Shown here: piece after piece, positions 1 through 64,000 of the stretch | Layout: each line of letters begins with the position of its first letter | How positions within the stretch are numbered: the first letter of the stretch is position 1 | Source of the DNA: Natrinema salinisoli | Lineage (GTDB): Archaea > Halobacteriota > Halobacteria > Halobacteriales > Natrialbaceae | DNA: 64,000 nt | Direction: 5' to 3' | Assembly (NCBI RefSeq): GCF_020405205.1 | Contig: NZ_CP084469.1 | Span: 2,666,001-2,730,000, forward strand | Program-made: the position numbers and the translations under genes | The notes under the pieces: generated by a model | Seen by the model: the letters and a program-made list of their open reading frames with translations, nothing else | Told to the model about the DNA's origin: nothing | Database searches by the model: none

Positions 1-2
1 CG

Positions 3-122
3 GTCGAACGGGCCGGTGCCGATCCCCTGCTGGTGCTCGATCGGCTCGGTTCAGATCCGTCGGTCGAGCCGGCGCTCGACCTCGAGCGGCGGCGACACCA
101 GCTCGAGCAGCTGCTCTACTGA
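3..122 (+). CDS. C-terminal fragment of an unknown protein (cut by window edge)
   Basis: Reading from base 3 gives 39 codons and a TGA stop at 120-122. The composition is typical haloarchaeal coding sequence, ending in an Arg/Gln/Leu-rich stretch (..LERRRHQLEQLLY) that looks helical. The other two forward frames give low-complexity Ser/Arg translations, so this frame is preferred. The start lies left of the window. The fragment is too short to assign a family; it is convergent with the DUF5811 gene, about 130 nt away. Confidence 0.6.
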   Translation, partial: VERAGADPLLVLDRLGSDPSVEPALDLERRRHQLEQLLY

Positions 123-251
123 CGATACCGTCTTCGGTCCTCAATGTCACCACTCCGGGACGGGCATCGTCTGTTCGTCAAAACGGAGCTGTATCGATCC
201 CAGCGGTTGGGACGAGACGATCGAACAGGGGAGTCCGAGAGCGGTACTCGG

Positions 252-650
252 CTACTTTCCGGTCGGCCGCACGTTGTTGCTGATCGCCTGTTTCACTTGC
301 AGGGCCGCACTCGCGGCCAGCCCGCGAGCGACCTCGTCGCGTTCGTCGGCGGTGATGACCTCCTCGGCGGCCGCCGCCTCCTCGAGGTCCGGCGTGAAAC
401 CGGCGCTGACGGCGTGGCCGACGGGCGGCCGGACCGCGACGGTGACCTCCGGGCCGGTCATGCCGTTCGAGACGTCGGCGTCGACGACGTATTCGTTCGG
501 GAGGAACTCGCGGGTACGGGCGGCGATTCGCGAGACGTCGCGGTGGAGCAGTCGTTTCTGCGCACTCGAGAGGTCAGGAACGTCCGCCGCTGCACGTTGC
601 CCAGCACCAGTCTCGCCCGGTAGCCCTGCGTACGGCGTATTTCCGTTCAT
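252..650 (-). CDS. DUF5811 family protein
   Basis: A 132-residue soluble protein. It begins with a Gly/Pro-rich N-terminus (MNGNTPYAGLPGETG), continues with a helical segment (LSSAQKRLLHRDVSRIAART) and a beta-rich middle (VDADVSNGMTGPEVTVAVRPPVGHAVSAGF), and ends in an alpha-helical tail. This matches my recollection of the haloarchaeal DUF5811 family, which has no known function. It lies upstream of the arginine decarboxylase gene in opposite genomic order (both minus strand, 54 nt apart), so the decarboxylase could be transcribed first and this gene second. The start at 650 gives the conserved-looking N-terminus. Confidence 0.75.
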   Translation of the reverse strand: MNGNTPYAGLPGETGAGQRAAADVPDLSSAQKRLLHRDVSRIAARTREFLPNEYVVDADVSNGMTGPEVTVAVRPPVGHAVSAGFTPDLEEAAAAEEVITADERDEVARGLAASAALQVKQAISNNVRPTGK

Positions 651-704
651 GAGAAGTGTGTACCAGTAGCAATGCGCCCGCGGTTCAAAAGGGTTCGCCT
701 TCAG

Positions 705-1190
705 TCAATTTGAGAGGATCGGCTCGCTGTCGCCGTAGACGGCCAGCACCACCGCCGTCGTGTACAGTCCCGATTCGGCCTGTCGGCTCTCGACGGCGAC
801 CTGTGGGTCTCCAAACTCCCAGTCGCGCAGTTCCTGACCCGCAGCCAGTCCCTCGCGAACCCGTCGTTCGACGGCCTCGCTGTCCATCTCGCCCGCCGTC
901 TCGTAGAACAGTCCCGGTCCGTCGTCGACCGACTGGGCCCACGCGAGCGCAGCGCTCACGCGGCCGGGACCGGCAGTGGTGGCTCGAGCCTCGACGACGG
1001 TCAGGCGCTCGCCGGCGGGGCCGAGATCGGGAGCGGTGCCGACGGCCTCGACGAAGGTCTCAGCGGGAACCACGGAAGAAACCGAGACAAGGTTGTAGTT
1101 CTCGATGCCGGCCTCCGCGAGGGCCGCGTCGTAGGAGGCCATCGCCGTGGGTGCCGACGCGGTCCCCCAGACGACTCGAATCGTGCTCAT
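705..1190 (-). CDS. pdaD: Pyruvoyl-dependent arginine decarboxylase
   Basis: A 161-aa protein of the PvlArgDC family. The enzyme converts arginine to agmatine, the first step of archaeal polyamine synthesis and of agmatidine modification of tRNA-Ile. The hallmark self-processing site is present: a Ser-Ser pair at residues 38-39 within VSVSSVVPAE. Cleavage there produces the beta chain and the pyruvoyl-bearing alpha chain. Length and the small alpha/beta sandwich agree with Methanocaldococcus-type enzymes. The ATG at 1190 is preferred because family members start directly with the first strand (IRVVWGTASA). The DUF5811 gene follows on the same strand 54 nt downstream, so the two may be cotranscribed. 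Confidence 0.88.
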   Translation of the reverse strand: MSTIRVVWGTASAPTAMASYDAALAEAGIENYNLVSVSSVVPAETFVEAVGTAPDLGPAGERLTVVEARATTAGPGRVSAALAWAQSVDDGPGLFYETAGEMDSEAVERRVREGLAAGQELRDWEFGDPQVAVESRQAESGLYTTAVVLAVYGDSEPILSN

Positions 1191-1256
1191 GTCTGTACTC
1201 GGGGACGAGCGGCGTAAGGACTTGCGATCCGGGATCGATGAGACGCGTCTCGCCCA

Positions 1257-1470
1257 GTGGCCGCGAGCGGAGCCCGAAGAACTGAGGGCGCCGCGAGCCG
1301 GGGGAGGGCAGGCGGTTGTCCGGTTCTGACCGCGAGCGAGGCCGAAGGCCGAGCGAGCGGGCCGACGATCGATGTGGAGAGCGCGAAGCGCTCGGAACGG
1401 AGTGAGGAGTGCTTTTCATCGAAGTTTTGCCGAGGGCGCGGCGAAGCCGCGCCCGCAGAGCAAAAGTTCG
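1257..1470. repeat. Intergenic array of short perfect hairpins (haloarchaeal type)
   Basis: The gap between the decarboxylase start and the PAN stop holds stem-GAA-stem palindromes. One is GAGCGC/GCGCTC at 1379-1393. Another is a 9-bp perfect stem at 1434-1454 (GGGCGCGGC, loop GAA, GCCGCGCCC). A GGCC/GGCC pair lies at 1340-1350. Short T-runs (CTTTT, GTTTTG) are interspersed and could end transcription of PAN on the minus strand or be mobile hairpin repeats. No coding signal is seen here. A similar array lies at 21.7-21.95 kb. Confidence 0.7.
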
Positions 1471-2703
1471 TTATTGATAGAAGTAGCCCGCCGACGAGAC
1501 CACGTCGCTCGAGTCGTCGTCTTCGATCTTCTCGAGGGCCTCGGCGAAGTCCTGGTGGCGGACCTCGTCGCGCTCGTTGCGGATAGCGAACATGCCGGCT
1601 TCGGTGGCGAGGCTTTCGATGTCGGCGCCGGAGTAGCCGTCGGTGTCGTCGGCCAGGTCGGCGAAGTCGACGTCCCCGGCGATGTTCATGTTGCGGGTGT
1701 GGATCCCGAGGATCTGCTCGCGGCCGTCGCGGTCGGGCTCGGGGACTTCGATGAGGCGGTCGAAGCGGCCGGGGCGAAGGATGGCGCGGTCGAGCATGTC
1801 GTAGCGGTTGGTGGCGGCGATGATGCGGATCTCGCCGCGGGCCTCGAAGCCGTCCATTTCCGAGAGGAGTTGCATCATGGTCCGCTGGACCTCGGCGTCG
1901 CCGGAGGTCTTTGATTCGGTGCGCCGCGTCGCGATGGCGTCGATCTCGTCGATGAAGATGATGGCGGGCTGGCGCTCGCGGGCCATCTCGAAGAGGTCGC
2001 GGACGAGTCGGGAGCCCTCGCCGATGAACTTGCGGACGAGTTCCGAGCCGGCCATCTTGATGAAGGTGGCGTCGGTCTCGTTGGCGACGGCTTTGGCGAG
2101 CATCGTCTTGCCCGTCCCCGGCGGCCCGTAGAGGAGGACGCCGCTGGGCGGATCGATACCGACCTCGTTGAATATTTCGGGCTCGGTGAGGGGTTGTTCG
2201 ACGGCTTCGCGGACTTCCCGAACCTGCTCGTCGATACCGCCGATGTCAGCGTAGGTGACCTCCGGTTTCTCGGTGATCTCCATCGACTGGGCGCGCGCGT
2301 CGGTCTCCGTATCCAGCACCGTCTGGATCGCGAAGGAGTCGTTGACCGCGACCCGGTCGCCGGGCTCGACGCGGTCGACCATGCGCGAGGCGACGTCGGT
2401 CAGCACTTCCTGATTGTTTCCGTGCTGTTTGACGATGACCTGGTCGTCATCGAGCACGTCCTCGACGGTCGCGATGTACAGCGAGGAACTCTTCAGCGTC
2501 TCGTTTTCGCGTTCGACGCGATCGACTTTCTCCCGGAGGCGCTCGCGGCGGTCCTCGGCGTCCTCGAGCTGGGCGGACAGCTGGTCGTTGACGTCGACCA
2601 GGTCCTCGTAGTGCCCGCGGAGCGCCTCGAGCCGCTCGTCGTCGGGGAGGTCTGAGTCGATATCGCGGTGAGGTCGGTCGGGAATAGACGGGCTTCGAGA
2701 CAT
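1471..2703 (-). CDS. pan: Proteasome-activating nucleotidase (PAN)
   Basis: A 410-aa AAA ATPase that unfolds substrates and threads them into the archaeal 20S proteasome. Domains in order: N-terminal coiled coil (about residues 20-72), OB domain (about 75-135), and AAA module with Walker A GPPGTGKT at 193-200, Walker B IIFIDEID at 248-255, and a second-region-of-homology arginine finger (AILRPGRFDR). The C-terminus ends YFYQ, so the last three residues (F-Y-Q) form the HbYX motif that docks into the 20S ring and opens its gate. Haloarchaea often carry two PAN paralogues; which one this is cannot be told from the window. The gene appears monocistronic, followed by the hairpin-rich gap. Confidence 0.95.
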   Translation of the reverse strand: MSRSPSIPDRPHRDIDSDLPDDERLEALRGHYEDLVDVNDQLSAQLEDAEDRRERLREKVDRVERENETLKSSSLYIATVEDVLDDDQVIVKQHGNNQEVLTDVASRMVDRVEPGDRVAVNDSFAIQTVLDTETDARAQSMEITEKPEVTYADIGGIDEQVREVREAVEQPLTEPEIFNEVGIDPPSGVLLYGPPGTGKTMLAKAVANETDATFIKMAGSELVRKFIGEGSRLVRDLFEMARERQPAIIFIDEIDAIATRRTESKTSGDAEVQRTMMQLLSEMDGFEARGEIRIIAATNRYDMLDRAILRPGRFDRLIEVPEPDRDGREQILGIHTRNMNIAGDVDFADLADDTDGYSGADIESLATEAGMFAIRNERDEVRHQDFAEALEKIEDDDSSDVVSSAGYFYQ

Positions 2704-2866
2704 CCTGATATAGGCCGTTAGGATTTGGACAGTAAATGTGCCTTTGGGTCCCGGAGGGATTTCTCGAATACGAGATCGAGACGCGCCGCGCCAGTACGGG
2801 CGACGGACGGTACGGAGCGGCGATTGCCAGCGAACGATGCGAAAAGCGGCGGTCGGAGGGGCTCGA

Positions 2867-4660
2867 TCAGTCCAGCAGCGCCTCGAACTCCGAGAGTCGA
2901 TCGCCGTAGGTCTCGAGCGGGCGGTCGATCGGCTCGGAGGAGCTCATATCGACGCCGGCGATTCGGAGGAGCTCGAGCGGGTACTCCCGGGAACCCCGGC
3001 GGAGGAAGTCGAGGTAGTCCTCGGCGGCAGGCTGTCCGTTCTCGAGGACGTCGTCGACGATCGCGAGCGCGGCCGAGATGCCGGTCGCGTACTGGTAGAC
3101 GTAGAACGCGCGGTAGAAGTGGGGGATGCGCATCCACTCGCGCGCGATGCGGTCGTCGATCGCGGCGGGCTCGTAGTAGTCTTCTTTCAGTCCGCGGTAG
3201 AGATCGTCCAGTCGGTCGGCGGTGAGGGGCTCGCCGTCTTCCTCGAGCCGGTGAGCCTCGTGCTCGAATTCGGCGAAGAGGGTCTGTCGGTAGAGCGTCG
3301 AGCGCACGCGCTCGAGGAACTCGTTGAGGACGTGTTTCCGGAACTCGGGGTCGTCGACGGTCTCGAGCAGGTGGTTGGTCAGCAGGGCCTCGTTGACCGT
3401 GCTGGCGACCTCGGCGACGAAGATCTCGTAGTTCGAGTAGATGTAGGGCTGTTCGTCCTTGGTGAGTTCGGAGTGCATGGAGTGTCCGAGCTCGTGGGCC
3501 AGCGTGTACATCGAGGAGATGTCCTGCTGGTAGTTCAGCAGGATGAACGGCTGGGTGTCGTAGGTCCCGCCGGAGTACGCGCCGGACTGTTTGCCCTCGT
3601 TCTCGTAGACGTCGACCCACTGCGAGTCGAGGCCCTCGGCGACGCGGGACTGGTACTCCTCGCCCAGCGGTGCGAGCGCCTCGACGACGTGCTCGGTCGC
3701 CCGATCGTACTCGAGGTCGGGGCCCTCATCACCCGTCAGAGGCATGTAGAGGTCCCACATCTGCAGTTCGTCGACGTCGAGTGCCTGTCGCTTGAGCTCG
3801 GCGTGGTGGTGGAGCTTATCGATGTTGTCGTGGACGGTGTCGACGAGTGTGTCGTAGACCGCTGCGGGGACGTTCGGGCCGTCGAGGGCGGCTTCGCGAG
3901 CGGTGTCGTAGTTTCGCGCACGCGCGGTCTTGACGTCGGCTTTGACGCTGTTCTTGTAACTCGCTGCGACCGTGTTTCGGACCGACTCCCACTCGTCGAA
4001 GTAGCCCTCGTAGACGCGCTGCCGGAAGTCTCGATCGGGTCGCTTGAGCAGGTTCGTGAAGTTGCTCTGGGTGATCTCGACGGATTCTCCCTGCGGATCC
4101 TCGACCGTCGGGAACGCCATGTCGGCGTTCGAGAGCATCTGGTACACCTCGCCCGTCGCGCCCGTCACTTCGCTCAGGTCCGCCAGCAGTTCCTCGACTT
4201 CGGCCGAGCGCGTGTGGGGCTTCATCCGAAGCACGTCGTCGACGTAGTGGTCGTAGGTTTCGAGCGCGGAGACCTCCTCGACCATCGCGTCGAACTCCTC
4301 GCGGGTCAGCGTCTGGATTTCGGGGTCGATGAACGACGCTGCCGATCGGGCGTCGGCCGCCAGCGACTGGGACCGGGCCGTCAGCGCCTGGTACTCCTGG
4401 TTCGTCGTGTCCTCGTCGCGGCGCATGCGAGCGTAGGCCGCGACCGTCGACACCTCGCGCATGATCTCGTCGCGCAACTCGAGGGTCTCGAGGAGGGTCT
4501 CGGCGCTCTCGGTCGCGCGGCCCTCGTAGGCTTCGAGTTCGTCGACGCGCTCGGCGACGGCCTCGTAGGCGTCCTCCCAGTCGTCGTCGGTCGCGTAGAT
4601 GCTCTCGAGGTCCCACTTGTACTCGGCGTCTATCTCCGAGCGTTCGGATACCGAACTCAT
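2867..4660 (-). CDS. pepF: Oligoendopeptidase F (M3 family metallopeptidase)
   Basis: A 597-aa cytosolic zinc peptidase that degrades short oligopeptides, probably acting after the proteasome. The zinc site HELGH (in YTLAHELGHSMHSE) lies near residue 388, with the downstream glutamate in YEIFVAEVAST. The long helical N-terminal half is typical of M3B enzymes, and the length matches PepF (about 600 aa). The ATG at 4660 (MSSVSERSE) is chosen; the same frame stays open for another 570 nt upstream, but that part overlaps the divergent oxidoreductase gene and lacks family similarity. It is divergent from the flavin oxidoreductase, about 170 nt away. Confidence 0.93.
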   Translation of the reverse strand: MSSVSERSEIDAEYKWDLESIYATDDDWEDAYEAVAERVDELEAYEGRATESAETLLETLELRDEIMREVSTVAAYARMRRDEDTTNQEYQALTARSQSLAADARSAASFIDPEIQTLTREEFDAMVEEVSALETYDHYVDDVLRMKPHTRSAEVEELLADLSEVTGATGEVYQMLSNADMAFPTVEDPQGESVEITQSNFTNLLKRPDRDFRQRVYEGYFDEWESVRNTVAASYKNSVKADVKTARARNYDTAREAALDGPNVPAAVYDTLVDTVHDNIDKLHHHAELKRQALDVDELQMWDLYMPLTGDEGPDLEYDRATEHVVEALAPLGEEYQSRVAEGLDSQWVDVYENEGKQSGAYSGGTYDTQPFILLNYQQDISSMYTLAHELGHSMHSELTKDEQPYIYSNYEIFVAEVASTVNEALLTNHLLETVDDPEFRKHVLNEFLERVRSTLYRQTLFAEFEHEAHRLEEDGEPLTADRLDDLYRGLKEDYYEPAAIDDRIAREWMRIPHFYRAFYVYQYATGISAALAIVDDVLENGQPAAEDYLDFLRRGSREYPLELLRIAGVDMSSSEPIDRPLETYGDRLSEFEALLD

Positions 4661-4831
4661 ACCCCGTATGAGTCGATCCCCGGAGGTAAGGTTTATCTTT
4701 GTCACCGACCGAACACGCCGGACGGCAGTGACGCGGTTCCGAACGCCGAACCCGTGTGGTCTATCATCGGTATTTCGCGGGCTGCACACGGCGGACTGGC
4801 GCTTATACGGACGAGAGCGGTATCGTAGCCG

Positions 4832-5941
4832 ATGACAGACACGGACGATATCCTGTTCGACGCGGTCGATCTCGGCGACGAGACGCTCGCGAACCGGGTC
4901 GGTCTCGCGCCGATGACGCGAACCAGCGCCACCGAGGACGGGCGAGCGACGGCCGAGATGGCCCGATACTACGCGAAGTTCGCCCGCGGAGGCTTCTCCG
5001 TCCTCATCACCGAGGGCACCCATCCAGACGACGCGCACAGTCAGGGCTACGACAACCAGCCCGGCCTCGCCACCGACGAGCACGTCGCGGCGTGGCGGCG
5101 AGTGACCGACGCCGTCCACGAGGAGGGCGCACCGATCTTCGCCCAGCTCATGCACGCCGGCGCGCTCTCCCAGGGGAACCGCTACACCGACGAGACGGTC
5201 GGTCCCTCGGCCGTGCAGCCGAAAGGCGAACAACTCGAGATGTACGGCGGCGACGGGGAGTTCCCCGAACCGCGGGAACTAACGAGCGACGATATCGACG
5301 ACGTGATCGAGGGGTTCGTCGCCGCCGCGGAGCGCGCGGTGAAGGCGAACTTCGACGGCGTCGAGGTCCACGGCGCGAACGGCTACGTGCTGGACCAGTT
5401 CCTCACGACCTACACGAACCGGCGCGACGACGAGTACGGCGGGGACGTCGAGAATCGGATCCGCCTGACCGCGGAGGTACTCGAGGCGGTTCGGGACGCC
5501 ACGCCCGACGATTTCGTCGTCGGTGTCCGCCTCTCCCAGAGCAAGGTCAACGACCCGGACTACCGCTGGCCCGGCGGCGAGGACGACGCTGCGGTCATCT
5601 TCGACGCGGTCTCCGACGCCGGTGCCGACTACATCCACGTCACAGAGGAGGACGTCACGGCACCGGCGTTCGACGAGGGGCCGACGCTCTCGGAACTCGC
5701 GGATCGGTACGGTGACGCACCCGTGATCGCCAACGGTGGACTCGAGGATACCGACGCGGCGCGAGCGACCGTCGAAGGGGGTGCAGACCTGATCACGCTC
5801 GGGACGGGCGCGCTCGCAAACCCCGACTGGCCGACCCGCGTCGCGGAGGGCCGCCCGCTCGAGGCGTTCGACTTCGGACGTATCCTCCAGCCCGACGCCG
5901 CCATCGACGAATCGGAAGTGCCGGCACCGGCGGACGACTAA
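4832..5941 (+). CDS. NADH:flavin oxidoreductase, old yellow enzyme family
   Basis: A 369-aa TIM-barrel flavoprotein that reduces activated C=C bonds (enoates, quinones) using FMN and NAD(P)H. Family features visible: N-terminal LANRVGLAPMTR, the FAQLMHAGA segment, the substrate/FMN-binding VHGANGYVLDQFL, NRRDDEYGG, and the C-terminal phosphate-binding VIANGGLED..GADLITLGTGALANPDW. There is no C-terminal Fe-S/FAD reductase extension, so it is the single-domain OYE type rather than a 2,4-dienoyl-CoA reductase. The physiological substrate cannot be read from sequence. A short T-run lies 46 nt after the stop. Confidence 0.92.
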   Translation: MTDTDDILFDAVDLGDETLANRVGLAPMTRTSATEDGRATAEMARYYAKFARGGFSVLITEGTHPDDAHSQGYDNQPGLATDEHVAAWRRVTDAVHEEGAPIFAQLMHAGALSQGNRYTDETVGPSAVQPKGEQLEMYGGDGEFPEPRELTSDDIDDVIEGFVAAAERAVKANFDGVEVHGANGYVLDQFLTTYTNRRDDEYGGDVENRIRLTAEVLEAVRDATPDDFVVGVRLSQSKVNDPDYRWPGGEDDAAVIFDAVSDAGADYIHVTEEDVTAPAFDEGPTLSELADRYGDAPVIANGGLEDTDAARATVEGGADLITLGTGALANPDWPTRVAEGRPLEAFDFGRILQPDAAIDESEVPAPADD

Positions 5942-5986
5942 GGGGCGCGACTCGCCGTTCGGAAACCGGGGACCGCGCCAGACCGC

Positions 5987-5992
5987 TTTTTT
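5987..5992 (+). terminator. T6 run after the flavin oxidoreductase gene
   Basis: A run of six T follows a GC-rich stretch 46 nt past the stop codon at 5941 and 23 nt before the next ATG. Archaeal transcription termination at short U-runs makes this a plausible terminator. It may equally belong to the promoter region of the M28 peptidase gene. Confidence 0.4.
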
Positions 5993-6014
5993 CGATCGCC
6001 GCAGAAGAACGAGT

Positions 6015-7376
6015 ATGAACGACAGCGATCCGGCCCTCGAGCTCGCGATCGGCCGTGGGTGGACCGACGATCGAGCCTGGGAGTTGCTCACCCGACTGAC
6101 CGAACTTCCCCATCGGATGGGCGGTTCCAGCAGCGAGCGCCGGGCCGCCGAGATCGTCCGCGAAGCGCTCAGCGACGCGGGTCTCGAGACCGTGCGAATC
6201 GACGAGTTCCCGATGCAACACTGGGAGCGAGGGACGACCGAGTTCGCGGTACTCGAGGGGGCGGCGGACGACGCCGATCGAATCGACCGCTCGTTCGAGG
6301 CGATCGCGCTGCCGTACGCGCCGGCGGGCGACGTCGAGGGACCGCTCGTGGATATCGGCTACGGGACGCCCGAGGAGATCGAAGACGCGGATCTCCGAGG
6401 CGGGATCGCCGTCGCGAGCACGATGACGCCGTCCGGCCAGCGGTTCGTCCACCGGATGGAGAAATTCGGCCACGCCGTGGCAGCGGGAGCGAAGGCGTTC
6501 GTCTTCGGCAACCACGTCCCCGGCCAGTTGCCGCCGACGGGCGCGTTGAAGTTCGACGCCGAGGCCGCCGTTCCCGGCATCGGCGTCAGCGCCGAAACCC
6601 ACGACTGGCTCGTCGACTACGCCGAGCGCGGCGCGCGGGCTCGACTTCGGGTCGACGCGACGACCCGGGAGGACTCGAGCCAGAACGTCCACGGAACGCT
6701 GGGTCCGGAAACGGGCGCGGAGGTGCTCCTCCTCGCTCACTACGACGCCCACGACATCGGGGAAGGCGCGCTGGACAACGGCTGTGGAATCGCGACCGTC
6801 GTCGGCGCGACCGCGGTCCTCGCGGCGATCGAAGACGAACTCGAGTGTTCCGTCCGGATCGCCGGCGTCGGCTGCGAGGAGATCGGCCTGCTGGGTGCGG
6901 AGGCGCTGGCCGACGAGCTGGACCTCGAGTCGGTCCGCGCGGTCGTCAACGTCGACGGTGCGGGGCGGTTTCGGAACCTGCGAGCGCTCTCCCACGGCAC
7001 CGAGGCGCTCGCGGATCTCGCCGACGACGTGACCGACGCGGTCGGACACCCGGTCGTTCACGAGCCGGATCCGCATCCGTTCAGCGACCACTGGCCGTTT
7101 CTGCGGGCGGGGGTCCCGACACTGCAACTCCACAGCGAGCCGCCGGCTGGCGAGGAGCGAGGGCGGGGCTGGGGGCACACGACGGCGGACACGCGCGACA
7201 AGGTCGATCCCCGGAACCTCCGGGAACACGCGGTGCTGACGGCGTTACTCGTTCACGAGCTGACGGCTCGAGATGTGCCGCGGATCGACGTGGACGAGCT
7301 TCGCGAACGATTGCGCGACCAGGAGTACGAGTCCGGAATGCGCGCCGCGGAGATGTGGCCCGCGGAATGGTCGTAA
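6015..7376 (+). CDS. M28 family metallopeptidase (aminopeptidase type)
   Basis: A 453-aa di-zinc exopeptidase. The order of ligands is recognisable: LLLAHYDAHD (His and the catalytic Asp), GALDNGCGIATV (bridging Asp), GVGCEEIGLLGAEA (catalytic Glu plus Glu ligand), AVVNVDGAG (Asp) and the late histidine in GWGHTTADTRDK. A PA-like insert probably spans residues 85-200 (VEGPLVDIGYGTPEEIEDADLRGGIAV). No signal peptide is visible, so it is probably cytoplasmic. Its stop codon is almost in contact with a long palindromic repeat. Specificity (aminopeptidase or dipeptidase) is not determined. Confidence 0.88.
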   Translation: MNDSDPALELAIGRGWTDDRAWELLTRLTELPHRMGGSSSERRAAEIVREALSDAGLETVRIDEFPMQHWERGTTEFAVLEGAADDADRIDRSFEAIALPYAPAGDVEGPLVDIGYGTPEEIEDADLRGGIAVASTMTPSGQRFVHRMEKFGHAVAAGAKAFVFGNHVPGQLPPTGALKFDAEAAVPGIGVSAETHDWLVDYAERGARARLRVDATTREDSSQNVHGTLGPETGAEVLLLAHYDAHDIGEGALDNGCGIATVVGATAVLAAIEDELECSVRIAGVGCEEIGLLGAEALADELDLESVRAVVNVDGAGRFRNLRALSHGTEALADLADDVTDAVGHPVVHEPDPHPFSDHWPFLRAGVPTLQLHSEPPAGEERGRGWGHTTADTRDKVDPRNLREHAVLTALLVHELTARDVPRIDVDELRERLRDQEYESGMRAAEMWPAEWS

Positions 7377-7381
7377 ACTAT

Positions 7382-7457
7382 AGTAGGCACTGAAAGTCAT
7401 TGCCCACCTCATCGCAACGCGGTATGCGATGAGGTGTGAATCGTTTCAGTGTCTACT
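7382..7457. repeat. 76-bp imperfect palindrome between convergent genes
   Basis: The outer arms AGTAGGCACTGAAA (7382-7395) and TTTCAGTGTCTACT (7444-7457) pair with one mismatch. The inner arms CACCTCATCGCA (7405-7416) and TGCGATGAGGTG (7425-7436) pair perfectly around the 8-nt loop ACGCGGTA; a weakly paired stretch separates them. The right arm supplies the last codons and TGA stop of the small membrane-protein gene on the minus strand. The size and structure suggest a mobile palindromic repeat (MITE-like or a transposon-end remnant) rather than a simple terminator. No second copy was noticed in the window. Confidence 0.75.
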
Positions 7458-7691
7458 AGTTTCGGCGTCGACCGCAGTCCGGACGATGCGAGCGACGCCC
7501 AGCGTCGCGACGAACGTTCCGACGAGGACGAGCAAGCCGAACAGGACGACGCCGAGCGCGGACGCACCCACTTCGGGGTGGTTCCGCAGCGGCAACGTGA
7601 GGCGGAGTCCGAAAAAGAAGACGAGGACGCCTGCAGCGACGCGAATCGACGCACGCCAGTACGCACCGTACTCTTCGGGCGACAGTTCCAT
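7446..7691 (-). CDS. Small two-helix membrane protein, unknown function
   Basis: An 81-aa protein with an acidic N-terminus (MELSPEEYGAYWRAS) and two hydrophobic segments, about residues 14-33 (IRVAAGVLVFFFGLRL) and 43-65 (ALGVVLFGLLVLVGTFVATLG). The last residues (TSRH) and the stop codon come from the palindromic repeat at 7382-7457, so the original C-terminus may have been different. It lies 55 nt downstream of truA on the same strand and may be cotranscribed with it. I do not recognise the family. Confidence 0.65.
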   Translation of the reverse strand: MELSPEEYGAYWRASIRVAAGVLVFFFGLRLTLPLRNHPEVGASALGVVLFGLLVLVGTFVATLGVARIVRTAVDAETSRH

Positions 7692-7746
7692 GTGCCGAGG
7701 TGTGTCCTCGGCCGTGAAAAACGCTCGTACGCGCGTCGGTCGTCCG

Positions 7747-8583
7747 TCAGCGCATCCCGTCCGCCACTTGCCCGGTGACTCGAGCCCCCGTTCGCCGGTC
7801 GATGCGGCGGCGATCGAACACCGCTCGAGCGCTCTCGGCCGCCGCCTCGTCGATCTCGAACGCGAGATCCGGGTAGTGGACGTCGGTCAGGACCAGCGGT
7901 TCGGGCGGTGCGGGTGCGACTCCCTCGTGGCCCGGGAGCGGCTCGGGGTCGAGAACGCGGTCTATCTTCGCGAGGGACGACTCGCCGGCACCGACCGCGC
8001 GAGCGAGCGAGACGAGCCGACGGACGAGTTCTCGTGCGAACCCGCCAGCACTGACCGTGACGACGAGGTAGTCCCCGTCCCGGTTCGCCTCAAGGGCGAG
8101 CGAGCGCTCGGTGTTGTGGTCGTCGGGCGTGAGATTGTGGACATCGTGGCTGCCGGAGAGCCGCTCGCAGGCCGCGTGGAATCGGTCGTCGTCGACGGCG
8201 TGCGCGACTCCCCCGTCTTCCACGGCCGGTGCGTACAGATGGTACGTGTATTCCCGACGGCTCGCGTGATGGGTTGCGTGGAAATCTTCCGGCGCGTCGG
8301 CCGCCGCCCACGCACGGATATCGGCCGGCAGCTCGGCGTTCAGCGCTCGCGGCGCGAGCCAGTCGGGTGCCTCGAGCGCGATCGTCTGTGCCAGTGCGGA
8401 GACGCCCGCATCCGTACGGCCGGCGGCGGCGTAGCCGTCGGGTTTGTCCGCATCAGACTCCAAAACGTCGAGTGCGCGGAGGGCGTCGAAAATCGCGTCC
8501 TCGACGGTGGGGACGTCTGGCTGGCGCTGGAAGCCGTGATAGTCCGTGCCGTCGTAGGCGATCCGGAACGCGCGAGGAGCCAT
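7747..8583 (-). CDS. truA: tRNA pseudouridine synthase A
   Basis: A 278-aa TruA/PUS3 family enzyme that makes pseudouridine at positions 38-40 of the tRNA anticodon arm. The N-terminal RIAYDGTDYHGFQRQP is diagnostic. The catalytic aspartate sits in AAGRTDAGVSALAQ, and the later FHATHHASRREYTYHLY and GGFARELVRRLV segments also match the family. The start at 8583 (MAPRAFRIAYDG) leaves only a few residues before the conserved first strand. The small membrane-protein gene follows on the same strand. Confidence 0.94.
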   Translation of the reverse strand: MAPRAFRIAYDGTDYHGFQRQPDVPTVEDAIFDALRALDVLESDADKPDGYAAAGRTDAGVSALAQTIALEAPDWLAPRALNAELPADIRAWAAADAPEDFHATHHASRREYTYHLYAPAVEDGGVAHAVDDDRFHAACERLSGSHDVHNLTPDDHNTERSLALEANRDGDYLVVTVSAGGFARELVRRLVSLARAVGAGESSLAKIDRVLDPEPLPGHEGVAPAPPEPLVLTDVHYPDLAFEIDEAAAESARAVFDRRRIDRRTGARVTGQVADGMR

Positions 8584-8705
8584 CGGGTCTCGAGTCGATC
8601 CAGCGGGGCCAGCGTGTTATACTGTTCGCTGTTCCGGTGGCTGGAGCACGTCCGTTCACCAGCACTTCGTGTACTCCTCAAGAACAGTCGAATTTATTAC
8701 TTTTC

Positions 8706-9083
8706 ATGGAGGATTATGCGAGGATGAACGTGGTCGAGTCCGCTCGACGATGTACCGAGCATATGCTCGGTCGTATCGCGATCGTTCTGATCGGGATCGT
8801 CGGCCTCTACGGAGCGATGACGCTGTATCCACCACTCTACCACGTCGTCAGGTGGTCGATCCCGATTACCGTCGTTCTCTGGGGGGTTTCGCGGTTCCAT
8901 TTGTACGGGTTTCGCCGGCCGCTGACGGTGATCGCCGGCTGTCTCCTGATACTCGAGGGGATCACTCGAGGACTGTTTCAATTCGTCCCACTGAGCGAAC
9001 TCGGCGGTGCCGTCGCCAATCTGGTACTCGTGATCGGCATCTTCGCCGAGATGTACGCTCAACACTACCGTGAACGTGAATAG
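8706..9083 (+). CDS. Small polytopic membrane protein, unknown
   Basis: A 125-aa protein (119 aa if the second ATG at 8724 is used) with four probable membrane segments: IAIVLIGIVGLYGAMTL, WSIPITVVLWGVSRF, PLTVIAGCLLILEGI and GAVANLVLVIGIFAEMY. An AT-rich stretch at 8690-8698 sits about 25-30 nt before the ATG at 8724, which would favour the shorter leaderless form. It is divergent from truA and followed 53 nt later by the TRIC-type channel gene. No family recognised. Confidence 0.6.
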   Translation: MEDYARMNVVESARRCTEHMLGRIAIVLIGIVGLYGAMTLYPPLYHVVRWSIPITVVLWGVSRFHLYGFRRPLTVIAGCLLILEGITRGLFQFVPLSELGGAVANLVLVIGIFAEMYAQHYRERE

Positions 9084-9136
9084 AAGGACGTACCGAGACG
9101 TGGCACTCAAGAGACTCGCTCTCGTAGGCGAGCGTA

Positions 9137-9793
9137 GTGAGTCAGGACGTCATCGGAGTACTGTTCGGCGACCCGTTTGCCGTTATGAACGCGATCGGCC
9201 TGGTCGCGTTCGCACTCGTCGGGTCGTCGAAGGCGATTCGCGAGGAGTTCGACGTCTTCGGAATTCTCATCGTCGGGCTGGCGATGGCGTTTGCCGGTGG
9301 CGCAACGCGCGATCTCCTCGTCACACGAGTGCCGTTAGCACTCCAGTCCCCGCTCGAGATCGGTTTAGGACTACTCGGCGTTGTCCTGGCAATCGCTCTG
9401 AGCGTCGTTTTGTCGTCTCCAGATACGCATCCGATTACGCTCGTCGCGGACGCGATCGGACTCGCTGCCTTCGCGACGACCGGTGCTATCGTCGCGACTG
9501 AAGCGGGTGTGTCAGCGTTCGGTGTCGTCGCGATCGCGACGATCAACGCCGTCGGAGGGGGTGCGGTTGCGGATATCCTCCTCGATCGAGCCCCGTTCAT
9601 CCTCTTCGAGGACTTCTATGCGAGTTGCGCCGTCCTCGGTGGAAGTGCGTACTGGCTCGCGGGAACGGTGGGGGCGACCGAGAGTACGGCTGCTGTCGCG
9701 TGTGCGGTCGTGACCGTTGTGACTCGGTTAGCCGCTGTCACGTATAACTGGCATCTCCCGACGGTACAGAAGTTGGGACTACTACGCGACTGA
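9137..9793 (+). CDS. TRIC-type (UPF0126) cation channel protein
   Basis: A 218-aa membrane protein with about seven helices arranged as a tandem duplication of the TRIC/UPF0126 unit. Each half begins with a helix of the type NAIGLVAFALVGSSKAIREEFDVFG and has a glycine-rich GGATRDLLV (first half) or GGGAVADILL (second half) loop; the second half starts ADAIGLAAFATTGAI. Prokaryotic relatives form trimeric cation channels. The start is taken as GTG at 9137; the first ATG, at 9185, would remove only residues before the first helix and cannot be excluded. Confidence 0.88.
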   Translation: MSQDVIGVLFGDPFAVMNAIGLVAFALVGSSKAIREEFDVFGILIVGLAMAFAGGATRDLLVTRVPLALQSPLEIGLGLLGVVLAIALSVVLSSPDTHPITLVADAIGLAAFATTGAIVATEAGVSAFGVVAIATINAVGGGAVADILLDRAPFILFEDFYASCAVLGGSAYWLAGTVGATESTAAVACAVVTVVTRLAAVTYNWHLPTVQKLGLLRD

Positions 9794-9998
9794 GGAAGCG
9801 GATGTAGCGCCACAATTCAGCAGATTCGATTGTGAAGAGTGGACGGATCTCCGTTCGGTTCGCATCCGTAGTTACTGCGAGTGCTACGTCCGAGAATCAG
9901 AGTAACGTCTGATAGTCGAACTCGAGTCAGCGGTAAGTACGGAAGCAACTCACCGTCCCTCACGAAACGTTTTCTGTGGCAACTCCCTTGAGACAGGT

Positions 9999-10220
9999 AT
10001 GTCCACGACTGTTGCAACACCCGACGCGGAAGAGACCTGTGTATACTGTGAGTCCCGTATTTTCGATCACGATCCCATCTGTGTCCGCGATTGTGACGAC
10101 GACTGTGGCTCTCCTCTGTACTTCTGTAACTACGCCTGTCTCTCAGCGTACATTGACGAGAACAGCCTTACCACGGGCGACGCATGTGAGTGGAACCCCG
10201 GCGAAAACGGCTGTTGCTGA
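9999..10220 (+). CDS. Small Cys-rich zinc-finger protein
   Basis: A 73-aa protein with paired cysteines: CVYC near residue 14, then C..DC..DC in the middle, a FCNYACLSAYI motif resembling the C-terminal half of TRASH/MYM-type zinc fingers, and a terminal CC. It probably binds one or two zinc ions. Small proteins of this type are abundant in haloarchaea and mostly uncharacterised. No strong TATA box is seen just upstream. It stands next to other small zinc-ribbon genes, but on the opposite strand. Confidence 0.7.
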   Translation: MSTTVATPDAEETCVYCESRIFDHDPICVRDCDDDCGSPLYFCNYACLSAYIDENSLTTGDACEWNPGENGCC

Positions 10221-10340
10221 TCGGCGGTTTCGGTACATTCGCAAATGTACATATCGAACCCGCCATTCAGCTACAGGAATAGCTCTAACTGAAGAGATCC
10301 ACCGACCAACTGCTGCGATGACCACTTCCGAACAGCACAC

Positions 10341-10505
10341 TCAAAAGGGAGTGCGGAACAGCCGCGCTCGAACCTCGGCCGACAAATCGGCCGTTCGATC
10401 GAACTGCGTGATCCGGTCGCCGTCGGCGATCGCCAATTCGCAGTCGCCACGGAGCCACCAGCCGCCGACCGGATCGGGGCCGGAGAGCACCGCACCGCAG
10501 GCGAG
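10341..10505 (-). pseudogene. Degenerate zinc-ribbon gene fragment in frame with the preceding stop
   Basis: Reading on past the TAA of the winged-helix gene (10508-10506) in the same frame gives 54 codons before TGA at 10343-10341, with no ATG. The segment ACGAVLSGPDPVGGWWLRGDC aligns with CEAVLPLRDPLIGWWLCDDC of the zinc-ribbon gene at 10929-11069, and the DNA itself is clearly similar. The two CxxC pairs are broken: the first Cys is replaced by the stop codon position and the third by Arg. I read it as a decayed duplicate. The alternative is a short GTG-started protein. Confidence 0.55.
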
Positions 10506-10820
10506 TTAGATCCAATCCTCGGGAAGTTCGTCCCGGTGCCGTACCATCATCTCCAGGAGCGGGCTGATTTCGTCGAACCGCGGTCCCTTCGTCACCACGT
10601 GATTCTCCCTGTCCCAGTCGATGAAGCCGTAGTCTTCCAACAGGGGGAGATGCGTGTGTTCCATCTCGGTGAGGAGCGCCGCCAGTTCCTCGTCAGTCGT
10701 CTCCATATCCCCGATGTAGAGTTTCGAGTCGTCCTCCGGGTTGTGAGACAACATGTGGACCAGCAATCGACGGCGTTGAACGTTCCCGATTGCTTTGAAA
10801 AAACGACCCGCGTTGGACAT
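10506..10820 (-). CDS. Winged-helix protein (DUF7344-like)
   Basis: A 104-aa protein, MSNAGRFFKAIGNVQRRRLL..., with the haloarchaeal winged-helix pattern: helix (RRRLLVHMLSH), acidic linker, helix (TTDEELAALLTEMEHTHLPLLEDYGFIDWD) and a short wing (NHVVTKGPRFDEI). Such proteins usually regulate transcription. The ATG at 10820 is chosen over the upstream ATGs because the TATA-like AGTAAAG at 10844-10850 lies about 27 nt away, giving a leaderless message. Its frame continues after the stop into a degenerate zinc-ribbon segment. Confidence 0.7.
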   Translation of the reverse strand: MSNAGRFFKAIGNVQRRRLLVHMLSHNPEDDSKLYIGDMETTDEELAALLTEMEHTHLPLLEDYGFIDWDRENHVVTKGPRFDEISPLLEMMVRHRDELPEDWI

Positions 10821-10928
10821 ATTGGTAAGTGGAACCGAAAGAGAGTAAAGATGCGACATATTCACTCGAGTCTGTTTTTTGATTAAGCGAGTGACGGCGA
10901 GGGGAGACGGACCGACTCGACGAGTGAG

Positions 10929-11069
10929 TTACGCGATCCGTTTCCCCTCGGCGTCGACCGCGCACTCGCAGTCGTCACAGAGCCACCACCCGATCAGCGG
11001 ATCGCGGAGCGGGAGCACCGCCTCACAGTCGGGGCAGCGTTTCGGTTCATCGGCTCGAAACCCGGTCAT
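10929..11069 (-). CDS. 46-aa zinc-ribbon protein
   Basis: Begins MTGFRADEPKRCPDCEAVL and contains two CxxC knuckles (CPDC and CDDC) 16 residues apart, connected by a hydrophobic GWW strand: a minimal rubredoxin-like zinc ribbon. The ATG at 11069 is preferred over the in-frame one at 11138, whose extension is Arg-rich and lies inside the upstream gene. It overlaps the end of the gene at 11047-11259 by 23 nt, so the two are translationally coupled. Confidence 0.6.
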   Translation of the reverse strand: MTGFRADEPKRCPDCEAVLPLRDPLIGWWLCDDCECAVDAEGKRIA

Positions 11070-11259
11070 CACTCGCCGGTCCCCAGTCCGCGGTCGGCGG
11101 GGTCGCACGTGAGCAAGACGGATTGACCGAGCAGCCACAGGGGTAGGCGGTGCCCCTGTACAGCCTGCTCGAGGTCAGGATGCTGACGGGCTCGCCGCAA
11201 TGTGGACAGTCGGGGCGCGACGACGGGCGATCCTCGCTGCCGTCGGGATCGTCAGGCAT
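11047..11259 (-). CDS. 70-aa zinc-finger-like protein
   Basis: Contains CPHCGEPVSIL, then a loop and YPCGCSVNPSC, so four or five cysteines able to bind one zinc. Haloarchaea have many small proteins with a CPHCGEPV...PCGC pattern. The N-terminus is acidic (MPDDPDGSEDRPSS). It overlaps the start of the 46-aa zinc-ribbon gene in another frame, suggesting a two-gene unit. Function unknown. Confidence 0.6.
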   Translation of the reverse strand: MPDDPDGSEDRPSSRPDCPHCGEPVSILTSSRLYRGTAYPCGCSVNPSCSRATPPTADWGPASDDRVSSR

Positions 11260-11332
11260 GGTGATCGCGCCTCGAGCGCCCGTTTGCAGTCGAGACTGGT
11301 CGTATCGGACGATTCGGCCGTCGTGCGGGACG

Positions 11333-11338
11333 TTTATA
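11333..11338 (+). promoter_or_regulatory. TATA box for the structured RNA / micro-ORF at 11361
   Basis: TTTATA sits inside GGGACGTTTATATCCCGG. Its centre is about 25 nt before 11361, the expected TATA-to-start spacing in haloarchaea. No protein gene of normal size lies downstream on this strand for more than 4 kb, so the promoter most likely serves the hairpin-rich transcript. Confidence 0.5.
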
Positions 11339-11360
11339 TCCCGGTAGAATGTACGGAATC

Positions 11361-11460
11361 ATGGCTTCGAATCCCTTGGGTGGGATCTGGAAGCCAGGTC
11401 TCGGGTGTTCCTAGCACCCGGGGCGTTTGCGAACGCCCCCTATCGGAGACGTGGCCTCCG
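11361..11460 (+). ncRNA. Putative structured non-coding RNA with four consecutive hairpins
   Basis: Four stems follow one another in 100 nt. H1: GGCTTC (11363-11368) with GAAGCC (11390-11395), extended by ATCCC/GGGAT across a small internal loop. H2: CGGGTG (11402-11407) with CACCCG (11415-11420). H3: GGGCGTT (11421-11427) with AACGCCC (11432-11438), loop TGCG. H4: CGGAG (11444-11448) with CTCCG (11456-11460). A TATA box sits at the right distance upstream. A 17-codon ORF also starts at 11361 and ends in the H2 loop. It is not a recognisable tRNA, 5S, SRP or RNase P RNA. A transposon-end remnant is the main alternative. Confidence 0.5.
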
Positions 11461-11563
11461 GCTTAATCGTCATCGCGTTGTTACTTATAACTACTGCTTG
11501 GTGAGTCGAATATATCGTGTCAGCTCGAGAGCGATTCGTCCCCTCGTCTATTGTCAGGGAGGC

Positions 11564-12058
11564 TCACCGCGAGACGAACTGTCCGTCCTCGCGCTTCTCG
11601 ACCTCGTCGTGTTCGTACACGCTGCCGCTCATCGCCACGTAGACGCCGGTGTCGAGCGATTGCACTGCTCCCACGGCCATCCCGACGTTGAACGCCGCGT
11701 CGGAGTCGGTCATCCGCTGTGGTCTCGCTGCCCCGGTGAGAACGACGGTCTTGTCGCAGTCCAGTTGTCTTGCCGTTTCGATCATCGTGTCGGACCCGTG
11801 CGTGACGACGACGTTCTCGCCCGGTGCCTCCCTGCACGCTTCGCGTATTCTCTCCCTGTCGTCGTCGTCAGCGTCGAGACTGTCTTTCTTCATGATCGAC
11901 TCGACGGCGTAGTCGAAGTTCGGTTCCGGGGCGATCGTCTCGAGGATCCGCTCGACGGCGGGGTCGTCGATGGTGAAGTTGCGAGTCCCCTTGTGGGTGA
12001 GGTAGTCCTTGTCGATGGTTCCGCCCGTGGTCACGAAGTGGATGTACTCGTCCGCCAT
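11564..12058 (-). CDS. Stand-alone asparaginase N-domain protein
   Basis: A 164-aa protein equal to the N-terminal catalytic domain of type I/II L-asparaginases. It has TTGGTIDK with the first nucleophilic Thr, VVTHGSDTMIETA (where asparaginases have HGTDT, so Thr to Ser at the second catalytic Thr) and KTVVLTGAARPQ with the catalytic Lys. The C-terminal domain that completes the active site in full-length enzymes (about 330 aa) is absent, so either it works as an oligomer or it has another activity. Its ATG is 3 nt after the stop of the NhaC-type antiporter gene, so the two form an operon. Confidence 0.85.
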   Translation of the reverse strand: MADEYIHFVTTGGTIDKDYLTHKGTRNFTIDDPAVERILETIAPEPNFDYAVESIMKKDSLDADDDDRERIREACREAPGENVVVTHGSDTMIETARQLDCDKTVVLTGAARPQRMTDSDAAFNVGMAVGAVQSLDTGVYVAMSGSVYEHDEVEKREDGQFVSR

Positions 12059-12061
12059 GGG

Positions 12062-13813
12062 TCAGCCTCCGAGCGCCGCGAACGCGAACACGAGCGCGAG
12101 GTACGCGACGACGACGGCGACCGCCGTGACCGGGACCAGCGACAGGTGGTCGTAACTGCCGTTGCTTCCGTCGACCTCGCCGCGTTCGATGCGCTCGACG
12201 TCGACCGCGCCGGACTCGATGGCTTCGGCGGTCGGCATCACCTCGGGGAGCCCCTTGCGCCGCGCGTCGAGCTTGTTGAGGGCGAGGACCGCCGCGGCGG
12301 TCAGCACGAACGCGAGCGGCAAGGCGACGATCGGGCTCCGCAGCCCGAAGCCGTACAGCACGAGGACGATCATGGTGACGCCGGCGGCCGTCGCGGCGAA
12401 TGGAATCTGCGTGTTGACGTGGTCGATGTGGTCGGAGCCGGCGAAGATCGACGACATCACCGTCGTATCGCTGATCGGTGAGCTGTGGTCCCCCCAGATG
12501 GCGCCGCCGAACAGCACCGCCACCAGGACGGGGAGCACAGAGGGCCCGACGAGCTGGTAGCCCAGCGGGATCGCCAGCGGCGTCAAGATCGCCATCGTCC
12601 CCCAGGACGTCCCGGTCGTGAACGCAACGAACATCGCGGCGACGAAGATTATCAGCGGGAGGAAGCCGCCGGGGACGCCGCTGCCGACCATGACGTCGAC
12701 GATGAACTCCGCGGTCCCGACCTGCTCGGCGGCGTGGCCGATGGCCCACGCGAGCACGATGATCGCGAGCGCGATCACCATCGTCTCGAAGCCGTCGATG
12801 ATCGTCTCGCTGGCCTCCTCAAGATCCATCGTCCGGTACACGAGCGAGCCGACGAACCCGGTGACCATGAACGCGAAGGCGCCGTGCAGCAGGCCGAGCG
12901 CGACGTCTGTCTCCTGAAACGCCGTGGCGATATCGACGCCGGGTTGGTGTCCGCCGCCGAGGTACCACATCGAGAAGAGGCCGACCGCGAGCAGGACGAT
13001 GATCGGCGCGAAGAAGTTCACCAGTGAGGGGTTCTTCTCGCTTGGCTCGCCGACGTCCGCGGAGACGTCCGACAGCGGCGTTGCGTCGTCGCGAATCGTC
13101 TTTCCGGTCGTCCGTGAGCGCCACTCGGCGTCCAGCATCGGGCCGAAAAACCGCTGCGTGATCGCGATGAATCCGACCATGAAGAACGCCATGAAGCAGT
13201 AGATGTTCCACGGGATCGACCGAAGGAACAGTCCGAACGCCGTCACGCCGAGTTCGTCGGCGGTGAACTGCGCCGCCTCGAAGCCGGTGATGATCATCGA
13301 CACCTGGAACCCGATCCAGTTCGACACCGGTCCGAACGTCGTCACCGGCGACGTCGTCGAGTCGAGCGCGTACGCGTGCATCTCCCTCGAGGAGCGATTC
13401 TCCTGGGAGAGTTCCCGGGTCGCGTTGCCCGTGACGACAGTGCTGGTGTACGAATCGAAAAAGATGAACACGCCGATCAGCCAGGTGAGAATCTGCGAAT
13501 CGCGTGCCGTGTCTACGCGGTCGCCGATCCAGTGCTCGAGCGCCAGTATCCCGCCGGATCGGTAGATGAACGCCGCACCGGCACCCATGAATAGGATCAG
13601 GATGATGAACTTCGTGTCGAACGGCGACCGGACCACCTCTACGAGCCAGTCCATCGTCAGCGCCGTGGCGGCGATCGGGTTCCAGCCAGCGACGAGCAGC
13701 GCTCCGATCCAGACGCCGGCAAACAGCGACACCAGCACCTGTCGGGTTGTCATCGCGAGGACGATCGCCAGCAGTGGCGGCGCCAGTGCGAGTACGCCGA
13801 AATGCTCCACCAT
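12062..13813 (-). CDS. NhaC-family Na+/H+ antiporter-type transporter
   Basis: A protein of about 583 aa with 11-13 hydrophobic segments, conserved-looking NhaC/IT-superfamily stretches (VSLFAGVWIGALLVAGWN, SPVTTFGPVSNWIGFQ, AFTTGTSWGTMAILTPLAIPL, FGGAIWGDHSSPISDTTVMSS) and a polar cytoplasmic loop near residue 240. It may exchange Na+ for H+ or carry an amino or organic acid; partnership with the asparaginase-domain gene 3 nt downstream hints at aspartate/asparagine. The ATG at 13813 is preferred because the TATA box TATAAAAA at 13836-13843 then lies about 26 nt upstream. Earlier in-frame starts exist at 13825 (ATG) and 13828 (TTG). Confidence 0.85.
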   Translation of the reverse strand: MVEHFGVLALAPPLLAIVLAMTTRQVLVSLFAGVWIGALLVAGWNPIAATALTMDWLVEVVRSPFDTKFIILILFMGAGAAFIYRSGGILALEHWIGDRVDTARDSQILTWLIGVFIFFDSYTSTVVTGNATRELSQENRSSREMHAYALDSTTSPVTTFGPVSNWIGFQVSMIITGFEAAQFTADELGVTAFGLFLRSIPWNIYCFMAFFMVGFIAITQRFFGPMLDAEWRSRTTGKTIRDDATPLSDVSADVGEPSEKNPSLVNFFAPIIVLLAVGLFSMWYLGGGHQPGVDIATAFQETDVALGLLHGAFAFMVTGFVGSLVYRTMDLEEASETIIDGFETMVIALAIIVLAWAIGHAAEQVGTAEFIVDVMVGSGVPGGFLPLIIFVAAMFVAFTTGTSWGTMAILTPLAIPLGYQLVGPSVLPVLVAVLFGGAIWGDHSSPISDTTVMSSIFAGSDHIDHVNTQIPFAATAAGVTMIVLVLYGFGLRSPIVALPLAFVLTAAAVLALNKLDARRKGLPEVMPTAEAIESGAVDVERIERGEVDGSNGSYDHLSLVPVTAVAVVVAYLALVFAFAALGG

Positions 13814-13835
13814 GAGTGGTGTCATCAACCCACTC

Positions 13836-13843
13836 TATAAAAA
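13836..13843 (-). promoter_or_regulatory. TATA box of the antiporter-asparaginase operon
   Basis: TTTTTATA on the minus strand, centre near 13839. It places transcription start near 13813, coinciding with the ATG chosen for the antiporter, as in the leaderless messages typical of haloarchaea. Confidence 0.6.
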
Positions 13844-14078
13844 TTCTAATTATTGTTACACCAACTGTGTCAAACCGTAAGCATCAGTTACGAAATCGTG
13901 CCGGACCATATCGGATTCTCGGTCTCGTGACCCCGAAGTCAGGGCGGACGAACTGGGACGGGAGACGCGGCTCCGAGAGAAAATCCGACGTTCAGTTCGC
14001 ACGTCCGCTGCACGAGTCAGCGTACCGCAGCCGGAACTGCGACGGTGAGAGTGATTCGACGAGACGCTCGAGACTACC

Positions 14079-14603
14079 TCACAGTTCGTCGCCGGTATCG
14101 AACTCCTCCGTCTCCGAGTCGTCGAACCCGAACTCGTCGGAGCCCGGTTCCTCGGCCGCACCCTCGTCGATGTCGAACTCGTCGGTCTCGAGTTCCGAGC
14201 CGTCGACGCCGATCCGGCCGTCCTGAATCTCGATCGTGACCTCGTCCTCGGTTTCGCCCCTCGCGCCGAGCAGCTGGGTGGTCGCCGTCTCGAGTTCCTC
14301 GTTGACCGACCAGACGAACCGGAGGACGGACTCGAGTTCGGTGCCCGCCTCGCGGACGCCGCGTCGTGGCGAGAGGTCGCCGAGGCTCCGTGCTCCCTCG
14401 GGGTGGAGGTACTGGATCGGGTGATCGGTCGGGACCTCCTGGAGGTCGACGTCGAACGACCAGAGGTACGGCAGGAACTGGATGGCGTAGCCCTGCGGTT
14501 TCGGTGCGCGCCGACCGGCGGCGGTCAGCGCGACGTTGATCGCCGTCGACTCCGCGTCGGTGTCGAAGTAGACGCCCGGAACGCGCGGAATGGATACTCG
14601 CAT
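14079..14603 (-). CDS. Haloarchaeal hypothetical protein with acidic tail
   Basis: A 174-aa protein. Residues 1-115 look folded (MRVSIPRVPGVYFDTDAEST.., PKPQGYAIQFLPYLWSFDVDLQ, LESVLRFVWSVNEELETATTQLLG). Residues 118-174 are dominated by Asp and Glu with repeating xxDEFxxxxSE units, a disordered acidic tail. No catalytic motif and no membrane segment. I do not recognise the family. The SDR gene lies 86 nt upstream on the same strand, so cotranscription is possible. Confidence 0.7.
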   Translation of the reverse strand: MRVSIPRVPGVYFDTDAESTAINVALTAAGRRAPKPQGYAIQFLPYLWSFDVDLQEVPTDHPIQYLHPEGARSLGDLSPRRGVREAGTELESVLRFVWSVNEELETATTQLLGARGETEDEVTIEIQDGRIGVDGSELETDEFDIDEGAAEEPGSDEFGFDDSETEEFDTGDEL

Positions 14604-14689
14604 ACTCGTGGGAGAGGGCTGGGCGGGGGTGAGTCCGGACCCTGCAGGCCCAACCCCATTTTATAGGCCGTCATCCGAACGCCGCGCCG

Positions 14690-15433
14690 TCAGTGGAACG
14701 TGTCGGTAAACTTGTCCCGCCGGGTGATATCGAGTTCGCTGATGCTCGAGCCCTCGCGGCTCGCCGCGAAGCGGATCGCTTCGGCGACCTCCCGCGGGTC
14801 GCTGGCCTCGTCCTCGTCGAATCGCTCGGCGAAGGTCTCGCCGTCGGGCGTCTCGAACTCGGAGCGGACCTCGGCCGGGTTGACGATCGTGATCCCGACG
14901 CCGTCGTCGCCGATCTGGGCCGCGAGGCTCTTGGCGAAGCCCCGGACCCACCACTTCGACGCGGCGTAGACCGGATTGGCCGGCCGCGGGTGCTGGCCGG
15001 CGAAACTGGCGACGAAGATGAGGTGCCCCTCGCGCTCGCGGATGTGGGGAATCGCAGCCCGCGAGGCGTAAAAGACGCCGTCGACGTTGGTCTCCTGCAT
15101 CGTCTCGTACCCCTCGGTCGACAGGGATTCGACCTCGCTCCCGCGGGCCAGTCCGGCGTTGTTCACCAGCACGTCGATGCCGCCGAACGTCTCGACGGTC
15201 TCCTCGATCAGCGCGTCCACGTCGTCCTCCTCGCGGACGTTCGTCGGCACGACCAGCGTCTCGACGCCGTACTCCGCCTCGAGGTCGTCCGCGAGATTCG
15301 TTAGCCGGTCCTCGCTGCGGGCCGCAAGGACGACGTTCGCGCCCGCGCCCGCGAGTTCGTAACAGGTCGCGGCACCGATTCCGGCACTCGCGCCCGTGAC
15401 GATCGCCGTTCCCTGCTCGAGTGACTCTGACAT
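14690..15433 (-). CDS. SDR family NAD(P)-dependent oxidoreductase
   Basis: A 247-aa classical short-chain dehydrogenase. The Rossmann glycine motif TGASAGIGAATC is near residue 13, the NNAG motif appears as VLVNNAGLARG, the catalytic Ser lies in the strand LIFVASFAGQ, and Tyr/Lys form YAASKWW. The Arg after the first strand's end (AARSEDRL) favours NADP(H). The substrate cannot be predicted. It diverges from the membrane-protein gene at 15650 across a 216-nt gap that contains an inverted repeat. Confidence 0.92.
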   Translation of the reverse strand: MSESLEQGTAIVTGASAGIGAATCYELAGAGANVVLAARSEDRLTNLADDLEAEYGVETLVVPTNVREEDDVDALIEETVETFGGIDVLVNNAGLARGSEVESLSTEGYETMQETNVDGVFYASRAAIPHIREREGHLIFVASFAGQHPRPANPVYAASKWWVRGFAKSLAAQIGDDGVGITIVNPAEVRSEFETPDGETFAERFDEDEASDPREVAEAIRFAASREGSSISELDITRRDKFTDTFH

Positions 15434-15612
15434 CGTGCGACAGGTAAGCGGGCGTCGACCCTAAAAACGGGGGCCACGTGTCGATCGCCCGTCACCCGCG
15501 ATCGGAGCGAGAGGCGGCGCCTGCGGCGGAGTCATTCGTTCTTCGGTGGCCGAACCGGTCGGACAGTCGGTCTCGTCGACCGATTCTCCCGGTAATACAT
15601 ACCTCACATTCG

Positions 15613-15631
15613 GTAAATATATGGTATTTAC
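15613..15631. promoter_or_regulatory. 7-bp inverted repeat (candidate operator) before the 15650 gene
   Basis: GTAAATA (15613-15619), spacer TATGG, TATTTAC (15625-15631): a perfect inverted repeat in an AT-rich stretch 19-37 nt before the ATG at 15650. It overlaps where the TATA box of that gene should be, so a bound dimeric regulator would block transcription. No regulator is identified. Confidence 0.4.
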
Positions 15632-15649
15632 TGTTAATATACAGCTACG

Positions 15650-16306
15650 ATGGGGGTAATTCAGGGGAGAGACAGCGGTGGGACTACCAGCGTGGCAGCG
15701 ATCGAAGCGGTGCTCGAGGACTGGACCTACAGCGCGAAGCCGTCCAACGGGGACGCGCTCGTCGACGGACTCTCGAGGGCGTTCCCGAATGGGGACGTGC
15801 GACGCGATTCGGGGGCGGCGGACGCACTGGTCGACGGCGTCGCGGTCGTGCTCGCACACGGACTGAATCCGGCGCTCAGGCGGGACATCGGGTCTCTCAC
15901 CGAACGGTTCGGCGAGGTCGTGGTCTACTCTACGGCGTGTCACACCGACTCGCCGAACGAGTGGCGCGAGTTTAAACACAGGCGCTCCGGGAGGGGAACC
16001 GGGACGGTCCGTTTCGTCGAACGGCCGCCGCGAACAGACGGAGACGGCAGCGCCGTATCGACGCGCACACTCGTCGCACTCCCGACCGTTCTGATCGGAA
16101 TCGCCGGCCTGTTCGCGTGGTCGCTGGGCCTGTTCGGAACGAGTGGAGCGTTCGGAGCCGCAACCGGCGCTGTGTCAGCCGTCCCCGGAGGGACGGAGTT
16201 GCCGATCGCCAGCACGGCGATCCTCGGAATCGCCGTCGCAGTCAGTGGCTACCTCGCGACTCGGCGGAGGGTCTACGTCGCGCTCGTCGCACGACTCGCG
16301 CAGTGA
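15650..16306 (+). CDS. Hypothetical membrane-anchored protein
   Basis: A 218-aa protein. Residues 15-115 form a soluble alpha/beta-like domain (VAAIEAVLEDWTYSAKPSNGDALVDGLSRAFPNGDV.., GVAVVLAHGL.., EVVVYSTACHTDSPNEWREFKH). Residues 137-165 and 183-203 form two hydrophobic helices near the C-terminus, leaving a short basic tail (RRRVYVALVARLAQ). The order suggests a cytoplasmic domain tethered to the membrane. Family not recognised. A palindromic AT-rich motif at 15613-15631 may regulate it. Confidence 0.6.
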   Translation: MGVIQGRDSGGTTSVAAIEAVLEDWTYSAKPSNGDALVDGLSRAFPNGDVRRDSGAADALVDGVAVVLAHGLNPALRRDIGSLTERFGEVVVYSTACHTDSPNEWREFKHRRSGRGTGTVRFVERPPRTDGDGSAVSTRTLVALPTVLIGIAGLFAWSLGLFGTSGAFGAATGAVSAVPGGTELPIASTAILGIAVAVSGYLATRRRVYVALVARLAQ

Positions 16307-16383
16307 CTCGTTCGAAACCGAGACGGATCCCCGAACAACGGGGGTGAGAATACTGCGGTCGACTCGTCGGAGCCTTCGCGCCG

Positions 16384-17916
16384 TCAGTACGCCGAGAGGT
16401 CGTACAGTTCGCCGTACTTCGACTCGACGTACTCGAGGAAGTGGTCCGCGGTCAGGCCCTCGCCGGTGGCCTGCTCGATCAGGTCGGGCGTGACGTAGCG
16501 CTTGCCGTGCTGGTGGATATTCTCGCGCAGCCAGCCGTTGAGTTCGTCGAACTCGCCCCGCCGGATGTCATCGTCGAAGGAGCCACGGTCGTCTTCCGCC
16601 GCGGCGTACAACTGCGCCGCGAGCACCGATCCTAGCGAATACGTCGAGAAGTAGCCAAAGGAGCCGTGGGACCAGTGAATGTCCTGCAGGCAGCCCTCCG
16701 AATCCGTCTCGGGCCGCAAGCCGAGGTACTCCTCGTACTTGTCGTTCCAGACCTCGGGAACCTCCGAGACCTCGAGGTCGCCCCGGATGAGGTCGCGCTC
16801 GATCTCGAACCGGATCACGATGTGGAGGTGGTACGTGAGTTCGTCCGCCTCGACGCGAATGAGGTTGTCGTCGTGGACCTGGTTGGCCGCCTCGTAGGCG
16901 TCCTCGGGCGTGACGTCCTCGAGTTCGGGGAAGCGCTCGCGGGCGATGGGCAGGAAGTGCTCCCAGAAGGGACGGGAGCGGCCGACGTGGTTCTCCCAGA
17001 GGCGGGACTGGGACTCGTGGACCGAGAGGTCGCGCGCCTCGCCCAGCGGCGTGCCGTAGCCGTCGTCGGGGAGGCCCTGCGTGTAGTTGGCGTGGCCGAA
17101 CTCGTGGATCGTCGAGGTGATCGATCCGAGTAGATCGTCCTCCTCGAACCGGGTCGTCACGCGGGCGTCGAACTGCGTCCCGGAGGAGAAGGGATGGGGT
17201 GCCGTGTCCAGTCGACCGCGGCCCCAATCGTATCCCAGCGAATCGAGGACGTCGCGCGCGAGCGCCTCCTGATCGTCGTCGTCGAACTCTCCGGCGAAGG
17301 CGTCCGTGGTGAGATCAGCATCGCTGTCCTGAACGGCGTCGATCAACGGGACGAGGTTCTCCCGCAGCCGCTCGAGAATCTGCTCTGCGGTCTCGAGGTC
17401 GATGTAGGGCTCGTAGTCCGCGAAGAGCACGGCGTATGGGTCGGCGTCGGGATCGATGTGCTCGGCGTACTCTCGCTTGAGGTCGACCAGTTTCTCGAGG
17501 GTCGGCGCGAAGTGCTCGAAGTCGTCGTCCGCCTTGGCCTGCTTCCACTTGGGGTGGGCGTTCGACGACGTCGCCGATATTTCTTCGACGAGTTCCTGCG
17601 GGACGCTCGTCTCGCGGTCGTACCGCCGACGGATCTCGCGGAGGACCGCGGCCTGGTCGCTCTCGAGGTCGCTTCCCTCGAGCTCGGTCAGCAGGTCGCC
17701 GGTTTCGTCGGCGGTCAGGAGTTCGTGACTGATCGAGGACAGCGTCGAGAGCTGTTGTGCTCGGGCAGGGGTTCCCTCGTCGGGCATCATGACTTCCTGG
17801 TCCCATCCGAGAATGCCGGCGGCGTTCCCGACGTTCGAGATGCGCTGGACTCGCTCTTCGAACCGGTCGTACGTGTCGGTCTCGCTCGCATCGCTTTGAG
17901 CCTGATCGGTCGCCAT
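16384..17916 (-). CDS. M32 family carboxypeptidase (Taq type)
   Basis: A 510-aa zinc carboxypeptidase that trims basic and neutral residues from peptide C-termini in the cytosol. Diagnostic segments: GILGWDQEVMMP near the N-terminus, HPFSSGTQFDARVTTRF, the metal site TIHEFGHANYTQG, and downstream LSVHESQSRLWENHVGRS with the Glu ligand. The length is normal for the family (about 500 aa). It ends 77 nt from the convergent membrane-protein gene and its start faces the 18156 gene across a 239-nt gap. Confidence 0.94.
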   Translation of the reverse strand: MATDQAQSDASETDTYDRFEERVQRISNVGNAAGILGWDQEVMMPDEGTPARAQQLSTLSSISHELLTADETGDLLTELEGSDLESDQAAVLREIRRRYDRETSVPQELVEEISATSSNAHPKWKQAKADDDFEHFAPTLEKLVDLKREYAEHIDPDADPYAVLFADYEPYIDLETAEQILERLRENLVPLIDAVQDSDADLTTDAFAGEFDDDDQEALARDVLDSLGYDWGRGRLDTAPHPFSSGTQFDARVTTRFEEDDLLGSITSTIHEFGHANYTQGLPDDGYGTPLGEARDLSVHESQSRLWENHVGRSRPFWEHFLPIARERFPELEDVTPEDAYEAANQVHDDNLIRVEADELTYHLHIVIRFEIERDLIRGDLEVSEVPEVWNDKYEEYLGLRPETDSEGCLQDIHWSHGSFGYFSTYSLGSVLAAQLYAAAEDDRGSFDDDIRRGEFDELNGWLRENIHQHGKRYVTPDLIEQATGEGLTADHFLEYVESKYGELYDLSAY

Positions 17917-18155
17917 AGCCGTACCGTTCGCTCGGAAGTGCTATCAACGTCGTGGTTCCGGGCATCTCGCTTGCGATCGAGCAGGGGCAATGTTTTCTGG
18001 AGACGGTGTGCGGATGTGTCGATCGGTGAGACAATCAATATCTCGTAGTAACAGTATCGTTCGACGGTTTCAGGACCGTTTCCTGGACCGGTGAGAGACG
18101 TGCGGAACTTGCAAGCACCGAACTATTCCGCTGATCTGATGTCCGTCGAACTACT

Positions 18156-18524
18156 ATGGCCCTCGCTTCACCAGTCGCGTCGGCAATCGTGTTCGTCGTG
18201 AGCCTCCTGATCGGCGCGCTCGGCATCTACGCGGGCGCTCGAGTCATCGTCGGCAGAGCCGACTACGATCACGCCATTGTCACCGCGTTGATCGGGGCGA
18301 TCGTCTGGGCGATCGTCGGCTTCCTCGTCGGCTGGGTCCCGCTCGTCGGACCGTTGATCGCCCTGATCGCGTACATCGCCGTCATCAACTGGCGGTACCC
18401 AGGCGACTGGACCGCCGCGGCGATGATCGGCCTCGTCGCGTGGGTCACCGTCCTGATCGCCCTCTACGTCCTCGCCGCGCTCGGGATCACCGCCTTCGAC
18501 GCGGTCGGGGTGCCGGGCGTCTGA
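18156..18524 (+). CDS. Small four-helix membrane protein, unknown
   Basis: A 122-aa, almost wholly hydrophobic protein with four transmembrane segments (about residues 7-28, 40-60, 62-78 and 86-112) and very short loops; charged residues are only R-V-I-V-G-R-A-D-Y-D after helix 1 and one NWRYPGDW loop. No motif for a known transporter. Similar four-helix proteins are common hypothetical proteins in Halobacteria. It is convergent with the M20 peptidase gene, 37 nt apart. Confidence 0.7.
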   Translation: MALASPVASAIVFVVSLLIGALGIYAGARVIVGRADYDHAIVTALIGAIVWAIVGFLVGWVPLVGPLIALIAYIAVINWRYPGDWTAAAMIGLVAWVTVLIALYVLAALGITAFDAVGVPGV

Positions 18525-18561
18525 GGTCGGTCACCGAACGGCCGCGCTCGCCGGAGCGACG

Positions 18562-19659
18562 TCACCGAGCCGTCGGCCACTGTTCTGCAACCCGCCGATA
18601 CGTCTCGCGACACCGCTCGAGGACGTCGATCGAGACGCTCTCGTCCTCGGTGTGGGCTTCGCCGGGTTCGGACGGCCCGTAGATCACGCACTCGGTTCCG
18701 GCCTGCGAGAGCCAGCCCGCGTCGGTCGCGTGGGGTTTCGTCACGAGTTCCGGCTCGGCGGCCTGTGCGCTAGTCGCGGCCTCGAGAACCGTCTGGGCAA
18801 ACGCTTCGTCCTCACACCGCATCGGCGGCAAGTCCTGATCGACCGTCCACTCGACTCCTTCGAGGTCCGCGACTCGCTCGAGAGGGGCCCGCTCACCCGG
18901 AACCGTCCGCTCGTCGATCGTGAACGCACAGCGAGCGGGAACGACGTTCATCGCCGACCCGCCCTCTATCTCGGTGACGGTGAGCCGCCCGTCGAGCGTC
19001 TCGCCCGCGACGTCGACGGACGGAAGCTCGAGGTCCCGAACGCGGTCGACGGCCGCGGTGGCGCGGTAGATGGCGTTGTCGCCGGCATCAGCCTCGCTGG
19101 CGTGTGCGGCGGTGCCGTGGGCGGTGATCGTGCTCCCGCGCCGGCCCTTGTGGGCGACGGCGACGTCGGTGACGGCCGGGCCCGAGTAGTTCGTCGATCC
19201 CTCGCCGACGACGGCGTAGTCGGGTGCGAACCCCTCGTCGATCGCATGCTGTGCACCGACGCCGCCGATCTCCTCGCCGACGAAACTCGCGACGACGAGT
19301 TCCCCCGCGGGGTTAGCATCACGGAAGGCGAGCAGGGCTGCTGCAACTGCGCCTTTCATGTCCGCCGTCCCGCGGCCGTAGAGGCGACCGTCTCGCTCGT
19401 CGACGGTGTACTCGCTGGCTCCGTTCCCGTCCGCGCTCGCGACCTGTGACTCGGCCGGCTCGACGACATCGTGGTGGCCGACCAGCGCGAGCGTCTCGTC
19501 GCCAGCCCCTTTTCGAGCGATCACGTTGCCGACCGAATCTCGAGTCACGTCGGCGTCGGTCTCGCGGCGCAGCCACCGCTCTATGAAGTCACCGGCGGCG
19601 GTCTCGTCCTCGTGGCTGGGGATCGAGACGAGGTCGCGGGTCAGTTCGACGAGGGACAT
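18562..19659 (-). CDS. M20 family metallopeptidase (dipeptidase/deacylase type)
   Basis: A 365-aa zinc hydrolase related to succinyl-diaminopimelate desuccinylase and acetylornithine deacetylase. Metal and catalytic residues are visible in LALVGHHDVVE, LYGRGTADMKGAVAA and VASFVGEEIGGVGAQ. The dimerisation domain occupies about 165-275 (VAHKGRRGSTITAHGTAAHASE..), and the last His lies in SEPGEAHTEDESV. The substrate could be an acyl-amino acid or dipeptide; a single paralogue outside an arg or lys operon cannot be assigned. The ATG at 19659 begins MSLVELTRDLVSIPS as in relatives; the frame stays open far upstream only because it is antisense to the PIN-ATPase gene. Confidence 0.88.
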   Translation of the reverse strand: MSLVELTRDLVSIPSHEDETAAGDFIERWLRRETDADVTRDSVGNVIARKGAGDETLALVGHHDVVEPAESQVASADGNGASEYTVDERDGRLYGRGTADMKGAVAAALLAFRDANPAGELVVASFVGEEIGGVGAQHAIDEGFAPDYAVVGEGSTNYSGPAVTDVAVAHKGRRGSTITAHGTAAHASEADAGDNAIYRATAAVDRVRDLELPSVDVAGETLDGRLTVTEIEGGSAMNVVPARCAFTIDERTVPGERAPLERVADLEGVEWTVDQDLPPMRCEDEAFAQTVLEAATSAQAAEPELVTKPHATDAGWLSQAGTECVIYGPSEPGEAHTEDESVSIDVLERCRETYRRVAEQWPTAR

Positions 19660-19806
19660 GGCTACGGGTTCGAGCGACAGCGTGTTGATCCCACCGGTCA
19701 CCGCTGGGGTCGCTGCCGGCAGACTGCGCAAGGAATCGAACGGTAAGACGGCAGCGCGTGCCCTCACGAAGACACCCTTAAAGGCGTCGGGGCACCTAGG
19801 TTTCCT

Positions 19807-21684
19807 ATGAACGTCGTGCCGGATACGAGCGTGGTCATCGACGGCCGCGTCTCGGCGACTATCGAAGACGGGCAGTTCGAGGGAGCGACGATCTGCGTCC
19901 CCGAGGCGGTCGTCGCGGAGCTCGAGGCGCAGGCAAACGACGGGATCGACAGCGGCTGGGACGGCCTCGAGGAGCTCCAGCGGCTGGCCGATCTCGCCGA
20001 CGACGGGGTCATCGAACTCCGGTACGTCGGCGAGCGGCCCAGCGCGATCGAGCGGGGCCACGCCTCCGAGGGCGAGATCGACGCCCTGATCCGCGATCTC
20101 GCGGAGGATCTCGACGCGACCTTCGTCACCAGCGACATCGTCCAGTCCGAAGTCGCCCGGGCGAAGGGACTCGACGTCGAACACGTCTCTCCCGAGGTCC
20201 GCGAGGTCGGAACGCTGGCAGTCGAGGAGTTCTTCGACGACCAGACGATGAGCGTCCACCTCAAGACCGACGCCGTCCCGAAGGCCAAACGCGGCGAACT
20301 CGGCGCGATGGCCTACGAACCCATCGCCGACGAACCGCTCGACGAGGCGACCATGGACGAGTACGCCCGAGAGGTCGTCGACGGCGCGAAAGAGGCCCCC
20401 GACGGGTTCATCGAACTCTCCGAGCCGGGCATGAAGATCGTCCAGTTCCGTGACTACCGGATCGCGATCGGCCGCCCGCCGTTCTCCGACGGCATCGAGA
20501 TCACCGCCGTCCGCCCGATCGCGCAGACCGACATCGAGGACTACGAGCACGCCGACGAACTGAAAGAGCGGCTGCTCGAGCGCCAGCGCGGCGTTCTCAT
20601 CTCTGGTGCGCCCGGAGCCGGGAAGTCGACGTTCGCGCAGGCGGTCGCCCGCTATATCTCCGATCACGACTACTCCGTCAAAACGATGGAGAAACCGCGG
20701 GACCTGCAGGTCGGCCCCGACATCACCCAGTACACGGAACTGGGCGGCGAGATGGCGAAGACGGCCGACGCCCTGCTGATGGTCCGGCCGGACTACACGA
20801 TTTACGACGAGGTCCGGAAGACCGACGACTTCGAGGTCTTCGCCGACATGCGTCTGGCCGGCGTCGGGATGATCGGCGTCGTCCACGCGACGCGCCCGAT
20901 CGACTCGCTCCAGCGGCTGGTCGGCCGCGTCGAACTCGGGATGATCCCGCAGGTCGTCGACACCGTCGTTTACATCGAAGCCGGCGAGGTCGAGACCGTC
21001 TACGACGTCAAGACGGAAGTCAAGGTCCCCGCCGGACTCACTGAGGAGGACCTCGCGCGCCCCGTCATTCAGGTCACGAACTTCCAGACCGGCGACCCCG
21101 AGTACGAGATCTACACCTTCAACCGGCAGGTCGTCACCGTCCCGCTCAAAGACGAGGACGGCGGCCCGGCCAACGAGTCCGGCGTCGACCGCATCGCCAA
21201 ACAGGAGATCGAACGGGAGATCCGCTCGATCGCACACGGCTACGTCGACGTCGAACTCAGGAGCCAGGACAAGGCCGTCGTCTACGTGGAAGAGGACGAC
21301 ATCTCGAGCGTCATCGGCAAAGGCGGCGGTCGAATCACCGACATCGAGAACCGGCTGGGGATCGACATCGACGTCCGAACCCACGACGAGAACCCCAACT
21401 ACGGTTCCGGCGGCGGCTCCGGGAGCGCAAGCGCCAACGGCGGCGGTAGCAGCGGTTCCGAGGCGGGCCAGATGGTCCAGCCCGAGATCACCTCTCGACA
21501 CATCGTCATCCCCGTCGACGGCAACCACGGCGAAACCGTCGAAGTCCAGGCCGGCGGCGAGTACCTCTTCACCGCGACGGTGAGCCGCGGCGGCGAGATT
21601 CAAGTGTCGCGCGGGAGCGCGATTGCAGAGGAGCTCGAGCGGGCGATCGATCGGAAGGATCCGGTGACGATCGTCCCGTCGTAA
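19807..21684 (+). CDS. PINc/VapC-type ATPase with KH domain (PINA)
   Basis: A 625-aa archaeal-specific fusion. A PIN nuclease domain fills about residues 1-135 (VVPDTSVVIDGRVS with the first acidic residue, and VVAELE, DALIRDLAED, TFVTSD). An ATPase of the PilT/VirB11-like type follows, with Walker A SGAPGAGKSTFAQ near residue 268 and the Walker B-like region DYTIYDEVRKTDDF. A KH RNA-binding domain lies near 490-535 (AVVYVEEDDISSVIGKGGGRI), then a Gly/Ser linker and a C-terminal beta domain. Crenarchaeal PINA has been reported as a Holliday-junction helicase; the role in haloarchaea is unproven. The 27-bp 3' end of this gene is repeated at 21955. Confidence 0.92.
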   Translation: MNVVPDTSVVIDGRVSATIEDGQFEGATICVPEAVVAELEAQANDGIDSGWDGLEELQRLADLADDGVIELRYVGERPSAIERGHASEGEIDALIRDLAEDLDATFVTSDIVQSEVARAKGLDVEHVSPEVREVGTLAVEEFFDDQTMSVHLKTDAVPKAKRGELGAMAYEPIADEPLDEATMDEYAREVVDGAKEAPDGFIELSEPGMKIVQFRDYRIAIGRPPFSDGIEITAVRPIAQTDIEDYEHADELKERLLERQRGVLISGAPGAGKSTFAQAVARYISDHDYSVKTMEKPRDLQVGPDITQYTELGGEMAKTADALLMVRPDYTIYDEVRKTDDFEVFADMRLAGVGMIGVVHATRPIDSLQRLVGRVELGMIPQVVDTVVYIEAGEVETVYDVKTEVKVPAGLTEEDLARPVIQVTNFQTGDPEYEIYTFNRQVVTVPLKDEDGGPANESGVDRIAKQEIEREIRSIAHGYVDVELRSQDKAVVYVEEDDISSVIGKGGGRITDIENRLGIDIDVRTHDENPNYGSGGGSGSASANGGGSSGSEAGQMVQPEITSRHIVIPVDGNHGETVEVQAGGEYLFTATVSRGGEIQVSRGSAIAEELERAIDRKDPVTIVPS

Positions 21685-21981
21685 GTGATCGAACCGCGAG
21701 CGAACGGAATCGCGGCGCTACGCGCCGCGGTAGGACGAGCGGCCCACGGCCGCGAGTCAGGGTGCGAGCGGCTCTTTTTTGGTGTCTTCACGAACGAAGT
21801 GTGTGAAGGACCGGCGAGAGTGATGCTCTCGCAGGGGAAATTTTTTGCGCCAACGCGGGACCTTCGGTCCCGCGAGCCGTGCGAACGGGCCTCCGGCCCG
21901 TGAGCAGAGAGCGGTCGCCTCCAGCGACCCGAGCGGAAAAAGGTCCATCGTGACGGATCCGGTGACGATCGTCCCGTCGTA
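21657..21981. repeat. Hairpin array bracketed by a perfect 27-bp direct repeat
   Basis: The last 27 bases of the PIN-ATPase coding sequence before its final stop base (21657-21683, GGATCC...GTCGTA) recur exactly at 21955-21981. Between them are at least six hairpins: 21711-21729 (8-bp stem, loop TAC), 21786-21808 (CTTCAC/GTGAAG), 21815-21831 (CGAGAG/CTCTCG), 21854-21874 (9-bp stem, loop TTC), 21886-21900 (CGGGCC/GGCCCG) and 21913-21929 (GGTCGC/GCGACC), plus T6 runs at about 21774 and 21840. It looks like an inserted repetitive element that duplicated its target. From 21982 to 22130 I see nothing but ordinary non-coding sequence. Confidence 0.75.
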
Positions 21982-22130
21982 GCGTCGCCGATCCGGGCGG
22001 GATCCCGTCCGTGTAGAAATCGAGATTCTCGAGGGAAGGATTTCGACGAACGGTCAGTGAAAAGGAGCAGACGCGAGCATGCGACTCCGAACCACCAATA
22101 GAACTACTAGCAGTTTAAGGATTAACTTCA

Positions 22131-22138
22131 TATATAGG
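22131..22138 (+). promoter_or_regulatory. TATA box of nadE
   Basis: TATATAGG, in an AT-rich stretch (TTAACTTCATATATAGG), centre near 22134. Start of transcription is expected near 22160, giving a leader of about 23 nt before the ATG at 22183. Confidence 0.55.
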
Positions 22139-22182
22139 ACGATCGTCTACTGAGATAGAGTGAACCAGAGTGATTCCAACAG

Positions 22183-23100
22183 ATGAGCGCATATAGCAAG
22201 ACGTTCGTCTATTCCGACGTCGAACGCACGAACGGACCGTTTTACACCGATTACCGCTCACTCGAGACGATACGCGAGCGAATCGTCGCCGATATCCGGA
22301 CGAGAGTCGGGAACGCGGGAGCGGCGGGCGTCGTCGTCGCGATGAGCGGCGGCATCGACTCGACCCTGACGACGGCGCTCGCGGTCGAAGCCCTCGGTAC
22401 CGACCGCGTCCTCGGGCTGGGACTGCCCTGCCACAAGGCCGAGGGCACCCACGTCAGCGACGCCCGGACGATCGCCGAGGGGATGGGAATCGACTTCGAG
22501 GAAATTCAGTTGCGGCCGCTTTTCGAGGCGTTCGAGGGGACAGTCGCGAGCGAACTCAAGCCGGAAGGGGCCTCGAGTGAGAGGGGCGACGAACGTGCCC
22601 TCGAAACCGGCAACGTCGTCGCGCGGTTGCGGATGGTCACCGCGTACTACGCGGCGAACAGGGGGTCACGGCTCGTGCTCGGCACCGCGAACCGATCGGA
22701 GCAGTTACTCGGCTACTTCACCAAGTACGGGGACGGCGCGGCCGACGCCTATCCGATCGGCGATTGCTACAAGACAGAGGTTCGGGCGCTGGCGAAACAC
22801 GTCGGGATTCCCCGCCGAATCATCGGCAAGGAACCGACGGCGGGGTTCTGGGCCACGCAGACGGACGCCGGCGAGCTCGGTGCGCGCTACGACGTGATCG
22901 ACCCGCTGTTGTATCGGCTCGTCGACGAGGAGCTCCCGCTCGAGGAGGCCGTTACCGATCTCCGGATCGACCGCGAGACGGCCGAAGAAATCGCAGCCAT
23001 CCACGAGGAGACCGCTCACAAGCGGTCGACACCGCCGACGCCGGGGATCGCGGGCCGAACCGACGAGCGGGGCGGTGACGAGTCGCGCTCGCTCGAGTAG
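22183..23100 (+). CDS. nadE: NAD+ synthase, ammonia-dependent
   Basis: A 305-aa enzyme of the adenine nucleotide alpha-hydrolase superfamily that amidates nicotinate adenine dinucleotide to NAD+. The PP-loop is VVAMSGGIDSTLTTALA near residue 50. Other NadE segments are LGLGLPCH, VLGTANRSEQLLGYFTKYGDGAADAYPIGDCYKTEVRALAKHVG and IIGKEPTAGFW. There is no N-terminal nitrilase domain, so it should use ammonia rather than glutamine. The C-terminal 30 residues are polar and probably disordered. It is transcribed from its own promoter. Confidence 0.95.
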   Translation: MSAYSKTFVYSDVERTNGPFYTDYRSLETIRERIVADIRTRVGNAGAAGVVVAMSGGIDSTLTTALAVEALGTDRVLGLGLPCHKAEGTHVSDARTIAEGMGIDFEEIQLRPLFEAFEGTVASELKPEGASSERGDERALETGNVVARLRMVTAYYAANRGSRLVLGTANRSEQLLGYFTKYGDGAADAYPIGDCYKTEVRALAKHVGIPRRIIGKEPTAGFWATQTDAGELGARYDVIDPLLYRLVDEELPLEEAVTDLRIDRETAEEIAAIHEETAHKRSTPPTPGIAGRTDERGGDESRSLE

Positions 23101-23203
23101 GAACGGAACCTCCCGATCGCGTTGCGCCGCACCTCTCGCCGACCGGGACGAAGTACCCGACGGACCGCCAGTGATCGGGCGAGCGGCTCGTTCAGTGCCG
23201 GGC

Positions 23204-23614
23204 TCAGCCGTCCGTTTCGATAGAGTAGACCTCGGGATTGCGCCACCAGAACAGCCCCCAGGCCAAAAGGAATCCACCCCCCATCGCGATCACGTCCTGA
23301 ACGAAGCTCGGAAGCCCCAGCCCGGCGATCCCGACGAGCACGATAGCAGACCCGAGTGCCGCCCCCGTCACGACGAAGAGAACGTCCCCGACGATTCGGG
23401 TTCGGGAATGCTGCCAGTAGTGTCGTCGCTCCTCGTCGTACCAGACGCCGACGTAGATCAACACCGGAGCCATGGTCGTGATGACCGTGATCGATTGATA
23501 CGTTTCGGAAAAGACAGCGGGCACTAACAACAGATTGAGAACCGACGAAACGAGCGATGCCAGAAACAGGCCGAGCAGCAACCAACCCCATCGCGGGAGT
23601 CGTTCTTTCTCCAT
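23204..23614 (-). CDS. Hypothetical four-helix membrane protein
   Basis: A 136-aa protein starting MEKERLPRWGWLLLG, with membrane segments at about 10-30, 40-58, 72-95 and 100-120 and a charged loop WYDEERRHYWQHSRTR between helices 2 and 3. An in-frame start 15 nt further upstream (MSGFG) is possible. No recognised family. It lies 45 nt downstream of the winged-helix gene on the same strand, so the two could be cotranscribed. Confidence 0.65.
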   Translation of the reverse strand: MEKERLPRWGWLLLGLFLASLVSSVLNLLLVPAVFSETYQSITVITTMAPVLIYVGVWYDEERRHYWQHSRTRIVGDVLFVVTGAALGSAIVLVGIAGLGLPSFVQDVIAMGGGFLLAWGLFWWRNPEVYSIETDG

Positions 23615-23659
23615 ACCGAACCCGCTCACCGCTGGGAAATAATCCTGGCGCTCTCGCCG

Positions 23660-23953
23660 TTATTCCGCGCAGCAGGCGTCTTTTTTCGGGGACTCCTCGA
23701 CGCCGTTTCCGTCGGCCGCGACCGGCTCTTCGAGTCGATAGAGGCTCTGTCGAGCGTCCGCAAAGTAGATATCTTCGTCGACGATCCCGATCTCTTCGAG
23801 GCGCTCGAGGGCGTATCGCACCGTCCGGGCCGAGAGCATCGATTCTTCGACGATCTGTTTCTGCGTCAGCGGCCCGTCGTACTCGAGAACCTTGAAAACG
23901 AGTTTCGCACTCGGTGGCAAGTCTTCGATTTCTTCCCCGTCGGTCTCTGCCAT
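23660..23953 (-). CDS. Winged-helix DNA-binding protein (MarR/TrmB-like)
   Basis: A 97-aa single winged-helix protein. LPPSAKLVFKVLEYDGPLTQKQI and VEESMLSARTVRYALERLEEIG give the helix-turn-helix, and VDEDIYFADARQSLYRLE the wing. The C-terminus ends KKDACCAE, a possible metal or redox-sensing CC pair. The ATG at 23953 is supported by the TATA box TATAAAA at 23979-23985, spacing about 28 nt, which makes a leaderless transcript. Chromatin-associated or redox regulator are both possible; the target is unknown. Confidence 0.75.
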   Translation of the reverse strand: MAETDGEEIEDLPPSAKLVFKVLEYDGPLTQKQIVEESMLSARTVRYALERLEEIGIVDEDIYFADARQSLYRLEEPVAADGNGVEESPKKDACCAE

Positions 23954-23978
23954 ACTACGATTCGAAACGCGCCAGCAG

Positions 23979-23985
23979 TATAAAA
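23979..23985 (-). promoter_or_regulatory. TATA box of the winged-helix gene
   Basis: TTTTATA on the minus strand, preceded by a purine-containing BRE-like stretch. Spacing to the ATG at 23953 is about 28 nt from the centre. Confidence 0.6.
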
Positions 23986-24191
23986 GTTGAGCCTTACCGA
24001 GAGGGGACTCCAATATATTACAATATATTTTTTCCGGCAAACTGCTTTCTGAGGCATTGAGAGACCATATTTTTAGATGAGGGTTGGAAGCGTGAAACCC
24101 GTCGTGACCCTGGACAGTCATCGATTCGTACGTATTCTCTCTAACGGCCCAGAAACGATTCGACCCCTGATCGGATCGAAACCGGCAGCGA

Positions 24192-25802
24192 CTATCCCTC
24201 ACCGATCATCCGGTCTTCGTCCGCCCACTCCTGCTGGCGCAGTTCGTACTTCTGGGTCTTCCCGGTGGCAGTCTTCGGCAGCTCCTCGACGTACTCGACC
24301 CGGCGGACGACCTTGTACCCCGCCAACTGGTCGCGGGTGAATTCGGTCAGTTCGTCCGCCGAGACCGGCGGGTTATCCGGATCGTCGTTCGACGGAACGA
24401 CGAACGCCTTCGGCGTCTCGCCCCACTCGTCGCTCGGTGCCGGAATCACCGCCGCATCCGCCACCGCATCGTGGTCGAACAAGGTGTCCTCGAGTTCGAT
24501 ACTCGAGATGTTCTCGCCGCCGGAGATGATGATGTCCTTCTTGCGGTCGCGAATCGCGATGAGTCCGTTCTCGTCGACGGTCGCGAGGTCGCCGGTGTGG
24601 TAGTAGCCCTCGACGCGGTCGTTGAAGGCCTCCTCGGTCGCCTCGGGTTTGTTCCAGTAGCGGTCCATGATCTGGTTGCCCCGGACGACGATCTCGCCGA
24701 GCGTCCCGTCGTCGCGGGGGACGTCCTCGCCGTCCTCGTCGACGACGCGAACGTCGGTGCCGAGGACGCCCATCCCCTGGCGCTTCTTGATCTCGAAGCG
24801 GTTGTCGTCGGTCATGAGTCGCTTCGCGTCGGAGATGGTGATCAGCGGCCCCGTCTCGGTCGCACCGTAGAGGTGCTTGAGGTACCAGCCGAACCGGTCC
24901 TCGACGGCCCGAATCGTCGCCTCAGGCGGCGCGCTCCCCGCGGTCGTTACGCGAACCTGCTTCTCGCCCATCATCTTCGGTTCGCCCTCGCTCTCGTAAT
25001 AGTCGATCAACTGGTTGAGCACCGCCGGCGCCGCACAGAGGAAGGACACGTCCTCTTCGCGGATCGAGGAGACGACCTGATCGGGGTTGACCCCGCGCGT
25101 ACAGACGTGGGTCGCGCCCATCCCGGTCACCGCGTAGATGTGGCCCCAGCCGTTGACGTGGAACATCGGCAAGGTCCACAGGTAGGTGTCGTCGTCGGTG
25201 ATCTCGTGGTAGATCGACATCAGGTAGGCGTGGATCGTCTCGGTCCGGTGGGTGCGACAGACCCCCTTCGGATCCCCCGTCGTCCCCGAGGTGTAGTTGA
25301 TCGTGATGATCTCGTCCTCGGCCATCTCCGGCTGATCGAACTCGGTCCCGGCGTCCGAGATCACGGCGTCGAAGTCCTCCCACTCGCCGTCGACGGCGTC
25401 CGCGTCGTTCGTCACGAACGTCTCCGTCGGCACCTCGTCCCGGATCGCTTCGATCTTGTCGGCGTACTCGTAATCGGCGTAGATCGCGTCGACGCCCGCG
25501 TCCGACAGGATGTACTCGTAGTCGTCGGGCTCGAGGCGGTAGTTCAGCGGCGTGTGAACCGCACCGAGCTGCATCGCGCCGAACGCCGCCTCGAGGTGAT
25601 AGTGCGTGTTCGGGTCGAGGACGGCGACCCGATCCCCTTTTTCGATCCCTCGCTCCTGGAGCGCCGCCGCGAAGCGATCGGTCCGCTCGCCGAGTTCGGC
25701 GTACGTGAATCGATCACCCGCTGCACCCACGACGGCCTCCTGGTCCCCGTAATAGTCCCGCGCCTGCTCGAGGAAATCCGTGACAATGAGTGGCGTTTCC
25801 AT
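24192..25802 (-). CDS. AMP-dependent acyl-CoA ligase (long/medium-chain type)
   Basis: A 536-aa adenylate-forming enzyme that activates a carboxylic acid with ATP and CoA. The AMP-binding signature is INYTSGTTGDPKGVCRTH, followed by LYGATETGP (adenine-binding motif), YYHTGDLATVDENGLI (Asp binding ribose), DRKKDIIISGGENIS (hinge) and the catalytic Lys in LPKTATGKTQKYELR. The WTLPMFHVNGWG segment resembles plant/bacterial acyl-activating enzymes of the medium-chain or benzoate/cinnamate type. The ATG at 25802 (METPLIVTDFLEQA) is preferred over further upstream starts. A TATA-like ATATGTATAC lies about 35 nt upstream. Confidence 0.92.
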   Translation of the reverse strand: METPLIVTDFLEQARDYYGDQEAVVGAAGDRFTYAELGERTDRFAAALQERGIEKGDRVAVLDPNTHYHLEAAFGAMQLGAVHTPLNYRLEPDDYEYILSDAGVDAIYADYEYADKIEAIRDEVPTETFVTNDADAVDGEWEDFDAVISDAGTEFDQPEMAEDEIITINYTSGTTGDPKGVCRTHRTETIHAYLMSIYHEITDDDTYLWTLPMFHVNGWGHIYAVTGMGATHVCTRGVNPDQVVSSIREEDVSFLCAAPAVLNQLIDYYESEGEPKMMGEKQVRVTTAGSAPPEATIRAVEDRFGWYLKHLYGATETGPLITISDAKRLMTDDNRFEIKKRQGMGVLGTDVRVVDEDGEDVPRDDGTLGEIVVRGNQIMDRYWNKPEATEEAFNDRVEGYYHTGDLATVDENGLIAIRDRKKDIIISGGENISSIELEDTLFDHDAVADAAVIPAPSDEWGETPKAFVVPSNDDPDNPPVSADELTEFTRDQLAGYKVVRRVEYVEELPKTATGKTQKYELRQQEWADEDRMIGEG

Positions 25803-26016
25803 ACGGTACAAATGTCGCGAATCCGCCGTATACATATTTTGTTTTTTACTCGACACGTATCTGTGTTTCAGTGCCGGTATCTCCGGAACGAAGTCGGACG
25901 ATAGCTCTCTGTCTGCGGATACTGAACAATCCAATCATTTGTAATTATTTCGACTGATCTGCTGGCTCGAGGGACGTGCAGACGCTCCACACGGGCATGG
26001 TGTCAGCGGGTTGAGT

Positions 26017-27201
26017 CTAGAGCTGTTCCCAGACCGCTTCGTCGTCCTCGAAGCCGTCCGGATCATCGGGAGACGCGAATTCGTCGCTCGGGTCGAGTTC
26101 CGAGAGATCCTCGGCCGAGACGTCTCCATCGCCGTCGATGACGGCTGGCTGCTCCTCCAAGTCCATCTCCGGCCAGGCGGTCTCCTCCCAGAGACCGCGG
26201 TCGCTGTAGTAGTAGACGACGCCGTCGTTGACCACCGCGAACAACCCTCGTTGTTCGTCGTGGACCACGCGCTCGTTCGTATCGATCGCGACGTCGACGA
26301 CGTCCTCGAGCGTGTCCAGGGAGACGTGATAGTCGCCGATCCACATCGGAATCGATCCCCGCGAGATCCACTCGGCGTATCGCTGTTCGTGGACGGCCCG
26401 GCGGGCAGCTTCGATGTCGGTCGGAGACCGGCGTGAGACGAACGCCGCACCGGCGAGCGAGAGCGTTCCGAGCACCGACAGGCCACCGATGAGTGCCGGA
26501 CTGCGGGATTCGGTCGTCCGGTTCGTGCCGCTCTGGTAACTGTGCGTCGCGGAGTCGGACAGCGATTCCTCGAGCCAGTAGGCGTCGCCCGTGATCCGTA
26601 CCGGCGTCGTCGTCGTGAGCGTTCCCTGCTGGCGACCCGTATCGTACTCGACGCGGAGTTCCAGCGTCAGCTGGACCGTTCCGATTCCGCTGACCTCCCG
26701 CTGGAGTTCGCGCTGTCGCTGGCGGTACGATTCGACGTCGATCGTGGCTTCCGACGTCGCGACGCCGTTCTCGACCGACGGCGACTCCCGGAGCACCTGG
26801 TGGGTTTCGTTCCAGAACGATGACCCGTCGCGTGTGGCCTCGAATCGGAGCCTGAGTTCGTGAGTGACGTTTCCGTCCTCGACCGGGACGCCGCCGGAGC
26901 CGTTTCGCAGCCTCGTTTCCGGCTCGACCGTCAACTCCGGTGACGTGTTCAGAAAGTAGACCGAACTGTTCGTGAGCCGCTCACCTTCGGTCCAGAGCGT
27001 GCCGCTTTCGGTGACGACAGCGCTCGTCTGCGCGTCAGTCGTGACGCGTTCCTCCTCGAACGTCGGCGACGTCGTCGTCTCCGGATTCGCGACCGCCCAC
27101 CCGGTCGCACCGATCGCGAGGGCACCGATAACGACCAACGCGATCACGATCGACCGTCCCTGTTTGGCGAGCAACAACTCGAGGCGCGGATTGTCGATCA
27201 T
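26017..27201 (-). CDS. DUF5305-like membrane protein of the SipW locus
   Basis: A 394-aa protein. An N-terminal membrane helix covers about 17-38 (IVIALVVIGALAIGATGWAV), a large extracellular beta-rich domain about 40-230 with many Asn-X-Ser/Thr sites (SSVYFLNTSPELTVEPETRL..), and a second helix near 245-265 (PALIGGLSVLGTLSLAGAAFV). The acidic cytoplasmic C-terminal domain follows, ending DDEAVWEQL. I recognise the layout as DUF5305, which accompanies SipW-type signal peptidases in haloarchaea. It lies 134 nt downstream of the peptidase gene on the same strand, so it is probably the last gene of that operon. ATG 27201 chosen for its position just before the helix. Confidence 0.75.
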   Translation of the reverse strand: MIDNPRLELLLAKQGRSIVIALVVIGALAIGATGWAVANPETTTSPTFEEERVTTDAQTSAVVTESGTLWTEGERLTNSSVYFLNTSPELTVEPETRLRNGSGGVPVEDGNVTHELRLRFEATRDGSSFWNETHQVLRESPSVENGVATSEATIDVESYRQRQRELQREVSGIGTVQLTLELRVEYDTGRQQGTLTTTTPVRITGDAYWLEESLSDSATHSYQSGTNRTTESRSPALIGGLSVLGTLSLAGAAFVSRRSPTDIEAARRAVHEQRYAEWISRGSIPMWIGDYHVSLDTLEDVVDVAIDTNERVVHDEQRGLFAVVNDGVVYYYSDRGLWEETAWPEMDLEEQPAVIDGDGDVSAEDLSELDPSDEFASPDDPDGFEDDEAVWEQL

Positions 27202-27335
27202 TCGTTGGCTCCAGCACTCGCCTGCCCGGACGCGCCCGCTGGCCGAACGGTTCGGTTCCAAACTGTTCGGTCATCGGGACAATTCATGCGTTAGTGAAAG
27301 AAATGAACCACTATAAGGGTAGTGGCCCCGGGTCG

Positions 27336-28517
27336 TTACTCTCGGTCCTCGAACCATTTCCGAAGCCGCCGCTCGAGCCGGGTCGACAGCGGGACGTGAC
27401 TCCCCGCGGATCGAAACCGAATGTCACTGCTACCGAACAGGACGAGCACGAGTACGACGGCGATCCCGACGATAACGCCGTTTACTGCCGCGATCGCGGC
27501 GAGCGGATGGACTCCGTGGAGCCAGACGAGCACGGACGGCGGCAGCACGGCGAGATACCGATACTCGCCGAGGTGACGGACGTGCTCGCCCGTCTCGCTG
27601 GGAGCGGACAGCGTCACCGTCGTCTCCCCGCTCCCCCGAATGCCGACCGTCTGCCACGTCGGATCGGCACTGATCCCCCCGCTTTCCGCCTCGTGGACGA
27701 CCACCACGGGGAGGTACCCGGCGTTGTCGACGGTACGAGTGAAGTCGGTCGTCCCCCCGGGGGCGACGATCTGTGGGTCGTCGCTGGGCGATTCGGAACT
27801 GACCAGTCCGTACTCGGTGGTTCCCGACGGGACGACCATCGCCGCGGTCGCGAACGTGACGAACACGACCAGGACGAGTCCGAGCGCGGTCCAGAACGCG
27901 ATCACGTTCTCGCGCGAGCGCGATCTGGTCGCCTCGCGTCGCGTCGGTCCCACCTGCTCGAGCAATACCCCGAAGCCGAGCATGGCGACGCCGAGTGCGA
28001 CGAGCACGGAGCCCAGTCCGTTCGATGACGCTGTCGTCGTGAGCCCGAAAACCGAGGCGACCGTCCCGTACGCTCGCTCGACGAGTCCCTGGGCCCCCAT
28101 GATCGCGGTGCCGAGATACGGGATCGTGACGACCTCGCCGCCGACCTGCAGGGTTTTGGCGACGATCCGGCCGTCCGTGACGTGGGGCTCACCGCCGTCC
28201 TGATCCGTAAAGGGGTTCGCGTCGCCTTTCGTGACGTATCCCTCCTCCGTCTCGCCGACCACGCGGTGAGTCGTCAGTCCGCCGTCATGGAGCTCTCTGG
28301 CCTGGTAGACGACGACGTCGCCCTCCTCGACGGGACCGGCGACGATGCTCGGAATCGCGACGAAGCCGTCGCCTGCGTCCATCGTGGGTTCCATGCTTCC
28401 GGTCGCGACGTACCCGAGCAGGATCGGCTGTCCGAGGAGTTGTCCGACTATCAGGAGGATTATAGCCAGTACGACGACGAGGCCGACACCTCGCTTGACG
28501 AGCGTAGCCGGAGTCAT
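27336..28517 (-). CDS. SipW-type signal peptidase I with C-terminal extension
   Basis: A 393-aa membrane protein. Residues 1-170 are an archaeal/SipW-type signal peptidase: helix 10-28, catalytic Ser41 in ATGSMEPTM, and His84 in LTTHRVVGE (His in place of the bacterial Lys, as in ER and SipW enzymes), then YVTKGDANPFTDQD. Two or three further helices follow (about 170-225), then an extracellular beta domain (GTTEYGLVSSESPSDDPQIV..) and a last helix (AAIAAVNGVIVGIAVVLVLVLF), which resembles the neighbouring DUF5305 protein. The context of TasA/DUF1102-like precursors on both sides indicates it is their dedicated maturation enzyme, by analogy with Bacillus SipW and TasA. Confidence 0.85.
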   Translation of the reverse strand: MTPATLVKRGVGLVVVLAIILLIVGQLLGQPILLGYVATGSMEPTMDAGDGFVAIPSIVAGPVEEGDVVVYQARELHDGGLTTHRVVGETEEGYVTKGDANPFTDQDGGEPHVTDGRIVAKTLQVGGEVVTIPYLGTAIMGAQGLVERAYGTVASVFGLTTTASSNGLGSVLVALGVAMLGFGVLLEQVGPTRREATRSRSRENVIAFWTALGLVLVVFVTFATAAMVVPSGTTEYGLVSSESPSDDPQIVAPGGTTDFTRTVDNAGYLPVVVVHEAESGGISADPTWQTVGIRGSGETTVTLSAPSETGEHVRHLGEYRYLAVLPPSVLVWLHGVHPLAAIAAVNGVIVGIAVVLVLVLFGSSDIRFRSAGSHVPLSTRLERRLRKWFEDRE

Positions 28518-28650
28518 TGGCCGGTGGAACGGGCAGTCATGGGTGGCTGACGGTACAACTGGACTATACTTCGTTTCCAGGAGTATAAAGCTCGCGAGAG
28601 AACCGACCGACTGGTCGAGCGGAGCGTACAGCTGTGGGATACCCTCGCGG

Positions 28651-29877
28651 CTACCGGACGAACGCCCATTTCCGATTCGCGGCGACCGCCAGGAATAACA
28701 GCCCCGCCGTCGTCGGCGGCGCGAGCGCTGCGGTCGTTGCCGGTGAGAGTTCACGGTTCGGGATCGGAACCGGAGCCGGCCGGTCGGAGACGGTCACCGT
28801 TCCCGCAGTGACGCCGCTCACGCTGATCTCGTACGTACCCGCGCGGTCGAACCTGCGGTCGAACGATACCGTCAGCTCGCCGTTCGCCGGGATCGAAACG
28901 AGCCGACTCTCGACGACGATTCCGTCGGCGGAAAGCTCGAGCGTGCGCTCGACGGTCGCGTTAGTCGGGTTCCGTACCGTCGCCCGAACCGCCGTCGACT
29001 CGCCAACGGTGATATCGGCGGTCGTATCGGTATCGTCGATAGCCGCGTCGTCCACGAGGCCCGCATCGACGATGGCGACCGGCGGCCCCTCGACGGTAAC
29101 CGATTCGCTCCCGACGCCGTCGATACCGACGGCGTACGTTCCGGGCCAGTCCATGCGGCGCTCGAACGTCACGGTCGTCTCTTCCCCGGGCCGGAGTTCG
29201 ATCCGCTGTCGGTCGACGACGGTTCCGTCGACGGTCAGCGTCGCCACAGCCGTCCCCCTCGCATCACCGGCGTTTCGATACGTCGCGCTCGCCGTCAGCG
29301 TCTCGCCGGTCTCGAGCGTCGTCGGCGAGAGAGTCAGCCCCGACCCCAGGATAGTCGCCGACGAGCTCGGCCCGTCGTCCGCGCTGTCGCCGGTACCCCC
29401 GTTCGTCCCATCCCCACCTGTCCCGTCCTCGCTCGTGTCGTCTTCGTCCGCGTACCCCACCGCGACCGTGAACGTCTCCGTTCCGGCCGTCGCGACGGAC
29501 GAGTCGACTGTCACTCCGACCCTGATACTGTCGCCGGGGTCCGGCTCGAGTCGCGACTCGTTCGTCACCGCCGACCCGTCCGCGTGGAAGGTCACGCCCT
29601 CGACGTCGTGATCGATCCACACTGCTTCGACGTCGTCGGCGTCGTCGCCGATCGTGATCGTGAACACGTCGGCAAACCGCGTCTCCGTGTTGGCGACCAC
29701 GCCGAGATCGAGCCTGAGTTCGCCGTCGTCGATCGTCGCGTACCGATCGTCGACGGACTCGAGAACGACGTCGTCGTCCGTCGGATCCTCCCCCACGGTG
29801 ATCGCCGCAGTCGGAACTACGAGCGCGAGGAGAAAACAGAGCATCGCGGCGACGAGTGGGGTCTTTACTGATGACAT
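28651..29877 (-). CDS. Membrane-anchored CARDB-type surface protein
   Basis: A 408-aa secreted protein. It has a signal peptide (SVKTPLVAAMLCFLLALVVPTAAITV), an N-terminal beta domain (30-150) that resembles the DUF1102/TasA group (YATIDDGELRLDLGVVANTE), and a low-complexity Asp/Gly/Thr linker (about 150-170). Two CARDB-like Ig-type repeats follow (LSPTTLETGETLTASATYRN; ITVGESTAVRATVRNPTNAT). A C-terminal helix (ATTAALAPPTTAGLLFLAVAA) ends in basic residues. It could serve as the cell anchor of a surface fibre. It sits between a TasA-like gene (61 nt upstream) and the signal peptidase gene (133 nt downstream), all on one strand. Confidence 0.75.
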   Translation of the reverse strand: MSSVKTPLVAAMLCFLLALVVPTAAITVGEDPTDDDVVLESVDDRYATIDDGELRLDLGVVANTETRFADVFTITIGDDADDVEAVWIDHDVEGVTFHADGSAVTNESRLEPDPGDSIRVGVTVDSSVATAGTETFTVAVGYADEDDTSEDGTGGDGTNGGTGDSADDGPSSSATILGSGLTLSPTTLETGETLTASATYRNAGDARGTAVATLTVDGTVVDRQRIELRPGEETTVTFERRMDWPGTYAVGIDGVGSESVTVEGPPVAIVDAGLVDDAAIDDTDTTADITVGESTAVRATVRNPTNATVERTLELSADGIVVESRLVSIPANGELTVSFDRRFDRAGTYEISVSGVTAGTVTVSDRPAPVPIPNRELSPATTAALAPPTTAGLLFLAVAANRKWAFVR

Positions 29878-29938
29878 ATATAGGACTCGTCCAAACGGTA
29901 CCCGAGACCGATTCCGAAGGGACTGTCGCTAATCGTGA

Positions 29939-30442
29939 CTACGCTGACGTGTCCGTTGCCGTAAACGTAATCGTCTGGGTGGCGTCCACGCTATTCTGGC
30001 CCTGCAAGTCGATTTCGACATCGAACGTTATACTCCCATCAGCACCGATAGTCGCCGTATTTCCACTCAGTGCAGTATCTCTCCCACCGGTTCCATCCGG
30101 ATCGTAGAGAAACGTGACGTCCTCATTGGTCGAGACGTCGAGATCGACTTCGTTGCTTCCGTTGTTGGAAATCGTCAGCAGACCGTTGAAAGTAGTAACG
30201 GCATCAGCATTGAGGTCCGAGAATTGTAGAGCGAGTACATCACCAGTGCCGTTGTTACTCACTCCGCTAAATTCAGTAGTAGTGGCAGATAGGGCCAACA
30301 GCGCGCTCCCATCGCCGGTCGTCTGAATGGTCATCTCTCGATCTGCTTCCACGCTGCTGAACGCGCCCGTTCCCAGTGCGGCGCCGCCACCGGCGACGAT
30401 CGTTCCGAGCCCGACTAACACGTTTCGTCTGTTCATTCTCAT
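29939..30442 (-). CDS. TasA/DUF1102-like secreted protein (copy C)
   Basis: A 167-aa protein with an N-terminus of the SipW-substrate type: MRMNRRNVLVGLGTIVAGGG, then GTGAFSSVEADREMTIQTTGDGS. The mature part (from about residue 30) is beta-rich and acidic (ALLALSATTTEFSGV.., VEIDLQGQNSVDATQTITFTAT), like the TasA/camelysin/DUF1102 sandwich, with no cysteine. The leader is nearly identical in protein and DNA to that of copy A (31759-32355), and the two share an upstream CTTTGTATTG element. It probably heads the operon that includes the CARDB protein and the signal peptidase. It is likely a fibre subunit, by analogy with TasA. Confidence 0.78.
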   Translation of the reverse strand: MRMNRRNVLVGLGTIVAGGGAALGTGAFSSVEADREMTIQTTGDGSALLALSATTTEFSGVSNNGTGDVLALQFSDLNADAVTTFNGLLTISNNGSNEVDLDVSTNEDVTFLYDPDGTGGRDTALSGNTATIGADGSITFDVEIDLQGQNSVDATQTITFTATDTSA

Positions 30443-30516
30443 GGTATGATCACCGTACGGTTCGCCCGGCACCAGTTACAGGTGCCGTACGACTCTGCTC
30501 CTCCCTAAACGGTCTC

Positions 30517-30532
30517 CCTACTTTGTATTGAT
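30517..30532 (-). promoter_or_regulatory. Conserved upstream element of TasA-like copy C
   Basis: On the minus strand ATCAATACAAAGTAGG, shared with the element at 32439-32453 before copy A (TCAATACAAAGTGGG). If it acts as the TATA region (AATACAAAG), the transcript would carry a leader of about 58 nt, similar to the 66 nt predicted for copy A. The rest of the 30443-30806 gap contains only the leader, with a CCGTACGGTGATCATAC stretch just before the ATG, and no coding sequence. Confidence 0.5.
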
Positions 30533-30806
30533 CACCGAGAACGATTACACGAAGACCAATACTCGCGACGGACGGAACGGATCGATCTTCAAGCCGAGCC
30601 TGAGCGACCGAAATCGACGGTCTCAGCGTCACGGTGGAACGCAGTGTGACAGCACGGAGTACGGCACACGGCACTCGCGTCCAGGGACGTCTGACTGATT
30701 TCGACTCGATCATCGCCCGAGCTCGGTGGATCGAATCCGTTACGATGGCTCCGACCCAGCGAGCGTCGCGAAAAACGGCCTCGCTGAGAGCGAAAACCCG
30801 GGACCG

Positions 30807-31676
30807 TTAGAAGTCACAGCCGTTCAAACAGAGCGTCTCGACGCTCGTGCTGCCGTCGCTGAACGCCAACGTCACCCTGACGTCTTCGCCTTTCATTTTG
30901 GCGTTCTTTCCTCGACCGTCCAGGAACCGAACGAACTCGAAGCCGTTCGTTTCGGTTACGGCTAGCGTCACCTCGTCGCCGTCGTTGAACCCGATAACCG
31001 TCGCGTTCTCGGGGTCGCTACTATCGATCGGGATACCTTCGGAAACGAGGCTCACGCCACGGTCGAGATCGACCAGGATTTCGTCGGGACCGCCGTCGAC
31101 CCGAACCGCGTTGCCGTTCGTCGTCTCGTTAATACCGAGTCCGACGATCGTGACGTCGATCGAGCCGGTGTTCTCGAGTTCGAACTCGTATTTCCCGCTG
31201 TTCCCCGCGGACTTCACGCTGGCCGTCACCTGAATCTGTTCGGCCTGCGGAATCGCCGCGTTCCGTTGGGCAGTGATCGATCCGGCGACGGAGCCGTCGG
31301 TGGCGACCAAGTCCGCGGCGATGTCGAGCAGCGCTTCCTCGCTATCGGCAGTGATCGGCGCTTCGACGCCGTCGTCGACTGCGATTTCGAACGAGACCGG
31401 AACCGACTCGAAGGAGTCGGTGTTCCCGACGTCGACCTCGACGCTCGCGTCCGACGAGTCGAGTTCGACGGCGAGCGTCTGGGACGATCGGTTGACGAAC
31501 TCCGGCGTCGTACTGGCGTCCTCGATGCCGACGAGGCCGAGCTGGGCGTTCGGATCGTCGGCAGCGCTCACGGTGACCCCTCGAGCGGCAGTAGTCGCGC
31601 TAAACGCGCCGGTGTTGTGCACCGTCCCGACGCCGATCGAGGTGACTCCAAGCCCGATGAATGCCCGGCGTTTCAT
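30807..31676 (-). CDS. TasA/DUF1102-like secreted protein (copy B, large)
   Basis: A 289-aa secreted protein: leader MKRRAFIGLGVTSIGVGTVHN, then TGAFSATTAARGVTVSAADD, aligning with the GAFSxxxADR pattern of copies A and C. The mature domain is beta-rich, with two sandwich-like portions: about 40-160, and 160-285 starting VTASVKSAGNSGKYEFELEN. It ends CLNGCDF, so a disulphide or metal pair is possible at the C-terminus. A TATA-like AATATACT at 31696-31704 lies about 24 nt before the ATG, so it may be transcribed independently of copy A, whose stop is 82 nt upstream. Confidence 0.75.
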   Translation of the reverse strand: MKRRAFIGLGVTSIGVGTVHNTGAFSATTAARGVTVSAADDPNAQLGLVGIEDASTTPEFVNRSSQTLAVELDSSDASVEVDVGNTDSFESVPVSFEIAVDDGVEAPITADSEEALLDIAADLVATDGSVAGSITAQRNAAIPQAEQIQVTASVKSAGNSGKYEFELENTGSIDVTIVGLGINETTNGNAVRVDGGPDEILVDLDRGVSLVSEGIPIDSSDPENATVIGFNDGDEVTLAVTETNGFEFVRFLDGRGKNAKMKGEDVRVTLAFSDGSTSVETLCLNGCDF

Positions 31677-31758
31677 ACTATCATTGTACGGTTCAGTATA
31701 TTACGTCCGGCGATGCGATACTCGAGACCGATCTCGTTCGATGAGCAGCCTGCCAAAC

Positions 31759-32355
31759 TCAGGCTTCCGTGATCGTGATTTCAAGCGTGCCGCTGTCGTT
31801 ACTGCCACCAGTATTGATATCGGTACTGATCGCTTCGGTATCGCCTCCCGTTCCGAGATTTGCTGTGTACGACGCGGACTGTGCGTTAGAAGCCCCGTTG
31901 AATTCGACGCTCGGGCCGCCCGTCGCCTCGAATTTGACATCGAAGGCCTGGCTGGTGGATCCGTCGTCGTTGACGACCGTGAAGAGGTCGGTATACGACA
32001 CGGTCGCGTTCGGCGGAAGCTCGCTGCCGTCAGGGCCAACGACGATTGTCACGTCGTTTTGCATGAGGCTGACGTCGGTGTCACTCGGTGAAAAGTCAGA
32101 CTCGTAGGTATCACCGCTATCCGGGAAGAGATTGACTGGATCGTCGTCATCGGTACCGAGTGCGATGCTACTGTGGTCGCCCACGTGCAGGACGATATCG
32201 ACGAAATCGGCCGCGATATCGGTGTTCGTAACGACGTTGACGTCGAGCGTTCGGTCCGCGCTCGCGGTACTGAACGCACCCGAGCCGAGCGCTGCTCCGC
32301 CACCCGCGACGATCGTTCCCAGTCCAACAACCACGTTGCGTCGATTCATTTTCAT
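31759..32355 (-). CDS. TasA/DUF1102-like secreted protein (copy A)
   Basis: A 198-aa secreted protein. The leader MKMNRRNVVVGLGTIVAGGG and GSGAFSTASADRTLDVNVVT are close to identical with copy C. The mature part is acidic and beta-rich (FVDIVLHVGDHSSIALGTDD.., NATVSYTDLFTVVNDDGST..) and ends SGTLEITITEA. It has no cysteines and no membrane anchor after the leader. The N-terminal twin Arg is probably coincidental, because the hydrophobic core is followed by the SipW-type cleavage context. It is the first minus-strand gene of the locus and diverges from the giant pilin-like gene at 32807 across 451 nt. Confidence 0.78.
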   Translation of the reverse strand: MKMNRRNVVVGLGTIVAGGGAALGSGAFSTASADRTLDVNVVTNTDIAADFVDIVLHVGDHSSIALGTDDDDPVNLFPDSGDTYESDFSPSDTDVSLMQNDVTIVVGPDGSELPPNATVSYTDLFTVVNDDGSTSQAFDVKFEATGGPSVEFNGASNAQSASYTANLGTGGDTEAISTDINTGGSNDSGTLEITITEA

Positions 32356-32438
32356 TGATTATGGTCTCCGTACCACGCGCCAGCACCGATCCGCGAGGGA
32401 TGCCGGTACGCGGTTCTTACACCACTCCATGACTGTAA

Positions 32439-32453
32439 CCCACTTTGTATTGA
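32439..32453 (-). promoter_or_regulatory. Conserved upstream element of TasA-like copy A
   Basis: TCAATACAAAGTGGG on the minus strand, matching 30517-30532 in 14 of 15 positions. It would place transcription start near 32421, with a 66-nt leader before the ATG at 32355. The rest of the 32356-32806 divergent gap holds no coding sequence that I can support. Confidence 0.5.
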
Positions 32454-32760
32454 GCAGGCAGAACTGCCGAAAGACCGTCCATACGTCGGTTCAAGGCGTC
32501 GCTGAAGGGGCGGTATCGAGCATCGATCGTTCCAAGGGTTTCCTGAAACAGCAGTGATTGGATCGACGTGACATGTCGCGAGTCGGATTAAAGCCGAACG
32601 CGATGAGTTCGTCTCGAGTTTTGGCCTAAAACGTAAATCGGGCACAAGACGCCCTCCGTCACAGATTCACCGGTTGTCACGTTCAGCCGTCCCTTCGATA
32701 GGATATCTAGAGTCCGATCAAGGGTTACTTGAGCACCCGACTACGGTTACCCTCTCTCGT

Positions 32761-32780
32761 ATAATCATACATATTTTTAC
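32761..32780 (+). promoter_or_regulatory. Promoter of giant pilin-like gene 1
   Basis: ATAATCATACATATTTTTAC: the TATA-like ATATTTTTA is centred about 33 nt before the ATG at 32807. The stretch ATAATC-CATACAT-TTTTTA also occurs before pilin-like gene 2 (36712-36730), as does a TATCAGG/AATCAGG word just downstream, so the two genes probably share control. Confidence 0.55.
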
Positions 32781-32806
32781 CAGATGAATCAGGTATTAAC
32801 ACAGAA

Positions 32807-35800
32807 ATGGGGAAAAGTAATCGAGGTCAGAGATGCAATTCAATGGACGAACAACGGGCAGTGAGTCCATTGGTGGGGGTCATCCTGTTGTTCGCCATCG
32901 TCGCGATCGGTGCGGCGATGGTGTTCGTCACCGGCGCGTCGATGCTCGATGCGTTCGAATCGGATGCCAACGCGGAACGGGCCCAGCAGGTCATGAGCGA
33001 AACCGACCACAGGATCGCGACGGTCGCAGCGACGGGGACGCAACAGGAACTTCCCGAGATGGAGGGGTCGATCACGAACGACGGCTCGATCGAGGTCACG
33101 TGGTACAACGCCTCGACCGGGACGACATGTACACCCTCCGTTACGGGAGACTTACGCGCTCTCGAGTTCGAACTGAACGATCGGACGATCGCCCATCAGG
33201 GCGGTGGCGTCTGGGTGAAAACCGACAACGGCGTCACCGTCGACTCGGAACCGCAGATCGAGTACGACGGAGACTCGCTACGGCTCCAGATCCTCCAGCT
33301 CGAGGAGGGAGACTTCGAGGGCCCCGAGACGGTCGCGAGGGCGAACCACAGCAAGTCGACGAGCCTCACGGAAGACATCAACGACGCTGCCAGCGACTGT
33401 CCCGACGCCACCGACATCGAAGTCGAGATCGAAAGCTCGTACTACGAGGGGTGGAATCGGTATCTCGAGGACGCGGTCGGAGACAGCAACGTCGAGGCCT
33501 ATTCCGGCAACCAGACCGTGGAAATGAAGATCGCAAACGTTCGGAGTCCTACCAGCAACCCGACCGTTCTCATCGAGTCAGATAATGGGCTCAGAAAAAC
33601 GAGCGGGAACGACCAGCCTATCGAATACGGAAAGACGCTCCAGTTTAATGCGACCCTGAACAATACTGGAAGCAAAAAAATTAAGCCTCCGATGCGAGTC
33701 TCCATCGACGGCGGAGCGATCGTCGAAGACGGGAATGGCAACCTACAAAGTGGAGAAACTAATCCGAAGAAGGCCGTAGTCAATAAGGCTACGTACAAAA
33801 ATACACTCGTTCCTGGACGGACCTACGAGTACATGATCGAGTCGCTCGACGATTCGGGCAACGTCGAAGACTCGCTCGACAGTCCGGGTGAGTTCTATCT
33901 CGGCAAACCTGGGACGCACTTCAACGTGACCGACAGCGACGTTACGACGACGTCGACCGGCGACGGAAACGTCACGATCAGCGCCGAGGTGACGAACCGC
34001 GGCGTCGGGGAGGGGACCCGAGACGTGACCCTCGAGCTCGAGGAGTACAACGTCACCGCCAGTGAGGAACTCACTCTCGACTACGGTGCGAACGGGACCG
34101 TCAGCTGGACGGTCAACGAGAGCGACCTTCCGATCGGCTCGAACGCGTTCACGATCGACACGGGTGACGATACTGCAAATGGAACCGTCACCGGGAAAGC
34201 GACCGGCGGTGAGGACGCCTTCGTCGTCGTCGAGGACGAGGGGGTCGGCGACGATCAAGTCGTCGCGGATGACAAGCCGTTCAGCGTCGAGGCCAGCGTC
34301 GTGAGCACCTACAGCGGCAAGGAGACCCGAAGCGTCAATCTGTCCATTCCGGGCACCGACGTCCACCGATCCGAGCTGATAACGCTCGAGGGCGGCGAAG
34401 AGAACACGATCTCGTTCTGGATCGATCCCGACAAGTACGACCTCGAGCCGGGAACGGTCTACGACTACGACATCAGTGCCGACGGTACCGGCCTGAGTAC
34501 TCCCGGATCGTTCTACATCGGGGAGCCCGGAACCAATTTCGAACTATCGAACGGAAACGCGACGGCCGACGATAACGTCACCGTCACGGCCGATCTGAAA
34601 AACACCGGCGTCGATTCCGGCTCACAGACCGTGACCGTCGACCTCGAATATCTCGACGAGATGCCGGCCGAGCTCGAGGACGAGGCTCCGTACGGGACGC
34701 TCTTCGATGGAGAAATCAATCGGTCGTTCGGCGAATCGGACACGATCGAACTGAACCTGAACAGGAGCAGGCTCCTCGACGGTGAGTACCGAGCGACGAT
34801 TCAGACGGAAGACGAGTCGGCGACCGCGTCGTTTACCGTTACCGCTGGTGTCGATCCCGGGCGAGCGGGGCTCGAGGGTCTCGATAACGCCACCGTAGAT
34901 ATTTCGGTGCTGAGTTCACAGGTTTCCGGAATCAACGGCTACCCGAGCGATCACGAACTGGGAACCATGACTCTCGAGGTGCTGACCAAACAGGAGGGAA
35001 CGACGACGACCGAACACGTATTCGAGAACCCCTCCGGCGGGGAAAACATAAACACGTACCCCAGCTGGCAAGACAAGAGCGATCCGGTCTACAATACCAC
35101 CCTCGAGATCAAGGAGGAAGCCACGCTGACCCTCGCATCGAGTTCGTATGGGCTCCCGAGCGGTACGTCAGGGTGTAACGTTCAGGAGGAAGCGGAATCG
35201 AACTACTTCAGTCCAGTCGACCAGCACAGATGGTGTGAAGAAGTCGACACGTCATCGGACGATTATCTCGTCGATCAGATCAACGCGACGGCCGACTCAC
35301 GGGAGCAGAACCTCCGGGTTCGAACGGCTAAAGACAACAGTGTACCGGGTCTCCAGCCGGGGAACGAAGAGCAGGAGAGCGTCGACGAAGTTCTCGCCGA
35401 CGTGTCGGATCCGGTCATCGACCGCGATAGTCTCTGGAACGACGGCGAACTCACTCTCGACGAGAACGAGTTCATTTTCCTGTTTGAGGCCACGACTCAG
35501 TGTGGAATGTACGACTCCGGCTGTGCAGAGAGCAACGACGACATCGACGCGCTGTGGGACAGCGCACGCGACAATACCGGCTCGGGTGATCCCAACTTCA
35601 ACGACCTGATCGTCTACGTCAGCGTCGAACGCGCAAACGTCGACCCCGGAACTCCCAGCATCACGATCACACCCGGCGGCGGCGGCTCGACCGACGTCGA
35701 CGCCGGCGACGGCCGTACCGCAGGCAGAGTCGACGAAATCGACGCCCGCTTCGAGGGAGACACTGACGAAGGCAGCGCTCCCGACCTCGGAACCGGTGAT

Positions 35801-35881
35801 TCCACCACCACTGACGGCACGAGCGGAACCAGCAGCAACACCGGTATCGAGATCGACACCGACCACGTCGTGATCGGCTGA
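32807..35881 (+). CDS. Giant pilin-like surface protein 1 (CARDB repeats)
   Basis: A 1024-aa protein. Residues 16-45 (QRAVSPLVGVILLFAIVAIGA...) match the archaeal type IV pilin/DUF1628-type class III signal, cleavable by prepilin peptidase just before the hydrophobic segment. A domain (about 50-230) shared with pilin-like protein 2 contains RTIAHQGGGVWVKTDNGV. About 245-680 comprises four CARDB/Ig-like repeats, two introduced by GKPGTHFNV and GEPGTNFEL. About 682-935 is a globular part with six cysteines whose end (ARDNTGSGDPNFNDLIVYVSV) resembles DUF4114. The Gly/Thr/Asp tail ends IEIDTDHVVIG. It may be an adhesin or filament component, and is far longer than ordinary pilins (about 150 aa). 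Confidence 0.78.
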   Translation: MGKSNRGQRCNSMDEQRAVSPLVGVILLFAIVAIGAAMVFVTGASMLDAFESDANAERAQQVMSETDHRIATVAATGTQQELPEMEGSITNDGSIEVTWYNASTGTTCTPSVTGDLRALEFELNDRTIAHQGGGVWVKTDNGVTVDSEPQIEYDGDSLRLQILQLEEGDFEGPETVARANHSKSTSLTEDINDAASDCPDATDIEVEIESSYYEGWNRYLEDAVGDSNVEAYSGNQTVEMKIANVRSPTSNPTVLIESDNGLRKTSGNDQPIEYGKTLQFNATLNNTGSKKIKPPMRVSIDGGAIVEDGNGNLQSGETNPKKAVVNKATYKNTLVPGRTYEYMIESLDDSGNVEDSLDSPGEFYLGKPGTHFNVTDSDVTTTSTGDGNVTISAEVTNRGVGEGTRDVTLELEEYNVTASEELTLDYGANGTVSWTVNESDLPIGSNAFTIDTGDDTANGTVTGKATGGEDAFVVVEDEGVGDDQVVADDKPFSVEASVVSTYSGKETRSVNLSIPGTDVHRSELITLEGGEENTISFWIDPDKYDLEPGTVYDYDISADGTGLSTPGSFYIGEPGTNFELSNGNATADDNVTVTADLKNTGVDSGSQTVTVDLEYLDEMPAELEDEAPYGTLFDGEINRSFGESDTIELNLNRSRLLDGEYRATIQTEDESATASFTVTAGVDPGRAGLEGLDNATVDISVLSSQVSGINGYPSDHELGTMTLEVLTKQEGTTTTEHVFENPSGGENINTYPSWQDKSDPVYNTTLEIKEEATLTLASSSYGLPSGTSGCNVQEEAESNYFSPVDQHRWCEEVDTSSDDYLVDQINATADSREQNLRVRTAKDNSVPGLQPGNEEQESVDEVLADVSDPVIDRDSLWNDGELTLDENEFIFLFEATTQCGMYDSGCAESNDDIDALWDSARDNTGSGDPNFNDLIVYVSVERANVDPGTPSITITPGGGGSTDVDAGDGRTAGRVDEIDARFEGDTDEGSAPDLGTGDSTTTDGTSGTSSNTGIEIDTDHVVIG

Positions 35882-35986
35882 CGGGACCACCGCCCTCGAG
35901 TCGAACGCGATTCGCGACCGGGTACTCGTCGACGTCGGTGCTCGAGAGCGCGAAGATCAGATACCCCATCACGGACCAACGAGTTC

Positions 35987-36496
35987 ATGCGATCGATCAC
36001 CACCCTCGGCGTCGCCCTCCTCGTCGTCGGCGGACTTCTGTTCGCCGCCTCGAGCGGTGCGTTCGACTCGCTGGATGCCGATCGAGAGGTGGGGATCGAA
36101 ACGACGGACGACGAACGGGCACTCCTCTCACTTGACATTCCGGAGCGGATCGAATTAGCGGACGGGACCCTCGTTTGTGAGGGGTTCTTTTGTTATCGAG
36201 GCTATCGCCAGTACGACGTCGAGATCGTCACGATCACGGATCGAACGGCACCTCCCCCTCTGGTCGTTGGAGAGGGGGACGTATCGCTGGAAGTGGAATC
36301 CGGTGACAATCCCACCCTCGAGGAGTGGAACGTGACGACAGTGGACGGCGGGTACGTCGTAGCGGGACAGATCCGCTGTGATGCACCGTTCGGAGCCCAA
36401 CAACCTGCCAATACGGAACTCACGTTCGATATCGAAACGGGCGACGGAGAAATCACGATCAGTCTCGATCGTCGAATCGCGATTCAGTGCGCGTAG
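35987..36496 (+). CDS. TasA/DUF1102-like secreted protein (copy D)
   Basis: A 169-aa protein: leader MRSITTLGVALLVVGGLLFAASS, then GAFDSLDADREVGIETTDDERALLSLDI, which fits the pattern of the minus-strand copies (GAFSxxxADR ... ALL.L). The mature part has five cysteines (LVCEGFFCYRG; IRCDAPFG; IAIQCA), unlike copies A and C, so disulphides are likely outside the cell. The rest is beta-rich. It lies 105 nt after pilin-like gene 1 on the same strand and may be cotranscribed with it. Confidence 0.72.
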   Translation: MRSITTLGVALLVVGGLLFAASSGAFDSLDADREVGIETTDDERALLSLDIPERIELADGTLVCEGFFCYRGYRQYDVEIVTITDRTAPPPLVVGEGDVSLEVESGDNPTLEEWNVTTVDGGYVVAGQIRCDAPFGAQQPANTELTFDIETGDGEITISLDRRIAIQCA

Positions 36497-36619
36497 GTAT
36501 CGGACCTGGGGTCGGTCCGTGCTCTGACCCGTCGGAGATATAGTCAACATATTATCATTTATCAAGAACAGGTCTTAACGAACGGGCTACTGTCATCCGA
36601 CCGGCGTCCGTCGCCGGGT

Positions 36620-36757
36620 ATCGCCGTTACCCCATCGAATTACGATGTAGCGGCTTCTTCGCCCATATAGATATAATATTTGAACTCAAATCAAATCTTA
36701 TACTCAGCCAATAATCGCATACATTTTTATGGTATCAGGATAGTCTCATAGCGAAGG
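36620..36757 (+). promoter_or_regulatory. AT-rich promoter region of giant pilin-like gene 2
   Basis: The stretch from about 36655 to 36735 is rich in A and T (ATATAGATATAATATTTG, CAAATCAAATCTTATACTC), in sharp contrast with the surrounding DNA. The TATA-like TTTTTAT at 36724-36730 is centred 31 nt before the ATG. The word order ATAATC-CATACAT-TTTTTAT-TATCAGG parallels that before pilin-like gene 1. Confidence 0.55.
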
Positions 36758-39700
36758 ATGTGGACGGACCAATTCAGAGGGGGCGGCAAGACCGGTCGAG
36801 GAGTGAGCCCGGTCGTCGGTGTCGTGTTACTGGTGGCGATCGTGCTGATAGGTGTCACGCTAGTGTTGACGGTGGGGTCGTCAGTACTTGACGGGGTCCA
36901 GTCGGAGGCCAATAGCGAACAGGTATACATGTGTATGGACGAGTCGGATCACAGACTCAACACCGTCGCGATGACGGGCCAGGAACAGCCGATGGGGTTC
37001 GACGATCAGGTCTGTCAACCGCAGATCGACGGCCACGGAACGCTCTCGGTCACCTGGTATAACAATTCGGACGGCGACCCGAATTGGTCCGACGACGACC
37101 GGGCCGTCTCCGAGGATCTCGGAACCTACGAGTTCGAACTCGAGGACGGAACGCTCGCCCATCAGGGGGGCGGCGTCTGGGAGCGCACAGATTCCGGGGT
37201 CAGAGTCGATAAGTCACCGGATATCGGCTTCGGGTCCAACAGTTCCCTGCAACTGAATTTTATGCAACTCAATGGCACTGACAACGACGGAGCGCCGCCG
37301 AAGGCTCAACGGAACCACGAGGCCGGTACGAACTTGACCAAACGCCTCGCTAACATCACGGAAGACCCTGCTGCCGACGACTTTGCCATCAGGATCGAAA
37401 GCGAGTACGCCGACGGGTGGGAACGACACTTCGAGCAGGAAGCCGAGGGCGTTACCAAGTGGAACGTCAGTGTAAACCGAACGGGAGAGAATATCGTCGT
37501 CGTGACAGCCGGAGGGATAGGGAACGTATCGAATAGTAGTTCCATCGAGATAGACAGCGACCGCGGACTGATTGATCAGAGCGGTAATTCTATCGACAAT
37601 AATTTAGTCGAAAAAGACGATAAGTTCTGGATCGACGCGACGCTGACAAACTCCGGTGAAACGGAGAGTACCGTTACCGCCACCGTCTCGGTTTGGGACG
37701 GATCTGACCTCGTCGAGGAACGAACAATCGAGTCAGAAGATCCGATCGGTAACGGTGAGGAAATACGGACCGACGAGAACGGAGATTGGAACGACGGCAA
37801 CGAATTCTTTGATACTGAATCTGGCGGATCAAAATCGATTGACCTCGATCCGGGGAATAGATACGAGTACGATATCGAGACTGACCCCGGTGGGAACACC
37901 CTGAACGAGCGAGGATCGTTCTACTACCTGAACGAGGATCCACACTACAGCGTCGTCAACAGCACGACCACCGTGTCGGGCGGACTGGTCAACATCTCGG
38001 CGGTCGTACAAAACCTCGGAAACACGGACGGAAGCGCACAGAACGTCACCCTCGAGATCACGCCGGAAGACGGAAACGATACCGCCACGTCGACCGTGGA
38101 GGTCGAACTCAACAGCACCGAAGCTGCGAACGTTTCGTGGTCGCTCGACGAATCGAAGTGGCCCAAAGGAGACTACGAGTTCACTGTCGAGACGGACGAC
38201 GACGACACCAGCGGGACGTTCGAGGTCGAAAACGGCGGCGTCTTCGAGATCAGCGAGGATCTGGGAATCCCGGAGGAAAAACAGCTCAACGGGTCCGACG
38301 GACAGGTCATCACGGAAGAGGACGACGTCACGATCGGCGCGAATATAACCAGTACGTACGCCGCCGAACAGACCCAGAACGTCACGCTCGAGGTGCTGGA
38401 CGAGGACGGGAACGCGATCGACAGCGTCGAAACGGAGGTCACGATCGGGGCCGGCGACACGGAGCGAGTCGAACTGACGGCCCCACCGGTCGATGCTGGG
38501 GAGATCTACGAGTACGACCTTCGTACTGAGGGCGATTCCCTCGACGAACTGGGGTCATTCCTCGTCATCGACGAGCCTGCCCAGTTGTTCATCGACGAGA
38601 CCACTGTCGTCGACGAGTCGGTCAAGCCGGGTGAGCCGCTGGCGGTCGAGGTCGATATTCGAAATCGGGGTGAAGACGGCGAGCAGTTCGTCTGGATCGA
38701 GGGCTTCGACGGGAACGTCGTCACTGTCCAAGAGGTAGCACTCGACGGCGGGACGTCGACGACGGCCACGCTCGAGTGGGGTAGCGTCGGAGTCCCCGAT
38801 TCGGTCGATAACACCACCGTCACAGTCCAGACGAACAGCGACGAGGACACGGCAGAGATCGATGTCGAACCGCTCCTCCTGGTGAACGACGTCACGGTCG
38901 ACGATCCGGTCGCGCAAGGGGAGTCGGTAGCGATCGACGCCGAAGTCGAGGGCGTCGCGGGCGATGCCACTCAGAACGTCGTTCTGGAGGACCCGAACGG
39001 CGACCGGGTCGATTCACAGGAGGTCACCGTATCGGGCGGTGAGAGCGAGACCGTCGAACTCGAGTACGAGACGGACGGGAACGCAATCACGGACCGCGTC
39101 ACCGTCCGGACCGACGACGACGAGACGGAGGAAGTCGTCGTGGTCGAACGGGACGGGCCCGACTGTAGTGCGGTTCGCTACGCGGGGAGCGGAACCAGCG
39201 ACGATCCGTACGAGGTCAGCACCGTCGACCAGCTCCAGTGCATCGATACCGACCTCGATGCGAATTACGAGCTCGTCGACGACATCGACGCCCAGGGGAC
39301 CGAATACTGGAACGGCGGTGCCGGCTTCGAACCGATTGGCGATCAGGAGAGAGGGGAACGGGAATTCTCGGGTAACTTCGACGGCAACGGGAACGCGATC
39401 GAAGGGCTTCACATCGACCGTCCGGACGAGGACTTCGTCGGGCTGTTTGCCATCAACACGTATTTCCACGAAACGTGGAGAGGTATCGGCGAAGGATCGA
39501 AAATTCACAACCTGCGACTCGAGAACGTTTCGGTCCACGGGCGACAGGTCACCGGCGGGCTGGTCGGTGCGGCCGGCGGCACGATCGAGAACGTCCGTGT
39601 GAGCGGCGACGTCACGGCCGAACATCAGGAAGTCGGGGGAATCGTCGGTTCCTCACACAACGCCGATCTGGACAACCGGCTGGTCTCGGAAGCGACGGTC

Positions 39701-40759
39701 AGCGGCGGAATTCCGGCGGCAGCGACCGACGAAGTGAGCCATCCCTGGGATGCCAGAAACATGGGTATCGGTGGTGTCGTCGGGTCGACCGGGTATAATA
39801 CCAAAGTATCGACCGCGTACTCGCAGGCCGACGTCGAGGGGCCGTTCGCCGTCGGCGGCATCGTCGGCTGGACCTCCGACTACGCCAGCGAAAACGAACA
39901 GATGTACTGGGCCGAGGGAGACATCGAGTTGACGATGACTCAGCCGGAGATCGAATACTACCTGGGTCAGATGGACAGACCCTCTCACACCGATCGGAAC
40001 ACGGGCGGAGCGATCTTCGGTCGCGGTGACGACACCAACGACGAATTCGACGACAGCGTCTACTACAACGAGTACCACCACTCCTCCCCGTTCGGCGAAC
40101 ACGTCATCGGGGACGAAATCCACGTCAACGAACGGACCACCGACGAGATGCAAGGGCTCGAGGTCACGGAGAGCGGCAACCTCGGCGAACTCGACTACGA
40201 GGACGAAGGCGGTCCCTGGGTCGCGATTCCCGATGAGTACCCACGATTCGCCTGGGAGCTCGCCGCCGAGGGAGCCTTCCAAGTCACCATCGACGACGTC
40301 GAGAACGTGACCGCCGGCGAAGCCGCCACGGTCGAGGTCACGGTCACGAGCCTGTACGAGAACAGGGAGGAAACGGACGTCGAACAGACGATCGCCCTCG
40401 AAGACCCCGACGGGCGGACGGTGGACACGGAAACGGTGACCCTCTCGAGCGAACTCGGAGAGACCGACGAGGAAACCATCGAACTCGTCTGGCAGACGGG
40501 TTCGGAAGACAACGGGACCGCCGAGGTCAGCGTTCGGAGCGAGGATACGGAAGATTCTGCACCCATCACCATCGAGCCGGCCGAACACGGGCCCGGAGCC
40601 TCGCACGGGCCCGGCGTCGGTCCGGCCCCCGGAGACGGGAGCATCGACGACGACGGCGAACCCGACGTCGGTCCCGGCGAGGCGAGTAGTTCGGGGGACG
40701 ACCTAGCGGGAAGCGATTCGGAGATCGACATCGACGTGGACGTCGTCGAGGTCAACTGA
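36758..40759 (+). CDS. Giant pilin-like surface protein 2 (CARDB and GLUG repeats)
   Basis: A 1333-aa acidic protein. Residues 13-42 (GRGVSPVVGVVLLVAIVLIG...) are a class III pilin-type signal. The next module (about 45-240) is homologous to that of pilin-like protein 1 (ESDHRLNTVAMTGQEQ; GTLAHQGGGVWERTDSGV). CARDB/Ig-like repeats span about 260-800. A GLUG-type repeat region covers about 801-1160 (GSGTSDDPYEVSTVDQLQCI.., GNFDGNGNAIEGLHIDR), a beta-helix or adhesin-like fold known from cell-surface proteins. A last Ig-like domain (1173-1270) and an acidic Gly/Pro/Ser tail ending IDIDVDVVEVN follow. A surface adhesin or fibre protein is the likely role. Confidence 0.78.
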   Translation: MWTDQFRGGGKTGRGVSPVVGVVLLVAIVLIGVTLVLTVGSSVLDGVQSEANSEQVYMCMDESDHRLNTVAMTGQEQPMGFDDQVCQPQIDGHGTLSVTWYNNSDGDPNWSDDDRAVSEDLGTYEFELEDGTLAHQGGGVWERTDSGVRVDKSPDIGFGSNSSLQLNFMQLNGTDNDGAPPKAQRNHEAGTNLTKRLANITEDPAADDFAIRIESEYADGWERHFEQEAEGVTKWNVSVNRTGENIVVVTAGGIGNVSNSSSIEIDSDRGLIDQSGNSIDNNLVEKDDKFWIDATLTNSGETESTVTATVSVWDGSDLVEERTIESEDPIGNGEEIRTDENGDWNDGNEFFDTESGGSKSIDLDPGNRYEYDIETDPGGNTLNERGSFYYLNEDPHYSVVNSTTTVSGGLVNISAVVQNLGNTDGSAQNVTLEITPEDGNDTATSTVEVELNSTEAANVSWSLDESKWPKGDYEFTVETDDDDTSGTFEVENGGVFEISEDLGIPEEKQLNGSDGQVITEEDDVTIGANITSTYAAEQTQNVTLEVLDEDGNAIDSVETEVTIGAGDTERVELTAPPVDAGEIYEYDLRTEGDSLDELGSFLVIDEPAQLFIDETTVVDESVKPGEPLAVEVDIRNRGEDGEQFVWIEGFDGNVVTVQEVALDGGTSTTATLEWGSVGVPDSVDNTTVTVQTNSDEDTAEIDVEPLLLVNDVTVDDPVAQGESVAIDAEVEGVAGDATQNVVLEDPNGDRVDSQEVTVSGGESETVELEYETDGNAITDRVTVRTDDDETEEVVVVERDGPDCSAVRYAGSGTSDDPYEVSTVDQLQCIDTDLDANYELVDDIDAQGTEYWNGGAGFEPIGDQERGEREFSGNFDGNGNAIEGLHIDRPDEDFVGLFAINTYFHETWRGIGEGSKIHNLRLENVSVHGRQVTGGLVGAAGGTIENVRVSGDVTAEHQEVGGIVGSSHNADLDNRLVSEATVSGGIPAAATDEVSHPWDARNMGIGGVVGSTGYNTKVSTAYSQADVEGPFAVGGIVGWTSDYASENEQMYWAEGDIELTMTQPEIEYYLGQMDRPSHTDRNTGGAIFGRGDDTNDEFDDSVYYNEYHHSSPFGEHVIGDEIHVNERTTDEMQGLEVTESGNLGELDYEDEGGPWVAIPDEYPRFAWELAAEGAFQVTIDDVENVTAGEAATVEVTVTSLYENREETDVEQTIALEDPDGRTVDTETVTLSSELGETDEETIELVWQTGSEDNGTAEVSVRSEDTEDSAPITIEPAEHGPGASHGPGVGPAPGDGSIDDDGEPDVGPGEASSSGDDLAGSDSEIDIDVDVVEVN

Positions 40760-40971
40760 TCCGCGTCCGGCGCGCAGCGTTACCAGTATCCGACGGCGGC
40801 TCGTCCGGATCGAACTCCGGCCGCTGAAACCCATCGAACCGTTGCTTCATCGGTACCGCGATCGAACGGGATATCAGCGAGTACCTGCGACCACTCGGAC
40901 AGTCCTCTCCTGCCAGTGCTCGGCAACAAGCGTTATGCATCAGTAGACCAGTCATTCGTACTGACAGGGGG

Positions 40972-41544
40972 ATGGCGACAACCAGTGAGAGCGAGCCGAC
41001 TACCGTAGAGACGCCAGGTAGCGACGACCAGTCACGGGAAGGCGAAATTTTCGACCTACTGAGCAATCAGCGTCGCCGCTACGCGATCCACTACTGCAAG
41101 CGCGAGGACGACCCCGTGACGCTGGGTGAGCTCGCCGAACACGTCGCCGCCTGGGAACTCGACAAGGAAGTGGCGGCGATCACCTCGGCCGAGCGAAAGC
41201 GAGTGTACACGTCGCTCCAGCAGACCCATCTTCCGACGCTCGAGCGGGCCGACATGATCGAATTCGACGATCGAACGATCGAGCTCACCGACGAGGCCGC
41301 GGAGTTGGACGTCTACCTCGACGTCGTGCCGGCGGACTCGATTCCGTGGGGGACCTACTATCTGGGGCTGGCTGCGGTCGGATCGGTCGTGATGGCCGGG
41401 CTGTGGCTCGAGGTGATCCCGACCGAGACGGTCCCGGAGCTCGGCTGGGCGACGCTGGTGTTCGCTCTGTTTGCCGTCTCGGCGGTCGTCCACGTGGTAC
41501 AGAATCGACGGATGCGACTCGGCGAGATGGAGCGGCCACCGTAA
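40972..41544 (+). CDS. Membrane-bound winged-helix protein (DUF7344-like)
   Basis: A 190-aa protein. A winged helix occupies about residues 24-108 (EIFDLLSNQRRRYAIHYCKREDDPVTLGELAEHV.., YTSLQQTHLPTLERADMIEFDD.RTIELT). Two C-terminal membrane helices follow (YYLGLAAVGSVVMAGLWLEV and WATLVFALFAVSAVVHVV), with a basic end. This layout (cytoplasmic DNA-binding domain, membrane anchor) is common in haloarchaea and often flanks surface or pilin genes. Its stop is 2 nt before the start of the bactofilin-like gene, so it is probably a co-expressed regulator of the surface locus. Confidence 0.8.
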   Translation: MATTSESEPTTVETPGSDDQSREGEIFDLLSNQRRRYAIHYCKREDDPVTLGELAEHVAAWELDKEVAAITSAERKRVYTSLQQTHLPTLERADMIEFDDRTIELTDEAAELDVYLDVVPADSIPWGTYYLGLAAVGSVVMAGLWLEVIPTETVPELGWATLVFALFAVSAVVHVVQNRRMRLGEMERPP

Positions 41545-41546
41545 TC

Positions 41547-42881
41547 ATGAACACGGTTGTCAAACTCGGGTTCGTGTTCGTCGCGCTCGGCGCCGTCGCG
41601 ATGGTCGGGCCCGTCTTCGGGTTCACCACGATCGCGGCGGACAGGGGCGTGTCCGCCGAAACCGCGAGCGATGCGAACGCCCTCGTGGGAATCGAGGCGA
41701 CGGGCGAGACGCCGGACAAGAAGAACGATGCCGTCATCGTCGAAATCACGAACAACGCGAATCAGGCGTACGATCCGCTCGAGACGGACGTGACGATCGA
41801 CGACCCGAACGGTGCACTGGCGGTCAGCAGCGGGTTCGCGGCGGCGCTCTCGTCGGGAGAGACGACTGGACTGGAGGTGACCTGTGACGGCGGCGGTGAC
41901 GGCACGGCGACGGTGACCGTAAACGCGAACGCCGTCGGATCGACGCTGGAAGTGCGAGCGGACAGCTACACCACCACGGTCGACTACAGCTGTACGGGGA
42001 AGGGCAGCAACGCGAACGTCGAGGTGCGGAACCCGGAACTCGGAGCCGATACCGACGAACTCGAGTTCGGCCTCGAGAACGTCGGCAACAGCGAGGCGAA
42101 AGTACAGGGGATCGGCGTCGAGGACACCACGACGGCCGCGACAGAAGTCGAAAACGACGGCAACGGAAACCCGCCACCCGTCGAATTCGGCGGCACGGAA
42201 ACCAAGGCCAACGTCGTCCTGATCGGTGGTGGAGAGTACGATCTACGAGGGCAGGGGAAAGTCGGTGCCGGCGAGACGGTGGCGGTCGGGATCTACGGCT
42301 TCCAGACCGGTGCGGGCGACCCGGTTTCCGTCGAAGGGGAGGACGTGACGGTCTCGCTGTACGGATCGAAGGGACGCCTCGACCAGGTAACCGTCTCGGT
42401 CCCGGTGTTCCCGACCGGCGGCGAAGCCGTCACGACTGACGGTGACGTGATCCTCGAGGCGGAGGAGACGTCCGGCAGCATCGATGCGGGTGGCGACCTG
42501 ATCGCAAAGGATAGCAGCAAGATCGACGGCGCGGTCGACGTGGACGGTGAAGTCGACCTCGGCGGAAGCGTCGAGGGTGTCGACACGATCGACGCGGGCG
42601 GCGACGTAACCACCGGTCTCGAAAGCAGCGTCAAGAACGACGTCACGTCTCGCGACGGAAGCGTCACGACGGGGGAGAAAAGCACGATCAAGGGAACCGT
42701 CGACGCCGGCGAAAACGTGACCGTCGGAGCGAAAGGAGAGGTCGACGGCGACGTCGTCGCCGGCGGTGACGTCGTGCTCAGAGAGGACGCGGTCGTCAAA
42801 GGCGACGTCACCGCCGGCGGCTGCGTCACGCTCGAAGCCGGGGCGCAAGTCAAAGGCGAGATCAGTGAAAACTGCGGGTGA
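41547..42881 (+). CDS. Secreted DUF1102-like protein with bactofilin-like repeat (copy E)
   Basis: A 444-aa protein. The leader MNTVVKLGFVFVALGAVAMV, then FGFTTIAADRGVSAETASDANALVGIE, matches the TasA-like group in this locus (compare copy B, ARGVTVSAADDPNAQLGLVGI). Residues 50-290 are a beta-rich domain with two cysteines. Residues about 300-444 consist of short repeats of the type GDVxxxxxSxIxGxVxAGGDVxxG, a right-handed beta-helix-like polymer-forming (bactofilin) motif, ending ISENCG. Bactofilins are normally cytoplasmic, so an exported version in a fibre locus is unusual. The start (ATG 41547) follows the regulator's stop by 2 nt. Confidence 0.75.
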   Translation: MNTVVKLGFVFVALGAVAMVGPVFGFTTIAADRGVSAETASDANALVGIEATGETPDKKNDAVIVEITNNANQAYDPLETDVTIDDPNGALAVSSGFAAALSSGETTGLEVTCDGGGDGTATVTVNANAVGSTLEVRADSYTTTVDYSCTGKGSNANVEVRNPELGADTDELEFGLENVGNSEAKVQGIGVEDTTTAATEVENDGNGNPPPVEFGGTETKANVVLIGGGEYDLRGQGKVGAGETVAVGIYGFQTGAGDPVSVEGEDVTVSLYGSKGRLDQVTVSVPVFPTGGEAVTTDGDVILEAEETSGSIDAGGDLIAKDSSKIDGAVDVDGEVDLGGSVEGVDTIDAGGDVTTGLESSVKNDVTSRDGSVTTGEKSTIKGTVDAGENVTVGAKGEVDGDVVAGGDVVLREDAVVKGDVTAGGCVTLEAGAQVKGEISENCG

Positions 42882-43107
42882 CCGAGAAGAGAGCGAGTGA
42901 GCCCCGTCGCACGACGGTGTGGTCTTTTCCGGTACCGATCTCGTCCCGCTCGGGACGCCCTCCGGCCGTCAGGTGTAGTACGGAAACGGATTTCGAGTCG
43001 GCGTTCGCAACGGAACCATCATCGAACGGATCGGTAGGGGGTTCGACCCCGAGCGAGCACGCGCCTAACCCGAACGCCTTTTTATCACCGACACCGGATT
43101 CCTTCCC

Positions 43108-43425
43108 ATGTCGACCGAATCGATCAGTGACCGGCGCGAGCACATCCGCTCAGTTAGCGTGACGGCGCTGTCCGCGCTGCTGGGCGTCGGTGCGGCGCTG
43201 GCCTCCGCGGCCTGGGTCGGGGTATCCGAGGCAGCGGCCCAGAACACGCAGACGCTCGCGTTCGTCTTCGGCGCGATCTTCGTCCAGTATCTCCTCATCA
43301 ACGTCTCGGGGATCTACGGCGAGGACGAGTTCGGGACGAAACACTACCTGTTCATCGCGTTCATGACCTTCGCCCTGTGGTTCGTGACGTGGGGCATCCT
43401 GCTCATGTCGGAGTACACGGGCTAA
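43108..43425 (+). CDS. Small membrane protein upstream of RLI (EMC6-like candidate)
   Basis: A 105-aa protein with three membrane helices: about 17-37 (VTALSALLGVGAALASAAWV), 48-68 (LAFVFGAIFVQYLLINVSGI) and 80-100 (LFIAFMTFALWFVTWGILLM). The N-terminus is charged and short. Size, helix number and position directly before the ABCE1 gene (2 nt apart) fit the archaeal EMC6-like group, although I cannot test that by alignment. The close spacing indicates co-expression with RLI. Confidence 0.7.
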   Translation: MSTESISDRREHIRSVSVTALSALLGVGAALASAAWVGVSEAAAQNTQTLAFVFGAIFVQYLLINVSGIYGEDEFGTKHYLFIAFMTFALWFVTWGILLMSEYTG

Positions 43426-43427
43426 CC

Positions 43428-45242
43428 ATGGCGGACGACAGCATCGCAGTCGTCGACCTGGACCGGTGTCAACCCGACCGGTGTAGCTACGAATGCAAGA
43501 ACTACTGCCCGCCGAACCGCACGGGGAAGGAGTGTATCACACTCCGCGGCGAGGACGCAGCGGAGGGCCAGCCCGAACAGATCCACATCTCCGAAGAGAT
43601 CTGTCTGGGCGAGACCTGTGGGATCTGCGTCGAGAAGTGTCCCTTCGACGCCATCGAGATCATCAACCTCCCCCAGGAACTCCAGGACGAACCGGTCCAC
43701 CGCTACGGCGAGAACGCCTTTTCCCTGTACGGCCTCCCCGCACCGCAGGAGGGGCAAGTCACCGGTATCCTCGGTCCCAACGGGATCGGGAAGACGACCG
43801 CCGTCCGCATCCTCGCCGGCGAACTCGAGCCCAACCTCGGCCGTCACGAGGAAGAGCCGGGGTGGGACGAGGTCCTCGAGGCCTACCGCGGGACCGAACT
43901 GCAAGATTACATCGCGGACGTCCGCGACGGGGACATCACGATCGCGCGAAAACCACAGTACGTCGACCAGATCCCGAACAGCTTCGACGGGAACACCCGG
44001 CAACTGCTCGAGCGAACCGACGAGCGCGGTGCCCTCGACGAACTGGTCGAACGGCTCTCGATCGGGCCCGTCATGGAGCAGTCGATCGACGACCTCTCCG
44101 GCGGGGAGCTCCAGCGGGTCGCCATCGCGGCCACGCTCGCCCGGGATACGGACTTCTACTTCCTCGACGAGGTGACGCCGTATCTGGACATCGGCCAGCG
44201 CGTGACCGCAGCGCGGCTGATCCGCGAACTCGCCGAGAAGGAAGACAAGTCCGTGCTCGTGGTCGAACACGACCTCGCGATTCTGGACCTGCTCGCGGAC
44301 ACGCTCCACGTCGCCTACGGTGAGCCGGGTGCCTACGGTGTGATCACCTCGCCCAAGTCCGTCCGCAACGGGATCAACGAGTACCTCTCGGGCTATCTCG
44401 ACAACGAAAACATGCGGATCCGGCCGAACCCCATCGAGTTCGAGGAGCACGCGCCCCGGAGCGTGACCCGCGCCGACACGCTCGTCGAGTACCCGGACCT
44501 CACGAAGAGCTACGGCGACGGCGAGTTCAGCCTCGAGGTCGAGGGCGGCACGATCCGGGAGAACGAAGTCCTGGGCGTTGTCGGCCCCAACGGGATCGGG
44601 AAGTCGACCTTCGCCAAGCTGCTAACCGGGAACCTCGGGCCGGACGAGGGCGACGCCGATCTCGATCTGGACATCGCCTACAAACCCCAGTACGTCACCA
44701 TCGACCAGCACATGCGGGTCGACGCCTTCCTCTCCTCGATCACCGACCAGTTCGGCTCCTCCTACTGGAACACCGAGATCGCCCAGCCCCTCCAGTTGGA
44801 ACGGATCATGGAGCAGAACCTCTCCGACCTCTCCGGCGGGGAGCGCCAGCGGGTCGCGATCGCGGCCTGCCTGTCGGACTCGGCGGACCTCTACCTGCTC
44901 GACGAGCCCTCCGCCCACCTCGACGTCGAACAGCGGGTCCAGGCCGCGAAGGCCATCCGGCGCTTCGCCGAACAGCAGGACGCCACCGTGATGGTCATCG
45001 ACCACGACATCTACATGATGGACCTGCTCGCGGACCGGCTGATGGTCTTCGACGGCGAACCCGCCGTCCACGGCCGCGCCGGCCAGCCACAGCAGATGCG
45101 CGAGGGCATGAACGAGTTCCTCGCGAACCTCGAGGTCACGTTCCGCCGAGACGAGCGCACCTCGCGACCGCGGATCAACAAGCCCGAGTCACAGCTGGAT
45201 CGCCAGCAGAAAAGCGAGGGCGAGTACTATTACGCGCCGTAA
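43428..45242 (+). CDS. Ribosome recycling ATPase RLI/ABCE1
   Basis: A 604-aa soluble ABC protein that splits ribosomes after termination and acts in initiation. The N-terminal ferredoxin-like domain (about 1-75) has two Cys clusters (CQPDRCSYECKNYC..C and CLGETCGICVEKCPFDAI) for two [4Fe-4S]. Nucleotide-binding domain 1 has GPNGIGKTT and LSGGELQRV. Domain 2 has GPNGIGKST and LSGGERQRV, each with Walker B (YFLDEVTPYLD; YLLDEPSAHLD). The ATG at 43428 (MADDSIAVVDLDRCQ) puts the first Cys cluster at the usual distance. It is cotranscribed with the small membrane protein. Confidence 0.97.
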   Translation: MADDSIAVVDLDRCQPDRCSYECKNYCPPNRTGKECITLRGEDAAEGQPEQIHISEEICLGETCGICVEKCPFDAIEIINLPQELQDEPVHRYGENAFSLYGLPAPQEGQVTGILGPNGIGKTTAVRILAGELEPNLGRHEEEPGWDEVLEAYRGTELQDYIADVRDGDITIARKPQYVDQIPNSFDGNTRQLLERTDERGALDELVERLSIGPVMEQSIDDLSGGELQRVAIAATLARDTDFYFLDEVTPYLDIGQRVTAARLIRELAEKEDKSVLVVEHDLAILDLLADTLHVAYGEPGAYGVITSPKSVRNGINEYLSGYLDNENMRIRPNPIEFEEHAPRSVTRADTLVEYPDLTKSYGDGEFSLEVEGGTIRENEVLGVVGPNGIGKSTFAKLLTGNLGPDEGDADLDLDIAYKPQYVTIDQHMRVDAFLSSITDQFGSSYWNTEIAQPLQLERIMEQNLSDLSGGERQRVAIAACLSDSADLYLLDEPSAHLDVEQRVQAAKAIRRFAEQQDATVMVIDHDIYMMDLLADRLMVFDGEPAVHGRAGQPQQMREGMNEFLANLEVTFRRDERTSRPRINKPESQLDRQQKSEGEYYYAP

Positions 45243-45296
45243 GTCGTCGGCTCGGCGGTCGGTAGTTTCTCCGGAACCGGTACTGCGAACCCGAAA

Positions 45297-45818
45297 TCAG
45301 CTAATCAGCCGCTGACAACTCCCACAGAGGTTCTCTTCTTTGATGTCGACTTCGCGGACCGTCGGCGAGAAGTTCATCACGCAGCGGTTGTTGTCGCAGT
45401 GCTCGAGCCCGTAGGTGTGGCCGATCTCGTGGACGATCTCCTTGCGGACGCGGTCTTCGAAGATGTCGGCGGCGCTCTGATTCGAGAAGCCGCCGTCGCT
45501 CGAGGTCTGGAGGCGGTAGGTCGAGACGACGCTGCCGCTGCCGTCGAGGTAGGCCAGGCCGAAGACGTAGTTTCGTCGCCGGTAGAAGAGGTCCTGCGGG
45601 GTGATCGCGATGTTCTTCTCGCCGCGGCCAACCCGTTCGGCGAGCTGGATGAAGGTTTCCGCGGAGTACTGGTTCCGGTCGGAGTCGTAAGCGCCGTTGG
45701 GGACCGACTGCGAGTCGTTGACCGACACGTCGCAGTCGTAGACCGATCGCAACGCGGCGGAGGCCGCCCGCTTGACCTCGGCGGAGACGTTGCCGACCGG
45801 CACGATATCGACGAGCAT
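45297..45818 (-). CDS. amzA: Archaemetzincin
   Basis: A 173-aa metallopeptidase. The active site is VHEIGHTYGLEHC (HExxHxxGxxHC), with a nearby CVM and a final CGSC completing the structural Cys4 zinc site that distinguishes archaemetzincins. The N-terminal VDIVPVGNVSAEVKRAASAAL is typical. Substrates in vivo are unknown. The ATG at 45818 is chosen because relatives start with that first strand. It is divergent from the UPF0146 gene with only 39 nt between starts, so they share a promoter region. A catalytically dead relative is encoded at 58206. Confidence 0.93.
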   Translation of the reverse strand: MLVDIVPVGNVSAEVKRAASAALRSVYDCDVSVNDSQSVPNGAYDSDRNQYSAETFIQLAERVGRGEKNIAITPQDLFYRRRNYVFGLAYLDGSGSVVSTYRLQTSSDGGFSNQSAADIFEDRVRKEIVHEIGHTYGLEHCDNNRCVMNFSPTVREVDIKEENLCGSCQRLIS

Positions 45819-45857
45819 GGCAAGGGCTATGGCCGCGGGTGGCATAAACGTCCCGCC

Positions 45858-46262
45858 GTGGCCCACTCTCGCCGGAATCTCGAGTCGATGTTCGATCACC
45901 TCGCCGAGTACGAACGGGTGGTCGAGATCGGGATCGGCCGCCGACCCGAGCTCGCTCGAGCGCTTGCCGAGGTCGGAGTTACAGTCACAGCAACTGACGT
46001 CCACGATCGCGACGTTCCGGAGGGCGTCGAGTTCGTCCGCGACGACGTCGTCGACCCCGAACCGTCGATCTACGCGGGTGCTGACGCGATCTACGCGCGG
46101 CACCTGCCGCCGGAACTCCACCGGCCGGCGCTCGCGGTCGCTCGCGAAGCCGACGCCGACTTCCTGTTTACGACCCTCGGCGGCGACCAGCCGGCGGTTC
46201 CGGTCGAGCGGACGACGATCGAGGAGGGGACGCTGTACGCCGCTCGAGCGCATCCGGAGTGA
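45858..46262 (+). CDS. UPF0146 family protein
   Basis: A 134-aa Rossmann-like protein whose first half resembles the SAM-binding part of methyltransferases (VVEIGIGRRPELARALAEVGVTVTATDVHDR), followed by IYARHLPPELHRPALAVAREADADFLFTTLGGDQP. This fits UPF0146, found only in archaea with unknown substrate. The GTG at 45858 gives the N-terminus AHSRRNLESMFDHLAEYERV; the first ATG (45888) would cut into the helix before the glycine motif. The partner gene on the other strand is archaemetzincin. Confidence 0.82.
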   Translation: MAHSRRNLESMFDHLAEYERVVEIGIGRRPELARALAEVGVTVTATDVHDRDVPEGVEFVRDDVVDPEPSIYAGADAIYARHLPPELHRPALAVAREADADFLFTTLGGDQPAVPVERTTIEEGTLYAARAHPE

Positions 46263-46315
46263 GCGCTCCGAACTGGCTCGAATGAATTATCTGAGCCCGA
46301 GACGTTCCGGTAGCC

Positions 46316-46945
46316 GTGAACGTCGAGTCTCTCACGTACGCTGGTGTCGTCGTCGTCGCCGTTGCAGTGCTAATAGCGCTGGTCGTCGGCATCAGCACGC
46401 TCTTCTGGCTCCTGATTCGTATCGCGTCGATTCCGGGCGTCGTCGTCCACGAGTTCGCCCACAAGCAGGCCTGTGATCTCGTCGGCGTGCCCGTCCTCGA
46501 CGTCGTGTACTTCCGATTCGGCGATCCGGCGGGGTACGTCCGCCACGCCCAGCCCGAGCGGTACCGAGCGTCGTTCGTCGTCAGCGTCGCACCGTTTCTG
46601 GTTAATACCGTCGTCGCGTTCGTCGCCTTTCTCGGTTTCGCAACGCTCGTCTCGACGAGTGGCGATATTCGAGGGGGTTCGAGCGAGCGGATCGCCGCGA
46701 TGATCGTTCTCGGCTGGTTCGCGCTCTCGATCGGGATGCACGCGTTTCCGAGCACTGGAGATGCGAACACCCTCTGGCAGCGATCGCGGGCCGAGTGGCG
46801 GCGGTCACCACAGGTGCTGCTCGGGGTTCCGTTCGTGATCGTGATCTACGTCGCGAACCTCCTCTCGTGGCTCTGGGCCGACGTCCTCTACGCAGTGGGG
46901 TTGGGGGTCATCGCGTTCTCCGTCGTCGGGGTACCGCTGTTGTGA
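46316..46945 (+). CDS. Integral-membrane zinc metalloprotease-like protein (M50/DUF3267-like)
   Basis: A 209-aa polytopic protein. Helix 1 (VVVVAVAVLIALVVGISTLFWLL) is followed by VVVHEFAHKQACDLVGVPV, an HExxH zinc motif embedded at the membrane surface, then helices at about 75-95, 120-140 and two near the C-terminus. The Asp ligand expected in site-2 proteases may be in ..STGDANTLW. This resembles the M50/DUF3267 peptidases but lacks a PDZ domain. The start is a GTG at 46316. Confidence 0.7.
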   Translation: MNVESLTYAGVVVVAVAVLIALVVGISTLFWLLIRIASIPGVVVHEFAHKQACDLVGVPVLDVVYFRFGDPAGYVRHAQPERYRASFVVSVAPFLVNTVVAFVAFLGFATLVSTSGDIRGGSSERIAAMIVLGWFALSIGMHAFPSTGDANTLWQRSRAEWRRSPQVLLGVPFVIVIYVANLLSWLWADVLYAVGLGVIAFSVVGVPLL

Positions 46946-47049
46946 TCGTCCGCCGCGCAGTCGAGACTGTGCGTGGCCCATCGAACGCGTCGAAAGCGAG
47001 CGCGGCGTAAACGGGTGGTTTTTATCCGCATCGACCCGTCCCCACGGGT

Positions 47050-47931
47050 ATGAACGCAGATGCAGTCGTCCTGGACATCGACGGCGTCCTCGTCGACGTC
47101 GCCGACTCCTACCGGCGGGCGATCGTCGAGTCCGTCGAGGCGGTCTACGACCGGACGATCCGCAAAGACGATATTCAGGAGTTCAAGGACGCGGGCGGGT
47201 TCAACAACGACTGGGAGCTGACGTACGCCGCCGCGCTCTACGTGCTGGCGACCGAGGAGGGGTACGGCGAGTCGCTCGAGGCCTACACCGACGCGATCGC
47301 CGCCGCGGGCGGCGGCCTCGAGGCGGCCGAAACCGTCGTCCGCGAGGCGATCGGCGCGCGGGCGACCCAGCGCGTGACCGGCCGCTGGGATCGCGAGCGC
47401 TTGCGCGACGTCTTCCAGCAACTGTACCTCGGCGACGAACTCTATCGCGGGCTCGAGGGCGGCGATCCCGACCTCGAGCGCGAAACGAGGGGGTTCATCC
47501 ACGACGAGCCCGTGTTACTCGAGTCGACGGCTCGGGAGCGGCTGCTCGCGGAGTACGACGTGGGCGTCCTGACCGGGCGGCCGGAAGCCGAAGCCGAGAT
47601 CGCCCTCGAGCGGGTGGGACTCGACGACGCGGTTCCGGTCGAGCACCGCTTCACGATGGACGACTGGGAGGAAGGGAAGCCCCACCCGCGGGCGCTGACG
47701 ACGCTCGCGGAGCGGTTCGACGCCGCGTCGGTCGTCTTCGTCGGCGACACGTTGGACGACGTTCGGACGGCGGTCAATGCGAACGAGACCGATTCCGGTC
47801 GGGAGTACCACGGAATCGGCGTGCTGACCGGCGGATTGACGGGCGAGGACGGGCGTGAGAAATACGAGCGCGAGGGGGCACGGGCGGTCCTCGAGTCGAT
47901 CAACGCGCTTCCGGACTGGCTCGAGTCGTAA
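47050..47931 (+). CDS. HAD-superfamily hydrolase, TIGR01548 type
   Basis: A 293-aa HAD phosphatase. Motif I is [16 protein letters not shown] near residue 6, motif II lies in [17 protein letters not shown], motif III Lys in [11 protein letters not shown], and motif [15 protein letters not shown]. The long N-terminal cap (30-160) and the archaeal distribution match the TIGR01548 group, which often occurs with histidine biosynthesis genes, but that neighbourhood is absent here. The substrate is unknown. Confidence 0.87.
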
Positions 47932-47964
47932 CGGCTCGTCGGAACGGGCCCCAGCGATCGTTCG

Positions 47965-48414
47965 TCAGGACTGCTCGCCGGGAAAGCGGACGAACGTCAG
48001 CCAGAAGTCCTCGAACGAGCGGCCGAGCTCGATGAACTCGTCCGGTTCGACCGGTTTCTGGACGTACGCGTTCGCGTGGAGGTCGTACGACCGAGCGATG
48101 TCCTCCTCCGACGCCGAACTCGTCATCACGATCACTGGGATAGGCCGCAGCGCGTCCGCCGACTTGAGTTCGGAGAGGACATCGGGACCGTCGATATCGG
48201 GCAGCCGGAAGTCGAGCAGGATCATGTCCGGACGCGGGCTATCCGCGTAGTCGTCGCGCTGGTGGGCGAAATCGAGCGCGTCCGCGCCGTCGGTGACGGT
48301 GTGGATTTCACAGGCGATGTTCGCGTCGTCGAACGATTCGGAGAACAGGCGCACGTCACCGGGATTGGGTTCGATCAGCAAGATCGTGATGGCGTCCTCG
48401 ATCGGTGGAGACAT
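47965..48414 (-). CDS. Stand-alone response regulator receiver protein
   Basis: A 149-aa CheY-like receiver. ITILLIEPNPGDVRLFSES carries the acidic pair as E and D (first Asp changed to Glu-Pro-Asn type, as in many haloarchaeal Rcp1-like receivers), the phospho-acceptor Asp lies in MILLDFRLPDIDG, Thr/Ser in VIVMTSSASEED, and Lys in AYVQKPVEPDEF. It has no output domain, so it probably passes signals to a partner histidine kinase. The ATG at 48414 is preferred over one 24 nt upstream. No kinase gene is adjacent. Confidence 0.9.
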   Translation of the reverse strand: MSPPIEDAITILLIEPNPGDVRLFSESFDDANIACEIHTVTDGADALDFAHQRDDYADSPRPDMILLDFRLPDIDGPDVLSELKSADALRPIPVIVMTSSASEEDIARSYDLHANAYVQKPVEPDEFIELGRSFEDFWLTFVRFPGEQS

Positions 48415-48561
48415 ACTACTGTTTAGATCCGTTCCCAAAAGAGACGTACGGTTATCGGTCGAGAAAGTGTTTATTTGAACACTGTCGGCCGGTAGTGATG
48501 CTGGCGTGCTCCGACGGATTGCCGACTCCCGGAACCGGCTACTCCGTTCGGTGGTTGCGCA

Positions 48562-49131
48562 TCACGCGGCCGGGTCGTCCAACCGCCGGCACGAGTCGAA
48601 CCGCTCGTCGGTGAGGTAGACGGTTCCGTCGCGAACGGCGACGGCGATCGACTCGAGCGCGTCCCCGCGGCACGGTCCCGCCGTACAGACGCCGTCACCG
48701 CACTCGAAGCGCGCGCCGTGTTCGTGACACACCAGTTGGTCGTCGCGGACGATCGCACCGGGGCCGGGATCGAGTCGGACCTCCGGCTTGTGGGGACACG
48801 AGTTCCGCCACGCGAACACGTCCGTTCCCTCCCGTCGGAGGATCAGTTCCGTCCCGCGGCGATCGCGGCGGGCTTCACACCGGAGGGTTCCGTTCGTCGG
48901 AACGTCCGCGAGCGGAGCGATGCGGCGGGCTTCCTCGTCCGTGGGCGCGTCTCGATCGTCGGCGCTTCCGTCGGTCTCGTCGCCGCTCGAGTCCCCCTCC
49001 CGTCCGCCATCGATGCTGAATCGGAACGTCGCGTCGTCGGTCGAGACGTCCCCCTCGTCGTCGTAGACGCGAACGGCCGCCGATTCGTCGTCTCCTTCGA
49101 GCGTCACTCGGACGGGGTCGGTCATATCCAC
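48562..49131 (-). CDS. Rieske [2Fe-2S] protein with acidic N-terminal extension
   Basis: A 189-aa protein. The Rieske domain covers about 75-175, with cluster motifs SCPHKPEVRLD (C-x-H) and VCHEHGARFECGDG (C-x-x-H). Residues 1-70 are a hydrophilic segment (VRVTLEGDDESAAVRVYDDEG..; GDSSGDETDGSADDRD). No membrane helix, so it is soluble; it may act as a ferredoxin-like electron carrier for an oxygenase or in an assimilatory pathway, but no partner gene is near. An ATG at 49125 is an alternative start. Confidence 0.85.
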   Translation of the reverse strand: MDMTDPVRVTLEGDDESAAVRVYDDEGDVSTDDATFRFSIDGGREGDSSGDETDGSADDRDAPTDEEARRIAPLADVPTNGTLRCEARRDRRGTELILRREGTDVFAWRNSCPHKPEVRLDPGPGAIVRDDQLVCHEHGARFECGDGVCTAGPCRGDALESIAVAVRDGTVYLTDERFDSCRRLDDPAA

Positions 49132-49251
49132 GTATTTTCGGTCGGCCTAAAGTACGTTCCGGAGCGCGTTTCCTCGGAGACGATGGGGGAGTCGAATTCG
49201 GCCCCCGGGAGCGCGCGTTATCCCTTTAGGGGAGCCGGCTGAAGGACGAGT

Positions 49252-49476
49252 ATGGACGATCACGACGTCACCGTCGACGTGGAGGTCGAAGTCGAAGTGG
49301 ACTCGAACGAGCTCGAGATCGAGGTCGGGGACGAACGCGAGTTCGAGGGCGAACTCGAAGCCGGCGGCCTGACCATCGAAGTCGAAGCGGAGATCGAGGT
49401 CGAGGGCGAGGGTAAGAGCGAGAATAGTACGGACGGGGGCGGCAGCGAGGAGGACGAGGAGACCGAAGAAGACTGA
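49252..49476 (+). CDS. Extremely acidic small protein with alternating beta pattern
   Basis: A 74-aa protein. About half of the residues are Asp or Glu and there is only one Lys. Residues 5-30 and 38-56 alternate hydrophobic and acidic residues (VTVDVEVEVEVDSNELEIEV; LTIEVEAEIEVEGEG), which predicts two amphipathic beta-strand stretches. The tail is Ser/Gly/Glu-rich. The bases are strongly biased in every frame, so coding is not certain. The clean ATG and the absence of another gene in the gap support it. No family recognised. Confidence 0.5.
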   Translation: MDDHDVTVDVEVEVEVDSNELEIEVGDEREFEGELEAGGLTIEVEAEIEVEGEGKSENSTDGGGSEEDEETEED

Positions 49477-49581
49477 GTTGGCACGACTCTCGAGACACGA
49501 ATCGAACGCGCTCACTATTTTGGCGGAGTCGAAAAGCGCTATGTGCTGGCTCCGCTACGCCTCTCTATGGCCTGGACGGTG

Positions 49582-51276
49582 ATGCCGACATACGACGACT
49601 ACGAGACGGCCCGTACGGAATTCGCGTGGGATCTCCCGGACGAGTACAATCCCGCCGTCGATTTCCTCCGGAAACACGACGACACGAGTCGGACCGCGCT
49701 TCGGTACGAGGATCCCGACTCGGGTCACGAGGCCTACTCGTTCGAGGACCTCGACGAACGGTCTGACCGCCTCGCCGCCGCGCTCGCGGACCTCGGAATC
49801 GAGGCGGGAGACCGCGTCGGCGTCGTGGTCCCGCAGAAACCACAGAACCCGCTCGCGCACCTCGCGAACTGGAAACTCGGCGCGGTTTCGGTACCGCTTA
49901 CCGTCCTCTTCGGTCGCGACGCCCTCCAGTATCGCCTCGCGGACAGCGAGGCGAAGGCGGTCGTCGTCGACCCGAGCGTTCGCGAAACCGTCGACGAGAT
50001 CCGCGACGACTGTCCGGCGCTCGAGCACGTGATCGAACTCGGCGACGGCGATTCAGTCGCGGGCGATGCACACGCCTTCGACGACCTCCTTGCGGCCCAC
50101 GAGCCGGGGATCGAGGTCTACGATGCCACGCCGGCGACGCCGACGGCGATCATGTACACGAGCGGGTCGACGGGACCGCCGAAGGGGGTCCGACACAGCC
50201 ACGCGCTCTGGCTCGGACGGGCGGCCGCGGCGTACAACTACTTCGATGGAGGGCTCGCGGCGGGCGAGGCCACCCTGTGGACGCCGGCGGACTGGGCGTG
50301 GGGCGCGGCGCTCGGCGGGACCCTCTTCGCCGCGTGGCACCACGGCTGTACCGTCGTCGGCTGGCCTCGCGACGGGTTCGACCCCGAGGCGGTCTACGAG
50401 CTGCTCGAGCGCCACGACGTGACCGGGGCCTTCATGCCCCCGACCGCGCTCCGGATGCTGATGGATCTCGACGATCCCGAAGATCGGTTCGACCTCTCGC
50501 TGGAAACGTTCGCCTCGGCCGGCGAACCGCTCACCTCGGAGGTCGTCGACTGGGTCGGGTCGACGTTCGACGACGTCGCGATCAACGAGTTCTACGGGCA
50601 AACGGAACTCAACCTCGTCGTCGGAAACTCGTCGAGGTGGTTCGACACGCAGCCGGGCAGCATGGGCAAGCCCTTCCCCGGCTACGAGATCGCCGTCCTC
50701 GATCCCGACACGCACGAGCGACTCGAGCGCGGCGAGGTCGGCGAACTCGCGGTTCGGCCGGGCGATCGACGGGTCTTCTTCGACGAGTACCACGGCCTGC
50801 CGGAGAAAACGGCGAACAAGCAGACAGCGGAGGTCCCCGCGAGTGGAGCGAGCGGGGAGTCGGAAGAGCAGCGCTCTTCCGGAAAGTGGTTCCTGACCGA
50901 CGACCTCGTCGAGCGCGACGACGACGGCTACGTCTGGTTCGTCTCTCGAGCCGACGACGTCATCCTCACCAGCGGCTACCGCGTCGGCCCGATGGAAGTC
51001 GAGGACGCGATCCTCGTTCACGAAGCCGTCGAGCAGGTCGGCGTCGTCGGCGTTCCGGACGACACCCGCGGTGAGGCTATCAAGGCATTCGTCAAACCCG
51101 CCGTCGACGACTACGACCCCGACACGCTTCGCACGGAGATTCGCGATCTGGTTCGGGACCGACTGGCAGAGTACGAGTACCCCCACCAACTCGAGTTCGT
51201 CGAGACGGTGCCGACGACGACGACCGGCAAGATCCGCCGTCGCTCCTTGCGAGAGCGCGAGGGAATCGACGAGTAA
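49582..51276 (+). CDS. Acyl-CoA synthetase (acetyl/propionyl-CoA ligase-like, AMP-forming)
   Basis: A 564-aa enzyme. The AMP-binding signature is IMYTSGSTGPPKGVRHSH near residue 190, followed by WTPADWAWG, FYGQTELNLVVG, the ribose-binding LTDDLVERDDDGYVWF, the hinge RADDVILTSGYRVG and the catalytic Lys in TTTGKIRRRSLRERE. The pattern suggests medium-chain acyl or acetyl/propionyl-type substrates (ACSM/AcsM-like). MPTYDDYETARTEFAWD at 49582 is taken as start; ATG 49567 and GTG 49543 are alternatives. Residues around 418-435 (EVPASGASGESEEQRSSG) are encoded by hairpin-repeat DNA, an apparent insertion. Confidence 0.88.
   Translation: MPTYDDYETARTEFAWDLPDEYNPAVDFLRKHDDTSRTALRYEDPDSGHEAYSFEDLDERSDRLAAALADLGIEAGDRVGVVVPQKPQNPLAHLANWKLGAVSVPLTVLFGRDALQYRLADSEAKAVVVDPSVRETVDEIRDDCPALEHVIELGDGDSVAGDAHAFDDLLAAHEPGIEVYDATPATPTAIMYTSGSTGPPKGVRHSHALWLGRAAAAYNYFDGGLAAGEATLWTPADWAWGAALGGTLFAAWHHGCTVVGWPRDGFDPEAVYELLERHDVTGAFMPPTALRMLMDLDDPEDRFDLSLETFASAGEPLTSEVVDWVGSTFDDVAINEFYGQTELNLVVGNSSRWFDTQPGSMGKPFPGYEIAVLDPDTHERLERGEVGELAVRPGDRRVFFDEYHGLPEKTANKQTAEVPASGASGESEEQRSSGKWFLTDDLVERDDDGYVWFVSRADDVILTSGYRVGPMEVEDAILVHEAVEQVGVVGVPDDTRGEAIKAFVKPAVDDYDPDTLRTEIRDLVRDRLAEYEYPHQLEFVETVPTTTTGKIRRRSLREREGIDE
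50835..50881. repeat. Two hairpin repeats inside the acyl-CoA synthetase gene
   Basis: CCCCGC (50835-50840) pairs with GCGGGG (50852-50857). Immediately after, CGGAAGAGC (50861-50869), loop AGC, pairs perfectly with GCTCTTCCG (50873-50881). The style is that of the intergenic arrays at 1.3 and 21.8 kb (short GC-rich stem, three-base loop). The reading frame is kept, adding a polar Ser/Glu-rich loop between two conserved segments. Confidence 0.65.
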
Positions 51277-51365
51277 CCGAGAGACGCCGCAGTCGACCGC
51301 CGACACGCCCCCAGCCGTCGGGATTCGGAGTCGGTTTTATTGTCTCCCCATCTAAATGGGTGGCT

Positions 51366-51788
51366 ATGCACCGCGTGTTGATACCCGTCGATACCAACGA
51401 AGACCGTGCGCTGGCACAGGTCGACTACGTCACGTCGCTTCCGAACGCCGACGAAGCGGTCGAAGCCTACATCCTGTTCGTCTTCACCGATGACAGCGAC
51501 GACCTGCCCCAGGAGTTCGAGAAGTTCAAATCGGCCTCGCGGATCGGCTCCGTCCGCCGCGCACAGGAGGCCCTCGAGGAAGCCGGCGTCGAGGTGACGA
51601 TCCTCGAGGACAGCGGCGACACCGAAGACGACATTCTCTCGGAGGCGGACGCCTACGACGTCGACTCGATCGTTCTCGGCGGCCGGAAGCGCTCGCCCGT
51701 GGGCAAAGCGATCTTCGGAAGTGTCGCTCAGGGAATTATTCTCAGCTCCGACCGACCGGTGGTCGTCACCGGAAGTGGCGAGAGATAG
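51366..51788 (+). CDS. UspA-type universal stress protein
   Basis: A 140-aa single-domain protein. The N-terminal strand is HRVLIPVDTNEDRALAQVDYV, and the ATP-binding pattern near the C-terminus appears as VLGGRKRSPVGKAIFGSVAQGIILSSDRPVVV (G-x2-G-x9-G-S/T). So it probably binds ATP and has a role in stress response. A TATA-like TTTTATTG at about 51332-51341 lies 28 nt upstream of the ATG at 51366. It is monocistronic. Confidence 0.9.
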   Translation: MHRVLIPVDTNEDRALAQVDYVTSLPNADEAVEAYILFVFTDDSDDLPQEFEKFKSASRIGSVRRAQEALEEAGVEVTILEDSGDTEDDILSEADAYDVDSIVLGGRKRSPVGKAIFGSVAQGIILSSDRPVVVTGSGER

Positions 51789-51914
51789 GTCGACTGCCGC
51801 CGGACGAGCGTTCGGTTTTCGGATCGCCGATTCGAGGACTGCAGTCACGACTGCTGGTAGCGTCCATGTTCCCGCCGGCAGCCATCTTATCCGGATCGGT
51901 ACCGAGTGTCCGGT

Positions 51915-52751
51915 ATGGAGATTCGGGAGCCGAAAGCGGACGAGGCGGCGCGGATTCGAGAGGTCGTCGACAGCTCGATGACGACCTCGTTCAGGCTCAG
52001 TCCGGGACAGATCGACGGGATCACCGACGACCAGTTCGGGGACGACTCCGTTACCGAGAAGATAGACGACGAGGACACCCTGCTTCACGTCGTCGAAAGC
52101 GGCGAGGATATCGAGGGGACGACGATCGCCGGGTTCGTCGAAGGGCGGCTCGAGGACGGCTGGGGCGAGGTGAACTGGCTGTTCGTCGACCCGGAACATC
52201 GGGGACAGGGGATCGGGACGGAGCTGTACGAAACCGCGACGGAGACGCTCCGCGAACGCGGTGCCGAGCACGTCTACGTCACCGTCCTCGAGGCCAACAT
52301 CGAGGGTCACCAGTACGTCGAACAGTTCGGCCTCGAGCACGACGGCGACCGGCGCATCGAGGTCGCCGGCGAGTCGCTCGTGAAATACGTCTACACGGAT
52401 TCGGACGTCGACGTGGACCTCCCCACGGAGTCGGGCGCGGAGTCGGCGGACGACGAGGACGCGAAAACCGACGAGCTTCCCGACACGGAAACGACGGACG
52501 GTCAGCTGACGACGACGACCGACGACGGAGAAACGGTGTACGTCGCCCGCGACGAGGACGAATCCGGCACCGCAGCGCCGTTTTTCGTCACCTACGAGGA
52601 CGAGGACCACGCGGAGCAGTACGGCTTCTACTGCGCGAACTGTGGCTCCCTCGACGTCTCGATGGCGGAGATGGACCGTCTCGAGTGCAGTGATTGCGGA
52701 AACGAGCACGCGGAGCGATCCGAGGAGTCGTACGACGACTCGCACCTGTAG
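51915..52751 (+). CDS. GNAT acetyltransferase fused to DUF5816 zinc ribbon
   Basis: A 278-aa protein. The N-terminal GNAT domain (1-160) has the acetyl-CoA loop in LFVDPEHRGQGIGTELYETA (motif A R/Q-x-x-G-x-G/A). A hydrophilic acidic linker (about 165-205) follows, then a C-terminal domain with PFFVTYEDEDHAEQYGFYCANC..LECSDCGNEH, a CxxC...CxxC zinc ribbon as in DUF5816. The substrate is unknown, perhaps a protein or nucleic-acid-associated target given the ribbon. The ATG at 51915 (MEIREPKADEAARIREV) is the natural start. Confidence 0.85.
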   Translation: MEIREPKADEAARIREVVDSSMTTSFRLSPGQIDGITDDQFGDDSVTEKIDDEDTLLHVVESGEDIEGTTIAGFVEGRLEDGWGEVNWLFVDPEHRGQGIGTELYETATETLRERGAEHVYVTVLEANIEGHQYVEQFGLEHDGDRRIEVAGESLVKYVYTDSDVDVDLPTESGAESADDEDAKTDELPDTETTDGQLTTTTDDGETVYVARDEDESGTAAPFFVTYEDEDHAEQYGFYCANCGSLDVSMAEMDRLECSDCGNEHAERSEESYDDSHL

Positions 52752-52820
52752 TCGCCGTGACGGCCGCCGAATCGCGCCGTAGCCTCGAGTCGGCCCCTCG
52801 AGACCGAAGCCGCTCCCGCG

Positions 52821-53327
52821 TTATTTCGCGAAGATACTGTCTGCCGTCGCCGCACCGACGACGCTGAAGACCGACCCCACGGTCACGGCTTTGAACGAGG
52901 TCACTGCGCGCTCACAGGAAGTCGCGACGCGCTCGAAGAAGGGCCCGGAGGACCCGAACAGAGCTCCGGGGCCACAATCGGCTACGGCGTCCGGGAGGAA
53001 CGTCCCGGGGGCACCGAAGAGGAGGGCGAGCACGGACACCGAGCCGAACGTGACGACCATCAGTGAAATGAAACGGAGCGGAACGCCAGCTACCTCCTGT
53101 TCGTCGTCGAGGTCGCGGGTCGTGTCCGCCTTGTACAGCGCCGCGTAACCGATCGAGAAGACGATCGAGACGATCACGAGTGACTGCACGATGTGCATGT
53201 TCCCCGCGAGCACCCAGACTTCCTCCGTAACGACGAACGGACCCGCGAGCAGGAACCCGCCGACGGTCTGCTGGGCCGAGTCCGCGAGCCGAAAGTCGCG
53301 CGGACGGCGCGGGCGTCGAAGTTTCAT
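52821..53327 (-). CDS. DUF2391 family integral membrane protein
   Basis: A 168-aa protein with four probable helices: TVGGFLLAGPFVVTEEVW, IVQSLVIVSIVFSIGYAAL, FISLMVVTFGSVSVLALLFG and a C-terminal VTVGSVFSVVGAATAD. The segment GGFLLAGPFVVTEEVWVLA is characteristic of DUF2391. No function is established. It ends 69 nt after the GNAT-DUF5816 stop in convergent orientation. Confidence 0.78.
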   Translation of the reverse strand: MKLRRPRRPRDFRLADSAQQTVGGFLLAGPFVVTEEVWVLAGNMHIVQSLVIVSIVFSIGYAALYKADTTRDLDDEQEVAGVPLRFISLMVVTFGSVSVLALLFGAPGTFLPDAVADCGPGALFGSSGPFFERVATSCERAVTSFKAVTVGSVFSVVGAATADSIFAK

Positions 53328-53377
53328 ACCGGAGGATTACGGTGAAACGGTAAAACGCTCCCGTTCGACGAATCCCG

Positions 53378-54118
53378 TTAGAGGAACACCAAGAGGAGAG
53401 CGTAGCCGGCCGCTCCGGCGGCGAACGCCCAGAACCGACTCTCGCGGTCCGCGGGCAGTTCCTCTTTGATCACGTTCAGAACGATCCCGCCGGCCAGGAA
53501 CGGGACGAACACGGCGAGGAGGAGTTCCGCGTCCTCGAGGACGTATCCGCCGGCGAATCCGACGATCACCGCCGCGGACAGCAGCCACCGGACGCGGCGG
53601 TGATACGCCGAGCCGTGGTGCTCCCGGAGACTGTCGTCCGTAACGAGAACGTGCAACGCCATCGCGACGAAAAAGAGGAGCACGCTACCGAGTTCGCGGT
53701 CCCACAGGAGGTAGCCGATTATCGCGTTGTAGGCCGCGAACGATCCGACGTGGATCCAGAAGACGCCGCTGCCGGCTACGTCGTCGTTCCGCTCCGACTG
53801 ACCGTTGGTCCGGCGAGCGAGTTGCTCGAGGCCGTAGTAGACGACGAATCCGAGGAGCGCGATCAGATAGCCGTGGTGTTCGGCGGCGATCGTCGCTGTC
53901 CCGTAGCGCTCGAGCGTCGCCGCGGCCTCCCCGACCTCGGGGAGGAGGTGGACGAACACGTACGCGACCGAGACGCCGCCGGCGGCGGACAGCCACCCGC
54001 TACGGGGAATCCGGCCGCCGAATCCGAGGCGGCCGGCGAAGAGATGAACGAGCGCGAGGGCGATCGCGAGCGCGGGAGTGAGTAAGACTTCGAGAGCGAA
54101 CGAGCCGAGAGGGACCAT
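53378..54118 (-). CDS. ZIP-like membrane protein
   Basis: A 246-aa membrane protein with about eight helices. Its motifs recall ZIP metal transporters: YVFVHLLPEVGEA, FVAMALHVLVTDDSLREHHG and VPFLAGGIVLNVIKEELPADRES. The typical His-rich loop and the full HNxxD metal site are incomplete (ALHVLVTDD replaces HNxPE), so transport of zinc or iron is uncertain. The start at 54118 (MVPLGSFALEVLLTPALA) is the first ATG before helix 1. It is 51 nt downstream of the exchanger gene on the same strand, so the two may share a transcript. Confidence 0.72.
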   Translation of the reverse strand: MVPLGSFALEVLLTPALAIALALVHLFAGRLGFGGRIPRSGWLSAAGGVSVAYVFVHLLPEVGEAAATLERYGTATIAAEHHGYLIALLGFVVYYGLEQLARRTNGQSERNDDVAGSGVFWIHVGSFAAYNAIIGYLLWDRELGSVLLFFVAMALHVLVTDDSLREHHGSAYHRRVRWLLSAAVIVGFAGGYVLEDAELLLAVFVPFLAGGIVLNVIKEELPADRESRFWAFAAGAAGYALLLVFL

Positions 54119-54169
54119 CGCCCTATGACGTATACCGGCAACGGAAATGTAGGTTCGTGACCGGTCCGT

Positions 54170-55555
54170 TCAGTCGTCGGCGCTGTGGGGTTGCTCGCCA
54201 CCGGTCGACATCGCGTCGCCGATCGTCCCCGCGGTCCGCCGGACGAGCCGACCGAACACCCGACGGCGGCTGACGAACAGCGCCACCCCGAGCACGATGT
54301 AGATCGCGCTGTAGATGAGCAGGAGGTCGGTACTCGAGACCGGCAACGCCACGAACTCGCGGATGAGGGCGAACTCGAGGAAGACCTGCGAGAGGAACAG
54401 GACGAGCAGCGTGAGCGCTTCCCGGACGGAGATCTGGAATTTGAGCAGCAGGGCGATCGCGAAGAACGACTGGGCGGCGGTCAGCCAGATCTCGGCCGAC
54501 TGCTTGAAGTCGAAGGCGAGCACGCCGTACCGGCCCAACGCCAGCGAGTGGACGACGACGAGCGTCCCGATGAGCAGCGTCCACTGGTTGAGTTTCGAGG
54601 AGATGAGCGCGTTGAAGCCCGCCGTCGAGCGCGCCTTGTTCACGAGGTAGACGACGACGATGAGTTCCGGCGCTTCGGAGGCCAGCGGCGCGATCCACTG
54701 GATCATGAAGAAGGAGGGAATGCCGACGCTCTCGCCGAGGGACTCGAGCCCGTGAGCGAAGGGTTCGACGGCCGTGAAGATCATCGTCCCCGAGTAGGCG
54801 AACAGGACGAGGACGGTTGCCACCCGGCTCGCTTTCGAGAATTGCTGCAGGTACGCCGGGACGCCGACGTGGGCCGTGTCCCGTTCGACCTCGCCCCGGA
54901 GGATGACCGCGATGTAACAGACGTACAGGCCGACGAGAAACAGCATGTCCAAGATGTCGATCCCGCCCCTGAGCGGGACGAGAAACGCCCAGAGCGTCGC
55001 GAGCAGGAGGAAGACGATCTCGAGTCCGATCTGCCGATCGAGGATCACGACGTCGGAGAGGAAGCCGTCTCGTCTCTCGACGGCGGGATCGGCCGACGAG
55101 CCCCGACGGAAGATCGTAAAGAGGGCGACGCCGGCCCACCCGATGCCGATGAGGATGCGGTTCGCGCCGGTCATGTTGGCGACGGCCAAATTGCCGGCCT
55201 CGATCCCGCGTTCGGTCCCGGCGAACACGCCCGCGTTCCAGGCGTAGAGGGCATCGACGGCGTACTCGGGCGCGACTGCCAGCACTGCGAGGACCGCGAT
55301 CGCGAACGCCTGGGGCACGTCCTTCTCGGCTGTCTCGGCCGCCCACGCGAGCAGGAACGCCGCCCCGAGAACGGCGAGTCCGGTCAGAATTACGGTCCAG
55401 AACGTGGACAGCGTACGGAAGAGGCGCGGTGCCTGATACTCGAGCCCACCGACTGCCGCGACCCAGGGGAGGAGGCCGGTAGCCCCCACGACCGCGACCC
55501 AGGGGAGTGTCAGTGCAATTGCAGCCGATATCGCGCCGAGCGCTCGTCGTCTCAT
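54170..55555 (-). CDS. Sodium/calcium exchanger family (CaCA) membrane protein
   Basis: A 461-aa protein with about 12 membrane helices in two inverted halves. The two alpha-repeat-like stretches are LAVAPEYAVDALYAWNAGV..ANMTGANRILIG and IAPLASEAPELIVVVYLVNKARSTAGFNALISSKLNQW, each with the acidic ion-binding residue after Pro-Glu. A polar loop (RRGSSADPAVERRDGF) separates the halves. It should exchange Na+ or H+ for Ca2+, but ion specificity is not determined. The C-terminal tail is basic, then polar (GEQPHSADD). Confidence 0.85.
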   Translation of the reverse strand: MRRRALGAISAAIALTLPWVAVVGATGLLPWVAAVGGLEYQAPRLFRTLSTFWTVILTGLAVLGAAFLLAWAAETAEKDVPQAFAIAVLAVLAVAPEYAVDALYAWNAGVFAGTERGIEAGNLAVANMTGANRILIGIGWAGVALFTIFRRGSSADPAVERRDGFLSDVVILDRQIGLEIVFLLLATLWAFLVPLRGGIDILDMLFLVGLYVCYIAVILRGEVERDTAHVGVPAYLQQFSKASRVATVLVLFAYSGTMIFTAVEPFAHGLESLGESVGIPSFFMIQWIAPLASEAPELIVVVYLVNKARSTAGFNALISSKLNQWTLLIGTLVVVHSLALGRYGVLAFDFKQSAEIWLTAAQSFFAIALLLKFQISVREALTLLVLFLSQVFLEFALIREFVALPVSSTDLLLIYSAIYIVLGVALFVSRRRVFGRLVRRTAGTIGDAMSTGGEQPHSADD

Positions 55556-55612
55556 GGAATCGTCTAGGAACGCATACCCATCGACCTCCGATACGTGATA
55601 CGATGCTGCCTG

Positions 55613-56278
55613 CTACTGCTGTGGAGCGCGCTCTTCGTAGGGCTGAACGACGACGAATCCCTCCGAGCCCGTGAATTCGAGCTGGTAGGTCTCCTCGGAG
55701 GACTGACCGATCATGTTCGAGAAGGCGCTATCCACGTGGCTTCCGGGCGTCGTCCCGCTCCAGGCGACAGTCGCGCCGGGATCGGTCCTGACCGGCGGCC
55801 GCAAGACCAGCGGCTCGCCGTGGGTCGTGATCGCGACGCTGCCGGGCCCCTCGAGGAAGACGTTCGTCATGCCCCCGGCCGAGAAGCCCGCGATGCTCTC
55901 GACGGTTCGGATCTCGTAGTCGACTGACGACTCGAAGGCGAGCACGTCGGTGCCGTTGACCGAAATCGACTGGCCAGCGTCGAGATCGAGGATCTGGATC
56001 TTCTTCTCCTGATCAGCGAGATAGAGGTGGCCGCTCCCGGTCGCCTCCATCACGGGCGTCCCTTCCCCCGTCGCCTTCTCCTTGAGGAACCCCGTGATCC
56101 CGCCTTCGGCGGAGGACTTCCCCTCGAACGAGATGTCTCCGTCGTAGGCGATCATCGATCCGGCCTTCGCGATCACGGACCCGTCGAGGGCGACGTCCAG
56201 TAGTTTGCCGTTCTCGAGTTGAAACGTGTCACCGCCCGCCTCGGGTTCGTTGGTGCTGACGAATTCGTCGATTTTCAT
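55613..56278 (-). CDS. AIM24 family protein
   Basis: A 221-aa beta-helix-like protein of the AIM24/TRAP-like group (mitochondrial biogenesis AIM24). Recognised segments: FQLENGKLLDVALDGSVIAKAGSMIAYDGDISFEG, GHLYLADQEKKIQILDLDAGQSISVNGTDVLAFESSV and LVLRPPVRTDPGATVAWSGTTPG. No signal peptide or helix. Function in archaea unknown. The ATG at 56278 (MKIDEFVS) is preferred over one 27 nt upstream. It lies 96 nt downstream of the GMC oxidoreductase gene on the same strand. Confidence 0.88.
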   Translation of the reverse strand: MKIDEFVSTNEPEAGGDTFQLENGKLLDVALDGSVIAKAGSMIAYDGDISFEGKSSAEGGITGFLKEKATGEGTPVMEATGSGHLYLADQEKKIQILDLDAGQSISVNGTDVLAFESSVDYEIRTVESIAGFSAGGMTNVFLEGPGSVAITTHGEPLVLRPPVRTDPGATVAWSGTTPGSHVDSAFSNMIGQSSEETYQLEFTGSEGFVVVQPYEERAPQQ

Positions 56279-56374
56279 GGTATATCGAGCCGAAATTCGG
56301 CTCACCGATCCCGTTTGTCGCGATCGGTCAAATAGTTACTCGTGTATCAGCTTCGGGGCAGGCCGATGTACCGA

Positions 56375-57970
56375 TCAGGCCTCCCCGCGAATGAAATCGG
56401 CCGCCTTCTCCGCGATCATCGTCGTCGGCGCGTCCGTGTTGCCGCTCGTGATCGTCGGCATCACCGAGGCGTCGACCACGCGGAGTCCCTCGAGTCCGCG
56501 GACCCGAAGCCGGTCGTCGACGACGGCCATGTCGTCGTCGCCCATCTTGCAGGTGCCGACGGGATGGTACAGCGTCTCGGCGTTCTCGCGAATGTACTCG
56601 ATCAGTTCGTCGTCGCTCTGAACGCCCGACCCCGGTAGTATCTCCTCGCCGCGATACTCGTCGAACGGCTCGGACTGCAGGATCTCGCGGACCAGTTTGA
56701 CGCCCTCGAGCAGCACCTCGAGGTCCTCGCCCTGAGTCAGGTACTGGGGATCGGTGGCCGGGTCGTCGAAGGGGTCGGCGGAGGCGAGCGTGATCCGGCC
56801 GCGGCTCTCGGGTCGCAGTCGGAGCGCGTTGAGCGCGAACCCGTGCCCGTCGGGGTTCTCGAGTCCGTGTTCGACGAAGTGTGACGGGGCGAAGTGGAAC
56901 TGAACGTCAGGGGTGTCGGCGTCCTCGGAGACGGTCGCGAACCCGCCGGCCTCGCCGACGTTCGACGTCAGCGGTCCCGTTTTCAACACCAGGTACTTGA
57001 GGAGGTTCCAGATCGATTCCGCGTCGGCGAGGGTGATCGATTTCTCGCACTCGTAGCCGACGCCGGCCTGCAGGTGGTCCTGCAGGTTTCGGCCGACGCC
57101 GGGGAGGTCCTCGACGACGTCGATGTCGTGTTCGGCGAGGTGGTCCGCCGGGCCGACGCCGGAGAGGAGGAGCAACTGGGGTGAGTTGATCGCACCGGCC
57201 GAGAGGACGACTTCCTCGGTCGCGTCGACCGTCGCGGGACTGCCGTCGGCATCGTCGCGAGCGTACTCGACACCGACGGCCTCCTGCTCGTCGAATCGGA
57301 CCTGCGTCACTCGTGCCCCCGTCACCGCAGTCAGATTCGGGCGGTCGAGGACCGGCTTCAGATACGCGTCGGCCGCGCTGTGTCGACGGCCACCCTCCTG
57401 TGTCACCTGATAGAGTCCGACGCCCGCCTGCTCGCCGGCGTTGAAATCACCGTTGTCTGGCAGCCCCACCGCCTGCCCGGCCTCGACGAACGCCTCGCTG
57501 AGCTCGTTCGGCGACTGGGGATCGGCCACGTTCCGCGGCCCGCCGGTTCCGTGGTACTCCGAGGCTCCGCGTTCGTTGTGTTCGGCTCGCTTGAAGTACG
57601 GCAACACGTCCTCGTGCCCCCATCCCTCGTTGCCCAGCTCCGCCCAGTGGTCGTAGTCCTCGGCCTGCCCCCGGATGTAGATCATCGCGTTCATCGAACT
57701 CGAGCCGCCGAGCGTCTTCCCGCGGGGCCAGTAGAGCTCCCGGTCGCGGAGTTCCGACTGCGGTTCGGTGTGATAGTTCCAGTCGACGTCGGACTGGAAC
57801 AGTTCCGAGAACGCCGCCGGAATCCCGATTTCGCGCTTCTCGTCGGGCTCTCCGGCCTCGAGCAACAGTACCTCGGTGTCCGCATCGGCCGAGAGTCGGT
57901 TCGCGAGTACACAGCCCGCCGGTCCCGCGCCGACGATAACGTAGTCGTACGACCGCCCGTCCCCTGTCAT
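56375..57970 (-). CDS. GMC family oxidoreductase (choline dehydrogenase-like)
   Basis: A 531-aa FAD flavoprotein. Dinucleotide-binding site: YVIVGAGPAGCVLANRLSAD. GMC signature 1: WPRGKTLGGSSSMNAMIYIRG; signature 2: GAINSPQLLLLSGVGP. Active-site His: ETLYHPVGTCKMG. It oxidises an alcohol (choline, alkanols or sugars) with transfer to an acceptor; a betaine aldehyde dehydrogenase gene is not seen next to it, so osmolyte synthesis is not demonstrated. The ATG at 57970 lies inside a palindrome (57969-57980); a TATA-like TTTATGATA is about 33 nt upstream. Confidence 0.9.
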   Translation of the reverse strand: MTGDGRSYDYVIVGAGPAGCVLANRLSADADTEVLLLEAGEPDEKREIGIPAAFSELFQSDVDWNYHTEPQSELRDRELYWPRGKTLGGSSSMNAMIYIRGQAEDYDHWAELGNEGWGHEDVLPYFKRAEHNERGASEYHGTGGPRNVADPQSPNELSEAFVEAGQAVGLPDNGDFNAGEQAGVGLYQVTQEGGRRHSAADAYLKPVLDRPNLTAVTGARVTQVRFDEQEAVGVEYARDDADGSPATVDATEEVVLSAGAINSPQLLLLSGVGPADHLAEHDIDVVEDLPGVGRNLQDHLQAGVGYECEKSITLADAESIWNLLKYLVLKTGPLTSNVGEAGGFATVSEDADTPDVQFHFAPSHFVEHGLENPDGHGFALNALRLRPESRGRITLASADPFDDPATDPQYLTQGEDLEVLLEGVKLVREILQSEPFDEYRGEEILPGSGVQSDDELIEYIRENAETLYHPVGTCKMGDDDMAVVDDRLRVRGLEGLRVVDASVMPTITSGNTDAPTTMIAEKAADFIRGEA

Positions 57971-57980
57971 GATATATCAT
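57969..57980. promoter_or_regulatory. Perfect 12-bp palindrome at the GMC oxidoreductase start
   Basis: ATGATATATCAT is self-complementary and overlaps the ATG of the minus-strand GMC gene (start codon at 57970-57968). Between the TATA-like TTTATGATA (about 58000) and the coding sequence, it could be an operator near the transcription start. No regulator known. Confidence 0.35.
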
Positions 57981-58205
57981 ACCGTTCGAGGGAACTATCA
58001 TAAACGTTTCAACGAATGTCGCGGCGGCTGTCGTGAGCCGACGTCACCACGGTCTCGAGAAGAGGGCGACCCCACACCTCGGTTTTCCAACCAATCAAGG
58101 AGGAGTCCGGACGGAAACCGCACGAACGCAGCGAGTACGTTCATTCCTGACTGTAGCCGACGGACACCGAAATGTATTTCTCGGTACCTCTCAGTTGCGA
58201 ATATA

Positions 58206-59231
58206 ATGACCGTCTTTCCCCACGGCAACACTCCTCGTACCGTGGTGATACCGGTCGGCGATCCGTCGCCGGCGGCGTGTGAGGAAGTCGCCGAAGCGCT
58301 CCGCGAGACGTTCGAACTGCCGGTTCCGATTCGAGACCCGATCGAAGCGCCTCCCCGAACCGATTCGAACGCCCACGTCGGGAGGCGGTTCCTCGAGTAC
58401 CTCAGGGACGAAACGTCGGACGCGGATCTCGCCGTCGGCGTCACCGACGAGAGGATCAGAATGAGTCGCGACCAGACCGCCCTGTTCGGCGTCGCAGGCG
58501 AGTTCGATACGGTCGGCGTCGTCTCGACGGCTCGTCTGCTCGAGGGCCGCGAACCGACCGATCTCGAGTGCGAGCGGCTGGCCAAAGAGGGCCGCTCCGT
58601 GGTCGGCACTATGCTCGGACTGCGGACGTACCTGCATATGCGTGGCGAGGATCAGCCGTGTGTCGTCGCACCCGGAGAGACCCGCCGCCAGCTGGATGCG
58701 GCACCGACGACCTACTGCGAGGACTGCTGGAACGCGCTCACGGACGACGCGACGTATCCGAAACCGCCAGTCCCCGACGACTGGGTCGTCCGAACGAATG
58801 CGGAGTCCGACGCGACCGGTACCGACGCGGACGGCAATCGCCGAGCGTGGGTGGACTATCTCCTGGCACCGATCGGGTTCGCCGTCCTCGCGGTGATCGA
58901 GTTCGTCGCACTGTTGGGTCCCGTCGTCGATCGGCTTCCGCGTCCCGGTACCGGGTCCGCTCGAGACCTCCCGGAATCGGTGCACACGATCTATCGGATC
59001 ACCAAATTCTGGTCGAACGTCGCACTCTATCTCGGGTCCGCATTCTGTTGGTTGCTCGTCACGGTCTCCGTCCACGACCGGATTTTCGGCCCGGATCTCT
59101 CCGACGGCGTCGCTATCGGGCTCCTGCTACTGAGCGTCGTCCTCGGCGTGTACACGGCCTGGTTCGTCAAAGCGATCGTCGGTGGCATCTACGACGGCCT
59201 CCGGGTCGTGGCCGCCGAGGAATGGTCGTAG
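58206..59231 (+). CDS. Membrane-anchored archaemetzincin-like protein lacking the catalytic site
   Basis: A 341-aa protein. Residues 10-175 align with archaemetzincin: TVVIPVGDPSPAACEEVAEAL; DADLAVGVTDERIRMSRDQTALFGVAGEFDTVGVVSTARL; ERLAKEGRSVVGTMLGLRTY; then CVVAP and YCEDCW. Compared with the archaemetzincin at 45297, HEIGHTYGLEHC is replaced by SVVGTMLGLRTY, so all zinc and catalytic residues are gone, while three cysteines of the second zinc site remain. Residues about 215-240 and 275-330 hold two or three membrane helices, and the C-terminus is GLRVVAAEEWS. It is probably a non-enzymatic binding or regulatory protein. Confidence 0.75.
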   Translation: MTVFPHGNTPRTVVIPVGDPSPAACEEVAEALRETFELPVPIRDPIEAPPRTDSNAHVGRRFLEYLRDETSDADLAVGVTDERIRMSRDQTALFGVAGEFDTVGVVSTARLLEGREPTDLECERLAKEGRSVVGTMLGLRTYLHMRGEDQPCVVAPGETRRQLDAAPTTYCEDCWNALTDDATYPKPPVPDDWVVRTNAESDATGTDADGNRRAWVDYLLAPIGFAVLAVIEFVALLGPVVDRLPRPGTGSARDLPESVHTIYRITKFWSNVALYLGSAFCWLLVTVSVHDRIFGPDLSDGVAIGLLLLSVVLGVYTAWFVKAIVGGIYDGLRVVAAEEWS

Positions 59232-59232
59232 T

Positions 59233-60018
59233 TCAGGCTCCGAGCAGGAACTGCGCGATCCCGGTCAGCCAGAGGAACACCGCGAGACCGACGACACCTT
59301 CGAGCACGCCCAGCGAGACGCTTTTGAACAGCACTCGTCGTCGCTCCGCGAGCAGCGTTTCTGGCGGCTTATCGGAGATGAGTCCCCCACCATCTTCGTG
59401 AGCCGTCACGAGTACCGCCTTCCCGTCGATCGCAGCGGCATCGTCGTCCGGCACCGCCCGGCCGTAGACGAACACCTCGTCGCCGGGTGCGAGATATTCG
59501 TAGGCGTATTTTCGGTCGCGCTCGAGCCCCTGTTCGGGCAGGTCGTTCGCCGCAGCGAACGAGGCGAGATCATCATCGAGGGACTCGTGACTGGCGATCT
59601 CCCGCGACCACTGCCGATCCGCGGAGAGGTCCAGTCGCAGGTCCGTCGCGTCGACGCGGACGCGGGCCACGTCAGTCTCGTCGGCATCGACCGCCTGCTC
59701 GAGGAGGAACGGCGGCGCGATCCGTTCGTCGACGTGGGCCGTCTCGAGTTTGTTGGTATCCTCGACCGTCACTTCGTAACAGACGGCTCGCTCCCGCCCG
59801 CCGAACGGGACTCGCTCCAGCCGTCCGTCGGGTCGGGCGGTCCCCACGAGTGCGGTTTTACCGAGAGCAACCGACTCGAGTGACGATCGCGGCCGGTCAA
59901 CGATCGCGGCCCGCTCCTCGTACCGCTCGAATCCGGAGTGGACGGTCTCGATCCCGACCACGACGAGCGCGCCCGAGCCCAGAACCAGTGCCGCGTAGAG
60001 AGCGATCGCGAGGATCAC
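59233..60018 (-). CDS. GIDE-domain membrane protein
   Basis: A 261-aa protein. It has an N-terminal helix (MILAIALYAALVLGSGALVVVGI), then a GIDE/Mulan-type beta domain (30-230): VGTARPDGRLERVPFGGRERAVCYEVTVED, LRLDLSADRQWSREI, YAYEYLAPGDEVFVYGRAV and AVLVTAHEDGGGLISDKPPETLL. A last pair of hydrophobic segments ends the chain. The RING finger of eukaryotic relatives is absent. The start codon is GTG, overlapping the LemA stop by four bases (GTGA), so the two proteins are translationally coupled. Confidence 0.8.
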   Translation of the reverse strand: MILAIALYAALVLGSGALVVVGIETVHSGFERYEERAAIVDRPRSSLESVALGKTALVGTARPDGRLERVPFGGRERAVCYEVTVEDTNKLETAHVDERIAPPFLLEQAVDADETDVARVRVDATDLRLDLSADRQWSREIASHESLDDDLASFAAANDLPEQGLERDRKYAYEYLAPGDEVFVYGRAVPDDDAAAIDGKAVLVTAHEDGGGLISDKPPETLLAERRRVLFKSVSLGVLEGVVGLAVFLWLTGIAQFLLGA

Positions 60019-60614
60019 GTCTCGGTTGACGACCCGACAGCCAGACGCTCACCGACGTCGACGCCCTCGTGGGCGCCCCGGGACGCGACGAAGGGCTGTC
60101 GCCGGGTAAACCGGTGACGGCTGGCGAACACGGACTCCGGAAACGTATTTAGCAACGCGTTGTACGCGGCGACGGCCTCGTTGTACTGTTCGCGGCGATC
60201 CTCTAGCCGCTGCTCGAGGCGCTGGATCGAGTCCGAAAGCTCCTCGAAGCGGTCGTTCGACGCCAGCTCCGGGTACTCGTCCGACAGCGCGTACACCTCC
60301 TGTGCCGTTTCCCGAAGCGAAACCGCGACCGCGGCGGCGTTTTCGGGTGACTGCGCGTCGATCGCTCCCTCGCGAGCGTCGACGAGACCCTCGAGCAGAT
60401 CCCGTTCGTGGGAGACGTGCTCGTTCGTCAGATCGATCAGTTGCTCGAGTTCCGATCGTCGCCGTTCCAGCAGGACTTCGATGTCGGCCCAGGTCTTCTC
60501 GCAGCGCTCGTGGGCCTCCACGAGCCGCGCCTGTGCGTGCGAGAGATACCGAACGACGCTGTATCCGACGACGAGGCCCCCAAACCCCACGACCACCGTT
60601 CCGAAGATACTCAT
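60015..60614 (-). CDS. LemA family protein
   Basis: A 199-aa protein. It has an N-terminal membrane helix (FGTVVVGFGGLVVGYSVV), then a long helical domain typical of LemA: EKTWADIEVLLERRRSELEQLIDLTNEH.., ALSDEYPELASNDRFEELSDSIQRLEQRL and YNEAVAAYNALLNTFPESVFA. The C-terminal 35 residues are polar. LemA-GIDE pairs recur in prokaryotes; function is not established, possibly at the cytoplasmic membrane. The ATG at 60614 begins MSIFGTVVVG; upstream in-frame ATGs are rejected because they precede the helix with no family similarity. Confidence 0.88.
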   Translation of the reverse strand: MSIFGTVVVGFGGLVVGYSVVRYLSHAQARLVEAHERCEKTWADIEVLLERRRSELEQLIDLTNEHVSHERDLLEGLVDAREGAIDAQSPENAAAVAVSLRETAQEVYALSDEYPELASNDRFEELSDSIQRLEQRLEDRREQYNEAVAAYNALLNTFPESVFASRHRFTRRQPFVASRGAHEGVDVGERLAVGSSTET

Positions 60615-60794
60615 GTCGTTGCCGATAGTTCGGATACAGTGAGTTATAGGTTTTGTTAGGGCTCTGGACGCGTCGCCGCCGATCGCTACCGACTCGTGGG
60701 CGATCGGCCGGCAGACGGAACACGTCGACCCCGACTTGAACGACCTGAACGTGTAACGCACGGGTCGAACTACGTCCGCACGGGAATTGGATCG

Positions 60795-61883
60795 ATGAGA
60801 TTCGGCCGCAGGACGTGGACGGTACTTCTCGTCGTTCTCGTGGTACTCGTCGCAGCCGGGACGTACGGACTGCTCGCGGTAGAACGACCGCGGGTCGACT
60901 CGGTCGACAGCGAGTGGGGAACCGTCACGAGCGAGCGGACCGAAGTCGAAACCCGAATCGGCGTCGATAATCCGCGACTGCTCCGCGTCGGCGACGCGGC
61001 GGCGGACGTCTCGTATACGGTCTCGATGAACGACCTCGAGGTCGCTTCGGAGCGCAAACGGCAGGTCGACGCCGCAGGCGACGAGGCGACCGTCACCGTC
61101 TCGACCTGGCTCGACAACGATGACATTCCGGCCTGGTGGGCTTCCCACATCAGGCGAAACGAGACGACGACGGTGCGAGTCGAACCGGACGTCGTCATCG
61201 AATACGCTGGCCTCCGACTTCCGGCGGAAGAGTGGACCCGAACCCACACCGTTCGGACGGACCTGCTCGAGCCCCTGCAAACCACGGAGCCACGGGAGTT
61301 CCAGGCTGGCGGCCAGCCGGTGTTCGTCGTCAACGAGACGGACGCACGGTGGGGGAACGCGACGGCCGAGCGAACCCCGATCGACGCGTCGGCGACGGTC
61401 ACGAACCCGACGTCGCTCCCGATCCCGATCACGGAGGTCAGATACGCGGTCCGGCTGAACGGCATCCGCGTCGGAGAGGGCGTCGCCAGCGAACGGACCG
61501 TTCTCCCGGCGAACAGCACGCGGACGCTCGCGGCCAACGCAACGATCGACAACGACCGGTTGGACGAGTGGTGGGTCACCCACCTCCGGAACGACGAGAC
61601 CTCGACCCTGACCGTCGATTTCACCGCGACCCTCGAGTACGCCGGCCTCGAGCGGGAGCTTCCGCTGGATTTCCTCTCGTACAACCGAACGTTCCGGACC
61701 GATATGCTCGGATCGACGGGTGCCGGGGCGGTCGATTCGTCGGGGAGTCAGGAGTCGGTTACTGCCCGAAATGGAGGTGGGGCTATCGACGGCACGTCGC
61801 GGTCGAGTCCGCCGGATTCGGAGCCCACCCCGCTAGTTACGGTCGAGCTTTTTGAAACTCCGCTCCGAACGTCTCGCGTATGA
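60795..61883 (+). CDS. LEA type 2 (WHy-domain) membrane-anchored protein
   Basis: A 362-aa protein. The N-terminal helix MRFGRRTWTVLLVVLVVLVAAGTYGLL anchors it, facing outside the cell. Two WHy/LEA14-like Ig-type domains follow, about 35-160 and 180-315; each has a repeat of the kind ERTEVETRIGVDNPRLLRVGDAAADVSYTVSMNDLEVA or ERTPIDASATVTNPTSLPIPITEVRYAVRLNGIRVG. A Ser/Gly-rich tail ends the chain. Such proteins are linked to desiccation tolerance in plants; here the context only shows membrane association. Its stop (TGA) overlaps the ATG of the next gene. Confidence 0.8.
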   Translation: MRFGRRTWTVLLVVLVVLVAAGTYGLLAVERPRVDSVDSEWGTVTSERTEVETRIGVDNPRLLRVGDAAADVSYTVSMNDLEVASERKRQVDAAGDEATVTVSTWLDNDDIPAWWASHIRRNETTTVRVEPDVVIEYAGLRLPAEEWTRTHTVRTDLLEPLQTTEPREFQAGGQPVFVVNETDARWGNATAERTPIDASATVTNPTSLPIPITEVRYAVRLNGIRVGEGVASERTVLPANSTRTLAANATIDNDRLDEWWVTHLRNDETSTLTVDFTATLEYAGLERELPLDFLSYNRTFRTDMLGSTGAGAVDSSGSQESVTARNGGGAIDGTSRSSPPDSEPTPLVTVELFETPLRTSRV

Positions 61884-62341
61884 CCGAGTTTCGCGGGGCC
61901 TGGACCGAAGAGGAAACCGACGCGTTCCTGCAGGAAACGACGGTTCCGATCCGGATCGCGACGCACAGACCCGACGGCTCCCTGTGGCTCGTGACGCTGT
62001 GGTATCGCTATCGCGACGGCGTCCTCGAGTGTGCGACGCAGGCGAACGCGGACGTGGTTCGCTTCCTCCGCACCGACCCGGAGATCGCCTTCGACATCTC
62101 GACGAATCGGATCCCCTACCGCGGAATTAGGGGCAACGGGACCGTCGAAATCGACGACGACGGCAGGCCCGTCTTGCGGGATCTCGTCGAGCGCTACCTC
62201 GACGACACGGACTCCTCGCTCGCCGAGTGGTTGCTCGACGAGGATCGCGAAGAAGTCGCTCTCCGGATCGAGCCCCGAGAGATCTACAGCTGGGACTACA
62301 GCGAGCGGATGGGCGCTGGCTCGAGCGAGAAATCCGAATAG
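61880..62341 (+). CDS. Pyridoxamine 5'-phosphate oxidase-like flavin-binding protein
   Basis: A 153-aa split-barrel protein: FLQETTVPIRIATHRPDGSLWLVTLWYRYRDGVLECATQANADVVRFLRTDPEIAFDISTN, the FMN-binding pattern of PNPOx-like families. The C-terminal helix carries EVALRIEPREIYSWDYSER. It may be an F420- or FMN-dependent reductase; the substrate is not known. It overlaps the LEA-type gene by 4 nt (ATGA), so the two are coupled. Confidence 0.85.
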   Translation: MTEFRGAWTEEETDAFLQETTVPIRIATHRPDGSLWLVTLWYRYRDGVLECATQANADVVRFLRTDPEIAFDISTNRIPYRGIRGNGTVEIDDDGRPVLRDLVERYLDDTDSSLAEWLLDEDREEVALRIEPREIYSWDYSERMGAGSSEKSE

Positions 62342-62372
62342 CAACCAACCCAGTCGGTAACGGAGTGAGGGG

Positions 62373-63755
62373 TCAGTCGTCGGCGCTGGGCTTGACGGCC
62401 TTTTTGCCGTCGGATTCGTCCCCGCGCGGGAAATTGTCGATCGTTTCGTCGCGGAACGCCTCCTCGTCGAACTCGTACTCGCCGTCGAGGAACTCGAGCA
62501 GCGTGTGCGTGTCGCGCATGGCGTTCTTGAGACACGTCGAGGCTCCCGGCGAGGGGGTGATGTTGAAGATGACGTCGTCGCCGACGATCTTGGCCTCGCC
62601 CATGTCCAGGGACTTGTTCTTCGTGTCGACGATCTGCGGGCGAACGCCGCCGTAGCCCTCGGCGCGCTCGATGTCCTCGAGTTCGACGCTCGGAACGACC
62701 TTCTGGACGTGGGGCAGGAACTGCTTCCGGCCGACGTTCGGGAGGTCGTAGACGAGGTTCTTGAGCACGTACGGCAGCAGGATCCGATCCGAGAGGATGT
62801 TGGCGTAGCTCAGGAACGCCGCCACGTTCAGCCCGAAGACGTCGAGGAAGTCCTTCACGGTCGAGATGCGGCCGCGCTCGAGGGTCGGCACGAGTTTCGC
62901 GGTCGGTCCGAACCGCGTGATAGACGAGTCGTGGACGTCCGCGTCCCCGTGGACGGCGGCGAAGGGCAGCTTCTTCATCTGGAGCGTGTAGACCTTGCCG
63001 TTCAGGAGGTCGTCCGCGAGGAAGAAGCTCCCCGCGATGGGGAGCAGGACCTTGTCCTGGCCGTAGCCGAGTTCCTTCGCCATCTGCAGGCTGTGCGAGC
63101 CGGCGGCGACGACGGTGGCGTCACAGTCGAAGCGACCGGCGTCGGTTTCGATCGTGTACCCCTCGAGCGTCGGCGTGATGTCCGTCACTTCCGTGCCGGT
63201 GAAGACGTCGACCGACGCCTCGTCCTCCGCCTCCGCGACGAACGACTTCGTCGTCTCGCCGTAGTCGACGACGTAGCCGTCCGGCGTCTGCAGGGCGAGC
63301 ATGTCCTTCGAGGGATCGCGACCCTCGACGACCTTGGGTTCGATCTCGCCGATCTCCTCGCGGTCGATCGGCCGAAGCTTCGGGAAGAGATCGCCGAACC
63401 CTTCGTCCTCGTAGCGCTCCTCGAGCTCCGCGACTTCCTCGTCGCCGACGCCGAGGACCATCTTGCTGCGCTTGGCGTGCATCTCCCGGTCGGGATCGTG
63501 GTTCTCGAGATATCCCGCGAGGAGCTCCGCCCCCTCTTTGACCTCTTCGGCCTTCTCGAGCGTGTAGTTGGTCTCGATGTCCCCGAAGTGGAGGGTCTGG
63601 GAGTTGTTCGTGTGGTGGGAGTTGATCGCCGCGATCTCCGACTCCTTCTCGATCAGCGCGATCGAGTCGATGTCGGTGAACTTCGCGGTCGTGTACAGGA
63701 GTGACGCGCCACTGATACCGCCGCCGACGATTACTAAGTCGTATTTACCAGACAT
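62373..63755 (-). CDS. FAD-dependent malate:quinone oxidoreductase-like protein
   Basis: A 460-aa flavoprotein. The FAD-binding site is YDLVIVGGGISGASLLYT; SHHTNNSQTLHFGDIE and the later GYGGVRPQIVDTKN and FNITPSPGASTCLKNAM resemble malate:quinone oxidoreductase (Mqo), a membrane-peripheral enzyme of the citric acid cycle that feeds electrons to quinone. The length is close to Mqo (about 490 aa). The start ATG at 63755 (MSGKYDLVIVGG) leaves a short lead to the glycine motif; a TATA-like TTGATATACC lies about 30 nt upstream. It is monocistronic, and nothing else is seen to the window end. Confidence 0.85.
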   Translation of the reverse strand: MSGKYDLVIVGGGISGASLLYTTAKFTDIDSIALIEKESEIAAINSHHTNNSQTLHFGDIETNYTLEKAEEVKEGAELLAGYLENHDPDREMHAKRSKMVLGVGDEEVAELEERYEDEGFGDLFPKLRPIDREEIGEIEPKVVEGRDPSKDMLALQTPDGYVVDYGETTKSFVAEAEDEASVDVFTGTEVTDITPTLEGYTIETDAGRFDCDATVVAAGSHSLQMAKELGYGQDKVLLPIAGSFFLADDLLNGKVYTLQMKKLPFAAVHGDADVHDSSITRFGPTAKLVPTLERGRISTVKDFLDVFGLNVAAFLSYANILSDRILLPYVLKNLVYDLPNVGRKQFLPHVQKVVPSVELEDIERAEGYGGVRPQIVDTKNKSLDMGEAKIVGDDVIFNITPSPGASTCLKNAMRDTHTLLEFLDGEYEFDEEAFRDETIDNFPRGDESDGKKAVKPSADD

Positions 63756-64000
63756 TATTGGATTGTATGGGTCGGTATATCAATCGCTCGACTCCAGCCC
63801 TATAACTCATATTTTTCTGATCGAGATATCGACGACTGTCGAAACCCCTATCGACGACTGTAAGCCGGGTGTGAGATTTCGGCTTCGAAGCAGGCGATCG
63901 ACCGGTAAATTGGACTCTCCCGTCGGCTATCGATCATTCACGATTCGTTGACTTTCCGCGGTCGCGTCGTCGCTCCCGGCACTCGTCTCGAAAGCACCTC

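What the first reader, a model, noticed from the sequence alone, without database searches (positions are those of the whole stretch)
11333..11460. Promoter-driven four-hairpin RNA or 17-residue micro-ORF
TTTATA 25 nt before 11361 is followed by four consecutive stems of 5-11 bp in 100 nt, with a 17-codon ORF (M..CS, stop TAG at 11412-11414) starting exactly at the predicted transcription start. No gene of normal size follows on this strand. The structure is not that of known abundant RNAs. It may be a new small RNA, a dual-function message, or the RNA-coding end of a lost TnpB-type transposon.
Basis: partly seen in the sequence, partly recalled or inferred. Interest (0 to 1): 0.65.

Follow-up and report, generated by a model that had tools for sequence, protein, structure and literature searches.

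The report
Multicopy haloarchaeal RNA with hypervariable loops
A short structured RNA, present in dozens of copies in salt-loving archaea and paired with a small metal-binding protein gene on the other strand, keeps its shape while its loops change unusually fast, which suggests many separate RNA-controlled switches that avoid cross-talk.

Summary
The hairpins are real and under selection; the 17-codon ORF is not conserved. The block at 11361-11460 is one of 26 copies in this Natrinema-type genome, without Rfam match. Across 152 Natrialbaceae-type copies it forms a unit: zinc-ribbon gene on the minus strand, a palindromic TATA-like box exactly 28 nt before the RNA (149 of 150), the RNA, and a second AT box 24 nt behind it (111 of 139). 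In Haladaptatus, relatives lie directly 5' of minus-strand SWIM zinc-finger genes, behind a promoter. Stem S1 covaries and its wobble pairs fit the plus strand (94 v 9); the downstream promoter and a U-turn loop motif fit the minus strand. Loops are hypervariable: in 24 very close pairs flanks differ by 7%, S2 loops by 42%; all 26 S1 hairpins of this genome differ. Best reading: overlapping sense/antisense RNAs from two convergent promoters control a zinc protein, loops diversified to keep paralogues orthogonal (inferred; no transcript data). A trans-acting sRNA or a switchable leader remains possible.

The parts
11326..11343 (.). palindrome CGGGAC-GTTTAT-ATCCCG around the TATA-like box TTTATA (11333-11338); plus-strand promoter box, possibly bidirectional
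   Evidence: first T of the box 28 nt before the A of ATG in 149 of 150 copies with a box; arms covary: CGAGAC/GTCTCG, GGGAT/GCCCG types; third codon positions of the overlapping minus-strand frame are not freer (0.81/0.81/0.82), so DNA-level constraint
11361..11460 (+). structured RNA block; predicted plus transcript starts about 11361-11363
   Evidence: 26 copies in own genome
11363..11395 (+). stem S1 (GGCTTC-GAATCCC ... GGGATCTG-GAAGCC); apical part hypervariable
   Evidence: cognate v shuffled arms, 0 of 100 permutations; plus wobbles 94 v 9; 90.7% paired cells on plus v 82.0% on minus
11400..11422 (+). stem S2 (CTCGGGTG / CACCCGGG) with hypervariable loop TTCCTAG 11408-11414
   Evidence: loop 25 of 26 distinct in own genome; 42% v 7% flank divergence in 24 very close pairs
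11420..11439 (+). stem S3 (GGGGCGTT / AACGCCCC)
   Evidence: GGGAC/GTCCC variants
11444..11460 (+). stem S4 (CGGAG / CTCCG), local alternative to P1
11389..11459 (.). closing helix P1 (GGAAGCCA..GTCTC 11389-11403 with GAGAC..TGGC.TCC 11446-11459), mutually exclusive with S1 base and S4
   Evidence: MFE of this copy; different sequence, same pairing in Haladaptatus-type and f4-type relatives
11483..11489 (-). conserved AT box ACTTATA; predicted minus-strand promoter box with start at the P1 end
   Evidence: 24 nt from the S4/P1 end in 111 of 139 copies; clear TATA boxes at the same place on the minus strand in relatives
11047..11259 (-). zinc-ribbon small protein (CPHCG...PCGC), 70 aa; tail after PCGC frameshifted relative to paralogues
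   Evidence: zinc ORF at this place in 113 of 131 copies with room, 0 of 120 in the downstream control; codon-position entropy 0.95/0.89/1.24
10929..11069 (-). second small zinc-motif ORF (MTGFRADEPKRCPDC...WWLCDDC), in a subgroup of copies only
   Evidence: 3 of 26 loci clustered; similar ORFs seen in L077, L080, L086

Best explanation
A dispersed cassette of haloarchaea: a roughly 100-nt RNA block flanked by two inward promoter boxes, with a small zinc-binding protein gene on the minus strand. Shown by sequence: the unit, its copy number, the covarying hairpins, the fixed spacings, the coding zinc ORF, the hypervariable loops. Inferred: both boxes fire. The minus transcript is the 5' leader of the zinc-protein mRNA (folds through P1, shows a U-turn S2 loop); the plus transcript is its cis-encoded antisense RNA (folds as S1, S2, S3, S4). 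The two RNAs meet through the S2 and S1 loops and then pair fully, which shuts down the zinc-protein message. Because each antisense RNA is complementary to its own leader whatever the loop sequence, loops are free to diverge, and selection against cross-talk between up to 26 paralogues drives them apart. In Natrialbaceae the palindromic box may also start the zinc mRNA, so control could act on a read-through message only.
For: Box spacings 28 nt (149 of 150) and 24 nt (111 of 139). Relatives in Haladaptatus and one further family have the same RNA immediately 5' of a minus-strand zinc-protein ORF and a TATA box on the minus strand. S1 wobble pairs fit plus (94 v 9; also 27 of 30 Haladaptatus-type leaders). 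5' YUNR motif in the S2 loop enriched on minus only: 54 of 152 v 11.3 sd 3.2 shuffled; plus 27 v 24.1 sd 4.5; in hok/Sok that motif sits in the sense mRNA (PMC6562991, passages). Loops: 26 of 26 S1 and 25 of 26 S2 loops distinct in own genome; 24 very close pairs: flank 7.1%, mid 2.7%, tail 5.1%, S1 apical 19.3%, S2 loop 42.4%; orthologous loci aligned.
Against: No transcript data at all. In the relatives the plus-strand box is weak or absent: TTCAAG and TTACAG at about -28 are my reading, not a test. In Natrialbaceae the minus AT box lacks an evident BRE, and the zinc ORF starts about 100 nt beyond the RNA. P1 minus-wobble excess (115 v 42) rests on two columns. The zinc ribbon does not look like the hydrophobic toxins of classical type I modules; toxicity unknown. 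Close pairs are not independent of each other.
Confidence: 0.45

Rival explanations
1. Switchable 5' leader only: the minus RNA is a riboswitch-like or protein-bound leader; P1 plus S2/S3 is a three-way junction, S1 next to the start codon is the competing hairpin, and the zinc protein (or a metal) decides between them. No plus RNA.
For: Three families keep mutually exclusive pairing of one middle strand with different sequences: GGAAGCC, GGAAGACC, GGGAACCC; RNA lies directly 5' of annotated SWIM CDS; start codon adjoins S1.
Against: S1 wobbles fit the plus strand; hypervariable loops are unexpected for a ligand site; fixed plus box at -28; in Natrialbaceae the frame next to S1 is not coding-like.
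Confidence: 0.22
2. Trans-acting small RNA family: only the plus RNA matters; each copy uses its own S1/S2 loops to hit different distant mRNAs; the zinc protein is a partner or a regulator of the shared palindromic promoter.
For: Plus box and plus-strand wobbles; loops differ between all copies.
Against: U-turn motif is on the minus loop; relatives lack a clear plus box but keep the minus promoter and gene; no target search was made.
Confidence: 0.2
3. RNA-guided mobile element (TnpB omega RNA, IS110-type bridge RNA) whose variable loops are guides.
For: Dispersed, present or absent at the same intergenic site among relatives; variable loops in a fixed scaffold.
Against: Loop 6-mers do not match flanking DNA above permutations; no recurrent transposase or recombinase seen; no sharp ends.
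Confidence: 0.04
4. Fast loops are mutational, not selected: template switching at the S2 inverted repeat flips or replaces loops.
For: One exact loop inversion in a close pair, GTGCAA to TTGCAC.
Against: Only 1 exact inversion among 42 close pairs with different loops; reverse-complement distance 0.564 equals random 0.561.
Confidence: 0.09

Closest known systems
Type I toxin-antitoxin and plasmid copy-control antisense pairs (hok/Sok, bsrE/SR5, pIP501 RNAII/RNAIII; PMC6562991 passages)
   Same: small-protein gene, overlapping opposite-strand structured RNA, 5' YUNR recognition loop on the sense strand, several copies per genome
   Different: archaeal host; protein is a zinc ribbon or SWIM zinc finger, not a small hydrophobic peptide; up to 26 copies; toxicity untested. 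PMC12390103 (abstract passage) states that type I systems were known only from three bacterial phyla before that paper
Riboswitches and structured mRNA leaders (general knowledge; PMC10043782 seen in listing only)
   Same: closing helix with two hairpins and a competing hairpin at the start codon in relatives
   Different: hypervariable loops, plus-strand wobble bias, no Rfam match
C(P)XCG zinc-finger micro-proteins of Haloferax volcanii (PMC11241148, start of abstract in listing)
   Same: less than about 70-100 aa, two cysteine pairs
   Different: no linked RNA described in what I saw; no Pfam or NCBIfam family reached its cut-off
TnpB/IS605 omega RNA; IS110 bridge RNA; CRISPR-derived CreA (recalled)
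   Same: structured RNA beside a gene, variable parts; S1 of this copy resembles haloarchaeal CRISPR repeats by eye
   Different: no transposase seen, no loop-flank match, no such CRISPR repeat in this genome

Membership tests
any Rfam family | covariance-model match | tested here: not met
   0 at gathering in the window, 0 at E<=1 for 11230-11560, 0 at E<=0.1 in 4 relatives' loci
type I toxin-antitoxin | RNA antisense to the mRNA of the protein | tested here: inconclusive
   convergent boxes with fixed spacing and leader position in relatives; transcripts not observed
type I toxin-antitoxin | protein is toxic when released | not testable with these tools
   no assay
type I toxin-antitoxin | fast loop contact, often 5' YUNR in a recognition loop | tested here: met
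   minus S2 loop 54 of 152 v 11.3 sd 3.2
riboswitch or regulated leader | structured RNA in the same transcript, 5' of the gene | tested here: inconclusive
   position met in Haladaptatus-type loci; about 100 nt away in Natrialbaceae; no transcript data
riboswitch or regulated leader | mutually exclusive helices | tested here: met
   S1 and P1 share one strand in three families; both pair better with cognate arms
TnpB/IS605 omega RNA | tnpB or transposase linked, common transposon end | tested here: not met
   no family of transposases among the 25 most frequent of 190 families in 92 neighbours (the rest was not shown); no sharp end
IS110 bridge RNA | loops complementary to flanking target or donor | tested here: not met
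   6-mer matches within permutation range for 149 copies
CRISPR/CreA | CRISPR repeat of that type in the genome | tested here: not met
   0 matches with up to 1 mismatch; other repeat types not searched

The most novel reading that the evidence does not exclude
The first type-I-like (antisense-RNA controlled) module family in archaea: dozens of orthogonal copies per genome, carried by different zinc-binding proteins in different families, with recognition loops under diversifying selection so that each copy answers only to its own RNA.
Probability: 0.22. Interest if true: 0.9.

Novelty: new variant of a known kind. Interest (0 to 1): 0.72.

Why it matters
An uncatalogued structured RNA in up to 26 copies per genome, spread over at least 32 of 95 sampled genera of the order, is a large gap in archaeal annotation. 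Structure kept while loops change several times faster than neighbouring DNA is unusual for an RNA and makes a clear, cheap experiment: swap loops between copies. It would test whether archaea use antisense modules with evolved orthogonality, which is known mainly from bacterial plasmids and type I modules.

Tried and rejected
Rejected: plus micro-ORF (frame not kept). Rejected: minus-strand frame MIPYILPGYKRP... as a coding ORF1: I held this for a while, but codon-position entropy is flat (0.81/0.81/0.82, 152 copies), its Lys codon is AAA in 150 of 152, and its length scatters from 15 to 165 aa; the zinc ORF in contrast is 0.95/0.89/1.24 (110 copies). Rejected: downstream gene leader on the plus strand (neighbours random). 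P1 as sole fold in Natrialbaceae: wobbles 42 plus v 115 minus, carried by two columns. Linker to S4-loop pseudoknot: weak support only (-4.76 v -4.16, 0 of 200 permutations). RNAalifold on the MAFFT alignment A1 found only S2 with no both-side changes, because S1 is misaligned there; I therefore used arm permutations and a fixed-length class. Zinc protein fold: AlphaFold2 pLDDT 67, no PDB match at E<=0.001 (sequence hits are short zinc-knuckle resemblances). Viral contigs and phages: none. Literature: searches showed no description of this RNA; only open-licence papers were searched.

Limits of the counts: 53 first copies, 52 aligned after leaving out L029 and the duplicate L001; 159 copies by pattern, 136 with box and ATG, 128 segmented (8 failed); 152 with CATG; the pattern itself requires the S2 stem and CATG, so these are not tests of those features. 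Loci from genome-search runs were limited (14 scored per genome; 8). Searches used regular expressions that missed the zinc ORFs; one search used the corrected one.

Full report
What was claimed and what is there. All are present at these coordinates. The neighbourhood is a haloarchaeal chromosome: the genome has 4.70 Mb in 3 contigs, and the closest named relatives by pattern are Natrinema.

It is a family. A search with the 146-bp block found matches in 29 of 61 genomes, with the 14-per-genome scoring limit reached in several. A sequence-only model finds 26 copies in the own genome, all on contig C1, and matches in 88 of 392 genomes of the order, 32 of 95 genera. A pattern for the S2 stem gave 120 stretches before the scan stopped; the named ones shown are Natrinema, Natrialba, Halovivax, Halopiger, Natrarchaeobius, Halostagnicola, Natronorubrum, Natronolimnohabitans, Natronobiforma and Natronoglomus. 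Plasmid records hold it too, without annotated features under the match; viral contigs and phages do not. No Rfam family matches.

The unit. On the minus strand upstream lies a zinc-ribbon ORF (CPxCG ... PCGC): 113 of 131 copies with room, against 0 of 120 for the same test downstream. The 18 others include copies with HalOD1 (PF18545, 1.7e-5) between promoter and zinc ORF, zinc ORFs further away, and a frameshifted one. The zinc ORF behaves as coding (entropy by codon position 0.95/0.89/1.24, 110 copies). Genes outside the unit differ from copy to copy and take either orientation. At one locus many relatives lack the whole insert between the same two flanking genes, so the unit is gained or lost as a piece, but its ends are not sharp.

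The boxes. The plus box TTTATA (variants TTTATG, TTTAAG, TTTTTG) sits in a palindrome whose arms change together. Its first T is 28 nt from the A of ATG in 149 of 150 copies. The minus-strand frame across it (MIPYILPGYKRP...) shows no coding signature (0.81/0.81/0.82), so the constraint is on DNA. A second AT box, ACTTATA, lies 24 nt behind the S4/P1 end in 111 of 139 copies.

Relatives. In Haladaptatus-type genomes (9 of 10 searched, up to 30 matches in one genome) and in another family the same architecture occurs with other sequences. There a minus-strand ORF starts at the edge of S1: a SWIM-type zinc-finger protein annotated as such in Haladaptatus plasmids, up to 24 places in one record, or a 45-aa zinc-motif protein. 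A minus-strand TATA box stands 22-24 nt before the P1 edge (distances read by eye). So the minus strand is transcribed towards a zinc-protein gene in the relatives; for Natrialbaceae this is inference.

Structure and strand. Stem arms fit their own partner better than those of other copies: S1 z 14.7, P1 z 6.7, S4 z 4.9, none of 100 permutations as good (128 copies; this control does not remove relatedness). In a fixed-length class of 30 S1 hairpins, 90.7% of cells pair on the plus strand, covariation 0.329, 0 of 500 shuffles; on the minus strand 82.0% and 0.182. Wobbles in the apical S1 helix are 94 for plus and 9 for minus, and S1 is more stable on plus in 112 of 128 copies and in 27 of 30 Haladaptatus-type leaders. 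P1 leans to minus, though through two columns; over the whole leader the coding strand is more stable in 21 of 30. One middle strand pairs either with S1 or with P1 in all three sequence types.

Hypervariable loops. In the own genome all 26 S1 hairpins and 25 of 26 S2 loops differ. Orthologous loci of G000 and G027 differ mainly there (L030, L045 and L050 were paired on one flank only or ambiguously and do not count as orthologues). In 24 very close pairs the mean distances are: flank 0.071, middle 0.027, tail 0.051, S1 apical 0.193, S2 loop 0.424; the loop is identical in 2 of 24. With looser limits, 153 pairs, S2 loop 0.436 against upstream 0.232. Loops do not match flanking DNA. A 5' YUNR U-turn motif is enriched in the S2 loop of the minus RNA (54 of 152 v 11.3) and not in the plus RNA (27 v 24.1).

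Interpretation. Two convergent boxes at fixed distance from both edges, different strand preference of the two folds, a U-turn loop on the mRNA side and loops that diverge while staying complementary by construction fit a cis-antisense pair with selection for orthogonality. The rivals are a plus-only trans-acting RNA and a minus-only switchable leader; transcript mapping decides. Interest is high because the pattern is strong and the test simple, but the mechanism is inferred.

Noticed in passing
window 10506-10865 (-): DUF7344 (PF24035, 8.6e-8) gene beside the cassette; similar sequence lies next to cassettes in G028, G020 and G009 as well, so a linked regulator is possible.
   Followed up: partly
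window 10407-10503: Remnant of a second cassette (73% repeat of 10949-11031; matches positions -430 to -331 of other copies).
   Followed up: no
L077, L081, L086, L087, L089, L090, L096, L100: A second dispersed repeat (GGAATCGCCACGCCCTCCCCAACCGATTCGCTC...CTCATCCCTCGCGC) often lies 200-700 bp from the cassettes; nature unknown.
   Followed up: no
L237 and L213: S2 loops of a close pair are exact reverse complements (GTGCAA / TTGCAC), as if the loop had been inverted.
   Followed up: partly
Haladaptatus plasmids NZ_CP085339, NZ_CP085302: SWIM zinc-finger genes in 24 and 23 places of single megaplasmids; spacer between TATA box and start holds further inverted repeats (TACCA...TGGTA), operator-like.
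   Followed up: no
L219, L228, L236: Copies in which a HalOD1-domain protein takes the first place of the divergent strand.
   Followed up: partly

Follow-up and report, generated by a model that had tools for sequence, protein, structure and literature searches.

A membrane-anchored archaemetzincin relative, predicted to lack peptidase activity, and its linkage to LemA and GIDE-like genes in haloarchaea

What does an archaemetzincin relative without its catalytic motif do, and why does it carry membrane helices? The question is raised by a gene on the forward strand at 58206..59231 of a 64,000-nucleotide stretch of the Natrinema salinisoli genome (NZ_CP084469.1, positions 2,666,001 to 2,730,000; hereafter the window). 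The 341 aa product combines an archaemetzincin-fold domain with C-terminal hydrophobic helices, and an earlier note described it as a catalytically dead, membrane-anchored relative of the canonical archaemetzincin encoded in the same window. The reading that we prefer, at a probability of roughly 0.6, is that this protein (hereafter the dead archaemetzincin) is a binding or scaffold subunit without catalytic function in a membrane module whose other members are LemA and a GIDE-like TM-OB-TM protein.

The reading frame was assessed through orthologues, which open with a common M-x-[VIL]-F-P motif and support the ATG at 58206 as the start. A TATA-like stretch (ccgaaatgtatttc) is found about 30 bases upstream of this ATG, within 58160-58205, and is conserved in the closest orthologues; its position agrees with that expected in a leaderless haloarchaeal transcript.

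The archaemetzincin-fold domain spans residues 12-180 (58239..58745, forward strand; 7-180 in the VIA-align model). The NCBIfam archmetzin model (NF033823) matches residues 13-178 with E=3.7e-12, at a score of 46.5 that lies far below the curated cut-off of 145, as is expected for a dead relative of the enzymes. The comparison protein, the canonical archaemetzincin at 45297..45818 on the reverse strand (HEIGHTYGLEHCx4CxM...CxxC), matches the same model above its cut-off (E=1.1e-55), and BLASTP aligns the two proteins at 22% identity (E=4e-9). A profile of 11 orthologues matches four archaemetzincin sequences of the PDB with E-values from 5e-15 to 6e-8. The Pfam M54 model gives no significant match to the single sequence (E=0.097), so the relationship is claimed on the strength of NCBIfam, the orthologue profile and the predicted fold. 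Over 160 aligned residues, the AlphaFold model superimposes on archaemetzincin 4axq with Z=19.3 and an rmsd of 2.8, whereas other metzincins reach Z of about 12. Its mean pLDDT is 66.8, mostly 75-93 within the domain, with low confidence at residues 181-255 and also at 145-151, beside a proposed His ligand. The similarity is beyond chance, and the protein is an archaemetzincin relative by descent, with the element order of the canonical enzyme as the earlier note had proposed. (The canonical gene lies tail to tail with an ABCE1/Rli1-like gene at 43377-45242, assigned by eye from ferredoxin-like Cys motifs and two ABC cassettes.)

The catalytic motif of this domain is lost. In the alignment with the canonical enzyme, HEIGHTYGLEHC has become SVVGTMLGLRTY at S131 to Y142 (58596..58631, forward strand), so that SVVGTMLGLRT stands where HExxHxxGxxH would be. 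The substitutions are H to S131, E to V132, H to T135, H to T141 and C to Y142; they remove all three zinc-binding His, the catalytic Glu and the first structural Cys, exactly as the earlier note had described, and in addition the Met of the Met-turn is replaced by Val. The protein is predicted to have no peptidase activity. For comparison, in AMZ-tk the mutation E183Q leaves minimal activity (PMC4681839). Relative to the archaemetzincins of family M54 (AmzA; PDB 2x7m, 3zvs, 4axq, 3lmc), the dead archaemetzincin shares the fold of residues 7-180, three of the four structural-zinc Cys and two Gly of the active-site helix region, but has lost the catalytic residues, the first structural Cys and the Met-turn Met, and has gained membrane helices.

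The structural zinc site has had a different history. The complete Cys4 pattern of the enzymes (Cx4CxMx17CxxC) is broken by the absence of the first Cys and the Met, but C152 (58659..58661) and the pair C171-x-x-C174 (58716..58727), all on the forward strand, occupy columns that are invariant in 17 of 17 aligned members. The fourth ligand follows a regular pattern across these members: three (L041, L072 and L077) keep the old Cys, and the other 14 have a nearby His, which in the window protein is H144 (58635..58637, forward strand), the candidate substitute for the lost Cys. This regularity suggests that the structural zinc is probably kept, in a Cys4 or a Cys3His site. Such a site could itself be the working part of a metal or redox sensor, in which oxidation or metal loss reshapes the domain and the signal is passed on by way of LemA or the membrane helices. 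None of the three Cys varies, in contrast to most of the active site, and a regulatory role for the archaemetzincin Cys4 zinc finger has been put forward as speculation (PMC3427221). However, structural zinc sites are often kept for folding alone, so that conservation does not amount to sensing, and the conserved gene core contains no regulator gene; we regard the sensor as unlikely.

Downstream of the domain, hydropathy analysis predicts three helices in the window protein, at residues 219-237 (58860..58916), 272-290 (59019..59075) and 302-320 (59109..59165), all on the forward strand. The earlier note had counted two or three added helices. Three is right for this protein, but the tail core common to the group is its C-terminal part, in which one or two helices score; the second and third helices fall within this shared part, whereas the first scores only in the window's clade and in one further member (L009). 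A tail profile built from 13 members matches the four most distant tails with E=1e-19, 6e-10, 3e-9 and 1.5e-5, and the best of 200 shuffled tails reaches only E=0.19, which indicates common descent of the tails throughout the group. These results support membrane anchorage of the dead archaemetzincin. The domain is probably on the cytoplasmic side, since the protein has no signal sequence, carries a Cys-rich site and has positive residues next to its helices.

A contig search with the single protein matched only Natrinema salsiterrestre, and was replaced by whole-genome profile searches covering 125 genomes of the family and 391 of the class, plus a follow-up of genomes carrying second copies. 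Tailed dead forms were found in 19 haloarchaeal genomes, 11 from the window's own family, two from family f6 and six from family f3. HExxH was not found in any of the 19 tailed loci, and the losses are alike throughout: none of the 17 aligned tailed members keeps more than one of the zinc His, and the catalytic Glu survives only in the L072/L077 type, which has none of the His. Thus the earlier description of a dead, membrane-anchored protein is borne out by the sequence of the window protein and extends to a haloarchaeal group. A search of plasmids found no relative of the dead archaemetzincin or of the GIDE-like protein.

The occurrence of the dead form is patchy (17 of 391 class genomes), and the module is therefore dispensable. 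The dead copy also diverges fast relative to the live archaemetzincin. Patchiness and rapid divergence are what would be seen if the gene were a functionless, decaying duplicate, an explanation that we consider barely tenable. Among five close orthologues dN/dS is 0.30-0.54 (a simple NG86 estimate for GC-rich genes), indicating purifying selection; the frame is open in 19 genomes, Cys and Gly positions are invariant, and the partner genes are conserved. Purifying selection and conserved linkage largely refute decay.

Genomes with the dead archaemetzincin also retain the canonical gene, as seen from second matches in the searches. The dead copy might then act on its active paralogue, competing for substrates or presenting them to it, and active relatives are often regulated by dead homologues (PMC11266112). 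Such regulation is very unlikely here, however, since the two genes are unlinked (13 kb apart in the window) and nearly all haloarchaea have the live gene without the dead one.

The origin of the tailed forms was addressed with a tree of the N-terminal domain. That all tailed forms share one origin is not rejected (p-AU 0.486), nor is it recovered in the tree; the argument for it comes from the shared tail and shared neighbours. Four further copies that lack HExxH and are not beside LemA or GIDE genes were found at L047, L076, L079 and L078 (genomes G227, G364, G193 and G406); the first three are untailed, and L078 has a different hydrophobic tail. In another untailed copy (L080, G336:C64:24104-24643), HHAGH replaces HExxH through a Glu-to-His change while the three zinc His and the Cys are kept, and this copy is possibly a zinc-binding dead form. 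The existence of untailed dead copies without LemA or GIDE (L047, L076, L079 and L080) makes it seem that catalysis was lost more than once in haloarchaeal archaemetzincins, which the tree cannot resolve.

We then considered the neighbourhood of the dead archaemetzincin. A GIDE-like membrane protein is encoded convergently at 59233..60018 on the reverse strand, with 1 bp between the two stop codons, and its start is overlapped by 4 bp by a LemA family membrane protein at 60015..60614, also on the reverse strand. The corresponding families are LemA (PF04011) and GIDE/MUL1 (PF12483). The LemA assignment is secure by the Pfam gathering score (E=7.8e-32; 110.6 bits against 26.2). Pfam GIDE matches six of 16 GIDE-like orthologues (best E=4e-6), with no match in the window's own copy, for which the GIDE name is a weak one. 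In the GIDE-like protein, two predicted TM helices flank a beta domain that in the predicted model is closest to OB folds (Z of about 9); Foldseek gave no significant match to this model, only general OB folds. The C-terminal RING of MUL1-type ligases is absent, as the protein stops just after the second TM helix.

Of the 19 genomes, 18 have the LemA and GIDE-like genes next to the dead archaemetzincin; in the exception (G023), the dead gene has neither nearby. The outer flanks of the trio vary between genera, and in two genomes (G033 and G030) the order is rearranged to archaemetzincin-LemA-GIDE, all on one strand. The differing flanks and changed order indicate that the linkage has survived rearrangement. 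The association also holds when started from the neighbour. A search of 391 genomes places 16 proteins in the GIDE subfamily at E<=3e-99, every one encoded beside a dead archaemetzincin, and the next match is at E=3e-32; members that built the profile score highly by construction, and the result is that none of the 16 is an orphan. Extending the search to a phylum sample of 393 genomes gave no further member of this subfamily. The three proteins also diverge in step: their pairwise distances are correlated (r=0.93-0.94; 0 of 2000 permutations), which in part reflects shared species history. These patterns imply that the dead archaemetzincin, LemA and the GIDE-like protein constitute a putative three-gene membrane module, although linkage of the genes is not proof of physical interaction.

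Other arrangements were seen at individual loci. In one genus, represented by L112 and L113 (G283 and G325), the dead archaemetzincin's neighbour resembles the diphthamide synthesis gene dph2 by eye. At the second-tier GIDE loci L104-L107, the dead archaemetzincin was not recognised nearby among the matches listed. One of them, L107 (G348:C3:134000-150000), has five tandem GIDE-like genes around a single LemA gene at about 4900-10800, with no archaemetzincin recognised. At L105 (G337:C49:29000-41000; 5225-6520, forward strand), a GIDE-like domain follows a separate in-frame N-terminal membrane domain, and LemA was not recognised nearby. In the literature searched, we found no paper that relates LemA to GIDE or explains their joint role in archaea, and no archaemetzincin partner of either.

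An archaemetzincin without activity does have a precedent. CarG of Myxococcus xanthus, an archaemetzincin homologue with HQxxH in place of HExxH, has no proteolytic activity and is the obligate partner of CarD (PMC3427221; PMC8156234). The earlier note had regarded an archaemetzincin pseudoenzyme as undescribed to its knowledge, and CarG contradicts this, as does the NCBIfam family NF033824 ('non-proteolytic archaemetzincin-like protein'), which we take from its name and taxon to be the CarG family. Family M54 goes unmentioned in a 2024 review of pseudoenzymes among the metallopeptidases (PMC11266112). Both CarG and the haloarchaeal protein derive from archaemetzincins, lack protease activity (by prediction in the latter) and are encoded next to a conserved partner gene. 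CarG, however, is soluble, keeps two zinc atoms and four Cys, and partners the DNA-binding CarD, whereas the haloarchaeal form has lost the catalytic zinc site, is apparently membrane-anchored, and has LemA and the GIDE-like protein as putative partners. The CarG-type motif with its three zinc His, HQxxHxxExxHC (PMC8156234), is absent from it. The features that look new are a lineage anchored in the membrane, a catalytic metal site that is lost in full, and the LemA/GIDE module.

By analogy to CarG, the dead archaemetzincin could be a membrane-tethered regulatory adaptor that controls, by binding to it, a transcription factor or some other soluble partner. The window protein does match NF033824 (E=1.7e-6), but at 27.9 bits against a cut-off of 250 and more weakly than it matches the general archaemetzincin family, and its conserved partners are membrane proteins and not a DNA-binding protein. 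An adaptor of this type is improbable.

The scaffold or binding subunit proposed at the outset would have arisen in steps. A haloarchaeal archaemetzincin copy would have lost its catalytic zinc site, while its structural zinc site was remodelled, as Cys3His or Cys4, but retained; a C-terminal membrane anchor would have been acquired, and the three proteins would now be joined in a single complex on the cytoplasmic side of the membrane. Within this complex, the former substrate groove or the outer surface of the dead domain may hold a peptide or partner. The preserved fold suggests such binding, as do the roles known for CarG and for dead ADAM proteins. CarG shows that a dead archaemetzincin can serve as an obligate binding partner, and in ADAM22, ADAM23 and ADAM11 membrane-anchored dead metzincin domains serve protein-protein interaction. 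The ADAM proteins differ in being eukaryotic and extracellular members of family M12 with disintegrin and other domains, and their relation to the dead archaemetzincin is one of remote fold only (Z of about 10.5). That the bound peptide or partner serves envelope or membrane-protein quality control is the least certain step, a tentative guess from the nature of the partners. In its most specific and rather doubtful form, the proposal is of a three-protein archaeal complex with the dead domain as the peptide-recognition subunit of a LemA-GIDE membrane-protein quality-control machine. If true, this would be a previously undescribed complex and an archaeal analogue of the pseudoprotease adaptors in eukaryotic membranes.

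These observations add a membrane-anchored lineage to the archaemetzincin pseudoenzymes, for which CarG is the case described before. LemA and GIDE-like proteins are widespread, and a third conserved partner, whose fold is recognisably that of a dead protease, provides a handle for testing both.
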